Source of the DNA: Gluconacetobacter aggeris
Lineage (GTDB): Bacteria > Pseudomonadota > Alphaproteobacteria > Acetobacterales > Acetobacteraceae
DNA: 64,000 bases
Direction of reading: 5' to 3'
NCBI RefSeq assembly: GCF_014174395.1
Contig: NZ_JABEQD010000003.1
Coordinates: 248,001-312,000 of the forward strand
Shown: positions 1 to 64,000 of the stretch, piece after piece
Layout: each line of letters begins with the position of its first letter
Numbering within the stretch: the first letter of the stretch is position 1
Program-made: the position numbers and the translations under genes
Notes under the pieces: generated by a model
Seen by the model: the letters and a program-made list of their open reading frames with translations, nothing else
Database searches by the model: none
Told to the model about the DNA's origin: nothing

Positions 1-295
1 CGCAACCGACGGGACGGATCTGGATGCCCAGCAGGCGGCAACAGGTGCGACGCGGGATTCGGATGGATCTGATCCCATGCCCAGACAGGCCGTGACCGCC
101 GGACAGTCCGGAGCGTCGGCAGACGGCAACCCGGAATTCCAGCAGGCCGTCATCGCCCTGGCCAGCCAGATGAAGGCCCTTCTCCGGGAAAGCAAGGAAC
201 ACCTGAAAAAGCAGGACGTGACATCGGACAGCAATCTCCAGAGCGCTCAGAACGCCCTTGATACCGTCGACCAGCTCCTTCCGACCGTATCCTGA
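1..295 (+). CDS. 3' end of an unrecognised gene, 5' end outside window
   Basis: The frame is open from base 2 to a TGA at 293-295, so about 97 codons are visible and the gene probably starts upstream of the window. An internal ATG at 77 would give 72 residues. The visible protein is polar and rich in Ala, Gln, Asp and Ser. Its second half looks helical (QMKALLRESKEHLKK), without cysteines or a membrane segment. I do not recognise a family and assign no function. It ends about 60 bases before a TonB-dependent receptor gene on the same strand, so the two could share a transcript. Confidence 0.5.
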   Translation, partial: ATDGTDLDAQQAATGATRDSDGSDPMPRQAVTAGQSGASADGNPEFQQAVIALASQMKALLRESKEHLKKQDVTSDSNLQSAQNALDTVDQLLPTVS

Positions 296-357
296 CCGGC
301 GGCCCGTGGCGGTAACAGCTCCGGGCCTGTCGGGTGAGCTGAACAAAGAAATTGCTG

Positions 358-2712
358 ATGCCCTTTTTGGATCGTCCGGTCAGAAGAAGAAAACAGCAAA
401 AAAACCTGAGACTGATACGAATCATCCGTCATCTGACAGTGATAGAACTTAAAAACGGAAGTTTTCTTAGCGCATATTTGGTTATTCTGTTTCTTTCGAT
501 TTCCCAATCTCATGCTCAGGGCGCCGGCAATGCGCCCACAGGCTCAACGGATGTCGTCGTTACCGGCCGACGGACACCAAAGACAAAAGACGTCATCGAT
601 CAATATTCGGCGCGAAACATCGACAATCTGGCCGCCATGACGATTGGGGAAGTCATCACCCGTCTTGAACGCCGAAATGGCGGTCGCCCCTTCTCGATCA
701 TCGTCAATGGTAGGCGACTGGCGGACATATCGGATCTGCGTGAGATCCCCCCGGAAGCCTTGGCCAAGATCGAGATCCTGTCCAATTCCAGCGCCGGCCG
801 CTATGGCTTCAGCCCCGCGAACAAGGTCCTCAATCTGGTTCTGAAGAAGAATTTCTCATCGCTCACGGCGGACGCCGGCACCCGTTTGCCGACAGAAGGC
901 GGGGGCGACAGCGGCAACGCCGCCCTCAGATATGTGAACATCAAGAACGAGAAACGCTTCAATGCCGCCCTATCCGGGCAGGCAAGCGAAGCCCTCTACG
1001 GGCGTGATCGCAAGAGCCTGCTTGATGACAGCGCCGACGACGCCGCGCTACTCCCATATCGCACCCTTCTGCCATCCAACCGCACCATCTCCCTGACGCC
1101 CGGCTTTGCTCTCCCCTTGGGGGCGGTGAATCTCAACGCCTCCGCGTCGCTGAGCGACATGCTGTCACAGCAGCTCGGCCGCTTCTTCTCGGCCGATGCA
1201 ACGTTGGACGGAACGCCGCAACCTGTTAGCGCGCACGGCATTATCGACCTGTCGCACACGCTCTCATATCGGCTGGGACTGAATGCCTCGGGCATGATGA
1301 AGCGGATCAACTGGACAGCCGAACTGACCGGCTCCCTCGTGACCGGACAGACCAGCAGCCGCATCTCCCGAAAGCGCATCGCCGTTGCCTTGCCTGGTGG
1401 AAGCCAGACGATGCTCCCCACGGTTTATACGCCGCTTGCCACGTCCACGAACAGCTCGGACCTGGGAGGCGCGCTGACAGCCAATGCCCCGCTGACCTCA
1501 TTGCCGGCCGGCGACATGACCATGAATACCCGATTGAGCGTGGATCTTCAGGATCTCGCTTCCACCACCAGATCCGCAGAATTCTCCCACCAGGCCAACG
1601 CGCAGATGCGCTCGCGGGCACATTTCGGGCTGGATGTTCCCCTGACCAGTCCGGATTTCACGCCTTTCAAAATGCCCGGCAGCACGTCCCTCTCCCTGAA
1701 TGGCGATTATGAGCGGGCACAGCATGTCGGCGGCATGCCGAGTTACGACCTCTCCTGGGAATGGCAGCCGATCGACTCTCTGTCGATCAGCCTGGACAGA
1801 AGTGCGACGGGCTCCCTGACAGCTCTTTCCAGCAGCAATGCCCCCGTGATTTACACGCCTGGCGCTTTGGTCGTGGATGCCGTTACCGGCGATTACGCCC
1901 TTGTCACCCGGATTTCAGGCGGCGCACCCAATCTCCGTTCCACGTCACAGAGCGACATGACGGCCAGAATCAGCTTCAATAAGACAGTCGGCGCAACGAA
2001 CATGGCTGCGACCGTAGAATACGAATCATCAAAGATCACAAATCCGATCATCTCGATTGTGACGCCGAACCCGCAATTCCAGCGCCTGTTTCCCAATCGG
2101 TTTATCCGAGACGCAGCCGGGCACCTGACAACAATGGATACCCGCCCCTTTAATGCCGCCGGGGAAATGATTACCGCCCTGCGACCCAACATTCATCTCT
2201 CTGGCACGATCGATACTCAGAGTGAGCGCCAGGATAACGGTGTGGATTGGGATTTCAGCCTGTCGCACGAATGGAAATTGAGCGATCAGTTGAATCCCAC
2301 ACAGGGGGCGGAAAGTGTCGATCTGCTCAAGACACCGCTTGACGGCGTGCGCGGAGCCCCACGCCATCAGGTGGATGTAGAAGCCGAGGCATCGTACCGC
2401 AGACTCAATGCCCAACTCTCCGCGAAATGGCGCTCTGGATCGCGTGTGCAAGATGTAACCGCCGCCGAACCCTATTCCATTCATTATGCAAGTTTCTGGA
2501 CCGCCGATGCTGTTGTTTCCTATACCTTCAAGCTCCAAGGGAAGGCTGCGGGCACATCAAAATCCCTCAGAGTCTGGCTTTCGGTGTCGAATATATTCGA
2601 CAGACGACAGAGTATCCGGGATTCTGCTGGTGATACGCCGGCAGCCTATCAACCGGCGTTTCTTGATCCAGCCGGACGCATCGTTGCCATTCGAGCAAGC
2701 GTACCTCTGTAG
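358..2712 (+). CDS. TonB-dependent receptor, atypical plug
   Basis: This is a predicted outer-membrane receptor that would import a ligand using TonB energy. A hydrophobic segment ending in SQSHAQ looks like a signal peptide, and DVVVTGRR follows as the TonB-box/plug entry. A plug domain (FSIIVNGRRL, IEILSNSSAGRYG) comes next and then a long beta-rich barrel. The canonical plug signature with Gly before VNI is replaced by ANKVLNLVLKK, as in a diverged receptor subgroup. The protein ends in ASVPL and lacks the usual terminal aromatic residue. The start is uncertain: TTG 352 and ATG 358 give a long basic leader, while GTG at 439 gives a compact 27-residue signal peptide. No start has a strong ribosome binding site. 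The ligand cannot be read from the sequence. The gene downstream is only a transposase scrap. Confidence 0.75.
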   Translation: MPFLDRPVRRRKQQKNLRLIRIIRHLTVIELKNGSFLSAYLVILFLSISQSHAQGAGNAPTGSTDVVVTGRRTPKTKDVIDQYSARNIDNLAAMTIGEVITRLERRNGGRPFSIIVNGRRLADISDLREIPPEALAKIEILSNSSAGRYGFSPANKVLNLVLKKNFSSLTADAGTRLPTEGGGDSGNAALRYVNIKNEKRFNAALSGQASEALYGRDRKSLLDDSADDAALLPYRTLLPSNRTISLTPGFALPLGAVNLNASASLSDMLSQQLGRFFSADATLDGTPQPVSAHGIIDLSHTLSYRLGLNASGMMKRINWTAELTGSLVTGQTSSRISRKRIAVALPGGSQTMLPTVYTPLATSTNSSDLGGALTANAPLTSLPAGDMTMNTRLSVDLQDLASTTRSAEFSHQANAQMRSRAHFGLDVPLTSPDFTPFKMPGSTSLSLNGDYERAQHVGGMPSYDLSWEWQPIDSLSISLDRSATGSLTALSSSNAPVIYTPGALVVDAVTGDYALVTRISGGAPNLRSTSQSDMTARISFNKTVGATNMAATVEYESSKITNPIISIVTPNPQFQRLFPNRFIRDAAGHLTTMDTRPFNAAGEMITALRPNIHLSGTIDTQSERQDNGVDWDFSLSHEWKLSDQLNPTQGAESVDLLKTPLDGVRGAPRHQVDVEAEASYRRLNAQLSAKWRSGSRVQDVTAAEPYSIHYASFWTADAVVSYTFKLQGKAAGTSKSLRVWLSVSNIFDRRQSIRDSAGDTPAAYQPAFLDPAGRIVAIRASVPL

Positions 2713-2729
2713 GAATACGATTGAGGCGC

Positions 2730-2879
2730 TTAGGCTTCGGCGAAGCTGTGGCATTCGACCTGCGCGAGAATGAGCTTTACCCGATCATCGCCTTCGACAT
2801 GACCGTGCTGCTGGCCACACGACCAGCCCATAACCTGGTCCAGAACATCGTCAGGGATCACAAGCTTCTTGCGTCGGAC
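2730..2879 (-). pseudogene. N-terminal scrap of an IS256-type transposase
   Basis: Read on the minus strand from 2879, an open stretch encodes VRRKKLVIPDDVLDQ and then unrelated-looking residues to a TAA at 2730. That opening resembles the conserved N-terminus of IS256-family (mutator) transposases. No start codon lies in this frame. A good Shine-Dalgarno and an ATGATG pair (AGGAGGCATGATG) sit just ahead but in a different frame, as expected after a small deletion. The rest of the transposase is missing. The remaining 2880-3100 holds no gene; a short palindrome (GCCCATAATGGGC, 2941-2953) is the only structure I see there. Confidence 0.45.
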
Positions 2880-3100
2880 ATCATGCCTCCTTCTCCGGCA
2901 TCACACCAAACACATGAAACTCAGGATAGGCCCGTCGCCTGCCCATAATGGGCTTATTGTAATCGGCATCTGGTGGAAAACCTCCAGGCTTGTCTGACGA
3001 ATGGCACGCCGTCGCAACGCGATACGAAAAAACCGCCGCCTCATTCCTCGCTATCCTTCACCTCGCCGCAGCCGCAGATCGCACCAATATCCAACATGAT

Positions 3101-6100
3101 TTAATGAAAATCCCTCGATATCACGTCGATTTTTTCCGTTTTCTTACCCTCTCCCGCCCCGTTCTCCAGGCCCGCTCCCCGGTTTCCCACATCGGCCAGC
3201 AGGTCTGAAAGATCCGTGATCTCGCGTGCCACCAGATGCACGACCTCCCCTTCCTTCTGCACGCTGCCCATCACGGCAAGCATCTGCCCCGACATGACCA
3301 GGCTGCGATATGTCTCGAACAGGTCGCGCCATATGATGACGTTCAGCGCACTGGTTTCATCTTCAAGTGTCAGGAACACCACGCCCTCGGCCGAGCCGGG
3401 GCGCTGGCGCACCAGCACCAGGCCGGCCGCCGTCAAACGCCTGCCATCCCTGGCCTCCATGACGTGCCGGCACGGCACGATCCCCATCCCGCGCAGATCG
3501 TCGCGCAGAAAGGCAACGGGGTGGTCGCGCAGGCTCAGGCCGATCCGGTTGTAATCCCGCGTCACCTCGGCCCCCTCGCGCATGGGCTGAAGCAGCACGG
3601 CGGGTTCCTCCGCCTCCCGCGCGACGGAGGCGGCCGCGAACAGCGGCAGGGGCTCGTCACGCAGCGCCTTGATCGCCCACAGCGCCTCACGCCGCGGCAG
3701 GCCCAGGCTGGGCCGGAACGCATCCGCCTCGGCCAGATGCGTCAGCGCCGCGACCCTCACCCCCGCCCTGCGCCACAGATCGTCGACGGAAGCGAAGGGC
3801 CGGTCCCCCCGGGCCCCCACGATGCAGGCCGTATCCCTGTCGCTCAGTCCCCTGACCAGGCTCATGCCCAGCCGAACGGCAAGATACCCTTTTTCCGTCG
3901 CCGGCCCTTCCAGCGTGCTATCCCAGCGCGAGGCGTTGATGCAGACGGGCCGCACTTCCACCCCATGCTCGCGCGCGTCCCGCACCAACTGGGCCGGCGC
4001 ATAGAACCCCATCGGCTGGGAATTGAGCAACGCGGCCAGGAACACATCGGGATGCCTGCATTTCATCCAGGATGACGAATAGGCAAGGATTGCGAAACTC
4101 GCCGCATGGCTCTCCGGAAATCCATACGACCCGAATCCCTCCAACTGCTGGTAGATCCGTTCGGCGAATTCGGGCGCATAGCCGTTCGCCTTCATGCCTT
4201 CGACCAGCTTGGTCTGGAACCTGCCGATCGTGCCGGTATTCTTGAAGGTGGCCATCGCGCGCCGGAGTTGATCGGCCTCGCTGGCGGTAAAATCGGCGCA
4301 AACCATTGCCACCTGCATCGCCTGCTCCTGGAACAGGGGGATGCCCAGCGTCTTTTTCAGCACCTTCTCCAGTTCCGGGGTCGGATAATCTTCCGTCTCG
4401 ATCCCTTCCCGCCGCCGCAGATAAGGATGGACCATATCCCCCTGGATCGGGCCGGGCCGCACGATGGCAACCTCGATCACCAGATCATAGAATTCGCGCG
4501 GCTTCAGGCGCGGCAACATGGACATCTGCGCCCGGGATTCGATCTGGAACACCCCGATCGTATCCGCCTTGCGGATCATGGCGTACGTGTCGGGGTCCTC
4601 GGCCGGAATGGTGGCAAGCGTGAAATGCTCCCCTTTATGGTCGGCCAGAAGATCGAGCCCCTTCTTCATGCAGGTCAGCATGCCCAATGCCAGGCAATCG
4701 ACCTTCATGAATTTCAGGACGTCGATATCGTCCTTGTCCCATTCGATGATCTGCCTGTCATCCATCGCCGCAGGCTCGACCGGCACCAGTTCGTCCAGCC
4801 GGTCACGGGTCAGCACGAAGCCGCCCGGATGCTGCGACAGATGGCGCGGCACGCCGATCAGGCAGCACGCCAGGTCCAGCGTCAGCCGGATACGCCGGTC
4901 GGACAGGTCGATGCCGGTATCCCGGAACTGCTCGGGGTCCGCATTCTTCGACCAGCCCCAGATCTGGCCCGAAAGCGTGCGGATCAGATCCTCGGGCAGA
5001 CCCATGACCTTGCCGACATCCCGCAACGCCCCCTTGGCGCGATAGCGGATCACCACGGCCGTCAGGGCCGCACGATCGCGGCCATAATGGCCATAGACCC
5101 ACTGGATCACCTGCTCGCGCCGTGCATGCTCGAAATCGACGTCGATATCGGGCGGTTCCCCCCGTGCCTCGGAGACAAACCGCTCGAACAGCAGATTATT
5201 GCGCGCCGGGTCGATGGCGGTGATGCCCAGCACGTAGCAGACCGCGCTATTGGCCGCCGATCCCCGCCCCTGGCACAGAATATCCTCGGCGCGGGCATGG
5301 CGCACGATGCTGTTCACGGTCAGGAAATAGGGCGCGTAGTTCATGCGCGCGATCAGGGCCAGCTCATGCTTCAGGCTTTGCCTGACCGTATCGGGAATAC
5401 CTTCGGGATAGAATTTCTCGGCCCCTTCCCACGTCAATTCCTCCAGCGCCTGCTGCGGCGTCCGGCCCGGTACCGACACCTCGTCGGGATATTGATAGGC
5501 AAGGTCATCGAGGCTGAACGTGCAGCGTTCCACGATCTCGATCGTGCGGCCCATCGCCTCCGGATAGCGGGCGAACAGGCGCGCCATCTCATGCGGCGGC
5601 TTGAGATAACGGTCGGCATGGCGCTCGCGTGCGAAGCCGGCCTCATCGATGGTGGTATTATGCCGGATGCAGGTCACGACATCCTGCACGATGCGCCGGT
5701 CGTGGGTATGGAACAGCACATCATTGGTCACCACGGTCGCTACCCGGGCCTGATGCGCCAGGTCGGCCAGCGCATACAGCCGCACCTGGTCATTGGGCCG
5801 CCGCAGCAGCGTCAGCACCATATAGGCACGATCACGAAACGCTTCCTTCAGCATGCGCAGACGCTGCGCACACGCCTCATCGGCCCCATCCGGAACCAGA
5901 AGGACGATCAGCCCCTCCCCCCATGCGACCAGGTCTTCCCACAGCAGATGGCACCTGCCCTTCCCGGCCCGCGCCTTGCCGATGGTCAGCAGGCGGCACA
6001 GGCGGCCATAGGCGGCCCGATCGGTCGGATAGACCAGCACAGGCGAAAAATCGGCCAGATCCAGGCGACAGCCGACGACCAGCCGCACCCCGGCTTCCTT

Positions 6101-6265
6101 CGCCGCCACATGGGCCTGCACCATGCCCGCCAGCGTATTCCGGTCGCAGAGCCCAAGGGCCTCGATCCCCAGCGCCTTCGCCTGCTGGAACAGGTCGGCC
6201 GGCGCGGACACCCCGCGCAGGAAGGAAAAATAACTCGTCACCTGCAATTCGGCATAACGGGTCAT
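3101..6265 (-). CDS. dnaE2: Error-prone DNA polymerase III alpha subunit DnaE2 (ImuC)
   Basis: DnaE2 is the C-family polymerase of the SOS mutasome, which extends DNA past lesions with ImuA and ImuB. The 1054 residues match the usual length. The order is an N-terminal PHP domain ([15 protein letters not shown] from residue 4), the polymerase core with the catalytic carboxylates in PDIDVDFE (residues 372-379) and a glycine-rich [15 protein letters not shown] just before, and a C-terminal OB-fold region ([19 protein letters not shown]). It ends SRDFH, typical of DnaE2. The ATG overlaps the imuB stop by four bases, so the two are translationally coupled. It is the last gene of an operon preceded by a LexA-type box near 8560. 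Replicative DnaE1 is excluded by length and context. Confidence 0.95.
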
Positions 6266-7815
6266 CCGAAGATCCCATGCAGGAACCAGCCCTGCGACCC
6301 GGTCTCGCCATGTTCCCCGTCACCGGCACGATAGATCCAGAACCGCTCTCCGGATGTATCCTCCACCCGGAAATAGTCGCGCGCCGTGGTCAGTTCGGCA
6401 TCCCCCTTCCACCATTCGCCAAACACCCGTTCCGGCCCATCGGCGCATTTCACCTTCCGCCGCACACCGCGCCAGATGAAGAAGACCGGCGGCTGGTCGG
6501 GCAGTTCGGCCATGGCCTGCACGGGCTCGGGCCGGGGCAGCAGGCGCGTCGGGCGCGGCCAGTGATCCGGCCAGTCCCGCGCGTCGTCCGGCGCCAGGGC
6601 AGGCACCCGGCAGAAGGAACGTTCCGGAATATCGCTTTCGACCGGCGCGACGCGATACAGCGCCCGCATGCCGACACGATTGGACAGGATATCGATCAGG
6701 CCGGAAAGATCGGGTTCCTCCGCCTCGCCCAGCAGCGACAGGGCCTGGCGCGCCCCCACCCTCTCGGCCTGCGAGGCCGTCAGCACCATGCGCTCGATCC
6801 CGAAACCCGGATCGATGGTCTCGATCTTCTCGCAGAGCAGCCGGATCAATCGTCTGGCGTCCCGTACCGGCTGGGCAGTGGCGACCCGGATCGCTTCGGC
6901 ACGATCGTCCACCCGGTGCAGCAGCAGGTCGAAACACCGGCCACCCTGCCCACGCTCCTCCAGCATCTGGCAGAGCGGGGGCACCAGCGTGCCGATCATG
7001 CGGGCGATCGTCTCGGCTGCCCCGATCGGCTCGGCAAAATTCCGGCAGACCTCCACCGGTTCAACGGGGCGCACAGGGACAATGGCCTCGGCCACACGCC
7101 CGAACGCCTGGTCCAGCCTGCACGCGACCTCCGGGCCGAACCGCAGGGCCAGCGGCGCGCGCGGCATGGCGGCAAGCGCACCGATGCGCGACACGCCCAG
7201 CGCATGCAACCCGTCGACAATGCCCTCAGGCAGACGCAGGGCCGCGACAGGCAGATCCGCAATCGCGGCCACCACCCCGCCGGGCGGCACGACCAGCATC
7301 CGCGCCCGGCCATAACGCGCCAGCGCATGGGCGGCCCCCAGCGTATCGGCGACAACCGCCTTGACGGTGATTCCGGTGTCGCGCAGCCGCTGGACCATCG
7401 CCGCCAGCATGGCCGGCTCGCCACCATGCAGGTGATCGGCCCCACTGGTGTCCAGCACGATGCCATCCGGCGGGTCGGCGGCCACGATGGGGGCGATACG
7501 GCGCTGCAACCACAAGGCCAGCTTTTCCAGCCCCTCACGGTCCCCCTGCGGATCGGCCTCCATGATGGTCAGGTCGGGATGAAACGCCTGCGCCTTGGCC
7601 ACCGGCGTACCAGGACGCAACCCCGCCTTGCGGGCGGCAAGATCGACCGAGAGCACGACCCGGCTCCGCCCCTCGCGGCCAACCAGCGCCAGCGCCGCGT
7701 CAGGCGCGGGCGCGCCGTCGCCCAGCCTCTTCCTGACCCTGTCCGTCGGCCAGAATGGCAGGTAGAGCGAGACGATTCGCGACACGGGCGCTTTGGGCAA
7801 GCCTCCCTTCTCCAT
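6262..7815 (-). CDS. imuB: ImuB, catalytically inactive Y-family polymerase-like protein
   Basis: ImuB is the hub of the mutasome: a Y-family polymerase relative that links ImuA, DnaE2 and the beta clamp without polymerising itself. The 517 residues open with [19 protein letters not shown], the usual ImuB N-terminus. They include [16 protein letters not shown], a palm-domain segment characteristic of the family, and end with a conserved-looking WFLHGIFG tail. The start is set at the first ATG (7815), which overlaps imuA by 116 bases. GTG at 7785 would still keep the conserved N-terminus and still overlap by about 86 bases. It overlaps dnaE2 by four bases downstream. Family knowledge, not the sequence alone, gives the non-catalytic role. 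Confidence 0.93.
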
Positions 7816-8512
7816 CGCAGGCCTCCACGTCGAAAACGGCTTCGTCCCCAGCCCGGGCCCGAATCAGCTCCAGCCTCCAGCGCGGCCGCCCCACGCCCGG
7901 CACCGGCAGGGCAACGGATGGCAGCACCGACACCCGCCAGCGCGTGACGCTGGCCGTCGGCTGGCCGAAATCGGCCGCCCCGGTCGGATGCCGCCACCGC
8001 CGGATCGCGATACCCAGCGCGCCCGACGTCTCGGCGGCCAGTTGCAGGCGGCGCGAGGCCGTCATCGACAGCCGCGCCACTTCGGCCACCACGGCCCCCA
8101 GCCCGCCATGCCGCAGCCCCTCTTCGAAACAGGCCAGCACATCGACCTCCGATCCCGCCTCGACATAGATGACCCGCCGCCCCGACAGCCCAACCTGCAT
8201 CAGGGCCGGCGCGAAGACATCCTGTCGGCTGACGATCCACAGAATCCTGCCCCGCGTCCGGGCCGCGATCCCGGCCGAAAACTGGCCGGCGGCCGCGGCG
8301 TGCTGGGCATCGCACCCACCGCCCGCCACCTCATGCAGCGCCCCCAGCGTCAACCCGCCGCCCGGCAGGCGGCTGTCGATCTCCTCCAGGCCGAACGGCA
8401 GGACCGCCCGCCTGCGCCCGGCCCCGCCTTCCAGACGGCTGATCTGCTCCCGCAGCACCTCCAGCGCGGAACGGGGTTCGGGTGCGGGCATGCGGCAAGA
8501 CAGTCCATCCAT
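7700..8512 (-). CDS. imuA: ImuA, RecA-like mutasome protein
   Basis: ImuA is the first gene of the imuA-imuB-dnaE2 damage-tolerance cassette and encodes a RecA/SulA-like protein that acts with ImuB. The 270-residue product shows LPFGLEEIDSRLPGGGL followed by LHEVAGGG. That is the RecA-fold entry with a degenerate nucleotide-binding loop, as in other ImuA proteins. A GRILWIVSR strand and a SMTASRRLQLAAETSGALG segment follow. It starts at ATG 8512, 44 bases after the GTTC-N7-GTTC box, so SOS control by LexA is likely. The C-terminal part is encoded in DNA that also encodes the start of imuB in another frame. Confidence 0.88.
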   Translation of the reverse strand: MDGLSCRMPAPEPRSALEVLREQISRLEGGAGRRRAVLPFGLEEIDSRLPGGGLTLGALHEVAGGGCDAQHAAAAGQFSAGIAARTRGRILWIVSRQDVFAPALMQVGLSGRRVIYVEAGSEVDVLACFEEGLRHGGLGAVVAEVARLSMTASRRLQLAAETSGALGIAIRRWRHPTGAADFGQPTASVTRWRVSVLPSVALPVPGVGRPRWRLELIRARAGDEAVFDVEACDGEGRLAQSARVANRLALPAILADGQGQEEAGRRRARA

Positions 8513-8555
8513 GATATCCCGACCGAGGCTTCCCGATCGGCGGCCAGGTAAATAT

Positions 8556-8570
8556 GTTCCCTATTTGTTC
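8556..8570. promoter_or_regulatory. LexA (SOS) box GTTC-N7-GTTC
   Basis: The sequence GTTCCCTATTTGTTC is a perfect match to the direct-repeat LexA operator of Alphaproteobacteria (GTTC, seven bases, GTTC). It lies 44 bases before the imuA start and about 127 bases before the divergent helicase start. It should repress the mutasome operon, and it could also control the helicase gene. Confidence 0.85.
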
Positions 8571-8613
8571 CATATCAGGGGTCGGCGTCAACGACTTTCC
8601 AGACGGCCCCCGA

Positions 8614-8635
8614 CATTTGATCCGCATTTGATCCG
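8614..8635. repeat. 11-base tandem repeat in the imuA/helicase intergenic region
   Basis: Two adjacent exact copies of CATTTGATCCG lie between the SOS box and the helicase start. They could be a regulator site or a small duplication; nothing else supports a function. Confidence 0.4.
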
Positions 8636-8696
8636 CGTCGCCCGATGGCGGAAACTATAGACACCCAACAGGGAACACCCTCATGTCCGGTGGGTT

Positions 8697-10781
8697 ATGG
8701 GAGCAATCGTGGGCGACGGATATCTCGACAGGCTGAATGACGCGCAACGGGCCGCCGTAACGCATGGAGTCGCGCAGGGCGCGGCACCTCCGGCCGCCCC
8801 CCTGCTGGTCATCGCCGGGGCCGGCTCGGGCAAGACCAATACGCTGGCCCACCGCGTCGCGCATCTGGTCGTCAACGGCGCCGATCCCCGTCGCATCCTG
8901 CTGATGACCTTCTCCCGCCGCGCCAGTGCCGAGATGGCGCGGCGGGTGGAGCGTATCTGCGGCCAGGTGCTGGGCGACAGGGCCGGCGCAATGGCCGACG
9001 CCCTGACCTGGGCCGGCACGTTCCACGGCATCGGCGCGCGGATCATCCGCGACCATGCCGAACAGCTCGGGATGGACCCGGCCTTCTCGATCCATGACCG
9101 CGAGGATTCCGCCGACCTGATGAACCTGACCCGGCACGAACTGGGTTTTTCCAAGACCGAAAGCCGATTCCCGACCAAAAATACCTGCCTGGCGATCTAT
9201 TCCCGCGTGATAAATGCCGAACAACCGCTGGGCGACGTGCTGCTGAAACATTACCCATGGTGCGCAGGCTGGCAGGAACAGCTTAAAACCCTGTTCGGCG
9301 CCTACGTGGCGGCCAAGCAGGCCCAGAACGTGCTGGATTATGACGATCTGCTGCTGGTCTGGGCACAGATGATGGGCGATCCGGTGCTGGCGGCCGAAAT
9401 CGGCGGCACCTGGGACCATGTGCTGGTCGACGAATATCAGGACACCAACCGCTTGCAGGCCACGATCCTGCTGGGCATGAAGCCCGATGGCACAGGCATG
9501 ACCGTCGTCGGCGACGACGCCCAGAGCATCTATGCCTTCCGGGCCGCGACGGTGCGCAACATCCTCGATTTCCCGTCCGCTTTTCCCATTCCGGCGACTG
9601 TCCTGACCCTCGACCGGAACTACCGCTCCACCCAGCCGATTCTCGCCGCCGCCAACGCGGTGATCGAACAGGCGTCCGAACGCTTTGCCAAGAACCTCTG
9701 GACCGACCGGGAATCCGACGCCCTGCCCCGCCTGGTCTGCGTGAAGGACGATGCCGACCAGGCCCGCTATATCGTCGAACGCGTGCTGGAAGAGCGGGAA
9801 CAGGGTACGGCGCTGAAGCAGCAGGCGGTGCTGTTCCGGACCTCGCACCATAGCGGGTCACTGGAAGTCGAACTGACCCGGCGCAACATCCCGTTCGTGA
9901 AGTTCGGCGGTCTGAAATTCCTCGACAGCGCGCATGTCAAGGACGTGCTGGCCATGCTCCGTTTCGCGGAAAACCCGCGCGACCGGATGGCCGGATTCCG
10001 GGTGATGCAGCTTCTGCCGGCCGTCGGCCCGACCTCGGCCCGGCGGGTACTCGACGCCATGCAGGACGCGGCAGACCCGATCGCCGCCCTGATGCAGGCC
10101 AGGGCACCGGCCCGTGCGGGCGAAGGCTGGGCCGGGTTTGTGGAAACGATGCACGGCCTGGGCAACCGATCCGCCGGCTGGCCGTCCGAAATCGGCCTGA
10201 TCCGCCATTGGTACGAGCCGCATCTCGAACGGCTGCACGAGGACGCGACCACCCGCCTGGCCGACCTGCTGCAACTGGAGCAGATCGCGGGCGGCTACCC
10301 CTCCCGCGAGCGGTTCCTGACCGACCTGACGCTGGACCCGCCGGATGCGACCTCGGATCAGGCCGGCGTGCCGCTGCTCGATGAGGATTATCTGATCCTC
10401 TCCACCATCCATTCCGCCAAGGGGCAGGAATGGAAGAGCGTCTTCGTGCTCAACACCGTCGATGGCTGCATCCCCTCCGACCTCGGCACCGGCGAGACCG
10501 AGGAAATCGACGAGGAACGCCGCCTGCTCTACGTCGCCATGACACGGGCAAAGGATTCCCTCGACCTGATCGTGCCGCAGCGTTTCCATGTTCGCGGACA
10601 GCACGGCATGGGCGACCGCCATGTCTATGCCGCACGAACCCGCTTCATCGACCGTGAGATGCTGCCGCTCTTCGAAACGCGCGCCTGGCCGCTCGTCACG
10701 CCAGAGGACGAAAAGCGCCAGGACGCGGCAAAACATGTCCGCATCGACATGGCCGCACGGCTGCGCGGCATGTGGGGGTAG
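8697..10781 (+). CDS. UvrD/PcrA-type superfamily 1 DNA helicase
   Basis: This is a 3'-5' ATP-dependent DNA helicase of superfamily 1A, shorter (694 residues) than UvrD. All helicase motifs are readable: Walker A AGAGSGKTNTLAHR near residue 40, motif II VDEYQDTN, motif III GDDAQSIYAFR, motif V STIHSAKGQEWKSVF and motif VI RRLLYVAMTRAK. The gene is divergent from imuA across 184 bases that contain one LexA box, so a DNA-repair role under SOS control is a reasonable inference. The start is open: ATG 8697 has no clear ribosome binding site, while GTG 8709 is preceded by GGGAG at good distance and would remove only four residues. The gene converges with a molbindin gene downstream. Confidence 0.9.
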   Translation: MGAIVGDGYLDRLNDAQRAAVTHGVAQGAAPPAAPLLVIAGAGSGKTNTLAHRVAHLVVNGADPRRILLMTFSRRASAEMARRVERICGQVLGDRAGAMADALTWAGTFHGIGARIIRDHAEQLGMDPAFSIHDREDSADLMNLTRHELGFSKTESRFPTKNTCLAIYSRVINAEQPLGDVLLKHYPWCAGWQEQLKTLFGAYVAAKQAQNVLDYDDLLLVWAQMMGDPVLAAEIGGTWDHVLVDEYQDTNRLQATILLGMKPDGTGMTVVGDDAQSIYAFRAATVRNILDFPSAFPIPATVLTLDRNYRSTQPILAAANAVIEQASERFAKNLWTDRESDALPRLVCVKDDADQARYIVERVLEEREQGTALKQQAVLFRTSHHSGSLEVELTRRNIPFVKFGGLKFLDSAHVKDVLAMLRFAENPRDRMAGFRVMQLLPAVGPTSARRVLDAMQDAADPIAALMQARAPARAGEGWAGFVETMHGLGNRSAGWPSEIGLIRHWYEPHLERLHEDATTRLADLLQLEQIAGGYPSRERFLTDLTLDPPDATSDQAGVPLLDEDYLILSTIHSAKGQEWKSVFVLNTVDGCIPSDLGTGETEEIDEERRLLYVAMTRAKDSLDLIVPQRFHVRGQHGMGDRHVYAARTRFIDREMLPLFETRAWPLVTPEDEKRQDAAKHVRIDMAARLRGMWG

Positions 10782-10802
10782 AACCGGCCGACGCGCCGCG
10801 CC

Positions 10803-11009
10803 CTATTTGCCCACCATCACGTCCGATGCCTTGATGACGGCATAGGCTTCGTCACCCACGGCCAGGGCAAGCTCGTCGATCGCTTCGTTCGTGATGGCCG
10901 AGGTGATCACGACGCCTCCGCCGACATCGATCGTCACATGCCCGGTGGTCTGGCCCTTGGTCACAGCCGTGACCGTGCCCTTGATCTGGTTACGTGCGCT
11001 CAGTTTCAT
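10803..11009 (-). CDS. Molbindin, single TOBE/Mop-domain protein
   Basis: This 68-residue cytoplasmic protein is one molybdate-binding TOBE (Mop) domain: MKLSARNQIKGTV opens it, followed by GHVTIDVGGGVVITSAIT and a C-terminal AYAVIKASDVMVGK. Such molbindins oligomerise and store molybdate, or act as the sensing module of transporters and regulators. A strong AGGAGG lies just before the ATG. No modABC genes are in the window. It is followed on the same strand by nothing related, since galE lies upstream of it and belongs to the EPS group. Confidence 0.9.
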   Translation of the reverse strand: MKLSARNQIKGTVTAVTKGQTTGHVTIDVGGGVVITSAITNEAIDELALAVGDEAYAVIKASDVMVGK

Positions 11010-11044
11010 GCCGCCCTCCTTGCGCCCTGTCCGCGCCGCACCGA

Positions 11045-12043
11045 TTACACGCCGCCATAACCATTGGGGTGGCTCAAACGCCAGCGATAGGCCGTCTCGA
11101 CGATCTCGTCGAGCGCCACGAAACGCGGCGCCCAGCCGGTTTCCCGGCGCAGTCGCTCGGCCCCGGCAACCAGCCGCGCCGGGTCACCCGGGCGACGGGG
11201 GGCCAGATGCCAGGGGACGACGCGTCCGGTCACGCGCTCGACGCTGCGGATCACCTCCATGTTCGAATGGCCGCACCCGGTGCCGACATTATAGACCACA
11301 CTCCGGTCCTGGATGGCATCCAGCGCCGCCAGATGGGCGTGAGCCAGATCCGTGACATGGATATAGTCGCGGATGCAGGTTCCATCCGGCGTCGGATAAT
11401 CATCGCCGAACAGGTGCAGCGCGTCCCTGCGCCCCAGCGCCGCGTCGATCACCAGCGGGATCAGATGTGTTTCGGGGCGATGATCCTCACCGATCCGCCC
11501 ATCCGGATCGGCCCCGGCGGCATTGAAATAGCGCAGGCACGCACTGCGCAATCCATGAATCCGGTCGGCCCAGAGCAGCGCCCGCTCGACCATATGCTTG
11601 CTTTCGCCGTAGGGAGAGCCGGGAATGATCGGCGTCTCCTCGGTAATCAGCGCATCATCGGTCTGGCCGAACAGGGCGGCGGTCGAGGAGAAAACGAAGC
11701 GTTTCACGCCATGGCGGATACAGGCGTCGATCAGGGTAAAGCCCAATCCCGCATTGGCTTCCATGTAGCGTAGAGGGTGCTGCATGCTCTCGCCAACCAG
11801 CGACAGCGCCGCGAAATGCAACACCCCATCCCACGGGCCGCTGGCCAGGATCGTATCGACCATGGCGCGGTCCGCCAGGTCCCCTTCGACAAACGTCACG
11901 TCATCGGGGACCGACTCCCGATGGCCGGTGCGCAGATTGTCGAAGACCAGCACGTCATGCCCCGCGTCCCGCAAGGCAGCGACGACATGGCTGCCCACAT
12001 AACCCGCTCCACCGGTAACCAGAAAACGGGATCGATTCGTCAT
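11045..12043 (-). CDS. galE: UDP-glucose 4-epimerase
   Basis: GalE interconverts UDP-glucose and UDP-galactose, supplying galactosyl donors for the polysaccharide made by this locus. The protein is a short-chain dehydrogenase-type epimerase of about 332 residues, the normal length. It has the NAD-binding GGAGYVGSH near the N-terminus, a catalytic serine region (FSSTAALFG), the catalytic YGESK and the GalE-typical RYFNAAGADP and DGTCIRDYIHV segments. I chose ATG 12043, which begins MTNRSRFLVTGGAG and has a GG-rich ribosome binding site (GCTAGGGAC). A further in-frame start 33 bases upstream adds only unrelated residues. It is the last gene of the long minus-strand EPS arm, 86 bases after manC. 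Confidence 0.93.
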   Translation of the reverse strand: MTNRSRFLVTGGAGYVGSHVVAALRDAGHDVLVFDNLRTGHRESVPDDVTFVEGDLADRAMVDTILASGPWDGVLHFAALSLVGESMQHPLRYMEANAGLGFTLIDACIRHGVKRFVFSSTAALFGQTDDALITEETPIIPGSPYGESKHMVERALLWADRIHGLRSACLRYFNAAGADPDGRIGEDHRPETHLIPLVIDAALGRRDALHLFGDDYPTPDGTCIRDYIHVTDLAHAHLAALDAIQDRSVVYNVGTGCGHSNMEVIRSVERVTGRVVPWHLAPRRPGDPARLVAGAERLRRETGWAPRFVALDEIVETAYRWRLSHPNGYGGV

Positions 12044-12128
12044 GTCCCTAGCCTCAAACTGTCTCGCGGCCTGCACTCCGCGCGTGATTCTGGCCCCCGA
12101 TGAGCCCTCTGCAATCGCCTGACGATCC

Positions 12129-13592
12129 TCAGGTCCGGTTGTAAGTATCCTCGAAGCGGACGATATCGTCCTCGCCCAGATAGGACCCGGTCTGGATCTC
12201 GATCAGCACCAGCGGAATCCTGCCCGGATTTTCCATCCGGTGGGTGCATTCCTGCGGCAGGTAGATGCTCTCGTTCTCATGGACGGTGATCTGCTCGGCG
12301 TTGCGCGTCACCAATGCCACACCACTGACGACGACCCAATGTTCGGCGCGATGGTAATGCTTCTGCAGCGACAGTTTCTCGCCGGGCATCACGACGATGC
12401 GCTTCACCTGGAAGCGCGTGTCCTGGATCAGGCTCTCGTAGAATCCCCACGGGCGATAGCAGCGATTATGGGCTTCGGCTTCCTTCCGGCCCTGGGCCTG
12501 CAGGCGGGCGACGATCTTCTTGACATCCTGCGCCCGGCTCCGCTGCGTGACCAGAACGGCATCCCGGGTCGCGACCACGACGACGTCGTCCACGCCCACA
12601 ACGGCGGTCAGGATCTCGTCCGAATGAACATAGCTGCCATGGACCGATTCCAGGCAGACGTGACCCTGCGTCACATTGCCGTCGGCATCTTTCTCGCCGA
12701 TATCCCACAGCGCATCCCAGCTGCCGATGTCGGTCCACCCGAAATCGCCGGCAATGACCGCGGCCTGGTCGGTATGCTCCATGACGGCATAATCGAAGGA
12801 GATATCCGGCGTCGAAAGGAAAGAGGCAGGGTCGAGACGCTGGAAGATCAGGTCACTGGTGCGGCGCTCCACAGCCTGCCGGACCGGCGCCAGCACCACC
12901 GGGGCATGGGTTTCCATTTCCTTGAGCAGCGTGCGGGCGGTAAAGACGAACATGCCCGAATTCCACATATATTTGCCCGACGCCACCAGTTCGGCGGCGG
13001 TTGCCGCATCCGGTTTCTCGATGAAGCCGGCAACCATGCTGGCCTCAGGCAGTCGCGACAGCGGCTTGCCGGCCTCGATATAGCCATACCCGGTTTCCGG
13101 CCGCGTCGGCTGCATGCCAAAGACAACGATATGGCCGCGCTGCGCGGCGGCAGCGGCGGCGGGCAGGAGCTGTTCAAGCGTTTCCGGCCGGGTGATGACG
13201 GCGTCGGCGGCCATGATCCACAGCACGGCATCCGGGTCGCTTTCAGCAGCCAGCAGGGCGGCCGCGGCGATGGCGGGCGCGGAGTTGCGGCCCGCGGGCT
13301 CCAGCACGATTCGCGCATTCTCGATCCCGGCCTCGCGCAGTTGCTCGGCGATCAGGAAGCGATGGTCGTTGTTGCAGATCACGATCGGCGCGTCGAACAT
13401 CGCGCCAACCCCGCGTCGGGCCGTTTCCTGCAGCATCGTCCGGGAGCCGACCAGCGACCAGAGCTGCTTCGGGTAGCTGGCCCGCGACAGCGGCCACAGC
13501 CGGCTGCCTGTTCCACCGGACAGAATGACCGGCACGATCCTGATCGTGCTGGCAGCCTTGGCGCCAATCATCGGAAGAGTGGTGTCAGACAT
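12129..13592 (-). CDS. manC: Mannose-1-phosphate guanylyltransferase / mannose-6-phosphate isomerase
   Basis: This bifunctional enzyme makes GDP-mannose for EPS (XanB/AlgA/ManC type). The N-terminal nucleotidyltransferase domain has VILSGGTGSRLWPLSR near residue 22, followed by ASYPKQL, and the substrate-binding FIEKP near residue 190. The C-terminal cupin isomerase domain begins around residue 350 and has RPWGFYES, VMPGEKLSLQKHYHRAEHW and the zinc-type ECTHRMENP. The 487 residues match two-domain family members. AAGGA precedes ATG 13592 at good distance. A 312-base gap separates it from the GT8 gene upstream, so manC and galE may have their own promoter. Its presence suggests that the polymer contains mannose, or a sugar derived from GDP-mannose. 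Confidence 0.94.
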   Translation of the reverse strand: MSDTTLPMIGAKAASTIRIVPVILSGGTGSRLWPLSRASYPKQLWSLVGSRTMLQETARRGVGAMFDAPIVICNNDHRFLIAEQLREAGIENARIVLEPAGRNSAPAIAAAALLAAESDPDAVLWIMAADAVITRPETLEQLLPAAAAAAQRGHIVVFGMQPTRPETGYGYIEAGKPLSRLPEASMVAGFIEKPDAATAAELVASGKYMWNSGMFVFTARTLLKEMETHAPVVLAPVRQAVERRTSDLIFQRLDPASFLSTPDISFDYAVMEHTDQAAVIAGDFGWTDIGSWDALWDIGEKDADGNVTQGHVCLESVHGSYVHSDEILTAVVGVDDVVVVATRDAVLVTQRSRAQDVKKIVARLQAQGRKEAEAHNRCYRPWGFYESLIQDTRFQVKRIVVMPGEKLSLQKHYHRAEHWVVVSGVALVTRNAEQITVHENESIYLPQECTHRMENPGRIPLVLIEIQTGSYLGEDDIVRFEDTYNRT

Positions 13593-13904
13593 GGCATGGT
13601 CCTTCTGCTCTACTTGCCTGCAAAATCATGTCGCCCCCGGCCCCGCTCGCCGCATGGTTCCGGCACCTGCCGCCGCAATATCTCCCGGCAAACTGGCCAT
13701 GCTGGCCGGACCACGAGGAAATCGTGTAACATAGCAGGTAACACATGCCATGCCGAGTGTCAGCCAGAGACGACGGCATACCGTTCAATAGCTTTGTTTC
13801 GCCTTTATTATGGCAACCCGTTCGTTATGGATTCACCCGACCATACGCCCCGCCCCTGCATGGCAGCCAGCCTCCGCCACCATCCGGCGGTCTCCTCACT
13901 GGCT
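13593..13904. other. Intergenic region between the GT8 gene and manC
   Basis: No gene is supported here. The part nearest the GT8 stop is coding-like in no strand. The 13720-13830 stretch is less GC-rich and contains two direct copies of GTAACA about 13 bases apart. It could hold a promoter for manC-galE, but I see no convincing -35/-10 pair. Confidence 0.4.
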
Positions 13905-14972
13905 TCAAAAAGAAGCCCCGACGGAAGGCCTCAGCACAGACTGGACCGCCCCCACATCCCGACCGGGCGGCCCCTGAACAGCCTCATCCCGCTTCAAGCC
14001 GCTTTCATAAGCCAGGATACGCTGCCTTTTCGCGCCGAGTCCCCATGTGACCAGCGCATGCACGCGCTTGTAACGCTGATGGAGGTGATGGCGCAGCCAC
14101 GTGGCGCGTCTCAGCCTGCGCCAATATCGCGCCGTTTGCGGAAAATCCCGCGCGACCTCGCCATATACCGCCGAGGTTTCGGCATTCCAGGGCGGAAACG
14201 TGCCCTCCCACGGCTTGGGGCGTGCCATGTAATGAACGATCCGCGGGCTGATCATGGAAGATACGCGGACATTGTTCATAAAGACCGGAAAATTCCACGA
14301 CAGCGACATGGAAAGGCAATACGGCAGGCCGACGAGGTTCAGAACATCCTGATCGGGAAAACGGGACGCCACTGGCTGGCTGGAGAAAATCCTCCATGCC
14401 TCCGCTCCAATGCGCGCCCAACCCCAACGCTCGGCATAGATCACGCCGGAATTGAAATACCGGCATGCATCGGCCGACGACAGACCGAGCGATGCAAGAT
14501 GCGCCGCAATGATGCGGCTCTGCCGGTCCGTATCGTCCCGCGCAAATGTCATCGGATCGGGAGCGCCGTAGAACATTCCATACGGAACGGGCTTCAGCAA
14601 CAGATCATCCAGCGGACCGCGGATCTGGGTATCGCCGTCCACGTACAGAAAATAATCATATTGCTGCGGAAGAAGCTCCGACAGAAACAGACGCGCCAGC
14701 ATGGCCGGGGCACCCCGAATATCGGCCTCGCTTCGGCTCATGAACACGATATCGGCGCGCGCGCAAGCCTCGGCGAATATTGCTTCGGCAACAGTGTCGA
14801 TTCCAAAGGCAATAATGACAATATCCGCCAGATCACGCCGCGTGAACCGGCGTGCCTGCAGCGCGCTGACGAAACTCGGGAACAGATAGGACATATCTGT
14901 GGTGTAGCAGACACAGCTCTTTGTCACACGCTCGGCCTTCTTTGCGATTTTCACGGATTCTTCAGTTCCCAT
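13905..14972 (-). CDS. Glycosyltransferase family 8-like
   Basis: The protein (about 355 residues) resembles GT8 galactosyl/glucosyltransferases, retaining enzymes that use nucleotide sugars. YDYFLYVDGDTQIRGPL carries the metal-binding DxD (DGD). RYFNSGVIYAERWGW and DQDVLNLV are the usual later GT8 blocks, and IVHYMARPKPWEG is the His-containing C-terminal motif. It would act at the cytoplasmic face of the membrane, adding a sugar to the lipid-linked repeat. I chose ATG 14972 because CAGGAG precedes it at nine bases and the conserved sequence begins soon after. An upstream in-frame start adds 42 residues without homology. About 200 bases separate it from the flippase gene. The donor is unknown; UDP-galactose from the nearby GalE is possible. 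Confidence 0.8.
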   Translation of the reverse strand: MGTEESVKIAKKAERVTKSCVCYTTDMSYLFPSFVSALQARRFTRRDLADIVIIAFGIDTVAEAIFAEACARADIVFMSRSEADIRGAPAMLARLFLSELLPQQYDYFLYVDGDTQIRGPLDDLLLKPVPYGMFYGAPDPMTFARDDTDRQSRIIAAHLASLGLSSADACRYFNSGVIYAERWGWARIGAEAWRIFSSQPVASRFPDQDVLNLVGLPYCLSMSLSWNFPVFMNNVRVSSMISPRIVHYMARPKPWEGTFPPWNAETSAVYGEVARDFPQTARYWRRLRRATWLRHHLHQRYKRVHALVTWGLGAKRQRILAYESGLKRDEAVQGPPGRDVGAVQSVLRPSVGASF

Positions 14973-15172
14973 AGACTCAGACTCCTGAAGGAGATCACCC
15001 AAGGCATTCCCTGAAACGATAACATAACATGCGCTATAGCCGGCCAACCCCGTGAAATACGCTGTGACAATACTCCGGATAAAGCAAGCATCGCTCAACG
15101 AACCCGGTTATGGGGCGCTCCCGTTCCTTCGACGTCCATGAACGCGATTTCTGTCCGACGTCCGGTAGACCT

Positions 15173-16756
15173 TCACTGAAAGGAGTCCTGCGAGACGGAA
15201 TCGACGACGATCCGGTTGGCGGGAAACGTTACGGGCTTACGAAAGATGCCGATAATTTTTCCTCTTATCGCGAACAAGGCCAGATAGCCACGATCGAAGA
15301 CCAGTCGCTCGATACCATCAGGCCGACCGGACATGAACCAGAACATGAAAAGGGAACCTGTGTATGCAACCGCGCCACCGATGCCGCAGGCGGCCAGGTC
15401 AGCAGCGGCATGTCCAAACGTATCGACAGGCGGCAGCAGCCATTTCAGCATCTCGACCGCGAGCACCATGAACAGGGACGCCCCGACGCTGAATTTCCAC
15501 TCCAGAATCTGCCGCCAGACGCCAAGGCCGATCAGGCCACGCACCAGGAAAAGACCGAAGATATCCGCGGCGAGTTCCGACACGAAACGCGCGGCGATAA
15601 CGCCCGAGAATCCCGCCCACAGGACGCCGATGATCACCAGAGGGAATTTGACGATAAATTCCAGAAGATTGCGCATCAGGACAGTCTTTGTCCGACCGAA
15701 CGCCATCAGCAGCGGCAGGGTGGCGAGGGTGAACACGGCGGGCGTCAGGCTCAGGGCCAGCCAGCGGACCATCGGAGCTGCCCCCGACCAGGCCGGGCCA
15801 ACGACGACACGGACCGTACTGTCCGCAACCAGGCTTTCGCCAATCAGCAGCGGCAACCCGATCGTCGCCATGGCAGCGGATGCCTTCTGGTAGCTGGCCG
15901 CCAGTCGCTCCTTATCATCCCCCAGATGAGAGAACGCCGCCAAAAGAGGGCGCGCCATCGGCCCGAACAGCGCGAAGAAGGGAATGTTGGTGATGTCGCC
16001 CGCGGTCGCGAACAGGCCGAGAGAGGCCCGGCTCACCACCTTGCCCAACAGCAGGCGTTCAAACTGCCAGTTGAGCGCGCTGACGATCTGCGCCATCGTT
16101 ATCCACCCGGCGAAGTCTATAAAGACATGTCTCTCGCGCAGGCTCAGCCGTGGCCGGTACGGCGCAAAACAGTATGACTGCATCATAATGGCGCCGGAAT
16201 ACATCACTGTATTGAGCGCAATGGCCCAATAGCTGTGCGTAAGGAGCGCGATCACCGTCCCGAGGACGAAGCTGATGCCCTTGCCGGAGAGTTCGATGGC
16301 AAAGTCGCGCCAGAAACTGAGCTGCTTCTGGAACGCCGCCATGCGCGGGCTCACGAGACCACGCATGAAGGGACTCAGCCCAAGAACACATATAAGCGGG
16401 AGCAGGCGCGCATCATTGTAGAAATGCGCGGCAGGCACCGCACTGGCCATAAGGATGGCCATCAGGACGGCACCGCGGATCAGACCGATGGTGAAGGCCG
16501 TATCGTAATGCACACGCTCGATGACCGGCAGACGCAGCAAGGCCTGATTGATCGGCAGCTCCAGGACTGATTCCATCAAGGCGCACAAGCTTGCTGCGAT
16601 CGCCACCAGCCCGAAATCGGCCGGCAGCAGGATGCGCGTCAGAACCAACATGCTTGCGAGATCAATGAACCGCGTCACCAGTCGGGCACCAACCATCAGC
16701 GCCGCGCCGGTCGCCGCGCGCGCACCGATATTGGCCGGCTTCGCTATCTCAGACAT
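15173..16756 (-). CDS. Polysaccharide flippase, Wzx/GumJ type
   Basis: This 527-residue polytopic membrane protein should flip undecaprenyl-pyrophosphate-linked repeats across the inner membrane. About twelve to fourteen hydrophobic segments are visible. The N-terminal GARLVTRFIDLASMLVLTRILLPADFGLVAIA is the classical opening of the oligosaccharide flippase (PST) family. A GGGGG ribosome binding site precedes ATG 16756, which overlaps the upstream GT4 gene by 13 bases. Location among glycosyltransferases and a polymerase points to a Wzx/Wzy-dependent route. The C-terminal 40 residues are soluble and basic. Confidence 0.88.
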   Translation of the reverse strand: MSEIAKPANIGARAATGAALMVGARLVTRFIDLASMLVLTRILLPADFGLVAIAASLCALMESVLELPINQALLRLPVIERVHYDTAFTIGLIRGAVLMAILMASAVPAAHFYNDARLLPLICVLGLSPFMRGLVSPRMAAFQKQLSFWRDFAIELSGKGISFVLGTVIALLTHSYWAIALNTVMYSGAIMMQSYCFAPYRPRLSLRERHVFIDFAGWITMAQIVSALNWQFERLLLGKVVSRASLGLFATAGDITNIPFFALFGPMARPLLAAFSHLGDDKERLAASYQKASAAMATIGLPLLIGESLVADSTVRVVVGPAWSGAAPMVRWLALSLTPAVFTLATLPLLMAFGRTKTVLMRNLLEFIVKFPLVIIGVLWAGFSGVIAARFVSELAADIFGLFLVRGLIGLGVWRQILEWKFSVGASLFMVLAVEMLKWLLPPVDTFGHAAADLAACGIGGAVAYTGSLFMFWFMSGRPDGIERLVFDRGYLALFAIRGKIIGIFRKPVTFPANRIVVDSVSQDSFQ

Positions 16757-17958
16757 GCATCCCCCTGCTGTCCGCTCGCAGAACGGGGGCTGACGGCTGC
16801 GTCATGTTCCGAAACAAGGACGCCACGAGACGATCCACGGGACGATCCCTGCCCGGCCCGACGCCTGACAATGATTTCTTCGTAGATATTCATATAATCC
16901 GGGACCAACCGCTTGGCATCGAAGATCTCGGCGCCCCGCCGCGCGGCTTGTCTCATCGCCTCCCGCTGGTCGGGATCGCGCATGATCTCGCCAAGTGCCT
17001 GCGCAAGAATGCCAGGCTGCCCCGGAGGAACCAGGCGCCCGGCCGCTCCGAACTCCAGCATCTCGGTCGTTCCACCGACCGATGTCGCGACAATGGCGCA
17101 ACCGGCGGCACGGGCCTCGCCAATCGTCAGGCTACCGGGATCGGCATAGGACGCAAGGACAAAGATATCCGCCTGACTATAGAGCAGTTGGGGAGTATCC
17201 ACATAGCCCAGGAAGATGACCCGTTCCGACAGGCCGCACGCCGCGACCCGCGCTTCCAGGTCCGCCCGATCGGGGCCCTCCCCGGCGATATAGACGGTCC
17301 ATTCAGGCATCGACGGCAGAAGGTGCGAAGCAGCTTCAATAACGTCGGCAACTCCCTTGCGTGCATGAAGACCGCAGATCAGCGTGATGTTGGGATGACG
17401 CAATGTCGGCACGATCCCGGCATCTCCCTTCATGGATACCATATCATGCCTGGCGGACCCGACCGGCGCATTCCACACCACGCGCGTCCGCTCCGGCGGA
17501 AACCCGCGCTTGACAAGCGCCTGCCGCTCGGCCTCGCTGACGGCGACAATTCTGCCCCCCATGCGCATCAGGATCGAGTGCCGATCGAAGGAATTGTGAA
17601 CTGTCGTCACCAGCGGAACGGAAGCGAGACGAGACGCGATGGCGCCGATCAGGGCACCACCCATCATATGGGCATGGATGATATCCGCCCGAATGGCGCG
17701 ACACAGCCGCGTCAACGCCACCGCACTGCGCAACATCGCGAAAGGCTTCTTCTGGTCTTGCGGCAGCATCACGTGGCGGACGCCCTCGCTCTCCAGAAGT
17801 TCGACGAATGTGCCGCCTCCGCTGCAGAAATAGACGCTATGCCCGGCTCGGGCCTGCTCGCACGCCAGGTCAACGGCAACATGCACGTTGCCATTGGCAC
17901 GGCCGCAATGCTTCGACAGATGAATGATCGTTTTACGGTATTCATAAAAAGCATTCAT
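16744..17958 (-). CDS. Glycosyltransferase family 4
   Basis: This is a GT-B fold retaining glycosyltransferase of 404 residues acting on the lipid-linked EPS repeat. The N-terminal half has IIHLSKHCGRANGNVHVAVD and ADIIHAHMMGG. The C-terminal nucleotide-sugar domain has ITLICGLHARKGVADVIEA, the EGPDRADLE segment and the family signature SLTIGEARAAGCAIVATSVGGTTE containing the conserved Glu. The tail after residue 370 is Ser/Gly/Arg-rich and probably disordered. The start overlaps the previous gene in an ATGA arrangement, and the end overlaps the flippase. Donor and linkage cannot be read from sequence. Confidence 0.88.
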   Translation of the reverse strand: MNAFYEYRKTIIHLSKHCGRANGNVHVAVDLACEQARAGHSVYFCSGGGTFVELLESEGVRHVMLPQDQKKPFAMLRSAVALTRLCRAIRADIIHAHMMGGALIGAIASRLASVPLVTTVHNSFDRHSILMRMGGRIVAVSEAERQALVKRGFPPERTRVVWNAPVGSARHDMVSMKGDAGIVPTLRHPNITLICGLHARKGVADVIEAASHLLPSMPEWTVYIAGEGPDRADLEARVAACGLSERVIFLGYVDTPQLLYSQADIFVLASYADPGSLTIGEARAAGCAIVATSVGGTTEMLEFGAAGRLVPPGQPGILAQALGEIMRDPDQREAMRQAARRGAEIFDAKRLVPDYMNIYEEIIVRRRAGQGSSRGSSRGVLVSEHDAAVSPRSASGQQGDACLR

Positions 17959-19253
17959 AACACTTCATCTTTCATACCGTGATGCTGCGACTCACGCGAG
18001 CGATCCGCCATGCCATCCCCCGCATCCCGCACGATCCCGATCCTGTCGGTCGTGCCGGACCGCTGACAAGAGCGCGCGGCCATGGCTTCGTCGACGATTT
18101 CCATGAAACGCCGACGAAATGCCTCCTCCGAGAAACGCATGGCGTTGGCACGACACGTTTCGGCACGGATACGATGGTGATTTTCCTCGAACGTCCGCAC
18201 GGCCGCGACAATCGCCTCCGCCGTCTGTTCTGGAAACAGCACGCCGGTGGGATCGGTTTCATTTTCTCCGATCACGATATCGCAGGCTCCCCCCACGCCG
18301 TAGGCGATGACCGGCGTGCCACAGGCCTGCGCCTCGGCCATAACGATGCCGAAATCCTCCGCTGCGGCAAAAACGAAAGCACGAGCCTTCCCCATCAGCG
18401 CAACGAGTTCGTCGATCCGCACGGGCTTGCGGATCTCGATATTCGCGCAACCGGCAGCAGCCGCCCTGATCGCCGCATCGCCCTCACCTTCCCCAATGAT
18501 GACGAGCCTGCGATCGGGCATCCTGCTGAACGCCTCGGCGATCAGGTCGATCCGTTTGTAAGGAACGAAGCGCGAGACGACGAGATAGAAATCCTGTCTC
18601 TCGGACGAAAGACGAAATTTCTCTACGGCGACGGGCGGATTGAGAACCAGAGCCTCCCGGCGCCAGGCCTTCTGCACGCGCCGGGCGATATAGCGCGAAT
18701 TGGCAATAAACAGATCCACCCCGGAAGCCGAACGCGCATCCCAGTTCCGAAGCCGATGGAGAAGCCACCGCGTGTAAAGACCCATCGCCCCCCATCGCAG
18801 CCCTCGTTCCTCCAGATAGCGCGCCTGAAGGTCCCACGCATAGCGCATCGGACTATGGACATAGCTGACATGAAGCTGGTCCGGTCCGGTAATGATCCCT
18901 TTCGCAACCGCATGATGGCTGGAAATCACGAGGTCGTAGCCGGTCAGGTCGAATTGCTCGACAGCCAGCGGCATCAGGCCAAGGAACTTGCGAAAATGAC
19001 GTTTTGCAAAAGGAAGTTTCTGTATAAAGGAAGTCCGGACGATATGCCCCTTCAGAAACCCCCTCTGCTTCTCCGACATGAAATCCGCGACCACGAAGAC
19101 ATCCGCCGAAGGATAGCAGAGCAGGACCTGTTCCAGAACCCGTTCCGATCCGGCATACTTCTCCAGCCACTCATGGATGACGGCAATCCTGGGGGACTGT
19201 TCCTTCGGTCCGCCCCCCTCCTGCGCCGGCACGACATGCGAATTGCGCATCAT
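17955..19253 (-). CDS. Glycosyltransferase family 4, mannosyltransferase-like
   Basis: This is a GT4 enzyme of about 432 residues. It opens IAVIHEWLEKYAGSERVLEQ, a form seen in WbaZ-like mannosyltransferases, and continues with YDLVISSHHAVAKG and VSYVHSPMRYAWD. The donor-binding half contains SRFVPYKRIDLIAEAF, RLVIIGEGEGD and EDFGIVMAEAQACGTPVIAYG with the conserved Glu. Mannose transfer is an inference from this resemblance and from manC in the same locus. I start at ATG 19253, which overlaps the upstream stop as ATGA and has GGAG nearby. Reading further upstream gives an arginine-rich stretch lying inside the preceding gene and is not real coding. It ends in ATGA overlap with the next GT4 gene. 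Confidence 0.85.
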   Translation of the reverse strand: MMRNSHVVPAQEGGGPKEQSPRIAVIHEWLEKYAGSERVLEQVLLCYPSADVFVVADFMSEKQRGFLKGHIVRTSFIQKLPFAKRHFRKFLGLMPLAVEQFDLTGYDLVISSHHAVAKGIITGPDQLHVSYVHSPMRYAWDLQARYLEERGLRWGAMGLYTRWLLHRLRNWDARSASGVDLFIANSRYIARRVQKAWRREALVLNPPVAVEKFRLSSERQDFYLVVSRFVPYKRIDLIAEAFSRMPDRRLVIIGEGEGDAAIRAAAAGCANIEIRKPVRIDELVALMGKARAFVFAAAEDFGIVMAEAQACGTPVIAYGVGGACDIVIGENETDPTGVLFPEQTAEAIVAAVRTFEENHHRIRAETCRANAMRFSEEAFRRRFMEIVDEAMAARSCQRSGTTDRIGIVRDAGDGMADRSRESQHHGMKDEVL

Positions 19254-20398
19254 CTGGATGGCTCCATGCTGGAGGGACGATGAACAGGGGTGGGAACGGC
19301 GTGCCATGCGGCAGCGATAATGCCGGCCATGGCGGCACTGGCCTGCGCCCAATTGTAGCGCAGCAGACGCCCCGCCCCGGCGTCGCGAAGCCGTCCGGCC
19401 AACCCGTCCTCGTCGAGGATACGCATGACCTGACGCACGAAAGCATCCTGGGAGAACGGATCTGCGAACAGCGCAGCCTCGCCGCAGACTTCGCGCAGGA
19501 CCGGAATATCGCTCGCAACGACCGGACAGGCGCAAGCCATCGCCTCCACCGCCGGCAGCCCGAACCCCTCGTAGCGCGAAGGAAACACAAAGCAGGCGGC
19601 ATGCTCGTACAGCGCGCGCAGGGCGCCGTCGGATACCCGGCCCAGATAGCGGGCGACCCGTGGCATATCCTCACCACCCTGCTGCTGGAAGATCCCGTCC
19701 CGTCGTGCCCCCACAATGGCAAGCACCAGGCCGCGTGCCGCCAGCGCCTCGCCGAGCTTCGCGAGAACACGCAGATTCTTGTGCGCAACAAGATTGCCGA
19801 CCACGAGCACATAGCGCCCGGGTACCAGATCATTCATGGCCAGAACCGTGGCGTCGGCCGGAACGGCCCGGACATGGTCCCCCCCCTCCGGAATGACGGA
19901 AACCTGCTCCTCCCGCGCACCCAGATGGTGCATGATCTCGCCCCGGGCGAATTCCGACACCGTGACGATCCTCACCCCCCTCGCAACCAGCCCGGCCTGC
20001 ATCACGCGGTAAATCGTCCGGAAGCGTGCGGAATAGGCCTCCGGCACGCTCGCCCAGCCGCAATCATGGATCACGACGATCTGCCGGCGCGCCAGAAGCG
20101 GGGCGGTATTGCCAAGATTGACCAGAAGACCGCCGGACGTCGCCCAGGGAAGCACGGCCTGCTCCCACAGATGCCCTCCTCCGACGCCGAATGTCCTGAT
20201 CCGGACATTCCCGAAACGGCCCCCCTCCCGCCCCCCGCCCTCCTTGCCGGAAGGCGGGACGACGATTTCCGAAATCACCCCCTGCCGCACAAGCCCGGCG
20301 GAAATTTCGGTCGCGAAACGCTGAACGCCGCTCAGCGTCTGCTTCAGGAAACGGCCGTTCAGATAAACGGGGAGTTCCCGCGCCTCATGCGTTGTCAT
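19250..20398 (-). CDS. Glycosyltransferase family 4
   Basis: This GT-B glycosyltransferase of about 382 residues begins PVYLNGRFLKQTLSGVQRFA, typical of a GT4 group found in EPS clusters. It contains IVVIHDCGW, VSEFARGEIMHHLG, and the donor-site blocks YVLVVGNLVAHKNLRVLAKL and PSRYEGFGLPAVEAMACACPVV (EGFGLPxxE). ATG 20398 lies 14 bases inside the end of the co-polymerase gene; no strong ribosome binding site is visible, so coupling is likely. An alternative start ten codons upstream is possible. It is the first of three successive GT4 genes. Confidence 0.87.
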   Translation of the reverse strand: MTTHEARELPVYLNGRFLKQTLSGVQRFATEISAGLVRQGVISEIVVPPSGKEGGGREGGRFGNVRIRTFGVGGGHLWEQAVLPWATSGGLLVNLGNTAPLLARRQIVVIHDCGWASVPEAYSARFRTIYRVMQAGLVARGVRIVTVSEFARGEIMHHLGAREEQVSVIPEGGDHVRAVPADATVLAMNDLVPGRYVLVVGNLVAHKNLRVLAKLGEALAARGLVLAIVGARRDGIFQQQGGEDMPRVARYLGRVSDGALRALYEHAACFVFPSRYEGFGLPAVEAMACACPVVASDIPVLREVCGEAALFADPFSQDAFVRQVMRILDEDGLAGRLRDAGAGRLLRYNWAQASAAMAGIIAAAWHAVPTPVHRPSSMEPSR

Positions 20399-22616
20399 AG
20401 CCGTGCAGATCCTGCGCCAGATAGGCATGCATGCTGCTGTCCCGCCCGAGGTCGTTCATGTCCGCCTGGGTCAGAATCCCACCCAGCACGCGCACACCGC
20501 ACGCGTGAAGCCGCCGCATGGTCGTCAGCACGGCGTCCATCTCGGTCCGCTGCCACCGCACGGCGATGACCGCGCCATCCACCAATCGTCCGGCAGATGC
20601 GGCATCCGGAATGACCAGGACGGGCGGCATGTCGATCAGGATCAGATCGTAGAGCGTCCGCGCTTCCGCGATGATCGCCGCAAGCTGCTTCAGGTCGAGC
20701 AGATACCGCCCACTCCCGTTGGAGCGCGTGCCCCGCAGCGTGATCAGGTCGACATTCTGCATGATGTCCCGCGTAAGCCCCGGCAGCCGGGACGCGCCCG
20801 AGCCTTCGCCCTGGGGGGGCCGGAAGGTGGGACGGATCGACAGGCCGACCTGGTTGCGGCGGATATCCGCATCGATGATAAGCGCCCGCGCCTGGCTGCG
20901 CGCCGTGCTCGCGGCGAGGGCGACGGAAAGGAACGTCTTGCCCTCTCCCGGCAGTGCGGACGTCACCAGCACGACCTGCGCGCGAAACCGCTCGTCGCCA
21001 TGACGCAGCATGTTGCAGATATGATCGACCGAAAGCGTATAGGACGATGTCCTGTATTCCAGCAGAGGCCGGCGCTCGCGCCCCGCGAAGGGAACGACAC
21101 CGAGTGGAAACAATGTCGTCCTCTGTTCAAGCTGCTCCAGCGTGCGCACGCCGGGTCTCAGCCGCTCGAGCAGGATTGTGCCGAAGCAGCCAACCGCGAG
21201 CGAAAGGAGGCCGGCCGCGCCGATCAATTGTCCCCGATGCGGACCCGACGGGGCGAGAGGCGCCTGCGCGTAAGAGATGAGTACGGCATCCGGCTCCTGC
21301 ATCGCCGCCTGGGCGGATGTCTGCTCAAACCGGGTCAGGTAGTCGCGATAGACAGCCTGCGCCGCCTCCGCCTCGCTGACGAGCTGACGCAGTTGCACCT
21401 CGGCCACGTTCTCACCCGCGACAGCGCCCTTGAGATCACGCACCCGCGCCTCCAGCGTCGCGACCTCCGCACGCGTCGCCTCGAGCTGCGCGCGCAGGCT
21501 GCCGGCAATATGGCTCTCCTCCGCTCCAAGCTGGGCACGAAGCCCCGCGATCGCGGAATTAAGCTGGCGCAGACGCGGGCTTTCCGACATATCCGTCGTC
21601 TGCAGATCAGCCCTCTGCTTTTCCAGTTGCGCGAGTTCGCCCGAAATCTGCTGGACGAGCGGCGACGCCACCACCGCGGGCAACGCCCCCAGCGATCCGC
21701 CGCGCCGCGCTGCCTGCACCTGGTCATAGATGCTCTGCTGCTCGGCGAGCTTGTTGGAGGCTTCCGTCAGCGCGATGTCGACGCGGCTCATCCGGCGGCC
21801 CGTCAGCGTCGTCTGGTCCCCATCGCGGGAAACCTCCTGACTCAGGACCAGGCCATGCGCCCGGCGAAACTCTTCGACGCGCCCTTCCGCCTCGGCCACT
21901 CGCGACTGAAGCGCGCCGATCTGCTCGTTCAGCCACTCATGGGCATGGGCAACAGTCGTGATCTTGAGATCGCGCATGAAGTCCAGATAGGTGGCGGCGT
22001 ACGCATTCGCGATCCTCGCACTCAACGCCGCATCGTTCGTCTTGGCGCTGACCGCGATCGTGTACGAGCGGCCGTCATTCCCGACCGTCACATGCCGCAG
22101 CAACCAGTCGATCGCAACCTGGCGCTGCTCGGTGCGCGAGAGCGGCTTGGGGGGCGCGGGATCGAGGCCCAACCGGTGACGGACAACATCCATCACCCCC
22201 CACGGCCCGGGTGACGGCGCAGACGGATAGATGATCTTCTGAAGCTCGGGCCGATGGACGAGATCGATACGGTCGACCACCTTTCCAGCCATGTCTCTCG
22301 ACAGGAGGATGTCGGTCTGAGTGTGAATCATGAGCGTGTCGCCGCTGACGGCGCCGCCATGAGCCTGAAGATCGGTGAACTCCGTCTTTCCCGTATCGAC
22401 AAGGAGCGAGGACTGGGTTTCGTAATAGCGCGGGATGGAGAGGATCACGCCCGCCATGGGAATGAACAGCCCGGCTGTGATCAGCAGGACGGTCCATTTC
22501 CGACGCCGAACGATGACCAGCGCGTTTCCCAGCGGCACATGTTCCGCCGCCGTTGCCGCAAGCGGCATGGGCGGCGGACCGACGAATGATTCGTCGCGGA
22601 CGGACAGCATTGTCAT
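20385..22616 (-). CDS. EPS co-polymerase with BY-kinase domain, GumC/Wzc type
   Basis: This inner-membrane protein controls polymerisation and chain length and couples to the outer-membrane exporter. Its 743 residues contain a Wzz domain with a first membrane segment (WTVLLITAGLFIPMAGVIL) near residues 40-60, a long periplasmic coiled coil (about 220-430), a second membrane segment near 465, and a fused cytoplasmic ATPase. The kinase part has Walker A ALPGEGKTF (about 554), Walker A' ALIIDAD (about 578) and Walker B LILIDMPP (about 657). The C-terminus has only two tyrosines (MHAYLAQDLHGYDNA) rather than the Tyr cluster of classic Wzc, so autophosphorylation may be limited. It follows the initiating transferase gene by eight bases. 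Confidence 0.9.
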   Translation of the reverse strand: MTMLSVRDESFVGPPPMPLAATAAEHVPLGNALVIVRRRKWTVLLITAGLFIPMAGVILSIPRYYETQSSLLVDTGKTEFTDLQAHGGAVSGDTLMIHTQTDILLSRDMAGKVVDRIDLVHRPELQKIIYPSAPSPGPWGVMDVVRHRLGLDPAPPKPLSRTEQRQVAIDWLLRHVTVGNDGRSYTIAVSAKTNDAALSARIANAYAATYLDFMRDLKITTVAHAHEWLNEQIGALQSRVAEAEGRVEEFRRAHGLVLSQEVSRDGDQTTLTGRRMSRVDIALTEASNKLAEQQSIYDQVQAARRGGSLGALPAVVASPLVQQISGELAQLEKQRADLQTTDMSESPRLRQLNSAIAGLRAQLGAEESHIAGSLRAQLEATRAEVATLEARVRDLKGAVAGENVAEVQLRQLVSEAEAAQAVYRDYLTRFEQTSAQAAMQEPDAVLISYAQAPLAPSGPHRGQLIGAAGLLSLAVGCFGTILLERLRPGVRTLEQLEQRTTLFPLGVVPFAGRERRPLLEYRTSSYTLSVDHICNMLRHGDERFRAQVVLVTSALPGEGKTFLSVALAASTARSQARALIIDADIRRNQVGLSIRPTFRPPQGEGSGASRLPGLTRDIMQNVDLITLRGTRSNGSGRYLLDLKQLAAIIAEARTLYDLILIDMPPVLVIPDAASAGRLVDGAVIAVRWQRTEMDAVLTTMRRLHACGVRVLGGILTQADMNDLGRDSSMHAYLAQDLHGYDNA

Positions 22617-22624
22617 GGCGGGAC

Positions 22625-23359
22625 CTATTGCGCACCGTCGTGCCGCAGCACGGCGGGAATCGTTTTCAGGAGAATCACGACGTCCTTCCAGAACGTCCAG
22701 TGGCGGACATAGGCACTATCCAGCGCCACACGCCGTGCGTAGCTGGTATTGCTGCGCCCGCTGACCTGCCAGAGCCCCGTCAGGCCCGGTCGGGTCGCAT
22801 AATAATAGGTGATATTGTCGCCATAGCGCTCGACCTCGGCCTGGATGATCGGGCGCGGCCCGACCAGGCTCATGTCACCGCGCAGGATGTTCAGCAACTG
22901 CGGCAGCTCGTCCAGGCTTGTCGCGCGCAGAAAGCGGCCCAGGGGCGTAATGCGTGGATCGCGACGCAGCTTCTGGGTCTCTACCCACTCCTGGCGTGCG
23001 GCCTCGTCCCGCTCCAGAAGATCCTTCAGGACCTGGTCCGCGTTGGAAACCATGCTCCTGAACTTGAGGCAGCGGAAGCTTCGCCCGTTCTCCCCGATCC
23101 GGCTATGACCGAACAAGGCCGCTCCGCCGTCACGACGAACCAGCACGGCGATCACCAGCATGACAGGCAACGAGAAGAACAGCATCGTCCCGGCGACCAC
23201 GACATCCAGCATGCGTTTGCGCGGATCGCGGATGGCCGCGGCGTTTTCGGGCCTGGCGACTTGCCCGCCGATAAGCCCGGCATAGGGAACAACAACCGTC
23301 GCGTCCTCCGCGGCGATAAAGGCGGTCCCCATGAATTTTTCTTGATGCAGACCAGACAT
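22625..23359 (-). CDS. Undecaprenyl-phosphate sugar-1-phosphate transferase (initiating enzyme)
   Basis: This enzyme starts the repeat by moving a sugar-1-phosphate from a UDP-sugar to undecaprenyl phosphate. It is a short polyprenol phosphotransferase of 244 residues with one N-terminal membrane segment (MLDVVVAGTMLFFSLPVMLVIAVLV region), unlike the five-segment GumD. The catalytic block is clear: FRCLKFRSMV, then SLDELPQLLNILRGDMSLVGPRP, then RPGLTGLWQVSGRS. GAGGTG precedes ATG 23359. It is the first gene of the minus-strand EPS arm, so the promoter should lie in the AT-rich region 23360-23720. The sugar is unknown; glucose or galactose is usual. Confidence 0.9.
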   Translation of the reverse strand: MSGLHQEKFMGTAFIAAEDATVVVPYAGLIGGQVARPENAAAIRDPRKRMLDVVVAGTMLFFSLPVMLVIAVLVRRDGGAALFGHSRIGENGRSFRCLKFRSMVSNADQVLKDLLERDEAARQEWVETQKLRRDPRITPLGRFLRATSLDELPQLLNILRGDMSLVGPRPIIQAEVERYGDNITYYYATRPGLTGLWQVSGRSNTSYARRVALDSAYVRHWTFWKDVVILLKTIPAVLRHDGAQ

Positions 23360-24355
23360 ACTAGCACCTCGTCATCTGCGAAGAAGGAAGCTGACAGGCA
23401 AGTTGAAGCGGCATGATCCCGATCCGATTGCTACCTCCCTGATATGATCGGAACGTTGCCTGTGCAGACGAGCACGGCGCAATAATAAAAGAAGCAAATA
23501 ATGTGTTTTTAATCATTGACGAAAGTATTTATCATCCAAACCTATCGTTATTTACATGTTAAAATATAGATTGTTCGTTGAAATTCTTACATTTCTTCGT
23601 CAGGTCAGCTTTGCCGCCTTTCCAGGTTGCATAAAATAACGATCACATAATTGTGACCATTCGTTTTAGACATAAAAAATCGTCGTCAGGCGGAGAAAGC
23701 GATTTAACGCATAAATTGGCCATTTTTAACGTAATATTTTGCTGCTCCGTGGAACGATAGATCTTCGTACTTCTTATGTTGCCGCGCGTTTATTTCTTGC
23801 GGTGTCTTCCTCTCCCGTCCGGTGTTGTTCTTCGTGCCGGGCAGCGAACGGATGCGCACGGCAATAAAGCGTCGTGATTCTTTTCCTTGGTCAAGGAGTA
23901 TGGCCTCACGCAGGACTGATCGTGAAACGATGCAGGAAGTAGGAACAACGCTAAAACAGGGAAGAAAGCGATGCGGGACGACAAGCTTGAAAAGACGCCG
24001 GGAATTCATACCGGACCGTCGATGTCGGCATCCCTGGGACCGCACCGGGCCGATCCGGCAGATGCCTTTATAACGCTATTGTTACTTGACGGGTACAGAA
24101 CCCGCCGGCGCATATATGACAATCGAACAGTTGGAAGGTCGTTCTCTTCTCCACGGTCCCAATGCCACTCCCGACCGATCCGGAGACGCTCCGGGACACG
24201 GAACGTATGCGTTAGTCCTGCCCCCGGAGCACAGCCTCATTCTGATCCTCGCGCACAAGAAGGAAGCCGGAACGACGACCGTTCGTTTTTCGTATCCGAT
24301 CGGGATACGAATTGGCGACACACGCTGCCCATCACGAGCGGGGAGTTAGCGTGAC
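23360..24355. other. Long divergent regulatory region of the EPS locus
   Basis: This stretch of nearly 1 kb separates the first EPS gene (minus) from the SARP-like regulator (plus). The part from about 23440 to 23780 is clearly AT-richer than the neighbours and has no convincing gene; it is the likely promoter area of the EPS arm. Possible short frames exist on both strands, including one from ATG 24116 to a stop at 24349 (77 residues, no ribosome binding site), but none shows a recognisable protein. Confidence 0.5.
24086..24115 (+). promoter_or_regulatory. Candidate promoter with internal inverted repeat before the SARP-like gene
   Basis: TTGACG (24086-24091) and GCATAT (24110-24115) are 18 bases apart and could be a sigma-70 promoter. 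The spacer contains CGGGT-ACAGA-ACCCG, a perfect five-base inverted repeat overlapping the -35 end, as a repressor or activator site would. It would leave a leader of about 240 bases. Confidence 0.3.
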
Positions 24356-26353
24356 GTGCCGGGGCCGGGGGCAAACATCCTAAATATTCGACTGATCGGC
24401 CAGATGGTCGCCACGACCGCCACGGGAAAGAACGTCCTTCCCGCCGGCGCCCGAAGAACACGCGGATTGCTGGCCATTCTCGCCCTGTCCAACCGCAAGC
24501 CCGTCATGCGTCAACGCCTGACCGAACTTCTGTGGAGCAAACGTCCGACCGACCTCGCACGCGCCTCCCTGCGGCAGGAGATCCATCGCCTGCTCGACGT
24601 GCTTCAGCCTTTCGGCACCGAGATTATCGACATCGGGCGCCATACATTGACGCTCAAACCAGACCTGACATCGGTCGATGTCGAAGAAATCTACGCCGGC
24701 TGCCTGGATGCGCTGGACCACACAGTCGAACCGGAGGAAATCTTGTTTCCGGATCTGAACGGTATCGACCCGGCCTTCGACCTCTGGCTTCAGACCCAGC
24801 GCGCACGGTTTTCCCGTCACATCCAGCGCCTCATGAAATCCGAACAGGCGCCTCCGAACGATCCTGGCAGCATCCTCTCCCCCATATCATCATTCGGCTG
24901 GAAAGGTCCCCCGCCCATCGAAAGCGCTTCCGGCGCCCCTGCGCCGAACGCACAGACGGGCCAGTTCCATCCACCGCCCAATTCCCCGCTGCCTTCCAGC
25001 CATTTCCCCTGGAAGGAGGCGGCTCCGGCACTCGAAACCTTGCGCCGCCTGTCCGATCCACCCGAGAGCGGCTCACACCCGCAGACCGCGGAAGGCGAAG
25101 CTGCGCCCCCCGCCCCGTCGTACACAGCACGCTCCCTCAGCCTTGCCCTTATGCCGATTGAAACGAAAGAGCCGTCCTTGACGGCACTGGCGGACGAACT
25201 CGGGAGCCAACTCAACGTGCTGTTCGTCGGGTCCGATGCCTTTACGCTTGTCATCCCGCGCCCCTCCCCCGAAGGCACGCATGCCGTGGCTGACTGGATC
25301 GAGAACCTTCGAAGCAAGAACATCGATTTTCTGTGCTCGGGCATCCTGCATTCCGGTGCCGAAGGCCCGCAGGAATATTCCGTTCTGTTGCTGCGGCTGA
25401 TCGACGTGCAGAATGGCGGCGAGATGATCTGGACAGTGCGGGCTGCCTTGCCCCCAGGCACCAGACAGAAGCCCGGCCTCGCCGTCCCCCTGCTCGCCCG
25501 GGCCGTATTGTCGGCGCAATGGGCTAGCATCCTCCGCCATGCCAGGGCCCTCCTCAAGCGCAGTGTTCAGACCCTGGCCCCGGATCAACTGGCAGCCCGG
25601 GCGCTGGTCACGCTGCTGCAAGCCAACCAGCACGCATTACACGAAGCTGAAACCCTTCTCAAATTCGCGGAATGGCTGGGTCCGACCCTGCCGCTCGTCG
25701 CCTGCGCGCGCGCCGTAATGGAGATGACACGCGCCGGCGCGTTTCTCCAGGGCGACTACCCGGCAGGGGTGGCACGTGCCCTGGCAGCCGCGCAGCAGGC
25801 GGCCAGTCTTTCACAGCACAATATCAGCCGCAATTTCCTGCTCGCTTTCGTCTATTGTCATATTCCCGGCTACGCGGATACGGCCGACGCGCTTCTATCC
25901 GCATTCAGGATCACCAACGAAGGCCCCGATCAGGCCTGGTTCGCCCCATACCGGACACTCCAGGCCCTGCTGGCCCTGGTCAATGGCCAGCAGGAAACGG
26001 CCCGCAAGATTCTGAGCCATTATCGCATATCGGGAAATGCCCAGCCGCTCAGCGTGGCGATGGACCCCTGCGCGGCGCTCTATCTGTTCCTGGTCGATCT
26101 GCCCAAGGAAGCCAGCAAGATCGGGCGGATGGTCGCTGCCCTCTATCCACAGCTTCCATCGGCCCTCGTATATCATCTCGTGGCACTCACCACCGAGGAG
26201 AATAGCACCGAACGCGCCGACATCCTGGCCCGGCTTTCCGCACTCGACCCCACCCTCACCATCCGGCGCGTCATGGCGGCCCATCCCTACTTGCCCGCCG
26301 GAGCCCGCGCGAAACTCGCAGCCGCGCTGCGCCTGACAGGCCTTCCGGAATGA
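24356..26353 (+). CDS. SARP/BTAD-like transcriptional regulator
   Basis: The N-terminus (about 1-100) is an OmpR-type winged helix of the SARP kind: ARRTRGLLAILALSNRKPVM, RLTELLWS, ASLRQEIHRLLDVL and HTLTLKPDLTSVDVEEI. A short BTAD-like helical part follows (residues 110-165), then a Pro/Ser-rich linker of about 90 residues. The large C-terminal half consists of helical repeats resembling TPRs. There is no ATPase motif. GTG 24356 has GGGAG ten bases upstream. Such regulators are best known from Streptomyces; in this position, divergent from the EPS genes, a role in EPS control is the natural inference. The 665 residues exceed simple SARPs, so the C-terminus may sense a partner protein or ligand. 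Confidence 0.75.
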   Translation: MPGPGANILNIRLIGQMVATTATGKNVLPAGARRTRGLLAILALSNRKPVMRQRLTELLWSKRPTDLARASLRQEIHRLLDVLQPFGTEIIDIGRHTLTLKPDLTSVDVEEIYAGCLDALDHTVEPEEILFPDLNGIDPAFDLWLQTQRARFSRHIQRLMKSEQAPPNDPGSILSPISSFGWKGPPPIESASGAPAPNAQTGQFHPPPNSPLPSSHFPWKEAAPALETLRRLSDPPESGSHPQTAEGEAAPPAPSYTARSLSLALMPIETKEPSLTALADELGSQLNVLFVGSDAFTLVIPRPSPEGTHAVADWIENLRSKNIDFLCSGILHSGAEGPQEYSVLLLRLIDVQNGGEMIWTVRAALPPGTRQKPGLAVPLLARAVLSAQWASILRHARALLKRSVQTLAPDQLAARALVTLLQANQHALHEAETLLKFAEWLGPTLPLVACARAVMEMTRAGAFLQGDYPAGVARALAAAQQAASLSQHNISRNFLLAFVYCHIPGYADTADALLSAFRITNEGPDQAWFAPYRTLQALLALVNGQQETARKILSHYRISGNAQPLSVAMDPCAALYLFLVDLPKEASKIGRMVAALYPQLPSALVYHLVALTTEENSTERADILARLSALDPTLTIRRVMAAHPYLPAGARAKLAAALRLTGLPE

Positions 26354-26540
26354 CGGGGGGCCGCTCGCAAGACCGGCCTGCCGGCGAGCGGCTCGCCCAG
26401 TTTCATGTCCGGCATGGTACTCCCCTGTCGAGACGTCGAACGACGGGAAACTGGCCGCACAAAGCCCAGGACATCCGCGCCCGATCGTCGGCGGCCCAGG
26501 CTCCGTCAGCGGCCTGAAAAGAAGTATCTTCGATCCGCTG
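26354..26540. other. Intergenic stretch after the regulator gene
   Basis: I see no gene or strong hairpin here. Together with the small ORF at 26541-26642 it fills the 338-base gap between the regulator gene and the GT2 gene. Confidence 0.4.
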
Positions 26541-26642
26541 TCATTTCCTCCGTGAAATCCTGATCCAGCGGCCGATCAACAGGGCAATCGGGAAACTGAG
26601 CGCAATATAGGCGCCAATGGCGGCAAGAATTGTCTGGATCAT
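26541..26642 (-). CDS. Candidate 33-residue single-pass membrane protein
   Basis: An ATG at 26642 opens a frame of 33 residues ending in TGA at 26541: a hydrophobic helix (TILAAIGAYIALSFPIALLI) followed by a basic tail GRWIRISRRK. This is a plausible small inner-membrane protein with the positive end inside. The start lacks a clear Shine-Dalgarno, and I do not recognise a family. It lies just downstream of the GT2 gene on the same strand, 49 bases away, and could be cotranscribed with the GH16-GT2 pair. Confidence 0.4.
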   Translation of the reverse strand: MIQTILAAIGAYIALSFPIALLIGRWIRISRRK

Positions 26643-26691
26643 GCTTGTGCGCGGCCATCCCGGAAATAAACGTGTCAAAGGAAATTGTATA

Positions 26692-27567
26692 TCATAAGGT
26701 TGCTGCCCGCTCCGGCGTCATCCGTCCGCGCACGAGATCGAAGAAGGCAAGCATATTTCCCACGAGGCGGCCACGTCTGTCTATATAGGGTTCGGGATGC
26801 AGAGCCTTCGCGATGTTGGAGAGCAGATTGCGGATAATATGCTCCCAGGCGCGGGTGCGGGGATATCCCTCCCCCTTTGCCGCGATATAAAGCGGATTGG
26901 CAACCTGCGAATATCCCAGCTTGATCCCGGAACTGCGCCCCCGCTTTACGCCGAGATGAACGCCTCGCGCGCCCGGCAGGAGCAATATTTCGCCGTAGGC
27001 GGCAAGCCGACGAGACAGATCCACATCTTCCTGCCATCCATAGAGCGGCAGACGCTCGTCGAACGAAAGGCCGAAAGCCCGCATGGGCGCAAGACGAAGC
27101 GCCATGTTGCAGCCATATCCGGTAAAGACAGTCTCGGGCGCCCCCGGGTCGTTCCCTTGCGCGCATGCCGCCAGAATGGCCCGACCCTCGGCGACAGCCA
27201 GGCCCGGTCCCTTGATCCCATCGGCGAGAACGGCCCCGGTTACGACAACCGTACGATCGTTCGCTTCCATGTGCGTCTCGACCGCCTCGAGATAATGCGC
27301 ATCTGCAAGGAAATCGTCATCGAAGAACATCACGATTTCAGCATCGGGAACAGCGGCGATGATCGCATTGCGCTGCCGCGTCAGTCCGCGCGGGCCGGTC
27401 ATCAGGCGCACCCCGGGAAACGCCTCCGCGGCACCCAGAATATCCTCTTCCGACGGCGCGCAGACCACCACTTCATCGGGCTGGCGGGTCTGGTATCTGA
27501 GATCATGAAGGGTTTCGGCAAGGACGGATGCCCGGCCGGCCGTGGCAATACCGACGACAATCTTCAT
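26692..27567 (-). CDS. Glycosyltransferase family 2
   Basis: This is a GT-A fold inverting glycosyltransferase of 291 residues. KIVVGIATAGRASVLAETLHDL is the N-terminal nucleotide-binding strand, EIVMFFDDDFLADAHYLEA carries the metal-binding Asp cluster, and LPLYGWQEDVDLSRRLAAYG is the acceptor-side EDxDLS block. It is soluble or membrane-associated and would add a sugar to the EPS repeat. It lies 19 bases after the GH16 gene on the same strand, so the two probably form an operon divergent from the polymerase operon. Donor and acceptor are unknown. Confidence 0.87.
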   Translation of the reverse strand: MKIVVGIATAGRASVLAETLHDLRYQTRQPDEVVVCAPSEEDILGAAEAFPGVRLMTGPRGLTRQRNAIIAAVPDAEIVMFFDDDFLADAHYLEAVETHMEANDRTVVVTGAVLADGIKGPGLAVAEGRAILAACAQGNDPGAPETVFTGYGCNMALRLAPMRAFGLSFDERLPLYGWQEDVDLSRRLAAYGEILLLPGARGVHLGVKRGRSSGIKLGYSQVANPLYIAAKGEGYPRTRAWEHIIRNLLSNIAKALHPEPYIDRRGRLVGNMLAFFDLVRGRMTPERAATL

Positions 27568-27586
27568 CGCTCATCCCCCCGCAACG

Positions 27587-28456
27587 TCATGGTGCCTTCC
27601 TGCTCTGATAAACGCGGACGTAATCAACTTCCATTATCGCCGGGCTAGGCGCCTTGTCGATCGGCCAGCCGCCGCCCAGCCCCAGATCGACGAGCACATC
27701 GAGCCCCCCAAGCGGGCGCGACGGCGCAGGCGTACGCCAGATCTCACGACGGTCGAAATAGAAAATGACCCATTGCGGCGTCACCTCCGCGCCGTAAGTG
27801 TGGAATGCCTGCGAAAGGCTCCCGCTCGGCACGGGCTGGATATGCATCTGGGAATGGTTTTCATGGCTGTTCTTCGGATTCCATTCCGTGACAGTCGTAT
27901 TATAGGCTGCCGGAAAACGACCGTAATGCTCGATGATGTCGACTTCCAGGGAATGTTTTCCAGACCCCGCCGGCGTCAGTTCGTCAAGCCAGAAGGCGGG
28001 CCACACCCCATCCCCGGCGGGCAGACGTGCCCGCATCTCGAAATAGCCATAAGGCGCGGTAAAGCCGCGGCCATAACCAGGCGAGGATGACAGAAGACCC
28101 GACTGCCACTTGCCGTCGGCCGTCTTCCGCATCTCGATCCGAAGGATTCCGTCCCGAACGCTGAACGGCAAACCCGGTTCCTTGTCGCGGAAGGCGGCAT
28201 CGCCGAAATCGCCCCCCCAAGGCGTATGCGCACTCCAAACCGTGTCGGCACCGTGCGGCGAGACGCTGAGACGGTCGAATTCCTCGTCAAAGAGCAAAGT
28301 ACGGCCATCGAGGTCGATCATATCACCTGGAGAAGCCCCGAACGCGGTCCCCCAGAGACTAGCCCAGCCGATACCCAACATGACAAAACTGCCCCTCATG
28401 GCGGGGATGATACGCTGCCTCAGTCTTTCGATGATCGCTGGAATGGACCTGGTCAT
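27587..28456 (-). CDS. Secreted glycoside hydrolase family 16 (endo-glycanase)
   Basis: GH16 enzymes cut beta-1,3 or beta-1,4 linkages in glucans and galactans. In EPS clusters they trim or depolymerise the product, as ExoK does in succinoglycan. The catalytic motif ExDxxE appears as SLEVDIIEHYG. Around it are YGYFEMRARLPAGDGVWPAFWL, AFHTYGAEVTPQWVIFYFD and the C-terminal MEVDYVRVYQ, all usual GH16 strands. I chose ATG 28456, which is preceded by GGGAGG and gives a 289-residue protein with an N-terminal hydrophobic export signal (FVMLGIGWASLWGTAFGAS). An in-frame start 69 codons upstream adds unrelated sequence. It is periplasmic or secreted by inference. Confidence 0.88.
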   Translation of the reverse strand: MTRSIPAIIERLRQRIIPAMRGSFVMLGIGWASLWGTAFGASPGDMIDLDGRTLLFDEEFDRLSVSPHGADTVWSAHTPWGGDFGDAAFRDKEPGLPFSVRDGILRIEMRKTADGKWQSGLLSSSPGYGRGFTAPYGYFEMRARLPAGDGVWPAFWLDELTPAGSGKHSLEVDIIEHYGRFPAAYNTTVTEWNPKNSHENHSQMHIQPVPSGSLSQAFHTYGAEVTPQWVIFYFDRREIWRTPAPSRPLGGLDVLVDLGLGGGWPIDKAPSPAIMEVDYVRVYQSRKAP

Positions 28457-28686
28457 GGTGCCTCCCTGGACAAAGCCGGTTTCTTGCGAGGCAACGTCGC
28501 CGCCGACCGGAGGTTGTCCCCCGTCCCGCTTCCAGTAAGCAGATACACGCCTAAAAAGAAACTTGATCTGCATTCGGACGTAGACGATGATTAATACATC
28601 CAACGCCTTCCGTCCATCTTTTCGATCCCGGTACGCTCGGGCGTCCAACACATAACGCCGCATAAAAGCGGCGGGAGGGGAGTCTC

Positions 28687-30180
28687 GTGGGCATCACGTT
28701 TTTCTTCCTGGTCTTGGCTCCTCTATGCATTATATGGGCCACCCGTCCGGACCGGCTTATCCAGCTCATGGTCATCATGGGGATCTTCGAGGCCAGCGCC
28801 GCGATCACGATCGGCGGCTTCGGCATCGCCCCGAGTATATTGCCGGCCATGACGATGATTGCCTATATAGGAATGCAATTCCTGCTCGGTGCCCGCTATC
28901 CCGGCCGCGCGCGGGTCTGGCCGCTCGCCGCTCCCCTGATCGGCATCGCGGGGTGGGCACTCCTGACATCCTGGCTAAGCCCCCGGCTCTTTGAGGGGCG
29001 CGCCTATGTCTGGCCGCAAAAATCTACCCCCCCCTTCGTCATTACCCCCCTCGCCCCGACCTCATCCAACCTCAATCAGGATCTTTACCTTCTTCTGAAC
29101 ATCGTTCTTTTCGTCATGGTCGCGTTGTATGCAACGCGGCAAGGGCCGGCGGGGCATCCTTTTCATCCTGTCGGCATCCTGCGCACCTATTTTGCGAGCG
29201 TCCTGCTCGCCTTCGGCTTCGGCGTCTGGCAGTTCGCCAGTCATGTCGCGCATGTTCCGTTCCCCTCCGACATACTCTATTCGAACCCCGGATGGTCTAT
29301 CCTTACAGAACAAACCATCGGTTCTCTTCCACGGATCAATGCAACTTTCTCCGAGCCATCCGCGTTTGGCGGCTACATGGCGGCTGGCGCCTTCTGTTCA
29401 GGATGGCTGATCCTCAATGATTTTCCGGGCACACTGGTCAGAATTACTTTGGCCGTCGCCATTGCCGGCGTTCTGCTTTCCACATCAGCGACCGGGATTG
29501 TCTCCCTGGGAATCGGGGCTCTGATCGTGGTCGTCATGGGTCTCACAATCCATGCGAAACGATTCCTGCCCATCATCCGGCGGCGGGCCATCCAATTCCT
29601 GCTCTTCAGTGTCCTGCTGGCAGTCCTCGTGACCGTCATGGTCCCCGACCTCCTGACCAGTCTCGGCACGATCTTCGACAGCGTGACGAACAAGCAGGGC
29701 AGTGAATCCTATAACGAGCGCAGCTCTACCGATCTCGACAGCCTGCAGGCGGCAATAGACACGTTCGGATTCGGCGTCGGCTGGGGCAGCAACCGTTCGT
29801 CCAGCCTCATTCCCGGCCTGCTGGCGGCAATCGGCATCCCAGGCATGCTTGGCCTCCTATGGTTTGGATGGCGCCTTGTGTCGCGTGTCAGGTCGTTGGG
29901 AAAGATGGATCGCAAACTGCCCGACATCCAGCTTGTGAACGGGGCCAGCGCGATCGTCGTGAGCTACCTGGTCTCCGCATGCCTCTCCGGCCCGACGATC
30001 ACCTCGGCCACTTTCTACGTCTTTCTTGCATTGCTGATTGCCGGCGTCGCCCGGGCGGAGAGCACGCAGGCAAGCAAGGCATCCGCACGCCTTTTTCCTC
30101 CGGCCGCACGACGTCAGTCCGAAAGCGGGACAGACATGCGGGACCGCCCCCTCCAGCACTCGTGGGTGATCACACCGTGA
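28687..30180 (+). CDS. EPS polymerase, Wzy/O-antigen ligase-like membrane protein
   Basis: The 497-residue protein has about ten to twelve membrane segments and a large periplasmic loop (roughly residues 100-220), the layout of Wzy/GumE polymerases that join repeats at the periplasmic face. INATFSEPSAFGGYMAAG and the later FGFGVGWGSNRSSSLIPGLLAAIGIPGMLGLL are typical of the O-antigen ligase/polymerase family. GTG 28687 follows a GGAGGGGAG ribosome binding site. It is the first gene of a plus-strand operon, and its stop overlaps the next start (GTGA). The C-terminal 45 residues are soluble and Ser/Arg-rich. Confidence 0.82.
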   Translation: MGITFFFLVLAPLCIIWATRPDRLIQLMVIMGIFEASAAITIGGFGIAPSILPAMTMIAYIGMQFLLGARYPGRARVWPLAAPLIGIAGWALLTSWLSPRLFEGRAYVWPQKSTPPFVITPLAPTSSNLNQDLYLLLNIVLFVMVALYATRQGPAGHPFHPVGILRTYFASVLLAFGFGVWQFASHVAHVPFPSDILYSNPGWSILTEQTIGSLPRINATFSEPSAFGGYMAAGAFCSGWLILNDFPGTLVRITLAVAIAGVLLSTSATGIVSLGIGALIVVVMGLTIHAKRFLPIIRRRAIQFLLFSVLLAVLVTVMVPDLLTSLGTIFDSVTNKQGSESYNERSSTDLDSLQAAIDTFGFGVGWGSNRSSSLIPGLLAAIGIPGMLGLLWFGWRLVSRVRSLGKMDRKLPDIQLVNGASAIVVSYLVSACLSGPTITSATFYVFLALLIAGVARAESTQASKASARLFPPAARRQSESGTDMRDRPLQHSWVITP

Positions 30181-31550
30181 CAATACGATTTCCCGTCACG
30201 CACGGGCCAGGCCGATCAGCGCGCAGAACGGGCATGTACCGTCTTGTGGGCGCCTTCGCCTGCGCCGCGCCGTTCTTTCCTGCTCATGCGTCCGCACAGG
30301 TGCTGAGCCAGTATTTTCCCGAGATCGGGCGGGGTGTCGGCGAAATCTGGGTCGATGAGGAACAGCTCCGGCTCAGCAGGGAATTCCAGCCGCAGGGGCT
30401 GCATCTCGGCGGGTTCAAGCTGAATGGAAACCTGAACGAGGGCGTCGGCTACATCGACAATGCCAATCGTCTGCCGGGCGGCGTGCAGAGCGCGATCATA
30501 TCGACCATGGCGCAGATCGGCCTGACGTCGGACTGGTCGGCGGACCGTCTCTATACCAACGCCTCGGTCTCCGACCTCCGTTATCCCAGCCAGGGGTCCC
30601 AGAACCAGACGACCTGGACGGCGGCGATCGGCGGATACCACGATATCGCCAATGACAGGCTGGGCTTCGACTATTCCCATCTCAGCCTGGTCCAAGTACC
30701 CAACACGATCGGCAGCTTCGCGACGATCCAACCCGTCAAATACCGGGTCGACCGAGCAGCGCTGAGCTATACGATGGCACGCGATGGACGCTTTTCCCTG
30801 ATTCCGGAGGCGAACATTACGAATTTCGCGTTCGATCAAAGCGCCCGCCTCCCCTCGGCAATCGGCATTGCCGTTCCCCAGACCTATCGGAATCGGGCAG
30901 TGATCGTCGAAAGCCTCACGGGCCGTTACCGCTGGACGGAAGCAGCCAGCGCGCTGGTCATGCTGCGCGGAACCGAAATCCGCTATACGCATGGGCTCGC
31001 CGGCTATCCGGGCCGCGATTCCAACGGGTTGGCGCTCCTGGCGGGAATCGATTACAACGCCGTCCACCTGGTCGACCTGCGCGTCATGGCCGGATATCAG
31101 CGCCGCTTCTACCGCAATGCCGCCTATCCCGATTATGCCACGCCGATCGTGGAAGCCCAGGCAAGGTGGGCCCCCACCCGCCTGACACGCCTCCAGTTGG
31201 ACGTCCAGCACGGGATCGAGGACAGCGCCTTCGAAAACGTGGCCGGCTTTACCTACACAAACGTGCAGCTCGGCCTCACCCACCAATACCGGCGCGACGT
31301 CCTCCTGTCCGGGTATTTCACTTTTCAGAAAGGAGAATACCAGAACACGCCGACACACCTTGTCGGCAGCATCCTGACCCAGTCCGGCGGTAGCCAGACC
31401 ATCTTCGGTGGGGGGCTTTCGGCTCAATGGCTCATCAGCCGACACCTCAGCCTGAACCTCGACTACACAATCTCCAACCAGAACGTCCTGGGCACGACAG
31501 GAAAATTTACCGTCAACACCGTCATGATACGGGTGGACCTGAATCTGTGA
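30177..31550 (+). CDS. Outer-membrane beta-barrel protein of the EPS locus
   Basis: This is a predicted outer-membrane barrel of about 457 residues. A signal peptide (RLVGAFACAAPFFPAHASAQ) precedes a helical stretch and then alternating beta strands to the C-terminus (VNTVMIRVDLNL). It resembles the putative beta-barrel porin 2 group often found beside wza/gumB genes in Alphaproteobacteria. A role in passing or anchoring polymer at the outer membrane is inference. GTG 30177 overlaps the polymerase stop as GTGA. ATG 30234 would give a shorter classical signal peptide, and the choice is open. It is followed after 45 bases by the export lipoprotein gene. Confidence 0.72.
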   Translation: MTIRFPVTHGPGRSARRTGMYRLVGAFACAAPFFPAHASAQVLSQYFPEIGRGVGEIWVDEEQLRLSREFQPQGLHLGGFKLNGNLNEGVGYIDNANRLPGGVQSAIISTMAQIGLTSDWSADRLYTNASVSDLRYPSQGSQNQTTWTAAIGGYHDIANDRLGFDYSHLSLVQVPNTIGSFATIQPVKYRVDRAALSYTMARDGRFSLIPEANITNFAFDQSARLPSAIGIAVPQTYRNRAVIVESLTGRYRWTEAASALVMLRGTEIRYTHGLAGYPGRDSNGLALLAGIDYNAVHLVDLRVMAGYQRRFYRNAAYPDYATPIVEAQARWAPTRLTRLQLDVQHGIEDSAFENVAGFTYTNVQLGLTHQYRRDVLLSGYFTFQKGEYQNTPTHLVGSILTQSGGSQTIFGGGLSAQWLISRHLSLNLDYTISNQNVLGTTGKFTVNTVMIRVDLNL

Positions 31551-31595
31551 CCTGACACGATCATTACCAACCAACCTCAGCAGGGAAGTTCCGAC

Positions 31596-32186
31596 ATGTC
31601 GTCGCTCCGTCATACTTTTGGTGTTCGTACCGCAAGACTCGGCTTCCCGCTCATGCTCACGGGGGCATGGCTCGCCGGGTGCGCGCCTGGAAGTGACCTG
31701 ACACCAATCCCCCGGTATGATCCGGCGAGCTACACGATCGGCGTCGGCGACCGGATCAATATCTCGACGTTCGGCGAAAATCAGTTCCAGACCGACGCAC
31801 GCGTGCCCGTCGACGGAAGCATCGCCTTTCCGCTGATCGGCATGGTCAAGGCCGAGGGGCTGACAGCCGGGGAGCTTGGCCAGCGTGTCGCCACCACGCT
31901 CAAGGACCAGCATATTCTCAGCAACGCGAAGGTGACCGTGCAGGTCGTGGAATACCGCCCGGTTTCAGTCATCGGCGAGGTCGAACATGGCGGACAGTTC
32001 GCCTATCAGCCCGGCATGACCATGCTGAAGGCCGTAGCGGCCGCCGGAGGGTTCTCCTACCGCGCGTTCCAGGACTACGCCTATGTCGTCCGTCAGGAGC
32101 CAGGCGGCGCGGTGGTCGGCCGCATCGAACCGCAGGATTACGTAAAGCCTGATGATGTCATCAAGGTTTACGAACGACACTTCTAA
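31596..32186 (+). CDS. Polysaccharide export lipoprotein, GumB/Wza family
   Basis: This short Wza-like protein (196 residues, as GumB) would form the outer-membrane export ring with the GumC-like protein. The lipobox LAGC puts the acylated Cys at residue 29. The poly-export domain follows: YTIGVGDRINISTFGENQF, ARVPVDGSIAFPLIGMVKAEGLT, and a SLBB-like part, VSVIGEVEHGGQFAYQPGMTML with AAGGFSYRAF. It lacks the long C-terminal helix domain of E. coli Wza, as GumB does. It is the last gene of the operon and is separated from the co-polymerase gene by 9 kb, so the export pair is split between two transcripts. Confidence 0.9.
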   Translation: MSSLRHTFGVRTARLGFPLMLTGAWLAGCAPGSDLTPIPRYDPASYTIGVGDRINISTFGENQFQTDARVPVDGSIAFPLIGMVKAEGLTAGELGQRVATTLKDQHILSNAKVTVQVVEYRPVSVIGEVEHGGQFAYQPGMTMLKAVAAAGGFSYRAFQDYAYVVRQEPGGAVVGRIEPQDYVKPDDVIKVYERHF

Positions 32187-32670
32187 TGCACCATCGGTGA
32201 CAACAGGCCCTGGAACGCCAGAATCCTTCCTCTCGCATGGCGGAAGATTCCGGGCTCCAGGCTCTGGCCGTACCCCGGCCCCGGAGACCATGCCTGGCAG
32301 CGCATGATCCTTTCGAATGCCGTACGCATTGCCATGACCCAACCGCACGAATGGCATCCGCGAAGGAAACTGGCGCCTCCTGCGGCAGATTATGGCCGAC
32401 CCCACCCGAAATCGGGCGGTGTACGCAGCGCCCGGTGCAGCGCGCCCGATAGGTCTCGGGCGCCGGGTCGGCCTGGCGGCCACACCGGCAGGACCAGCGG
32501 CGCGCCACGCGTGTCCGCCCGGTGGCGCCCAACGCCCCCGATGCATGCAAGGTCGAACCGTCGGCCATATGCGGCGTTGAAGTCTGGCGCGTGCAGGGTG
32601 CGCCTCCCACATGTGAAGACCAGCGGAAACGACCAGGAAGAAGCGGTTAACATCCAGCCGTCGATTCATC
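32187..32670. other. Intergenic region after the export lipoprotein gene
   Basis: No convincing gene is seen on either strand. Open frames here have arginine- and proline-rich translations typical of non-coding GC-rich DNA. No strong terminator hairpin with a T-run was found. Confidence 0.4.
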
Positions 32671-33210
32671 ATGAGTACGATGATGCAGATCATCCCAACA
32701 AGGCCGGGTCAGGAAATGTCGATCACTTACGAAGGCACATTAAAGAAAGTTTCCCGCGCTGCCTTCGGCACAGCAAGTGTCATGCTGATGATCCTGTCCC
32801 TGGGACTCATCTTCTACGGTCTGTTCAACCTTCTGTTTACGCTGCTGACTTCCTGGCACGAAGGACGCGACGCCCTTCTTTTGGCCATCAGCTATGTCGT
32901 TATCGCCATCGCCGTATTCGACGTGGCAAAATATTTCATGGAAGAGGAAGTCATTCAAAGCCGCGTCAAGGTCTCGCCTCTCGAAGCGCGCCTGAGCCTC
33001 ACAAAATTCATCACGACGATCATCATCGCCGTTTTCATCGAGGGTCTGGTGGCAGTCTTCGAGGTAAGCAGGGAACATATCCAGCAGATTTTCTATCCCA
33101 TTGGGCTTCTCGTGACGGCAACGATCGTCGTCCTGTCGCTGGCGGTTTACCAACGTATCAGTGTAGATACCGAAAATCAGGAATCGCGCGCCGTCATCCG
33201 ACCGAAATAG
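32671..33210 (+). CDS. Four-helix integral membrane protein, unrecognised
   Basis: The 179-residue product has four clear hydrophobic segments: VMLMILSLGLIFYGLFNLLF, ALLLAISYVVIAIAVFDVAKYF, FITTIIIAVFIEGLVAVF and IGLLVTATIVVLSLAVY. A charged cytoplasmic loop (MEEEVIQSRVKVSPLEARL) separates the two pairs. The topology and the KYF segment are reminiscent of phosphate-starvation PsiE-like proteins, but I cannot assign it with confidence. The start is uncertain among ATGs at 32671, 32680, 32683 and 32716; none has a strong ribosome binding site. It stands alone between the EPS operon and the efflux operon. Confidence 0.6.
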   Translation: MSTMMQIIPTRPGQEMSITYEGTLKKVSRAAFGTASVMLMILSLGLIFYGLFNLLFTLLTSWHEGRDALLLAISYVVIAIAVFDVAKYFMEEEVIQSRVKVSPLEARLSLTKFITTIIIAVFIEGLVAVFEVSREHIQQIFYPIGLLVTATIVVLSLAVYQRISVDTENQESRAVIRPK

Positions 33211-33625
33211 GGGTGCATCCCCCCCCCCGCCCCACATCGTCATGTTCATCATGCGTGACCGGGGTCGACGACGGCCGGTCTCCGCACGCGTGTCGAATCC
33301 CATACGCCGTCCTTATCAATGCGGACTGGACGGCAGCACGCTCCATTCCTCCTTTCGCCGCGGGCGACTCTTCAAACCGACCGTAAAATTCATCGTGATC
33401 GCTCGCAATTGACGCACTTTCCCCTGCCACCGGCAGCTATATCAACTGTCGGCGGGCAACCATGCCCGCATGCCAGGCTTCCGTACGCCGGATCATGGAA
33501 AGATGCCGCTTGATGCAGGACCGGAGGACTAGCGGGCGGCACGTTGCCGGGAAAGGGCACGCGCCGGAGACGGCACCCTGCGGGGCACTTCCACCGGATC
33601 GGCCACAAGCCCGCACCGCACGGTC
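33211..33625. other. Intergenic region before the RND efflux operon
   Basis: No gene is supported. A six-base hairpin (GCGGGC-AACCAT-GCCCGC, 33452-33469) lies about 160 bases before the permease start. A promoter for the efflux operon should be here, but no clear -35/-10 pair or regulator gene is visible. Confidence 0.4.
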
Positions 33626-36773
<3,148 letters not shown>

Positions 36774-36796
<23 letters not shown>

Positions 36797-37994
36797 CCCC
36801 GCTCCGACGCAGACGGAGACGGAGACGCAGACACAAGGCGGCAGGCCACCGCCCCGGCTCGGCCAGTTCGTCCTGATCGGGGCATCGCTATTCGCGCTGG
36901 TCCTGGTGGCGGGCACGCTGTTGCGCCTGCATGCCCGACACCGGCTTCATGCGGAAACACTGGCCGGCACAATCCCGACGGTGACCATCATCCATCCGGG
37001 CGGCATGGCGACGGACAGGCTGGTCCTGCCCGGACGGTTGCAGGCCTGGTACAGCGCGCCCGTCTACGCCCGCACCAACGGCTATCTGCGCCGCTGGTAT
37101 GTCGATATCGGGCAAAAGGTGCAGCAGGGCCAGTTGCTGGCGGAAATCGACACGCCCGATGTGGACCAGCAGCTCGCCGCCGCCCGCGCCGCACTGGCAA
37201 CCCGCACCGCCCAGCGCGACCTCGCCCGCATCACCACCCGCCGCTGGGACCGCCTCAATGCGCAGAACGCGGTGTCCCAGCAGGAAACCGACGAACGAAG
37301 GGGCAATTTCGCCGCCAGCGAGGCCACGCGCCACGAAGCGGCGGCCGAGGTGGAGCGGCTGGAAACCCTCTCTGGCTTCAAACACATCACCGCGCCATTC
37401 ACCGGCATCGTGACCAGCCGCGCCACCGATATCGGCGCCTTGATCGTCGCCGGCACCACGGCGGCCCAGCCGCTCTTCACCGTTTCCGATGTCACCAGGC
37501 TGCGCCTCTATGTCAGCGTGCCCCAGGCCTATGCGGCCCGGATGCAGGACGGCATGGTGGTCGCCTTTACGGTACCCGATTACCCCGGCCGCACCTTCCA
37601 GGCCCACCTCATCCGCTCATCGAACGCCGTCGATCCCCAGTCCGGCGCCATGCTGGTGCAGCTTGTCTACGACAATGGCGAAAACCTGCTGAAACCGGGC
37701 GCCTATGCCCGGATCGCCTTCACTTTTCCCGGCACCGATACCACTGCCGGCACCGCATCCTCCCCCGTCCGCGTGCCCGCCAGCAGCCTGCTGTTCCGGC
37801 GCGACGGCACCACCGTCGCGACGATGGATTCCAGCCACCATGTAAAGATCCAGCCCATCACCATCGTGACCGATTTCGGCACCGAGCTGGAGGTCACGGG
37901 CCTGCCACCGCAAAGCGCCGTCATCGACAATCCCAGGGACGATCTGCGCGACGGCGACGAGGTCCGGCCGCAGGACACCCCGCATGGCACCTGA
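36774..37994 (+). CDS. RND periplasmic adaptor (membrane fusion protein)
   Basis: This 406-residue adaptor joins the permease to the outer-membrane factor. A short cytoplasmic tail, one membrane segment (FVLIGASLFALVLVAGTLLRL) and then the biotinyl-lipoyl halves (LPGRLQAWYSAPVYARTNGYLRRWYVDIGQKVQQGQLLAEIDTP and FKHITAPFTGIVTSRATDIGALI) flank a helical hairpin. The beta-barrel region is VTRLRLYVSVPQAYAARMQDGM. It is anchored by a helix, not a lipid. The N-terminus has a TQTETETQTQ run encoded by near-perfect six-base repeats (36807-36836). ATG 36774 lies inside the permease gene; ATG 36789 would reduce the overlap to eight bases. The stop overlaps the next gene by 11 bases. Confidence 0.9.
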
Positions 37995-39396
37995 TTTCCG
38001 TTGCAGAGCCCTGCTTCTCACTCTCGCGCTGCTTTCTGCCTGCAACCTGGCGCCCGACGACCACAAACCCGCTCCCCCTACCGTCCCCGCCTTCAAGGAA
38101 AGCGGCCCCTGGACCCCGGCACAACCGGCAGACACGGCCGGCCGCCCGGACTGGTGGACAATCATGGCGGACGCCAGGCTGAACGCGCTGGAGGCCCGGA
38201 TCGCGCATAACAGTCCCCAGCTTGCGGCAGCGGTGGCGCGATACGATCAGGCCCGCGCCCTGGTGCGGCGTGCACGGGCCGAATTCTTCCCCCAGATCGA
38301 CGCAGCCTCCAGCGCCGAGCGCGAACGCGCCGTGTTCGCCCAGACCGGCAATCGTTTCGATTATCGTACCTACGCCGCCGGCGGCACCATTTCATGGGAG
38401 CCCGATCTCTGGGGCCGCATCCGCAACCTCGTCGCCGCAGCACGCTCCGACGCCCAAGCCAGCGCCGCCGATCTCGCCACCATGCGTCTCAGCCTGGAGG
38501 CCGAACTGGGCGAGGATTATTTCCAGCTTCGCGGGCTGGATGCCCGGATCGACGTCCTGCGCCGCACGATCGCCGCCTATCAGGCGGCGCTGGACCTGAC
38601 CACGACCCGCTTTACCGGCGGCGCGGCAAGCGAACTCGATGTCGGCCGCGCCCGCACCCAACTGGCCTCGGTCCAATCCCAACTGGACCAGCAAGTGGCC
38701 GATCGCGCCCTGACCGAACACGCCATCGCCGTGCTGATCGGCGAGGAACCGTCCCTGTTCTCCCTCCCTCCGGCCAGCGCCATGGACCCGGTGCCGGTCA
38801 TCCCCGTCACGGCCCCATCCACGCTGCTGCAACGCCGCCCGGACATCGCCGCCGCCGAACGGCGCATGGCGGCGGCAAACGCGCGGATCGGCATCGCACG
38901 CGCGGCCTTTTTTCCTACCATCACCCTCGGCGCATCGGGCGGATCGGCAACGACAACGGGCATGCTGCTATCGGCGGGGACGGGCGTGTGGGCCCTCGGC
39001 CCGGCACTGGCCACGCTGGCCGTTTTCGACGGCGGCCGCCGCTTCGCCGATCTGGCCGCCATGCACGCCGCCTATGCCGAAGCCGCCGCGAATGACCGCC
39101 AGACCACACTCAACGCCTTCCGCGAGGTCGAAGACCAGCTCGCCCTGCTCAACCACCTGGCCGACGCCTCCGCACGACAGGAAGAGGCCGTCTCCGCCGC
39201 CGCCCGTACCAACCAGTTGGCAACCATCCAGTATCGCGAAGGCGCGGTGGATTATCTCCAGGTCGTCATCGCCCAGACCGCAGAGCTGCAGGCACGCCAG
39301 GACATGATCACCATCACCACCCGGCGCCTGGTGGCGGGGATCGACCTCGTGCGCGCCATGGGCGGCGGATGGGAACGATCCCCACGGGACCGTTAA
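37984..39396 (+). CDS. Outer-membrane factor lipoprotein, NodT/OprM family
   Basis: The third component of the exporter is a TolC-like trimeric channel of 470 residues. LLSAC gives a lipobox with Cys at residue 20. Family blocks follow: WWTIMADARLNALEARIAHNSPQLAAAVARYDQA, ISWEPDLWGRIRN, and the second repeat PSTLLQRRPDIAAAERRMAAANARIGIARAAFFPTITL. The C-terminus has QYREGAVDYLQVVIAQ. All three genes overlap, so they form one transcript with fixed stoichiometry. It ends 67 bases before nuoA, and no clear terminator lies between. Confidence 0.92.
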   Translation: MAPDFRCRALLLTLALLSACNLAPDDHKPAPPTVPAFKESGPWTPAQPADTAGRPDWWTIMADARLNALEARIAHNSPQLAAAVARYDQARALVRRARAEFFPQIDAASSAERERAVFAQTGNRFDYRTYAAGGTISWEPDLWGRIRNLVAAARSDAQASAADLATMRLSLEAELGEDYFQLRGLDARIDVLRRTIAAYQAALDLTTTRFTGGAASELDVGRARTQLASVQSQLDQQVADRALTEHAIAVLIGEEPSLFSLPPASAMDPVPVIPVTAPSTLLQRRPDIAAAERRMAAANARIGIARAAFFPTITLGASGGSATTTGMLLSAGTGVWALGPALATLAVFDGGRRFADLAAMHAAYAEAAANDRQTTLNAFREVEDQLALLNHLADASARQEEAVSAAARTNQLATIQYREGAVDYLQVVIAQTAELQARQDMITITTRRLVAGIDLVRAMGGGWERSPRDR

Positions 39397-39463
39397 ATAT
39401 TCGGCAAAGATTTCCCGTCCTGCAACCTGGTATCCGCGGCACACGTTCAGCGGCGACAACCCG

Positions 39464-39880
39464 ATGGTGTTGTCCATGTGGAGCTTCTGTGCGCTGCATC
39501 CCCTGATGCTCTATGCCATCGCCATCGCGGCCCTGCTGGCGATGATGCTGGCCCTGGCTTCCGTCACCGGCAACCGGCGTGTCGGCCCCGCCCGTGGCGC
39601 ATCGATGAACCTGCCGTTCGAATCCGGCATCCTGCCCGTAGGCTCGGCCCATCTGCGCCTGCCCGTGCAATATTATCTGATCGCCGTGTTCTTCGTGATC
39701 TTCGATGCCGAGGCGGTCTTCCTGTTCTCATGGGCCCCGATCGTCCGGCAGGCAGGGTGGCAGGGCTATGGCGCAGTGCTCCTGTTCACGGTCTATCTGG
39801 GGATCGCACTGGCCTATCTGTGGCGCAGCGGGGGTCTGGAATGGGGCCCCACGCAGCGACTGACCCGAAAGGTATCATAG
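39464..39880 (+). CDS. nuoA: NADH-quinone oxidoreductase subunit A
   Basis: NuoA is a small membrane subunit of complex I near the quinone-site loop. The 138-residue protein has three hydrophobic helices ([58 protein letters not shown]). It carries the family block [29 protein letters not shown], with the conserved Glu and FDAE. The Cys usually found in the loop (YECG) is absent here, since the sequence reads FESG. ATG 39464 is the first start; ATG 39476 is an alternative. It opens the nuo operon, and nuoB starts two bases after its stop. Confidence 0.93.
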
Positions 39881-39882
39881 GC

Positions 39883-40524
39883 ATGCGCTGGTCCCTGACC
39901 TCGGCCTCGGCCACCCCGGCCTCCACGCGACCGGAGAACCCGACCGCGGCCGAGGCGGTCCGTCGCAGCCTGGTCATGGGCCGCCTGCAGGATTTCGTGT
40001 CCTGGGGCCGGAAGAATTCGATCTGGCCGTTCAATTTCGGCCTCTCCTGCTGCTATGTCGAAATGGCGACGGCCTTCACCAGCAAATACGACATTGCCCG
40101 TTTCGGGTCCGAAGTGCTGCGCGCCACCCCGCGCGAGGCCGACCTGATCGTCATCTCCGGCACCGTATTCGTGAAGATGGCCCCGATCATCAAGTATCTC
40201 TACGATCAGATGCTGGAACCGCGCTGGGTCATCTCGATGGGCTCCTGCGCCAATTCTGGCGGCATGTACGACATCTACAGCGTAGTGCAGGGCGTGGATT
40301 CCTTCCTGCCGGTCGATGTCTACGTGCCCGGCTGCCCGCCGCGCCCCGACGCGCTGCTGGAGGGGCTGATGCTGTTGCAGAACGCCATCGGCACCCAACG
40401 GCGCCCGCTGAGCTGGATGGTCGGCCCGCAAGGCATCGAACGCGTGACACCACCCAGCATGCGCGACGCCAGGCGCGACATACGCCGCGCGGCGCGCGAC
40501 CTCCGCTCTCCCGACGCGCTCTGA
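39883..40524 (+). CDS. nuoB: NADH-quinone oxidoreductase subunit B
   Basis: NuoB holds the terminal [4Fe-4S] cluster N2 that reduces quinone. The 213-residue protein contains the tandem cysteines in [13 protein letters not shown], then [15 protein letters not shown] and [18 protein letters not shown], which together give the four ligands. The ATG at 39883 is set by homology (MRWSLT and then the conserved [19 protein letters not shown]); an upstream open stretch overlaps nuoA in another frame and is not coding. AAAGG precedes it. The C-terminal tail is basic. Confidence 0.95.
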
Positions 40525-40536
40525 ACGGAGGCGACG

Positions 40537-42318
40537 ATGATCGTGGCCACCCCACCCCGGCCGGCCGATCTTCGCGCGCCCGACACCATGTTCGCGCAGG
40601 TGACGCGCGCCTCCACGCCCGCGATCCTGGCCATCGAGCCAACACGCGACGCCGTGCCGACGGTCTGGATCGCACGGCACGATGTGCATGATGTCCTCGC
40701 CCGCCTGAAACAGCCGGACACGGCACTGCGCATGCTCTTCGACCTGACGGTGATCGACGAGCGCGAACGCACGCATCGCGGCAACCAGCCCGCATCCGCC
40801 TTCACCCTGGTCTATCACCTGCTCTCCTTCGCCGACGCCGGCGACGAACTGCGCGTGAAGGTCCCCCTGCCGGCAGACCGCCCGCACGCCCCCACCATCA
40901 CCGACCTGTGGCCGAACGCGAACTGGTACGAATGCGAGGCCTGGGACCTGTTCGGCATCGTCTTCGACGGGCACCCGTTCCAGCGCCGCATCCTGACGCC
41001 GCCAACATGGGTCGGCCACCCGCTGCGCAAGGACCATTACGCCCGCGCCACCGAAATGCCGCCCTACAGCCTGACCGAGGACCAGGAGAAGCGCGAGCAG
41101 GAGGCCCTCCGCTTCGATCCCGGCCAATGGGGCATGCGGCGCCATTCGGCGAACACCGATTTCATGTTCCTCAATCTCGGCCCCAACCATCCCAGCGTAC
41201 ACGGCGTGTTCCGCATCGTGCTGCAACTCGAAGGCGAGCGGATCGTCGATGCCGTACCCGATATCGGCTTCCACCATCGCGGCGCCGAGAAAATGGGCGA
41301 GCGCCAATCCTGGCACAGCTACATCCCCTACACCGATCGCGTCGATTATCTGGGCGGCGTGATGAACAATTTCCCCTACGTCATGGCGGTGGAAACGCTG
41401 GCGGGCATCCAGGTCCCCCCCCGGGCGCAGATGATCCGCGTGATGCTGGCGGAACTGTTCCGCATCGCCAGCCACCTGGTGTTCTACGGCACCATGAGCC
41501 AGGATGTCGGCCAGCTTTCGCCCGTATTCTACATGTTCACCGACCGCGAGCGGGTGTTCGAGATCATCGAAGCCATCTGCGGCTTTCGCATGCACCCCGC
41601 CTTCTTCCGCATCGGCGGCGTCGCGATGGATCTACCCGTCGGCTGGGACGCCCTGATCCGCACCTTTCTCGACCATCTGCCGAAACGCCTCGACGAATAC
41701 GAGAAAATGGTGATGCGCAACGGCATTTTCCGCGCGCGTACCAAGGGTGTTGGCGCCTACACGCTGCGCGAGGCGATCGAATGGGGCGTCACCGGCCCCG
41801 GCCTGCGCGCCTGCGGGCTGGAATGGGATTACCGCCGCCGCGCGCCCTATGCCTGCTACGACCAGCTCGAATTCGACATCCCGACGGCCACGAACGGCGA
41901 TTGCTACGACCGCGTGGTGGTACACATCGCCGAAATCCGCCAGAGCCTGCGCATCGTCCGCCAATGCGTCGACAACATGCCCGCCGGCCCGACCAAGGCG
42001 GACCATCCGCTCACCATCCCGCCGCCCAGGGCACGGACGATGCACGACATCGAAACCCTGATCCATCATTTCCTGAATGTGAGCTGGGGCCCGGTCATTC
42101 CACCCGGCGAGGCGCGCGGCTGCATCGAGGCCACCAAGGGGCTCAACCAGTATCACCTGATCAGTGATGGCGGCACGATGTCCTACCGCACACGCATCCG
42201 CACCCCCTCTTTCCCCCACCTGCAGATGATCCCGCTGATCAGCCGCGGCGCCATGATCGCCGACCTGATCGCCATCATCGGCAGCATCGATTTCGTGATG
42301 GCCGATGTCGACCGCTGA
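40537..42318 (+). CDS. nuoCD: NADH-quinone oxidoreductase fused subunit CD
   Basis: One 593-residue frame joins NuoC (30 kDa, about residues 1-185) and NuoD (49 kDa, about 200-593). NuoC blocks include [23 protein letters not shown] and LRKDHY. NuoD blocks include [41 protein letters not shown], near the quinone pocket, and the C-terminal [35 protein letters not shown]. There is no stop or frameshift at the junction. The fusion is the form known from E. coli and relatives; Alphaproteobacteria usually have two genes. GGAG precedes ATG 40537. It overlaps nuoE by 14 bases. Confidence 0.95.
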
Positions 42319-42799
42319 CGCCCCGCTTCCCCCCGATTTGCGGGCCCGGATCGCCGATCTCGCCCAGGCCGAGCACCGGCTCCGCGCAGCCTCGGTCTCC
42401 GCGCTGACGATGGTGCAGGACTATTTCGGCTGGGTCAGCGACACGCATCTGGCCGAAACCGCCTCCCTGCTCGGCATGTCACCGGCCGATCTCGACGGTA
42501 TCGCCACCTATTTCAACCTGATCTTCCGCCGCCCGGTCGGGCGGCACGTCATCCTGCTGTGCGACAGCGTCTCCTGCTGGATCATGGGCCGAGACGCCGT
42601 CTGCACGCGCCTGCAAGCCCGGCTGGGCATCCGGCCGGGCGAAACCACGGCGGACGGCGCCGTCACGCTGCTGCCGATCGTCTGCCTCGGCCATTGCGAC
42701 CACGCACCTGCCATGCTGGTGGACCGGACCCTCCATGGCGACCTGACCGCCGAGACGGCGGAGCAACTGGCCGACACCCTGCGGGCCCCCACGCCATGA
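42305..42799 (+). CDS. nuoE: NADH-quinone oxidoreductase subunit E
   Basis: NuoE carries the [2Fe-2S] cluster N1a of the NADH-input module. The 164-residue thioredoxin-like protein has two Cys pairs: CDSVSC (about residues 86-91) and CLGHC (about 127-131). It opens with helical segments ([26 protein letters not shown]). It begins 14 bases inside nuoCD and ends in an ATGA overlap with nuoF, so it is translationally coupled on both sides. Confidence 0.94.
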
Positions 42800-44091
42800 C
42801 CATATCCGACCGCCCCCTCACCGCCATGATCGGCCTGCCCGACGGCCCGCCCGATTGCGCCGCCTATGGCCGCGCCGGCGGCTGGCAGGCGGTTCGCCGC
42901 GCCCTGCGCGACATGACCCCCGATGCGGTGATCGACATGGTCACCGCATCGAAACTGCGCGGCCGCGGCGGGGCGGGCTTCGGCACCGGCCAGAAATGGA
43001 GCTTCGTACCCAAGGACCCCGCCGCCACCCGCCGCAAATACCTGATCGCCAACGCCGACGAGATGGAGCCCGGCACCTTCAAGGACCGAATATTGCTGGA
43101 AGGCAACCCGCTGCAACTGATCGAAGGCATGATCATCGCCGGCTACGCCATCCAGGCCGGCCACGGCGTGATCTTCCTGCGCGGCGAATATCATCTGGCG
43201 CTGGAGCGGCTGAACCGCGCAATCGCGGAAGCCCGGCAGGTCGGATGGCTGGGCGAGGACATCCTGGGCTCCGGCTTCGGGTTCGAGATCCACGTCCATG
43301 CCAGCGGCGGCCGCTATATCTGCGGCGAGGAAACCGCCCTGCTGACCGCGCTGGAAGGCCGCCGGGCCCAGCCGCGCAGCAAACCGCCCTTCCCGCAGGT
43401 CGGTGGCCTGTGGGGCGCGCCCAGCGTCGTCAACAATGTCGAGACGCTCTGCAACCTGCCGCACATCGTCACCAACGGCGCGGAATGGTTCGTCTCGCTC
43501 GGCCTAGGCCCGGACAGCGGCACCAAGCTCTACGGCGTCAGCGGTCGCGTGCGCCGGCCCGGCGCGTGGGAACTGCCGATGGGCACCCCCCTGCGCGCGA
43601 TCATCGAGGAGCATGCCGGCGGCATACGCGACGGCTACCGGCTGCGCGCACTGCTGCCCGGGGGTGCCTCCACCGCGTTCCTCGACGCCGGACAGATCGA
43701 CATACCGATGGACTATGGCGCGGTGGAAAAGGCCGGCAGCCGGCTGGGCACCGGCCTGGCCATCCTGCTGGACGACCGGACCTGCCCCATCGGCATGCTC
43801 CATAATCTGGAACATTTCTTCGCCCAGGAATCCTGCGGCTGGTGCACGCCCTGCCGCGACGGCCTGCCCTGGGTCGAGCGCCTGCTGGACGCCATCGAGA
43901 ACGGCACCGGCGAGCCCGAGGATCTGGACCGGCTGCACGACCATGCCCGCATGATCGGCCCCATGGGCCGCACCTTCTGCGCGCACGCACCGGGCGCCAT
44001 GGCCCCGCTGGCCAGCGGCCTGAAACTGTTCCGCGAGGATTTCGACACCCACATCCGCCTGCGGGCCTGCCCGCTGCGTCACGCCGCATAG
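42796..44091 (+). CDS. nuoF: NADH-quinone oxidoreductase subunit F
   Basis: NuoF binds NADH and FMN and holds [4Fe-4S] cluster N3. In the 431-residue protein, GRGGAGFGTGQKWSF is the nucleotide-binding glycine loop, ANADEMEPGTFKDR and GGRYICGEETALLTALEG line the flavin/NADH site, and ESCGWCTPCRDG with a later Cys (GRTFCAHA) ligates N3. The start ATG 42796 overlaps the nuoE stop as ATGA; an upstream frame extension lies within nuoE and is rejected. nuoG follows after 16 bases. Confidence 0.95.
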   Translation: MTISDRPLTAMIGLPDGPPDCAAYGRAGGWQAVRRALRDMTPDAVIDMVTASKLRGRGGAGFGTGQKWSFVPKDPAATRRKYLIANADEMEPGTFKDRILLEGNPLQLIEGMIIAGYAIQAGHGVIFLRGEYHLALERLNRAIAEARQVGWLGEDILGSGFGFEIHVHASGGRYICGEETALLTALEGRRAQPRSKPPFPQVGGLWGAPSVVNNVETLCNLPHIVTNGAEWFVSLGLGPDSGTKLYGVSGRVRRPGAWELPMGTPLRAIIEEHAGGIRDGYRLRALLPGGASTAFLDAGQIDIPMDYGAVEKAGSRLGTGLAILLDDRTCPIGMLHNLEHFFAQESCGWCTPCRDGLPWVERLLDAIENGTGEPEDLDRLHDHARMIGPMGRTFCAHAPGAMAPLASGLKLFREDFDTHIRLRACPLRHAA

Positions 44092-44107
44092 AAGGAACGA
44101 CGGGACC

Positions 44108-46813
44108 ATGGCGACGATCCTGATCGACGGCCGCGCCTGCCCCGCCCGCACGGACGAGAATCTGCTGCAAGCCTGCCTGGAGGCCGGCGCCGACCTCCCC
44201 TATTTCTGCTGGCATCCGGAGCTGGGCTCGGTAGGCGCCTGCCGCCAGTGCGCCATCAAGCAGTTCAGCGGCCCCGACGACAAGACCGGCCGCATCGTCA
44301 TGGCCTGCATGACGCAGGTCACCGACGGCGCGATCCTGTCCATCGACGATCCCCAGGCGCGGGAATTCCGCGCCGGTGTCGTCGAATGGCTGATGACCAA
44401 CCACCCGCACGACTGCCCCGTCTGCCCCGAAGGCGGCGAATGCCACCTCCAGGACATGACGGTCATGACCGGCCATGATTCACGCCGCTATCGCTTCGCC
44501 AAGCGTACGCACCGCAACCAGGATCTGGGGCCGTTCATCAATCACGAAATGAACCGCTGCATCGGCTGCTATCGCTGCGTGCGCTTCTATCGCGACTATG
44601 CCGGCGGCGAGGATCTGGCGGCCTTCGCAGCCCATAACGACCTCTATTTCGGCCGCCACGAAGACGGCGCGCTGGAAAGCGCCTTCAGCGGAAACCTCGT
44701 GGAAATCTGCCCCACCGGCGTCTTCACTGACAAACCGTTCTCGGCTGTCTACAGCCGCAAATGGGACATGGGCGGCGCGCCCTCGGTCTGCGCGCACTGC
44801 GCCGTGGGCTGCAACACCATCGTCAATGCGCGGCAGGGCTCGGTCCGCCGGGTGATCAATCGCTATCACGAGGCGGTCAATCGCTATTTCCTGTGCGATC
44901 GCGGGCGTTACGGCCATGGGTTCACCAACGCCCCCACCCGCCCGCGTGCGCCCATCCTGCGGCAGGGCGGCATCCCCGTTCCCATCTCGATGGCAACCGC
45001 ACTGGAACGGTTCGCCACCATGGCCAAGGACGGCCCGATCGTGGGCATCGGATCGACACGGGCGTCGCTGGAATCGAACTTCGCCCTGCGCTGTCTCACC
45101 GGCCCTGACCGGTTTTCAACCGGACTGGCGCAGCTTGAGCATGACCTGACCATGCAGGTCCCAGCCCTCCTGCGCGCAACGCCGGCCCGCAACCCCAGCC
45201 TGCACGACATGGAATCCGCCGACGCCGTCCTGGTACTGGGCGAGGATGTCTGCGTCACCGCCCCGCGCCTGAGCCTGGCCCTGCGCCAGACCCTGCGCCG
45301 GGCTGCTTTCCCCGCCGCCGACGCGGCGAAGGTGCCGCACTGGATGGACGCCGCCGTGCGCATGTTCGGCTCCGACGCCCCCTCGCCGCTGATGGTGCTG
45401 ACACCCGCCGCCACCGACCTCGATCCGATAGCGGCCACGGCTCACCGCGCGGCACCCGACGCCATCGCGCGCCTGGGCTTCGCCGTCGCCCACCGCCTCG
45501 ACGGTTCGGCGCCCGATGCGCCGGACCTGTCGGAGACGGAATCCCGACTGGCGGACACGATCGCCACCGCCTTGCGCACCGGCCGCCGCCCCTTGATTGT
45601 CGCCGGCCTGCAATACGCCAACGCCGCTCTCATCCACGCCGCCGCCAACATCGCCACCGCCCTGCATGCCACCGGCGCGGACGCGGCGCTGTCACTGGTG
45701 GCTCCCGATTGCAACAGCATGGGCATGGCTCTGACAGGCGGTATCCCGCTCGACGCGGTGCGCACCATGGCCCGCACAGGGCACATCGGCACGCTGGTGG
45801 TGGTGGAAAACGACCTGACCCGCCGGCTGGATACCGCAACACTGGACGAACTCCTGGCCGCCGTGCCCCACCTCGTGGTCATCGACCATATCGCCACAAG
45901 ACTGGCCGAACGCGCGGACCTCGTACTGCCGGCCGCCAGTTTCGCCGAGAGCGGCGGCACGCTGGTCAGCACCGAAGGCCGCGCCCAACGCTTCCTGCCG
46001 GTAATCACCCCCACCATGCCGGTTCAGGAAAGCTGGCGCTGGACCCAACAGTTCACCCGGGCCGCCACCCACGCGGACGCACCCGAATGGACGAACCTGG
46101 ACCAGATCGTAGCCACAATAGCGCACGATATTCCGGCCCTGTCCCGTATCATCGATGCCGCGCCCGACGCCGGATACCGTCTCGACGGCCGCAGGCTCCG
46201 CAGCGAACCGGCACGCATCAGCGGTCGCACGGCCGTCCGGGCCAATATCAGCGTCCACGACCGCCCCTTGCCGCAATCGCCCGACACCCCCCTCTCGCCC
46301 TCCATGGAAGGCGCCTATTCCCCGGACACGCCCGGCGCCCTGGTGCCCTTCTATCACGCCCCTGGCTGGAACTCCGTCCAGTCCCTCAACCGCTTCCAGC
46401 AGGAAATCGGCGGCCCGATGCGGGGTGGCGATGCCGGCGCACGCCTGCTGGATGACGGCATCCCCGCCCAGGCCCCCGAATGGCATCATGACATTCCCGC
46501 CCCCTCCACCGCCGCCCCCGACGACCTGCTGCTGCTGCCCGAACCCCGCCTGTTCGGCACCGAGGAACTCAGCGCCCTCTCGCCCCCCATCGCCGCACGC
46601 GTAACGCCAGCCACCCTGCGCCTCGGCACGCTGCCGGCAGGACTGCAGGATGGCGGCATGGTCAGCCTCACGCTGGCCGGCGAACGCCTCACCCTGCCCG
46701 TCCGGCACGATCCGGCACTGCCACCCGGCATCGCCCTGTGCCCGCCCCATCTGGCCGCCCGCGCCTTTACCGCCCCCGTCCGCGTGCAACTGCACAGGGA
46801 CGATACGCCATGA
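44108..46813 (+). CDS. nuoG: NADH-quinone oxidoreductase subunit G
   Basis: NuoG is the large Fe-S subunit of the peripheral arm (901 residues). The N-terminal ferredoxin domain has Cys 34, 45, 48 and 67 for N1b. [14 protein letters not shown] is the His/Cys3 set of N5, and [10 protein letters not shown] with ICPTG ligates N4. A further set, CAHCAVGC plus FLCDRGRYG, is the off-pathway cluster N7 found in E. coli-type enzymes. The rest is a degenerate molybdopterin oxidoreductase fold. GAAGGAACGACGGG precedes the ATG. The stop overlaps nuoH as ATGA. Confidence 0.95.
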
Positions 46814-47766
46814 CCGTTCCAATGCCGCTGATCATCGGCGTGACCCTTGCAGTGCTGCTGGGGCTGGCCACCTTCCTGACCTGGTTCGAACGGCGGCTGC
46901 TGGGCCTGTGGCAGGACCGCTACGGCCCCAATCGCGTAGGGCCGGGCGGCATCCTTCAGGCCGTGGCCGACGGCGTCAAGATCCTGTTCAAACAGGACTG
47001 GATACCTCCCTTCGCCGACCGGGGGGTGTTCGTGCTGGCGCCTGCGATCGGCATGATGACGGTGCTGCTGTCCTTCGGCGTCGTGCCCGTCACCGCGTTC
47101 TGGAGCATCGCCGGCAATCTGAATGTCGGGCTGCTGTTCGTGCTGGCGATGATGGGGATGGGCGTCTACGGCGTGGTGCTGGCCGGCTGGGCCTCCAACA
47201 GCAAATACGCGCTTCTGGGCGGCATGCGCGCGGCAGCCCAGATGATCAGCTACGAAGTGTTCATGGGCCTGTCGGTGCTGGGCGTCGTGATGCAGGCAGG
47301 CTCGTTCAGCATGCGCGACATCGTGCTGGCGCAGTCCGGCCTGTGGTTCATCGTGCCGCAGGTGCTGGGCTGCATGGTGTTCATGCTCGCCGGCGTGGCG
47401 GAGACGCATCGCCTGCCCTTCGACCTGCCGGAAGGCGAGAACGAACTGGGTGCCGGTTTCCACACCGAATATTCGGGCATGAAGTTCGGCATGTTCTTCC
47501 TGGCCGAATATGCCGGCGTGGTCCTGATTTCGGCCCTGCTGGCCACACTGTATCTGGGCGGCTGGCAGGGGCCGTTGCTGCCGCCCCCATTGTGGTTCGG
47601 CCTGAAGACCGGGGCGCTGGTCTGCCTGTTCATCCTGCTGCGCGCGGCACTCCCCCGCCCGCGCTACGACCAGTTGATGGCCCTGGGCTGGAAGATCCTG
47701 CTGCCGCTCTCCCTGCTCAACATCGCCGCCACCGGCGCGATCCTGCTCCTGCATGCGCCGGGATAG
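46810..47766 (+). CDS. nuoH: NADH-quinone oxidoreductase subunit H
   Basis: NuoH is the membrane subunit that forms much of the quinone chamber. The 318-residue protein has about eight helices and the highly conserved [23 protein letters not shown] near residue 25, [15 protein letters not shown], and the acidic loop [38 protein letters not shown]. The start at 46810 is in ATGA overlap with nuoG. nuoI begins 15 bases downstream. Confidence 0.96.
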
Positions 47767-47780
47767 AGGAAGACCATGCC

Positions 47781-48293
47781 ATGTTCGGAATCCTGCGCAC
47801 CCTCTGGCTGACCTTCCTGCATATGGGCCACCGCCGCGTGACGGTGGGCTATCCCGAGCACAAGCCTCCCCTGCCGCCGCGCTATCGCGGCCGGATCATC
47901 CTCTCGCGCGATCCCGATGGCATGGAACGGTGCGTGGCCTGCAATCTGTGCGCCGTGGCCTGCCCGGTGGACTGCATCAGCCTGCAAAAGGCCGAGCAGG
48001 ACGGCAGATGGTATCCCGACTATTTTCGGATCAACTTCTCCCGCTGCATCTTCTGCGGCATGTGCGAGGAAGCCTGCCCGACCTACGCCATTCAGCTCAC
48101 CCCCGATTTCGAGATGAGCGAATATCTGCGGCCGAACCTGGTCTACGAAAAGGAAGATCTGCTGATCAGCGGCACCGGAAAATATCCCGACTACAGCTTC
48201 TTTCGCGTCGCCGGCGTGAAAATTCCCGGCAAGGACAAGGGCGAGGCCGAACGCGAGGCCCCGCCCGTCGACATCCACACCCTCCTGCCATAG
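47781..48293 (+). CDS. nuoI: NADH-quinone oxidoreductase subunit I
   Basis: NuoI holds clusters N6a and N6b that link the peripheral arm to N2. The 170-residue protein has two ferredoxin-like CxxCxxCxxxCP motifs, [15 protein letters not shown] and [15 protein letters not shown], with ERCVACNLC preceded by an amphipathic N-terminal helix. I start at ATG 47781 (MFGILRTLW) after an AGAGGAAGA ribosome binding site. Longer reading frames upstream lie over nuoH. Confidence 0.95.
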
Positions 48294-48307
48294 CCGGGAG
48301 AAGCACC

Positions 48308-48829
48308 ATGTCGGACCTTCCCTTCATCCTCTTCTCGCTGGTCGCCGCATGCGCCGCCATCATGGTCGTGACGCGCGCCGTTCCGGTGCATGCGTTGCTG
48401 TATCTCGTCGTGCTCCTGCTGTCGCTCGCCGGCATATTCCAGGCATTGGGCGCACCGTTCGCCGCGATGCTGGAAATCATCATCTATGCGGGTGCCGTCA
48501 TGGTGCTGTTCGTCTTCGTGGTGATGATGCTCAATCTGGGCCGGACGGACCGCGACCGGGAACGGCACTGGATGGCACCCGGAATCTGGATTGGCCCTGC
48601 CATCCTCTCATGCCTCCTGCTGGCCGCACTCTGCATCACGCTGCGCGCCCTGCCGCCCGCTGCAGGTCCCGATACCCTGGTTTCGATCGGGCCGCAGGCC
48701 GTCGGCATCATGCTCTACGGCCCCTACGTGCTGAGCGTGGAGCTGGCCTCCTTCCTGCTTCTGGCCGGTCTGGTCAGCGCCTTTCACATCGGCCGCAACA
48801 TCCGCGGTACCGTGACGGGAGAAGCGTGA
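48308..48829 (+). CDS. nuoJ: NADH-quinone oxidoreductase subunit J
   Basis: NuoJ is a five-helix membrane subunit whose third helix takes part in coupling. The 173 residues include the conserved MLEIIIYAGAVMVLFVFVVMMLNLG block and a C-terminal helix (ELASFLLLAGLVSAFHIGR). GGGAGAAGC precedes ATG 48308. nuoK starts one base after its stop. Confidence 0.95.
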   Translation: MSDLPFILFSLVAACAAIMVVTRAVPVHALLYLVVLLLSLAGIFQALGAPFAAMLEIIIYAGAVMVLFVFVVMMLNLGRTDRDRERHWMAPGIWIGPAILSCLLLAALCITLRALPPAAGPDTLVSIGPQAVGIMLYGPYVLSVELASFLLLAGLVSAFHIGRNIRGTVTGEA

Positions 48830-48830
48830 G

Positions 48831-49142
48831 ATGAGCACGCCCTCTCCCACCGAAGCGCTGCTGCTTGCCAGCATCCTGTTCGCCACCGGCCTGCTGGGCG
48901 TGCTGGCCCGGCGCAACCTGCTGCTGATGCTGATGTCCATCGAGATCATGCTGAACGCGGCGGCGCTGGCCTTCATCGCCGCCGGCGCGCGCTGGCATGC
49001 GGCACAGGGGCAGGTGATGTTCCTGATGATCCTGTCGCTCGCTGCCGCCGAGGCCGCCGTCGGGCTGGCTATCATCCTGCGCCTGCATGCCGCCGGCCGC
49101 CCGACATTGGACGCCGATACCGGCAACCGACTGAAGGGATAG
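48831..49142 (+). CDS. nuoK: NADH-quinone oxidoreductase subunit K
   Basis: NuoK is the MrpC-like three-helix subunit (103 residues). LLLMLMSIEIMLNAAALAFIAA contains the conserved helix-2 Glu, and MFLMILSLAAAEAAVGLAIILRL the helix-3 Glu; both belong to the proton pathway. GGGAGAAGCGTGAG precedes the ATG. It lies between nuoJ and nuoL with minimal spacing. Confidence 0.95.
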   Translation: MSTPSPTEALLLASILFATGLLGVLARRNLLLMLMSIEIMLNAAALAFIAAGARWHAAQGQVMFLMILSLAAAEAAVGLAIILRLHAAGRPTLDADTGNRLKG

Positions 49143-49146
49143 GGAA

Positions 49147-50997
49147 ATGGACGCTCTACTCCTGCCGTTAATCGTCTTCTGCCCCCTTCTCGCGGCTGGA
49201 ATCCTGTTCGTTTCAGCCGGCCGCATGCCTGCGCGCGCCTCCTGCATGATCGGTGCCGGGTCGGTCGGGCTCTCGGCCCTGCTTGCCGGCCGGCTCGCTG
49301 CCAGCTTCCTGGCGGCTCCCCTACCCGCCGGTACCCTGCATATGGCGCTTTGGTCGTGGATGCGGGTCGAAGGCTTCAGCACCCGGATCGCATTCGCCCT
49401 CGACCCGCTCTCGCTGGTCATGATGCTGGTCGTCACCGGCGTCGGGTTCCTGATCCTGCTTTACGCCTGCGGCTATATGCACGACGACCCCGACATCGCG
49501 CGCTTCTTCGGCTGCATGACCCTGTTCGTCGCGGCAATGCTGGTCCTGGTCTTCTCGTCGGACCTGCTGAGCCTGTATATCGGCTGGGAGGGCGTGGGGA
49601 TCTGCTCCTATCTCCTGATCGGCTTCTGGCATACCGACACCGCCAACGTCGTCGCCGCGCGCAAGGCCTTCATCGTCACGCGCATCGGCGACGCGGCGAT
49701 GCTCTGCGGCCTCCTGCTGCTTGCCACCCAGGCCAGCACGCTGGATATCGCGGCCCTGCTGCACATCGTAGCCACCGGTCCGGCCCAGTTGCTGCCGGCA
49801 ACGGCCGCTTTCCTGTTGCTGGGGGGCGCCGCCGCCAAATCCGCGCAGGTGCCGCTCCAGACCTGGCTGCCCGACGCCATGGCCGGACCGACCCCGGTCT
49901 CCGCCCTGATCCATGCCGCGACCATGGTCACCGCCGGCGTCTATCTGATCGCACGCCTGCACCCCCTGTTCATGGCGGTCCCCGTCGCGATGAAAGCCGT
50001 CGCGCTGGTCGGATTGATCACATTGCTGCTGGCCGCCGGCAGTGCCCTGGTACAGACCGACATCAAGCGTATCCTCGCCTATTCGACCATGAGCCAGATC
50101 GGCTACATGTTCCTCGCCCTCGGCTCCGGCGCCTGGCAGGCGGCAATCTTCCATCTGGTCACCCACGCCTTCTTCAAGGCCCTGCTGTTCATGGCGGCCG
50201 GCGCGGTCATCCTGCGCGTCCATCACCGGCAGGATATCTACCAGATGGGCGGACTGGCACCCGCCATGCCGGTCGTGTTCTCCGCTTTCCTGGCGGGTGC
50301 TGCGGCATTGGCCGGCCTGCCGTTGCTGACGGCCGGCTTCTACAGCAAGGAGATGATTCTCCAAGGCGCGTGGCACGCCAATCCCCTGCTCTGGGCCGGC
50401 GCCCTGCTCGGTGCCTTCGCAACGGCGATCTATATCTTCCGCTGCGTCTTCATCGTGTTCCTCGGAACCCGGCACACGGAGCCTACGGGCCGCACCGGCG
50501 CGACGATGGCCATTCCCCTCGCCTGCCTCGCCATTCTCGCACTGGCGGGTGGATGGATGGAAATGCCCGACACCATCGCCCCGGTGCATCTCCTGTCGCA
50601 CCTCCTGTCGCCCCTGTTCGGCACAGCGACGGCCGAGGGCCCCTCCTGGCTGTTGTGGGCAGGCTCGCTGGTGCCGCTCGCCGGTGTCGGCGTGGCATGG
50701 CTATTGTGGCGCCCCCGCACGCAGGCACGAACGGCGCCGGAGGATGCAATCGCCCGCCTGGCACGCACCGGCTGGGGATTCGACACGCTCTATGACACGC
50801 TGCTCGTGCGCCCGTTCATCACGCTCGGCCGACTGAACCAGAGCGATCTATGCGACCGCCTGTCCGACGCCACGGCGGCGACCACCCGCGCCGGCAGCCG
50901 GATGCTCAGCCGCATGCAAAGCGGGCAGGTCCGCCGCTATGCCGGCTGGATCGCGGCGGGCACGGTCGTGGCCCTGTGCCTGGGCATCCGGCCATGA
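49147..50997 (+). CDS. nuoL: NADH-quinone oxidoreductase subunit L
   Basis: NuoL is the distal antiporter-like proton pump subunit with a long lateral helix (616 residues). The conserved TM5 Glu is in LLSLYIGWEGVGICSYLLIGFW; the half-channel lysine is in GGAAAKSAQVPLQTWLPDAMAGPTPVSALIHAATMVTAGVYL. SQIGYMFLALGSG and HAFFKALLFMAAGAVI follow. The C-terminal part from about residue 520 is the amphipathic lateral arm ending in a last helix. The stop overlaps nuoM as ATGA. Confidence 0.96.
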   Translation: MDALLLPLIVFCPLLAAGILFVSAGRMPARASCMIGAGSVGLSALLAGRLAASFLAAPLPAGTLHMALWSWMRVEGFSTRIAFALDPLSLVMMLVVTGVGFLILLYACGYMHDDPDIARFFGCMTLFVAAMLVLVFSSDLLSLYIGWEGVGICSYLLIGFWHTDTANVVAARKAFIVTRIGDAAMLCGLLLLATQASTLDIAALLHIVATGPAQLLPATAAFLLLGGAAAKSAQVPLQTWLPDAMAGPTPVSALIHAATMVTAGVYLIARLHPLFMAVPVAMKAVALVGLITLLLAAGSALVQTDIKRILAYSTMSQIGYMFLALGSGAWQAAIFHLVTHAFFKALLFMAAGAVILRVHHRQDIYQMGGLAPAMPVVFSAFLAGAAALAGLPLLTAGFYSKEMILQGAWHANPLLWAGALLGAFATAIYIFRCVFIVFLGTRHTEPTGRTGATMAIPLACLAILALAGGWMEMPDTIAPVHLLSHLLSPLFGTATAEGPSWLLWAGSLVPLAGVGVAWLLWRPRTQARTAPEDAIARLARTGWGFDTLYDTLLVRPFITLGRLNQSDLCDRLSDATAATTRAGSRMLSRMQSGQVRRYAGWIAAGTVVALCLGIRP

Positions 50998-52496
50998 TCG
51001 CGCTTCCCGCCCTCATCCTGCTGCCGGCAACCGGTGGCCTCACCGCGTGGCTGTCCGACCGGGGCAGACAGGCATCGTCCCTGTCCTGGTGGGTTGCGAT
51101 CACGACCATCCTGTTGCAGGCGCTGCTGCTGCTCTTCATCACCTGCACGGCCGAATGGGGCCACGGCCCATGGCTCGCCCATTTCTCCACACCCTGGATT
51201 CCGGCGCTGGGCATCGCCGCGCGCATGGACATGGACGGTCTGAGTCTCGTGATGCTGTGGCTGACGACCCTCCTGTCCTTTCCCTGCGTGATCCTCTCGG
51301 CACGCGACGTCGGTGAGCAGCCGGGTCTCTTCCATCTGCTGCTTCTCGCGACGATCGCCGGCATCAATGGCGTCTTCCTGGCCACCGACCTGTTCCTGTT
51401 CTTCTTCTTCTGGGAACTGATGCTGGTACCGATGTATGTGCTGATCCTGCAATGGGGGCATGAGGACCGGCGCCGCGCCGCCATCAAGTTCTTCCTGTTC
51501 ACGCAGGGCAGCGGCCTGCTGATGCTGGTCGCCATCCTGGGCCTCGTCATCCTGCACCAGCACGCCACGGGCATCGTCACCTTCGATTACTTCGTCCTGG
51601 CCGACACGCCCCTGATGCCGACAACCGCCATGGTTCTGATGCTGGGCTTCTTCGTCGCCTTCGCCGTCAAGCTGCCGGTGGTGCCGCTGCATGTCTGGCT
51701 GCCCGATACCCATACCCAGGCCCCTACCGCCGGCAGCGTGCTGCTGGCCGGCATCCTGCTGAAAACCGGCGGCTACGGGCTGATCCGTTTCGTCGCCCTG
51801 CTGTTCCCCGAGGCTGCGGCCCGGTTCGCGCCCGTGGCCCTCGCACTGGGCGTGGCCGGCATCCTGTACGGCGCGTGGCTGTCACTGGCACAGGACGACA
51901 TGAAGCGGCTGATCGCCTACAGCAGCGTGAGCCATCTGGGCTTCGTGCTGTTGGGCATCTTCTCCGGCTCACCCATGGGCATGCGCGGCGCAGTTGTGCA
52001 GATGGTGGCGCACGGGCTGAGCACCGGCGCCCTGTTCGTCATCGCCGGCTCGCTGCAGGACCGGCTGCACACGCGCGACATGCGGCGCATGGGCGGCCTG
52101 TGGCAGGCCCTGCCGCATCTCTCTTCCGTCGGCCTGTTCTTCGCCATCGCATCGCTCGGCCTGCCCGGCATGGGCAATTTCGTGGGCGAGTTCCTGACCC
52201 TGCTTGCTACCTGGCGCGTCAGCCCGCCGATGGCAATTCTCGGCACCGCAGGGCTGGTACTCTCGGCCGTCTATTCCCTCACCATGGTCGGCCGCGCCTT
52301 CCTGGGCCCGCCCCATGCAGGCCAGGGGACTATCCACACGCCACCGCCGGCTGATTTCGGCCCTCGGCAAATGACGGTGCTGAGCCTCACCATGGCCCTT
52401 CTGCTGTTGCTGGGCACCTATCCCCAGCCGGTCCTGGACCTGTCATTACCGGCGCCCGCCCACGCCACGCCGCAGCCGGAGGGCCTCCACCCATGA
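50994..52496 (+). CDS. nuoM: NADH-quinone oxidoreductase subunit M
   Basis: NuoM is an antiporter-like proton pump subunit (500 residues, fourteen helices). FLFFFFWELMLVPMYVLILQWG holds the key TM5 Glu, VKLPVVPLHVWLPDTHTQAPTAGSVLLAGILLKTGGYGLIRF the lysine half-channel, and AYSSVSHLGFVLLGIFSG is the usual later block. The start ATG 50994 overlaps nuoL as ATGA; reading further upstream enters nuoL in another frame. Confidence 0.96.
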   Translation: MIALPALILLPATGGLTAWLSDRGRQASSLSWWVAITTILLQALLLLFITCTAEWGHGPWLAHFSTPWIPALGIAARMDMDGLSLVMLWLTTLLSFPCVILSARDVGEQPGLFHLLLLATIAGINGVFLATDLFLFFFFWELMLVPMYVLILQWGHEDRRRAAIKFFLFTQGSGLLMLVAILGLVILHQHATGIVTFDYFVLADTPLMPTTAMVLMLGFFVAFAVKLPVVPLHVWLPDTHTQAPTAGSVLLAGILLKTGGYGLIRFVALLFPEAAARFAPVALALGVAGILYGAWLSLAQDDMKRLIAYSSVSHLGFVLLGIFSGSPMGMRGAVVQMVAHGLSTGALFVIAGSLQDRLHTRDMRRMGGLWQALPHLSSVGLFFAIASLGLPGMGNFVGEFLTLLATWRVSPPMAILGTAGLVLSAVYSLTMVGRAFLGPPHAGQGTIHTPPPADFGPRQMTVLSLTMALLLLLGTYPQPVLDLSLPAPAHATPQPEGLHP

Positions 52497-53953
52497 CCAC
52501 CCTGCTTTCGGGTCTGCCACCCTCACTGCCGATCCTGAGCGGCGGCATCGCACTCCTGCTGCTGTGCATCGCGTGGCGCCGATCCGAAGGACGCGCCATC
52601 GTCATCGCGCTGGCAACGCTGCTCCTGGCCTTTGCCAGCCTGTGGTGGCCCCTCCTCCCCTGGCCGGGCGATCCTATGGGCATGCTGTTCGTACCCGACG
52701 GATGGTTCACCTACATTGCCGCGCTCATCCTGCTATCCTCGACCGCCACCATGATCATGGCATGGCGGGAGACCGGCACGTCTTCCGACGAATTCTACCT
52801 GCTGCTGCTGCTCGGCACACTCGGCGCGCTGGTCATGGCCGGCAGCGCGGACATGGTGATCTTCTTCCTGGGGCTGGAGACACTGAGCCTGTCTCTGCTG
52901 GGCCTGATCGCCTGGCGCCGCACCCATCCCACGGCTGACGAAGCCGCGATCAAATATCTGATCCTGGCCGGCCTCTCATCGGCGATCCTCCTGTTCGGCC
53001 TCGCACTGTCCCACGCCGACAGCGGCAGCCTGCGTTTTGCAGCACCCTCCCTGGAGGGGCCGGAAGGGCCGGCCCTTCCCCTGGCGGCAACGGCTCTGGT
53101 GCTGACCGGACTATTCTTCAAGCTTTCGGCCGTGCCCTTCCACACCTGGCTCCCCGACGTCATGGAGGGCGCCCCCACACCGGTCGCGTCCTTTATCGCC
53201 GTCACCTCCAAGATTGCCCTCTTCGCGGCACTGGCACGCTATTTCGCAGGGGCCGATCTGCTCCGCCCCGACGCCGCAGGCACGGAACTCGCCATCGTCG
53301 CCTTACTGAGCATGTTCGGCGGAAACCTGCTGGCACTGGGGCAAAACAATCTCAAGCGCCTGCTGGCCGGGTCGTCCATCGCGCATGTCGGCTACCTGCT
53401 GCTCGCCCTTCTGTCTCCCGGGCCGTTCGGCCTCGCCAGCGCCGCCATCTACCTGGCGGCATACGCGGCCGCGACCTCCGGCGCATTCGCGGCACTCGGC
53501 GGCGCATCCGTCCCTGCCGACATCGCCGGCTGGCGCGGCATGTTCCGCCATCGCCCCGCCTTGGCATTCGCCATGGCCATCATGCTGATTTCATTGGCAG
53601 GCATCCCACCAGCCATCGGATTTTTCGCCAAGACCTATATCGTCATCGCCGGCGTGTCGGCGCGCCGGATCGTGCTGCTGGTCGCGCTCGTCGCAAGCAG
53701 CATCATCGGGCTCTATTATTACCTGAATGTCGTGCGCGCGATGATGGAACCGGCCCCGGAAGAGCACCGCGCGGCACGCGGCACACCCGCAAATGCCGGC
53801 CTGATCGCCATCCTGGCCATCGTTACCGTCCTGGCCGGACTCTTTCCCGAGACGCTCGTCCGACAGACCCATTCGCTCCTGCGTCCCGCGCCCATCATGC
53901 GCGAAGCCAGCCTGCGCCCCGCGGCGCCTCACGACATCCTGTACAGGGAATGA
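52493..53953 (+). CDS. nuoN: NADH-quinone oxidoreductase subunit N
   Basis: NuoN is the third antiporter-like subunit (486 residues). MVIFFLGLETLSLSLLGLIAW carries the TM5 Glu, FKLSAVPFHTWLPDVMEGAPTPVASFIAVTSKIALF the lysine channel, and AGSSIAHVGYLLLALLS the later block. It starts in ATGA overlap with nuoM and closes the operon. Thirteen subunit genes are complete and in the standard order. Confidence 0.95.
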   Translation: MTTLLSGLPPSLPILSGGIALLLLCIAWRRSEGRAIVIALATLLLAFASLWWPLLPWPGDPMGMLFVPDGWFTYIAALILLSSTATMIMAWRETGTSSDEFYLLLLLGTLGALVMAGSADMVIFFLGLETLSLSLLGLIAWRRTHPTADEAAIKYLILAGLSSAILLFGLALSHADSGSLRFAAPSLEGPEGPALPLAATALVLTGLFFKLSAVPFHTWLPDVMEGAPTPVASFIAVTSKIALFAALARYFAGADLLRPDAAGTELAIVALLSMFGGNLLALGQNNLKRLLAGSSIAHVGYLLLALLSPGPFGLASAAIYLAAYAAATSGAFAALGGASVPADIAGWRGMFRHRPALAFAMAIMLISLAGIPPAIGFFAKTYIVIAGVSARRIVLLVALVASSIIGLYYYLNVVRAMMEPAPEEHRAARGTPANAGLIAILAIVTVLAGLFPETLVRQTHSLLRPAPIMREASLRPAAPHDILYRE

Positions 53954-54067
53954 GCGGATGCCGCACCCGCACCCTGTCTTTTTCCATTGCGCTTCCCATC
54001 TGAGCGATACGGACAGGTCCGCGACGCACACGCCACATCAATAATCCGAAAAAAGGGACACGACGTC

Positions 54068-54526
54068 ATGACCGCCACCGTTCTCCAGGCCCTGGAAAAC
54101 AAGGACCGCCATCTCTTCACTGTGCATGAAGACACACCAATCCGCGAAATCGCCAGCCTGATGACGCGGAACCGGATCGGCGCCGTTCCCGTGCTCGACG
54201 AGCACACCCATCTCCGCGGCCTGGTATCGGAACGCGACCTCGTCGCCGCGCTGGCCGGCCACGGCATGGACGTGGCTCATCTGGCGGCCCACGACATCAT
54301 GACCCGCAACGTACCGACGACAACGCTGGATGAACAGATCCTGAAGGTCGGGCGCAAGATGACCGATTGCCGGGCACGTCATCTCCCCATTATCGACAAC
54401 GGTGCCGTCATCGGGATCGTGAGCATCGGCGACATCGTGAAATTCCGTGTGGACGAAGCCGAACGCCTGGCATCTGCGATGCAGGATTACGTCTGGCGCA
54501 ACGATCACGGCTCGGTCGGACATTGA
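54068..54526 (+). CDS. CBS-domain pair protein
   Basis: This cytoplasmic protein of 152 residues is little more than a Bateman module of two CBS domains: IREIASLMTRNRIGAVPVLDEHTHLRGLVSERDLV, then VGRKMTDCRARHLPIIDNGAVIGIVSIGDIVKFRVDE. Such modules bind adenine nucleotides or S-adenosylmethionine and signal energy state to a partner. I chose ATG 54068 (MTATVLQAL) with AAGGGA about 10 bases before; a start 27 codons upstream adds no homology. It lies 114 bases after nuoN and may be cotranscribed. The partner is unknown. Confidence 0.85.
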   Translation: MTATVLQALENKDRHLFTVHEDTPIREIASLMTRNRIGAVPVLDEHTHLRGLVSERDLVAALAGHGMDVAHLAAHDIMTRNVPTTTLDEQILKVGRKMTDCRARHLPIIDNGAVIGIVSIGDIVKFRVDEAERLASAMQDYVWRNDHGSVGH

Positions 54527-54565
54527 AAGACTGAACGGCCATTCCAAACGGCCCACTGGCAGCAC

Positions 54566-54588
54566 ACCCCAGCAGGGGTAAATTTTTT
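54566..54588 (+). terminator. Weak candidate terminator after the CBS gene
   Basis: ACCCC-AGCA-GGGGT is followed by AAA and six T. The stem is short (five base pairs) but GC-rich, and its position 40 bases after the stop fits. Confidence 0.35.
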
Positions 54589-54606
54589 CTTATTACATAT
54601 AAGAAA
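54586..54606. repeat. AT-rich inverted repeat upstream of the TonB receptor
   Basis: TTTCTTAT and ATAAGAAA are exact inverted copies separated by five bases. They lie in the AT-rich stretch 54580-54770, where the receptor promoter should be. It may be a regulator site or simply part of the preceding terminator area. Confidence 0.35.
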
Positions 54607-54788
54607 CAACAAAACAACCAAGTTTCCCCGCACCATTGAATGTGACATTGCACGTCTTTTCTTTCATTTTATTTCTAAATAATAACAACGAATGTCACAC
54701 GCGATATATATGCAACAATGTTTGTGCCCCGAACAAATTCGTTGCAGACAACATGATTTTGTATTGAAACGAAACCGCGATCCGCCTC

Positions 54789-54806
54789 ACGTTATCTCGA
54801 TAACGT
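54789..54806. promoter_or_regulatory. Perfect 18-base palindrome at the start of the TonB receptor gene
   Basis: ACGTTATC-TC-GATAACGT is an exact eight-base inverted repeat with a two-base centre. It ends 29 bases before ATG 54836 and five bases before ATG 54812. The GTTA/TAAC arms resemble operators of LacI/GntR-type repressors, but this is only a resemblance. Position overlapping the leader suggests repression of the receptor and perhaps of the following genes. Confidence 0.5.
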
Positions 54807-54835
54807 AGCAAATGGCGCGGGAGCACAGTAATTCT

Positions 54836-57469
54836 ATGACCCTAAGGCGAAGCCTGATCGCAGCTACCATTCTTGCCATCCAGTGCGACGTCGCCAGCGC
54901 GATCGCTCAGACCGCCACGACATCCGCAGCCTCCACAACCGGCCACCGCACTGCCACGAAGAGCCGGAAAGTGACCAGCACGCCCGCCGTTTCCGCCGGG
55001 GCGCCCCCCGCTCCCATTCCCGCTGCAGCTCCCTATCAGGCACCGCCCGATGCGGGCGAAGCCGTGATCGTGACCGGCACCCACGACAGCAACCGCCACG
55101 CCCGCCAGAGTACTTCGCCGGTCTCGGTCGTGACCGCGGCCACCCTGACCCGTTCAGGACAATTGAACCTGGCTGACGCGCTGACGCGCACCTATGCCTC
55201 CATCAACATCCAGGCCAAAGGCAGCGACACCGCAGCCCTCACCTCCTCGATCCGCATGCGTGGCCTCAACCCCAATCAGGTTCTCGTCCTGGTCGATGGC
55301 AAGCGCCGTCACGTGACAGCCAACATTATCCAGAATTCCGGTCCGAGCTTCGGCGCAACCGGCGTCGACCTGAACATGATCCCCGCCAACATGATCGATC
55401 ATATCGAGGTTCTGGAAGATGGCGCGGCGGCCATGTACGGCTCGGACGCCATCGCCGGCGTGGTCAACATCATCACCAAGAAGACCAGCCACGGCCTCAA
55501 CGTTTCGGCGCAGACCGGCGCGAACGCCTATAACGGCGACGGCTGGCAATATCAGGTCAACGCCGATGGCGGGTTCAAGCTCGGCAATGATGGCTATATG
55601 CATCTGAGCGGACAGGTCTACCATACCGACCATTTCGTTCCGAAAGGTACCAAGGACCACCGTCTTCTCGGCTACTGGCCACAAGGGGCCACCACCAGCG
55701 GCTATTATAACGGCATCGTGGCCAACCCGCTCAAACTTCCCCTCGACTCGAACAAGATCATGAGCACGCCGGAAGAAACGCGCGAGAATCTGGGCATCGA
55801 TTTCGGAAAACCGATCGGCGAGAAGGTCGATTTCTACGGGCAGATCACCTACGGCCACCGTCATGCGGAAGCGATCCAGAACTACCGCATTCCGACCATC
55901 GCGCCGACGCTCTACCCCGCCGGCTTCTCGCCTTTGGAAACGATCGAGGAAAATGACTACGCGGCCATGCTCGGCATCAAGGGCCACGATTTCCTCGGGT
56001 TCGACTGGGACCTCAGCACCCAGTATGGCGCAGATGAAGACAATATCGGCAACAAGCACACAGCCAATCCGGGGCTGCTGAGCAGCCGATGCAACAATGG
56101 TAACGTCGCGAACATCTCAACCACCGGCTGCGGCTATTCGCCGACCACAGTACACACCCAGAGCTACCGCAACGCCCAGTGGACCAACAATCTGGACTTC
56201 CGGCGGCATATCGACATCTTTCACACCGTACCGATGACCCTGGCCTTTGGCGGCGAACATCGCCTGGAAACCTACGAAATCGTGGCCGGCGAACCCGCCT
56301 CCTACGAAGTCGGCGGCACGCAGGGCTATGTCGGCATCGCGCCGCAAAGCGCCGGCAACTGGAGCCGCGACATCTGGGCCGCCTATATCGACGGCGATTT
56401 CCGTCTCCTGAAGAACTGGGATCTCGATTTCGCGGGACGTTTCGAGCATTATACCGATGTCGGCAATACCCAGAACGGTAAGGTCTCGACCCGCTACGAC
56501 ATCACGAAGCGGATTGCCTTACGTGGCACCATCAGCACGGGCTTCCGCGCCCCCACGATGGCGGAACAGCATTTCAGCACCATGAGCGTCAGCCCGACAG
56601 GTGCGGCCGGCCTGCTCCCCGTCAGCTCCGCCGCGGCCGCGCTTCTCGGTGCCCAGCCGCTGAAACCGGAATATTCGGTCAATGCCAGCGGCGGCCTCGT
56701 CGTCGAACCGGTTGATGGCTTTCATGTCGAAGCGGACGTCTACCAGATCAACCTCCGCAACCGTATCGGCCAGGGCGGCGTGACCAAGGGGCTGACCGCG
56801 ATCAATGCGATCCAGGCGATGGGCTATGTCCTGCCGGTCAACGATATCGATCCGCAGAACGTCTCGGCCTATTATTTCGCCAATATCGGCAGTACACGGA
56901 CTCAGGGCCTCGACATCAAGGCCGACTACACGTTCCACCTGCACCGTTACGGCAATCTGATGCTCTCCATGGCGCTGGACCTGAACCGCACACGCCTGCA
57001 TCATGCCGCCACAGATGCGAATGGCAGGTCCTTGCTCAATGCCCAGACTATAGGATATCTCACGACCGCCTATCCGCGCAGCAAGATCATCCTGAATGCC
57101 TATTATACAATCGGGAAATGGGACATCAACGTCCGCCAGACCCGATACGGCGAGACGACGGATATGATGACCTATCAGGACTGGACGAACGGCGCGCTCA
57201 CCTGCGCCAGCGGCGGCGCCCTGCGCTACTCCAATTCGTGCTTCGGCCAGTTCAAGAACACGCCGCGCTGGCTGACGGATCTCGAAATCGGCTATCGTTT
57301 CGACCGTCACTGGCATTTCGCGATTGGCGCGAATAACGTCTTCAATGTGCGCCCGCGCCGGCTGCCCGATATCCTCAATAGCGGCGGCACCGCCGTGTAT
57401 GACGCCAGCTCGTCGCAGGTCCCTATCACGGGTGGGTATTATTATGGGCGCGTGAATGCCACATTCTGA
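54836..57469 (+). CDS. TonB-dependent outer-membrane receptor
   Basis: This receptor of about 877 residues has a signal peptide (LRRSLIAATILAIQCDVASAIAQ), a Thr/Ser/Pro-rich linker of about 40 residues, and a TonB-box-like EAVIVTGT. The plug domain follows (SPVSVVTAATLTRSGQLNLADALTR, SSIRMRGLNPNQVLVLVDGKRRH, MYGSDAIAGVVNIITKK). The barrel ends YYYGRVNATF with the terminal Phe needed for barrel assembly. I prefer ATG 54836, preceded by GGGAG, to ATG 54812. The next two genes encode an exported amino-acid-oxidase-like flavoprotein and a cytochrome c, so the ligand may be a peptide, amino-acid conjugate or cell-wall fragment; this is inference. A hairpin follows the stop. Confidence 0.88.
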   Translation: MTLRRSLIAATILAIQCDVASAIAQTATTSAASTTGHRTATKSRKVTSTPAVSAGAPPAPIPAAAPYQAPPDAGEAVIVTGTHDSNRHARQSTSPVSVVTAATLTRSGQLNLADALTRTYASINIQAKGSDTAALTSSIRMRGLNPNQVLVLVDGKRRHVTANIIQNSGPSFGATGVDLNMIPANMIDHIEVLEDGAAAMYGSDAIAGVVNIITKKTSHGLNVSAQTGANAYNGDGWQYQVNADGGFKLGNDGYMHLSGQVYHTDHFVPKGTKDHRLLGYWPQGATTSGYYNGIVANPLKLPLDSNKIMSTPEETRENLGIDFGKPIGEKVDFYGQITYGHRHAEAIQNYRIPTIAPTLYPAGFSPLETIEENDYAAMLGIKGHDFLGFDWDLSTQYGADEDNIGNKHTANPGLLSSRCNNGNVANISTTGCGYSPTTVHTQSYRNAQWTNNLDFRRHIDIFHTVPMTLAFGGEHRLETYEIVAGEPASYEVGGTQGYVGIAPQSAGNWSRDIWAAYIDGDFRLLKNWDLDFAGRFEHYTDVGNTQNGKVSTRYDITKRIALRGTISTGFRAPTMAEQHFSTMSVSPTGAAGLLPVSSAAAALLGAQPLKPEYSVNASGGLVVEPVDGFHVEADVYQINLRNRIGQGGVTKGLTAINAIQAMGYVLPVNDIDPQNVSAYYFANIGSTRTQGLDIKADYTFHLHRYGNLMLSMALDLNRTRLHHAATDANGRSLLNAQTIGYLTTAYPRSKIILNAYYTIGKWDINVRQTRYGETTDMMTYQDWTNGALTCASGGALRYSNSCFGQFKNTPRWLTDLEIGYRFDRHWHFAIGANNVFNVRPRRLPDILNSGGTAVYDASSSQVPITGGYYYGRVNATF

Positions 57470-57490
57470 CATCCGTTCCTGCGGATGCAA

Positions 57491-57527
57491 GGGAGGGGCA
57501 TAATGCCCTTCCCCGGCGCTATTTTTT
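57491..57527 (+). terminator. Candidate terminator or attenuator between receptor and oxidase genes
   Basis: GGGAGGGGC and GCCCTTCCC can pair (one G-T wobble) around the loop ATAAT at 57500-57504. A run of six T lies at 57522-57527, eight bases past the stem. It would reduce read-through into the oxidase gene, whose start is at 57543. Confidence 0.45.
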
Positions 57528-57542
57528 CACTAGGCTTCGTGC

Positions 57543-58814
57543 ATGACCAATCGAAACAGAAATATCGGGCGGAGGCATCTTGTCGCCGGCGCCTCCGCCT
57601 CCAGTCTCGTCGGGGCACTCGCTGGCAGCCGCCTCCTCCATGCCCAGACCCCACCTGTCTCTCCAGCTCAGGCTTTCACGCCACAAAAGCCGCGTATCAG
57701 GCTTCAGCCATTCGACCTGCGTGCCGATCAGATCACCGACATCAAGGTCTGCCTGCGCCCTTTCCGTCCGATGGGGCCGCGCTTTGATGTCGAACGCGTG
57801 GGGAACAAACTCGTTTTCCATAATTACGGGCACGGTGGCAGCGGGTGGTCCCTTTCCTGGGGGTCGGCGAGCCTGGTGGTCGAGAAGGTCTCCACCACCC
57901 TGCAACGCAAAGTCGCGGTGATCGGCTGCGGCATCATAGGCCTCACCACCGCCCTGACGGCGCAACGCGCCGGATTCGACGTCACGATCTATACCAAGGA
58001 CCTCCTGCCCCGGACCCGCTCGGTTCGTGCCAATGGTAGCTGGACACCGGATTCCCGTATTTCCCTGACGGCACCCGCAGGGCCGGGCTTCGCCGATCTG
58101 TGGGAAAAGATGGCGCGGATATCATGGGCCACCTACCGCGACTATCTCGGCCTTCCCGGTAACCCTGTCGAATTCATCGAACATTTTGTGCTGTCCGACC
58201 GGCCGTTCAACACACCCCACGAGGAAGGTCCGGATGGTCGCACGGGCGATTATGCATCCACCGGCATGCCCCAGCATGGCACGGAGTTCGCGCGCTATTC
58301 GGATCGCATCAAGGATATCGTGCCGACGGCTGAAGAGCTACATCCGTCGGAAAATCCCTTTGCCGCCCCCTATGCCAAGCGCAACACCCTCATGCTCTAC
58401 AATTTCGCCTCCTATGGGCATCTGCTGATGTCGGAATTCTTCCAGGCAGGCGGGCATGTCGTAATCCGGGAGTTCCACGACCCCAGCGAACTGACTTCCT
58501 TGCCGGAGAAGGTCATCATCAATTGCCCCGGCTATGCGGCACGCGACTGGTGGAACGACAAGAGCCTGATCCCCGTCAGGGGGCAGACCGCCTGGTTGCC
58601 CCCCCGTCCGGACCTCCCGTACGGCCTGCATTATCAGGGCGCCTCAGCAGTCTCAAAGACGGATGGACTGATGGTTCAGGCATACGACCTGAATAACGAA
58701 GGAGAAATGGGCAGCATCGGAAATTCCTTCGAACATCCGGACCGTTCCGAATCGGAACGGGCCATCAAGGTTCTGGCAGACCTATTCGCCCGTTCGCCCC
58801 TTTCGGAAGGCTGA
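57543..58814 (+). CDS. Tat-exported D-amino-acid-oxidase-like flavoprotein with permuted domain order
   Basis: This 423-residue FAD protein is related to D-amino-acid oxidase (DAAO), which oxidises D-amino acids to imino acids. A twin-arginine signal (GRRHLVAGASASSLVGALAG) predicts folded export to the periplasm. Residues 71-115 contain LRPFRPMGPRFDVER and HNYGHGGSGWSLSWGSA, which in canonical DAAO are the C-terminal substrate-Arg and FAD-clamp motifs. Only then, at 124-150, comes the Rossmann FAD motif VAVIGCGIIGLTTAL, which canonically is N-terminal. The middle part continues in normal order (VRANGSWTPDSRISL, VIINCPGYAARDWW, IPVRGQTAWL), and the protein ends where the canonical C-terminal motif would begin. 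The cytochrome c gene starts three bases after the stop, so electrons probably go to the respiratory chain. The substrate is not proven. Confidence 0.8.
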   Translation: MTNRNRNIGRRHLVAGASASSLVGALAGSRLLHAQTPPVSPAQAFTPQKPRIRLQPFDLRADQITDIKVCLRPFRPMGPRFDVERVGNKLVFHNYGHGGSGWSLSWGSASLVVEKVSTTLQRKVAVIGCGIIGLTTALTAQRAGFDVTIYTKDLLPRTRSVRANGSWTPDSRISLTAPAGPGFADLWEKMARISWATYRDYLGLPGNPVEFIEHFVLSDRPFNTPHEEGPDGRTGDYASTGMPQHGTEFARYSDRIKDIVPTAEELHPSENPFAAPYAKRNTLMLYNFASYGHLLMSEFFQAGGHVVIREFHDPSELTSLPEKVIINCPGYAARDWWNDKSLIPVRGQTAWLPPRPDLPYGLHYQGASAVSKTDGLMVQAYDLNNEGEMGSIGNSFEHPDRSESERAIKVLADLFARSPLSEG

Positions 58815-58817
58815 CTC

Positions 58818-59288
58818 ATGCCCCGCAAGTTTTTTTTTCGCCTCATGCGTTCAGGCCCGTTGGGCGCAATGGCCCTGTACGTAGCCTCCGCCTCCCCGCT
58901 TCACGCCGCCAGGCCCGCGGCCTCCTCGATTCCGTCATTCTCTGCCGAGCAGGCGCAAAGCGGAGCGGATCTCTACCAGAGAGCCTGCGCCATGTGCCAC
59001 GGTGCCGATCTGAGTGGAAATTTCCAGACACCGTCCCTCAAAGGACGGCTGGTGGCAAGCTGGGCCGGAATTCCCCTTTCGCGCCTGACGGGCTATATCC
59101 AACGTGCCATGCCACTGATGGCTCCCGGCACGCTGTCGCCGGAAGATGCCACCGCCCTGGTCGCGTTTCTCATGCGTGAAAACGGCGCGTCTCCAGCCAA
59201 GACCGCATTACCGGTCACGGAAAAACGTCAGGCATCCCTCAAATTTCCCGCATTGGCCATACAGCCCGACACATCGCCCTCAAAATAG
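58818..59288 (+). CDS. Class I cytochrome c, partner of the flavoprotein
   Basis: This 156-residue periplasmic monohaem cytochrome has a signal peptide (MRSGPLGAMALYVASASPLHA), the haem site CAMCH (Cys57, Cys60, His61) and a likely axial Met in IQRAMPLMAPGTLS (Met98 or Met101). The pattern GADLYQRACAMCHGADL and LSPEDATALVAFLM is typical of c-type subunits that serve dehydrogenases. The C-terminal 35 residues are polar and possibly disordered. It lies three bases after the flavoprotein gene and would accept its electrons and pass them to a quinone or terminal oxidase, as in other periplasmic dehydrogenases of acetic acid bacteria. A strong hairpin follows the stop. Confidence 0.88.
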   Translation: MPRKFFFRLMRSGPLGAMALYVASASPLHAARPAASSIPSFSAEQAQSGADLYQRACAMCHGADLSGNFQTPSLKGRLVASWAGIPLSRLTGYIQRAMPLMAPGTLSPEDATALVAFLMRENGASPAKTALPVTEKRQASLKFPALAIQPDTSPSK

Positions 59289-59303
59289 ACCACGCATAAA
59301 AAC

Positions 59304-59342
59304 GGGGCTGTATCCGTAACCCACATGAACGGATACAGCCCC
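59304..59342 (-). terminator. Strong terminator, 14-base-pair stem
   Basis: GGGGCTGTATCCGT and ACGGATACAGCCCC are perfect inverted copies around an 11-base loop. On the minus strand the stem is followed by GTTTTTATG, so it is a classical terminator for the minus-strand aminotransferase remnant. It may also stop plus-strand transcripts after the cytochrome gene. Confidence 0.8.
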
Positions 59343-59400
59343 ACCACATTCCGGCGAGGCGGCCCAATGGCCCACCCGCCCGCGTTTCAACCGATGAGAA

Positions 59401-59706
59401 TCAGGCGAAGACCCTGTCGGTCGCCGCACAGAATTTCTTCATCTCATCAGCCGATCCGACCGTAATACGCGACATATTGGGCCAGATCGGCCAGCTCCGA
59501 CCGATATCGATCCCCTGCGTGGCGTACTGCTCCTTCACATGGCGGGCAGGCTGGTTCCAGTTCACCAAGAACATGTTGGCATTGCTGGGGATGAACGCGA
59601 TCTTGCGCTGCTGGCCGTTCGCTACCCCCACAATCACCGGTGATGGGGTTCGCTCCATCACCAGGCTGATGATCGCGGATCCACAGGTCACTCCCCTGAT
59701 AAACCA
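59401..59706 (-). pseudogene. C-terminal remnant of a histidinol-phosphate-aminotransferase-like PLP enzyme
   Basis: About 95 codons remain. IAFIPSNANMFLVNWNQPARHV, GIDIGRSWPIWPNMSRITVGSADEMKKFCAA match the last third of class I/II aminotransferases of the HisC-like type (small domain, with the phosphate/carboxylate-binding Arg in RITVG). The frame stops upstream at about 59707, so the PLP-lysine domain is gone. Its terminator (59304-59342) is intact. An original pairing with the adjacent amino-acid oxidase would be sensible, for example in converting the keto acid product, but that is inference. Confidence 0.7.
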
Positions 59707-60135
59707 CTACAAGACACCCCTCCCCGCCGACCGCCTGGACCATGTCCCCGCATCCGGCGAAAGGGTCGTTCTCGGCACGGTCGCCTCCCTGCGCGTCGAC
59801 GGGCGTTATGAAAATGCCATGCGACTGAACATTCCGGATCTCGAACAGAAGGTCGAGGCCATCGCACATTCGATGAACGGCTGCCATTTTGGCCGCCTGG
59901 ACGGACGCTTCAGCAGCGAAGACGCCCTAAATCGGCGAGAATTCAAGATTATCGAGCTCAATGGTGCCGGATCGGAAGCCAGCGAATTCCGGGACCCGAC
60001 ACTGAGCCTGTGGCGGCCTATCGCGGCGTCTTCGCCAAACAGAAAACCCTGTTCGAGCTGGCGGCCGAAATGCGTAATGCCGGCCACATCCCAATCGGCA
60101 TCGCTCCTCTCTTTCGCACACGCTACGGCAATTGA
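59687..60135 (+). pseudogene. Frameshifted remnant of an ATP-grasp carboxylate-amine ligase-like enzyme
   Basis: VTPLINHYKTPLPADRLDHVP and ASGERVVLGTVASL are followed by GCHFGRLDGRFSSEDAL and FKIIELNGAGSEASEFRDPTLSL. This is the C-terminal half of a D-Ala-D-Ala-ligase-like ATP-grasp protein, with the Asn that normally binds magnesium in ELNGAGSE. Near 60008 the frame shifts: the same protein continues as AYRGVFAKQKTLFELAAEMRNAGHIPIG in another frame to a TGA at 60133-60135. The N-terminal half is missing at a junction close to 59687, exactly where the aminotransferase remnant also breaks off. Confidence 0.65.
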
Positions 60136-60343
60136 GATTGATACGCCACTACCCCCGTCAAGTTGAGGGGCAACCAAACAGATCGGACTTAGCCCAAACC
60201 CATCAGGGCCTGAAGCTCCCGGTTTCGATCAGGTTTTTCACGGCCAAACCACGCATGCGCGCGCCCGAAGAGTCATTCATGTGGCGGGTGAACAATCCGA
60301 ACCATGAAGCGTTATCAGGACAACCACTCCCGGAGTCCCCACG

Positions 60344-60523
60344 ATGCTGACCCTTCTCGTGATCATCCTCATCCTCTTCGCCATCGGCGGCGGCGGTTAC
60401 GGCATTCGCTCCGGCTGGTATGGCGGCCCGCGAAGCACGGGGTTCAACGGGCTCGGCCTGTTGCCGATCATCGTAATCATCATTGCGCTGTTCCTGCTCT
60501 TCCGCGGCACAGGCGGCCCATGA
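60344..60523 (+). CDS. Small hydrophobic membrane protein, 59 residues
   Basis: ATG 60344, preceded by CGGAG at nine bases, opens a frame ending TGA 60521-60523. The product has two hydrophobic helices (LTLLVIILILFAIGGGGYG and LGLLPIIVIIIALFLLF) joined by a Gly/Trp/Tyr-rich loop (RSGWYGGPRSTGFN), like the small DUF3309-type membrane proteins common in Proteobacteria. Function is unknown. It is intact although its surroundings are decayed, and it is followed by a terminator. Confidence 0.65.
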   Translation: MLTLLVIILILFAIGGGGYGIRSGWYGGPRSTGFNGLGLLPIIVIIIALFLLFRGTGGP

Positions 60524-60577
60524 ACCCGCTGGGAGAAGCGGAGATTGATTTGATCAGATCACGGAACATGAAAACAA

Positions 60578-60613
60578 AAAAAGCCCGGTTCTGCGTAATA
60601 GAATGGGCTTTTT
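60578..60613. terminator. Bidirectional terminator
   Basis: AAAAAGCCC and GGGCTTTTT are exact inverted copies around an 18-base loop. The A-run on one side and T-run on the other would work on both strands. It fits the small membrane protein gene upstream on the plus strand. Confidence 0.65.
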
Positions 60614-60789
60614 GAATTCCATGATTGCCGGGCAAGACAATCAACGATACTTGCGATTTCTGGCCCGCGAGATATCGCGCCTCGCACATGACAAGAATAA
60701 AGATGCCAGAACGCACTCAATCAGAATCCATACCGTAGGCATGTTGCCTCCACATGATCGCATAATCCAATATATTGAGACGGTTCGGC

Positions 60790-60981
60790 ATGTCTGAAGC
60801 CATATTCCTCGCCGAGGGCCAGACGGCCCCCTATCCGATCCTGACGACGATGCGCGATTTCCCCGCCCTCTACGAGGCGCGGTTGCGGCCCGAGGCCTTT
60901 GTGCCGGATGTCGACCTCCATGCCGCATTGGCGGACTCCGCCGCCCTCCAGGGCCACCGCCCGGTAGACGAGGACATCTGA
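60790..60981 (+). pseudogene. Short unrecognised frame, possible gene remnant
   Basis: A 63-residue frame (from MSEAIFLAEGQTAPYPILTTMRDFPALYEARLRP onward) ends two bases before the start of the ferredoxin-like remnant. The acidic, ordered-looking sequence and tight spacing suggest the tail of a larger gene in the same operon. I recognise no family. It could be an intact small gene, but no ribosome binding site is seen. Confidence 0.35.
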
Positions 60982-60983
60982 TC

Positions 60984-61110
60984 ATGGAGGACAGGCCGCT
61001 CCGCTTCACAATCGACGGAATCACGGTCGCGGCCACCGAGGGGCAGACCATCATCGCGCCCTGCTGACCGGCCGGGAACCTACGCTTCCGTACCAGCTTC
61101 CCAAACCTGT
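60984..61110 (+). pseudogene. Frameshifted N-terminal remnant of an HcnA-like [2Fe-2S] subunit
   Basis: RPLRFTIDGITVAATEGQTI resembles the N-terminus of the small ferredoxin-like subunit of hydrogen-cyanide-synthase/opine/hydroxyproline-oxidase complexes (HcnA/SoxA type). The first frame stops at 61065-61067; a one-base shift restores ALLTGREP, the usual continuation. The Fe-S cysteine region is absent, so the gene is dead. Such subunits work with D-amino-acid-oxidase-type flavoproteins, which fits the region. The end given is approximate. Confidence 0.45.
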
Positions 61111-61154
61111 CGATATAACGGTCGTTACCCAGTCCTTGCGACCACGTCTCGATA

Positions 61155-62549
61155 TCAGGTGGGGCGCGGCACCACCCTGTCGGATGGCATGCGGGAAGTC
61201 CGCCGAACTGTCCCGATTTTCTCTGCCGACCGGTATATTCTTCGCCGTTCGAATGACGAGCCGATCCCCAATCCCTCCCGGTATTTGACAACCGTCCGAC
61301 GTGACAGAACGAAACCGAGCCGATGGAGCGCCTGGACGATCCGCTCGTCCGACATCACCAGATCGGCGGTTTCGTTCCGAATCAGGCGACGGATATGGGC
61401 TCGGGCTGCCTCGGCGGAACGCACTTCGTTATGCGTTCCTTCGACGACCGCCGAAAAAAAGAATTTGAGAGGAAACAGACCGAACGGCGTGGCGACATGC
61501 TTGTTGGCCACGATCCGGCTGATCGTACTGTCATGCAGGCGCAAATCCTCGGCGACACGCCGCATCGTCAGCGGGCGCAAGGCCTCCGGCCCACACATCA
61601 TGAAATCGGCCTGCCTGAACAGGATATGTTCGCCCACCGCCATCAGGCTGCGCTGGCGCCGCGCCAGTGCATGCACCAGCCAGCGTGCGCCGGACAGCCA
61701 GCCCGCGACACGCCTGCGCTCGTCCTCACGGCGCAGCCCCCCCAGGCGTTCCGCCAGGGACATGTTGAGGCCGACCGTATCGGACGGATCATGCCCCGCC
61801 ACCAGGCACCAGGTACCGTTCTCGCCATAGCGCACGATCAGATCGGGGATGCGCGTCCGGACGGGCTCGGCCAGGTCCTCGATCCATGGCCGCGGGTTCA
61901 GCGCGCGCAATTCGGCGATCATGTCTGCCAGGTCGTCCGCGTCCACGCCGCATACCGCGCGCAGCCGCGTCATGTCGCGCCGCGCCAGCATATCCAGGTT
62001 CGCCAACAGCGCCGCCATGGCGGGGTCGAACCTGTTTTGCTCCTGCAACTGCACTGCGAAGCATTCCGCCAGCGACACCGCCGCCACCCCGACCGGGTCG
62101 AAACGCATCAACCGCTGACGGACCGCCTCGATCCGCTCCTGTGCGACATCCAGGCGGCGGGCCAGATCTGCCCTGTCGACCGTCAGCCGCCCCGATGCGT
62201 CCAGTTCGTCGATCAGCGTCGCGCCAATCCGCCGGTCGGTGCCATCGGGCATCGCCCGCATCATTTGCCGCAGCAACCGTTCGCGGATGCTCATGGGGCC
62301 GGCCTGCACGCGCAGTGCGGCATCGTCCGGCCCGCATGCCTCGGCGCGCATCGGCCCTTCGGCCGCAAAGGCTGGCGGATCGAAGCGTTCCAGCAGAGGG
62401 TTGTCATCGACCTGGGCAACGATGAAGCGTTCGAGATCGACCTGCGACATGTGCAGGACACGCAGGGTTTCGCGCATGCGCGCCGTCATCACCAGCCCAT
62501 GAGCCGGCCCCTGGCGTTGGCCGACTTTCTGGCCTAGCGCGACGGACAT
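61155..62549 (-). CDS. rpoN: RNA polymerase sigma-54 factor
   Basis: RpoN directs transcription from -24/-12 promoters with enhancer-binding activators. In the 464-residue protein, region I is LVMTARMRETLRVLHMSQVDLERFIVAQVDDNPLLE, somewhat diverged and without the usual Gln-rich run. The core-binding domain follows. The C-terminal DNA-binding part has LTMRRVAEDLRLHDSTISRIVANKHVATPFGLFPLKFFF, ending with the RpoN box as RRTVVKYREG. About 35 residues follow the box, more than usual. I chose ATG 62549, preceded by GAAGG; upstream reading covers the nickel permease end. It is the last gene after hypE and the NiCoT permease, so it may be expressed with hydrogenase genes. Confidence 0.92.
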   Translation of the reverse strand: MSVALGQKVGQRQGPAHGLVMTARMRETLRVLHMSQVDLERFIVAQVDDNPLLERFDPPAFAAEGPMRAEACGPDDAALRVQAGPMSIRERLLRQMMRAMPDGTDRRIGATLIDELDASGRLTVDRADLARRLDVAQERIEAVRQRLMRFDPVGVAAVSLAECFAVQLQEQNRFDPAMAALLANLDMLARRDMTRLRAVCGVDADDLADMIAELRALNPRPWIEDLAEPVRTRIPDLIVRYGENGTWCLVAGHDPSDTVGLNMSLAERLGGLRREDERRRVAGWLSGARWLVHALARRQRSLMAVGEHILFRQADFMMCGPEALRPLTMRRVAEDLRLHDSTISRIVANKHVATPFGLFPLKFFFSAVVEGTHNEVRSAEAARAHIRRLIRNETADLVMSDERIVQALHRLGFVLSRRTVVKYREGLGIGSSFERRRIYRSAEKIGTVRRTSRMPSDRVVPRPT

Positions 62550-62562
62550 GAGGGGACGGCCT

Positions 62563-63609
62563 TCACGGGCGCGGTTCCGTCGGCCGAGGCGGCAAGGTCC
62601 CTGCGCGATCGGGGACAAACCGGTCCAGCCCGGCGGACACCACCCAGATCGCCAGGAACAGGGCGGCAATGCCCAGCCCCACCACCGGAAAATGATCGCC
62701 AAGCGCCCGGGCCGCCCGCACCGCAAGCCCGGCAGGGGCGGCTTCGTCGTCATCCAGCATCTGCACGGCCTCGACCAGCCCGACGACGACGGCGGCCATG
62801 ACCGAGGCCATGGTGACGACCAGGTTATAGATCATGCGCCGCCGCCCGGACCGTGCGCTCCACCCGAAGGCACGGATCATCAGCATGGCCTCGATACTGT
62901 CCACAAGCGCCATTCCCGCCGTGAACAGCAATGGAAAGACCATGATGCCCGCTATGCCCAGCCCGTGCGCGGCGTGGGCCGCCGTCAATCCCAGCAGGCC
63001 GATTTCCGTGGCGGTGTCGAAACCCAGCCCGAACAGGAAACCCAGAGGGTACATCTGCCACCCCCGGTTGACCAGGCGAAAGGCCGGATGGAACAGCCGC
63101 GCCAGCATCCCGCCCGGCACGGACGGCCCAGCGCTCTCCACGCCACGCGCGCGCAAGACCCGCCACTGGGCCAGCGCCACATCGGTATTGACCAGGGCCA
63201 TGGCCAGCAGGAAGGCGATCGAGACCACCGACCCCACCGTGCCGCCGATCAGGTGCCAACGGTCCAGCCACCCCCGTGCCGGCAGGATCGCCAGCAGCAG
63301 CGTCGCCAGGACAACGACGCTGGAATGCCCCAGCGAGAACGACAACCCCACCCATAGCGGCCGTCGTCCCTGCGTCATCAGCTTGCGCGTCACCACGTCG
63401 ATAGCCGCGATATGATCCGCGTCCATCGCATGACGCAGGCCGAACGACCATGCCAGCAGGGCCGACGCCATCAGCACGGGCTGGCCGCCCAGCGCGTACT
63501 CGGCCCAGTTCCAGGCCGCGATATTGACCACGGCCAGCCCCACCAGCAGCGCACGCATCGTCCCAGGCGCGACGGCGGACGGCCGGGCGTTCATGTCGGC
63601 AGATCCCAT
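62563..63609 (-). CDS. NiCoT-family nickel/cobalt permease
   Basis: This eight-helix inner-membrane permease (348 residues) imports Ni2+ (or Co2+) and resembles HoxN/NixA/HupN. The family signature RHAMDADHIAAIDVVTRK in helix II binds the metal. LGHSSVVVLATL, LGFLFGLGFDTATEIGLL and FTAGMALVDSIEAMLM are the other conserved blocks. It lies one base after hypE and 13 bases before rpoN on the same strand, pointing to nickel supply for a [NiFe]-hydrogenase. ATG 63609 is the first start; ATG 63594 is possible. Confidence 0.93.
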   Translation of the reverse strand: MGSADMNARPSAVAPGTMRALLVGLAVVNIAAWNWAEYALGGQPVLMASALLAWSFGLRHAMDADHIAAIDVVTRKLMTQGRRPLWVGLSFSLGHSSVVVLATLLLAILPARGWLDRWHLIGGTVGSVVSIAFLLAMALVNTDVALAQWRVLRARGVESAGPSVPGGMLARLFHPAFRLVNRGWQMYPLGFLFGLGFDTATEIGLLGLTAAHAAHGLGIAGIMVFPLLFTAGMALVDSIEAMLMIRAFGWSARSGRRRMIYNLVVTMASVMAAVVVGLVEAVQMLDDDEAAPAGLAVRAARALGDHFPVVGLGIAALFLAIWVVSAGLDRFVPDRAGTLPPRPTEPRP

Positions 63610-63610
63610 A

Positions 63611-64000
63611 TCAGCAGATTCGCGGCAATTGTTCGCCCGATGGCATGCTCACCACGCGCTGTCCGCCGAACCGGTTGGCCAGATGCACCGCGCTCCGTCC
63701 CGGCGCGGCGGTCTCCAGGCGGCCGATGACCGCGGCGTCCCGCCCCAGCGGATGCGCCCGCATTGCCGCCAGGGCAACATCGGCGGCAGCGGCCGGTACC
63801 ACGGCAGCCAGCTTGCCCTCGTTGGCCAGATAGAGCGGGTCCAGGCCCAGGATCTCGCACACGCCGGCGACCTCGGGCCGGACCGGCAACGCGGCTTCAT
63901 CGATCCGTACGGTAACAAGGCTGGCCTCGGCCAGTTCGGTCAGCACCCCGGCCAGGCCGCCCCGGGTGGCGTCGCGCATGCAGCGCACATCCGGTACCGC
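63611..64000 (-). CDS. hypE: Hydrogenase maturation protein HypE, C-terminal part
   Basis: HypE dehydrates a carbamoyl group on its C-terminal cysteine to make the cyanide ligands of [NiFe]-hydrogenase. The visible 129 codons include MRDATRGGLAGVLTELAEAS (PurM/AIR-synthase-like C-domain), ILGLDPLYLANEGKLAAVVP and the terminal PRIC, whose last Cys is the cyanide carrier. The 5' end lies beyond the window. The frame stays open to base 64000. Confidence 0.93.
   Translation of the reverse strand, partial: AVPDVRCMRDATRGGLAGVLTELAEASLVTVRIDEAALPVRPEVAGVCEILGLDPLYLANEGKLAAVVPAAAADVALAAMRAHPLGRDAAVIGRLETAAPGRSAVHLANRFGGQRVVSMPSGEQLPRIC

Follow-up and report, generated by a model that had tools for sequence, protein, structure and literature searches.

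A natural circular permutation of D-amino acid oxidase, with a Tat-type N-terminus and an adjoining cytochrome c gene in acetic acid bacteria

D-amino acid oxidase (DAAO; EC 1.4.3.3) is a textbook flavoenzyme. Its canonical members (Pfam PF01266; PDB 7ct4, 2du8, 1dao and 1c0k) share with the protein described here the Rossmann GxGxxG motif, the carboxylate-binding Arg of RPxRP and the HNYGHGGxG motif. D-aspartate oxidase (DASPO) is a eukaryotic, intracellular enzyme. In acetic acid bacteria, periplasmic flavin dehydrogenases with cytochrome c subunits oxidize sugars and alcohols, and these enzymes have other folds.

We analysed a window of 64,000 nucleotides from Gluconacetobacter aggeris (contig NZ_JABEQD010000003.1, positions 248,001 to 312,000), to which all coordinates of this locus refer. 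The gene at 57543..58814 on the + strand, with an ATG start, encodes a DAAO-type FAD protein of 423 residues, termed P0001. Its relocated DAAO C-terminal element (57714..57905, + strand; residues 58-121) contains, in order, a strand, the RPFRP motif (residues 72-76) with R72, the HNYGHGGSG motif (residues 93-101) and the C-terminal helix. The DAAO body that follows (57906..58811, + strand; residues 122-423) keeps the normal order, from the Rossmann GxGxxG motif (residues 128-133) to the helix after which canonical DAAO continues with the RPxRP strand. The original prediction had placed both C-terminal motifs ahead of the FAD motif VAVIGCGIIGL; their positions and the order are confirmed, and only the end of the FAD motif is corrected, from residue 133 to 134 (true span 124-134). 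Compared with the bacterial DAAO signature as given in PMC9844085, P0001 has the GxGxxG motif, the RPxR motif with its Arg and the YGHGGxG motif of DAAO and DASPO. DAO (PF01266) is the sole Pfam family above cut-off (2.1e-20), and its match to the native order falls in two stretches, the better of which aligns residues 123-415 to positions 1-297 of the 353-position profile. Similarly, a phmmer search of the PDB with the native order ranked D-amino acid oxidases first with the pieces swapped: on 7ct4_A, query residues 69-123 aligned to 325-379 and query residues 115-356 to 17-246. As a DadA-type enzyme, P0001 scored far below the cut-offs of PRK12409 and PRK00711 (42.6 versus 494 and 34.6 versus 383 bits, respectively), and neither ThiO nor any other NCBIfam family reached its cut-off among the best 25 of the 79 matched.

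For a rotation scan, P0001 was taken from residue 45 and rotated in steps of two, and each rotation was compared, by global alignment without end-gap penalties, with five DAAO homologues of canonical order (L053, L105, L106, L107 and L109), which are actinobacterial records from a plasmid collection and are identified as DAAOs by homology alone. From 94.8 in the native order, the mean score climbed to 160.2 when the sequence started at residue 123, against 9.4 +/- 3.3 (maximum 20.8) for thirty shuffles, so that the comparison of native and rotated order called for by the original prediction came out on its side. Four remote homologues peaked at the same place, with scores rising from native order to best rotation in Niveispirillum L049 (159 to 226), Rhizobium L051 (164 to 253), Nonomuraea L050 (171 to 248) and L009 (197 to 291). 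The best start fell at residues 79-85 of the trimmed sequence in all five permuted members rotated, and the five canonical controls all peaked at most seven residues from their native ends. Moreover, rotated P0001 matched Pfam DAO in a single stretch covering positions 1-352 of 353. Since HMMER adds up local pieces whatever their order, the accompanying gain was small (77.8 bits versus 74.0 in the native order), and the informative part of this test is the single full-length stretch, not the bits. A phmmer search of the PDB with the rotated letters (without residues 1-44) gave no gain (7ct4_A, 3.6e-11 versus 3.5e-13 in the native order) and counts neither way, since phmmer adds local pieces in either order. 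A HMMER rotation scan with a five-sequence canonical profile did not distinguish the rotations (best-piece scores all 30-38), because HMMER splits the query into local pieces; hence global alignment was used.

In the alignment to L106 (trimmed numbering), S418, five residues before the C-terminus of P0001, aligns with residue 255, where the helix ...RRCTELLPEL ends, and the relocated segment of P0001 resumes at residue 256, which precedes the strand leading into GLRPxR. The new ends thus lie in one loop, that from the last helix to the RPxRP strand. At the other side, the old C-terminal helix (SASLVVEKVSTTLQ) runs via a short linker into the first Rossmann strand, an arrangement in which the old C-terminus (the helix after HNYGHGG) would have been joined to the old N-terminus. 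The loop with the new ends is expected to lie at the surface, and the DAAO fold with its FAD and carboxylate site would be retained. Altogether, the rotation, the Pfam match, the common cut and the homologues with the same order agree, and there is very little doubt that the P0001 family is a natural circular permutation of DAAO, as had been predicted.

Homologues that share the order are widespread. Relatives of the window genome gave 18 loci with 61-97% identity. In its own genus, eight of 14 genomes carry the permuted gene, five of them in two copies. Among 150 genomes of its family, eight match at E <= 1e-80 (nine matches) and G094 at 3.2e-28; 46 genomes in all match at E <= 0.001, the remaining matches being short and weak. 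At E <= 1e-20, 15 of 385 genomes of the class match; in the phylum 20 of 398 do so, one of them outside the class and five also included in the class count. The permuted order was found in all 16 loci of the class search and in the 15 new loci of the phylum search. The named carriers are Gluconacetobacter, Komagataeibacter, Acetobacter, Kozakia, Niveispirillum, Rhizobium, Bradyrhizobium and Mesorhizobium, in addition to Nonomuraea, an actinomycete. Loci with a clear permuted gene, alphaproteobacterial ones and those of Nonomuraea, make up a set of 50, in which one Niveispirillum plasmid gene is counted twice (L049 and L117). Under its strict motif pattern the set omits L126 and L142, which read separately are permuted, and L135, the gene of which was read as L096; also omitted are a broken copy in G. 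tumulicola (L034/L079), the partial L048 and a split Mesorhizobium gene (L108). Scans of viral sequences gave matches confined to three contigs, and in the plasmid search the full-length Burkholderia matches listed were in canonical order.

A canonical DAAO query against 299 sampled genomes of the phylum (E <= 1e-12) matched seven, and all seven matches fell on permuted genes; this search scored up to seven candidates per genome, and an absence of canonical DAAO there is not thereby proven. As the canonical query matched permuted members only, parts of the alphaproteobacteria may have the permuted form as their common DAAO. A tree was built from 49 rows, rotated and canonical, from which eight near-copies were dropped and to which L144 and L145 were added; in it, the five canonical sequences stand on one side of a branch (100/100), and a lineage of 30 rows with an SGWSLSWG-like motif forms a separate branch (100/100). 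This topology is compatible with a single origin of the permutation, which is not proven by it because all canonical rows are actinobacterial and the branch of L137 is very long.

Several members deserve separate mention. An in-frame stop separates the HNYGHGG element from the Rossmann part in L034 and L079, which come from Gluconacetobacter tumulicola and a genome nearly identical to it. On a plasmid of Mesorhizobium onobrychidis, the permuted gene L108 (4001-5064) carries the annotation of two CDS that overlap; the break, a frameshift or a natural split, falls just within the Rossmann motif. The rhizobial L051, L054 and L108 adjoin a TPP-dependent enzyme, and L051 and L054, which look cytosolic, also adjoin a BBE-type FAD oxidoreductase, which suggests a second role for the cytosolic-looking rhizobial members. 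In L127, L141 and L143, all from one family, an hslU-like ORF (by eye) follows the permuted gene; in L143 the 55-residue N-terminal stretch of this ORF had no Pfam match, and an hslV-like ORF, the start of which matches Pfam Proteasome, precedes the permuted gene, as if the latter were inserted in an hslVU operon. On an IMG/VR contig (L144 / L150, 1420-2454), the permuted gene is flanked by ORFs that by eye are terminase-like and portal-like, a setting that resembles a gene transfer agent head cluster. A general link to gene transfer agents was discarded, as terminase and portal queries found no such neighbours in 30 other loci.

The predicted structure agrees with the family assignment. The second AlphaFold model, of the mature part (387 residues), was built from a shallow alignment of 17 rows including two remote viral-contig members; it has a mean pLDDT of 62.7 and a pTM of 0.69, with 153 residues at or above 70 and residues 310-387 below 50. 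A first model from a 15-row alignment (pLDDT 46.2) was dropped. By title, 29 of the chains at Foldseek ranks 1-33 are DAAO or DASPO, and the other four are chains of 4qfc and 4qfd, presumably human DAAO. The best is 6rkf (human DASPO; E 3.3e-10), and TM-scores normalized by query length are 0.33-0.49 over these ranks. The model and its Foldseek matches support predicted membership of the DAAO/DASPO family rather than a particular packing of the relocated piece. In addition, a profile search of the PDB with alignment A1 found nothing but DAAOs and D-aspartate oxidases at E <= 1e-10 (17 sequences; best 1.6e-36, with 6rkf second); none of these 17 matched end to end in one stretch, and none is permuted.

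The N-terminus of P0001 (MTNRNRNIGRRHLVAGASASSLVGALAGSRLLHAQ) resembles a Tat signal with an AxA-like site at its end. Read by eye, the signal region (57543..57647, + strand; residues 1-35, ending NIGRRHLVAGASASSLVGALAGSRLLHAQ) comprises a twin Arg, a hydrophobic core and an AxA-like end, and shows no lipobox; a Tat signal added at the new N-terminus had been anticipated, and a Tat-type N-terminus is indeed present. By its sequence type, P0001 is probably a Tat substrate and probably binds FAD, and in acetic acid bacteria such a signal would lead the folded enzyme, loaded with FAD, to the periplasm. A twin Arg was found by pattern in 46 of the 50 loci, two of which (L033 and L051) are not signal-like by eye. 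Permuted members lacking a Tat-type N-terminus are L050, L054, L138 and, from its annotated start, L051, so that export and permutation are separable events. Outside the acetic clade, a lipobox-like motif (e.g. LAGC) follows the twin Arg in 20 of 30 loci, which suggests that these are Tat lipoproteins; within the clade the lipobox pattern matched L031 and L032 only, in our view by chance. The very divergent permuted member L137 / L076 (G282) has a Sec-like N-terminus by eye and keeps the active-site Tyr.

R72 of P0001 pairs with the Arg of canonical GLRPxR, and this Arg is kept in all 50 loci. Alignment to 8hy5 puts R72 on chain residue 306, which would correspond to Arg283 of DAAO provided that 23 of the 370 residues of the chain are a tag; the HMMER alignment to 1dao instead pairs R75 with Arg283, and both R72 and R75 are invariant in alignment A1. 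By our own assignment from an aligned YxxPR motif, the Tyr corresponding to Y228 of mammalian DAAO is kept in 14 of the 50 loci, those of rhizobia and Nonomuraea among them; the other 36 have a replacement, which in P0001 is Ser (GASAVSK). We do not treat this Tyr as a requirement for DAAO, because PMC9844085 reports that it is not conserved in bacterial DAAO. Given its replacement in P0001, the enzyme may act on something other than free D-amino acids.

The gene neighbourhood bears on the function. A small c-type cytochrome of 156 residues (58818..59288, + strand; Cytochrome_CBB3, 2.1e-13; CAMCH at residues 57-61) starts 3 bases beyond the DAAO stop codon. A gene for a CxxCH protein lies directly 3' of the permuted gene in all 20 loci of acetic acid bacteria in the set of 50, often touching or overlapping it (overlap in L006, the same as L136), and none was found within 900 bases downstream in the 30 loci outside the acetic clade; the pairing is therefore not needed for the permuted fold. 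Further downstream in the window, an ORF at 59477-60166 has no Pfam match and may be a decayed gene. On the same strand, 73 bases upstream of the DAAO gene, lies a gene for a TonB-dependent receptor of 885 residues (54812..57469, + strand; TonB barrel 3.1e-38, Plug 4.5e-22). Homologues of this receptor occur near the permuted gene in the Gluconacetobacter loci L031-L033, directly upstream with 98% identity in L031, and also in L128 and L140. Receptor, enzyme and cytochrome are assumed here to share one transcript; between 54500 and 59500 the + strand showed no sigma-70-like promoter, and of six terminator-like stems found, against 4.0 expected, one is at 57422-57436, close to where the TonB gene ends.

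On this basis, we lean slightly towards the permuted DAAO of acetic acid bacteria being a periplasmic, cytochrome-c-coupled D-amino acid dehydrogenase. In such an enzyme, Arg72 would hold the carboxylate of a D-amino substrate, a hydride would pass to FAD and the imino acid would hydrolyse. Electrons from FAD would then reach the respiratory chain through the small cytochrome c encoded by the next gene, and the upstream TonB receptor might import the substrate through the outer membrane, either as such or as part of a peptide. The explanation as a whole, a permuted DAAO exported by Tat, acting as a cytochrome-coupled dehydrogenase and fed by TonB, appears to us reasonably probable.

A second copy in the same genome (L055) suggests where the substrate may come from. 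This paralogue of the permuted enzyme lies in a cluster that begins with a divergent class A beta-lactamase-like gene, the permuted enzyme, a cytochrome c and a LysR regulator, and goes on with a class C beta-lactamase-like gene, a DadA-type dehydrogenase, a penicillin amidase (5.9e-180) and an S9 peptidase. The first seven genes are present in all seven Gluconacetobacter genomes examined that carry this copy, and the S9 peptidase falls within the examined stretch in six of them; G123 and G135 gave enzyme and cytochrome only with the cluster queries used. The Kozakia set comprises class C-like, DadA and S9 genes, the permuted enzyme, a cytochrome c, a CocE/NonD hydrolase and a TonB receptor. 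The neighbours of the paralogue and of the Kozakia gene suggest D-amino acids that are set free from peptides or from beta-lactam-like compounds; a supply from peptide or beta-lactam side chains, and uptake through TonB, are speculative. In a more tentative reading, somewhat short of probable, the permutation founded a widespread bacterial family whose form in acetic acid bacteria became a Tat-exported, cytochrome-c-coupled D-amino acid dehydrogenase. It would be a new periplasmic entry point for respiratory electrons, fed by TonB receptors and by amidases of the periplasm that free D-residues from peptides or from natural products resembling beta-lactams.

The same neighbours also favour a changed substrate: in place of a free D-amino acid, the enzyme would act on an amine or on a D-residue belonging to a peptide, an ester or a beta-lactam side chain. 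Besides the loss of the carboxylate-side Tyr in 36 of the 50 loci, the paralogue cluster with its class A and class C beta-lactamase-like genes, penicillin amidase, S9 peptidase and DadA, and the Kozakia S15/CocE hydrolase with its TonB receptor, would fit such a change, which we consider rather unlikely, given that the carboxylate Arg is invariant over the set and that bacterial DAAOs without this Tyr are reported in PMC9844085. Slightly less likely still is a true periplasmic oxidase that passes electrons to O2 and yields H2O2, the cytochrome c serving elsewhere, for example in peroxide removal or an unrelated electron step. The nearest solved relatives are indeed DAAOs and D-aspartate oxidases, and the permuted enzyme does without an adjacent cytochrome in all 30 loci outside the acetic clade; however, an independent role for the cytochrome sits poorly with a gene that adjoins the enzyme gene, often touching or overlapping it, at every acetic-clade locus. 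We continue to favour the cytochrome-coupled dehydrogenase.

As for the permutation itself, an HNYGHGG-like motif is short, and an unrelated N-terminal domain might carry one by chance in front of a DAO domain without its C-terminus. That explanation is highly improbable: a profile of the element from the 50 permuted loci matches the C-termini of all five canonical DAAOs (1.8e-15 to 2.6e-19), five remote members share one rotation optimum, and the rotated Pfam match forms a single stretch. A second copy of the C-terminal element, which would have spoken against a permutation, was found at the C-terminus of none of the 50 permuted loci including P0001 (best chance match E = 0.82). An assembly or annotation artefact can be dismissed almost outright, the same order being found in many independent genomes and plasmids.

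Among the open-access papers listed by our searches we found no description of a permuted DAAO, and the main text of PMC9844085 has no word beginning with 'permut'; a description elsewhere is possible. Four annotated records of members are all named just 'FAD-dependent oxidoreductase', and searches that expect RPxRP and HNYGHGG at the C-terminus would miss permuted members. A natural permutation of so familiar a flavoenzyme allows fold order, stability and FAD loading to be compared.

Compared to canonical DAAO, P0001 is collinear over nearly the full length once rotated, and differs in polypeptide order, in its Tat-type signal and in the active-site Tyr lost in its lineage; the permuted genes of acetic acid bacteria differ further in having an adjacent cytochrome c gene. 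D-aspartate oxidase 6rkf has the canonical order, unlike P0001. DadA (NCBIfam PRK00711/PRK12409) belongs to the same PF01266 superfamily and has a dehydrogenase role, with the canonical order and one DAO stretch, and DadA-type genes occur in both the paralogue and the Kozakia clusters. The periplasmic flavin dehydrogenases of acetic acid bacteria are likewise exported flavoproteins encoded beside a c-type cytochrome gene, and if the cytochrome link proposed for the permuted DAAO is true, it would add a D-amino-acid branch to the periplasmic oxidations of these bacteria.
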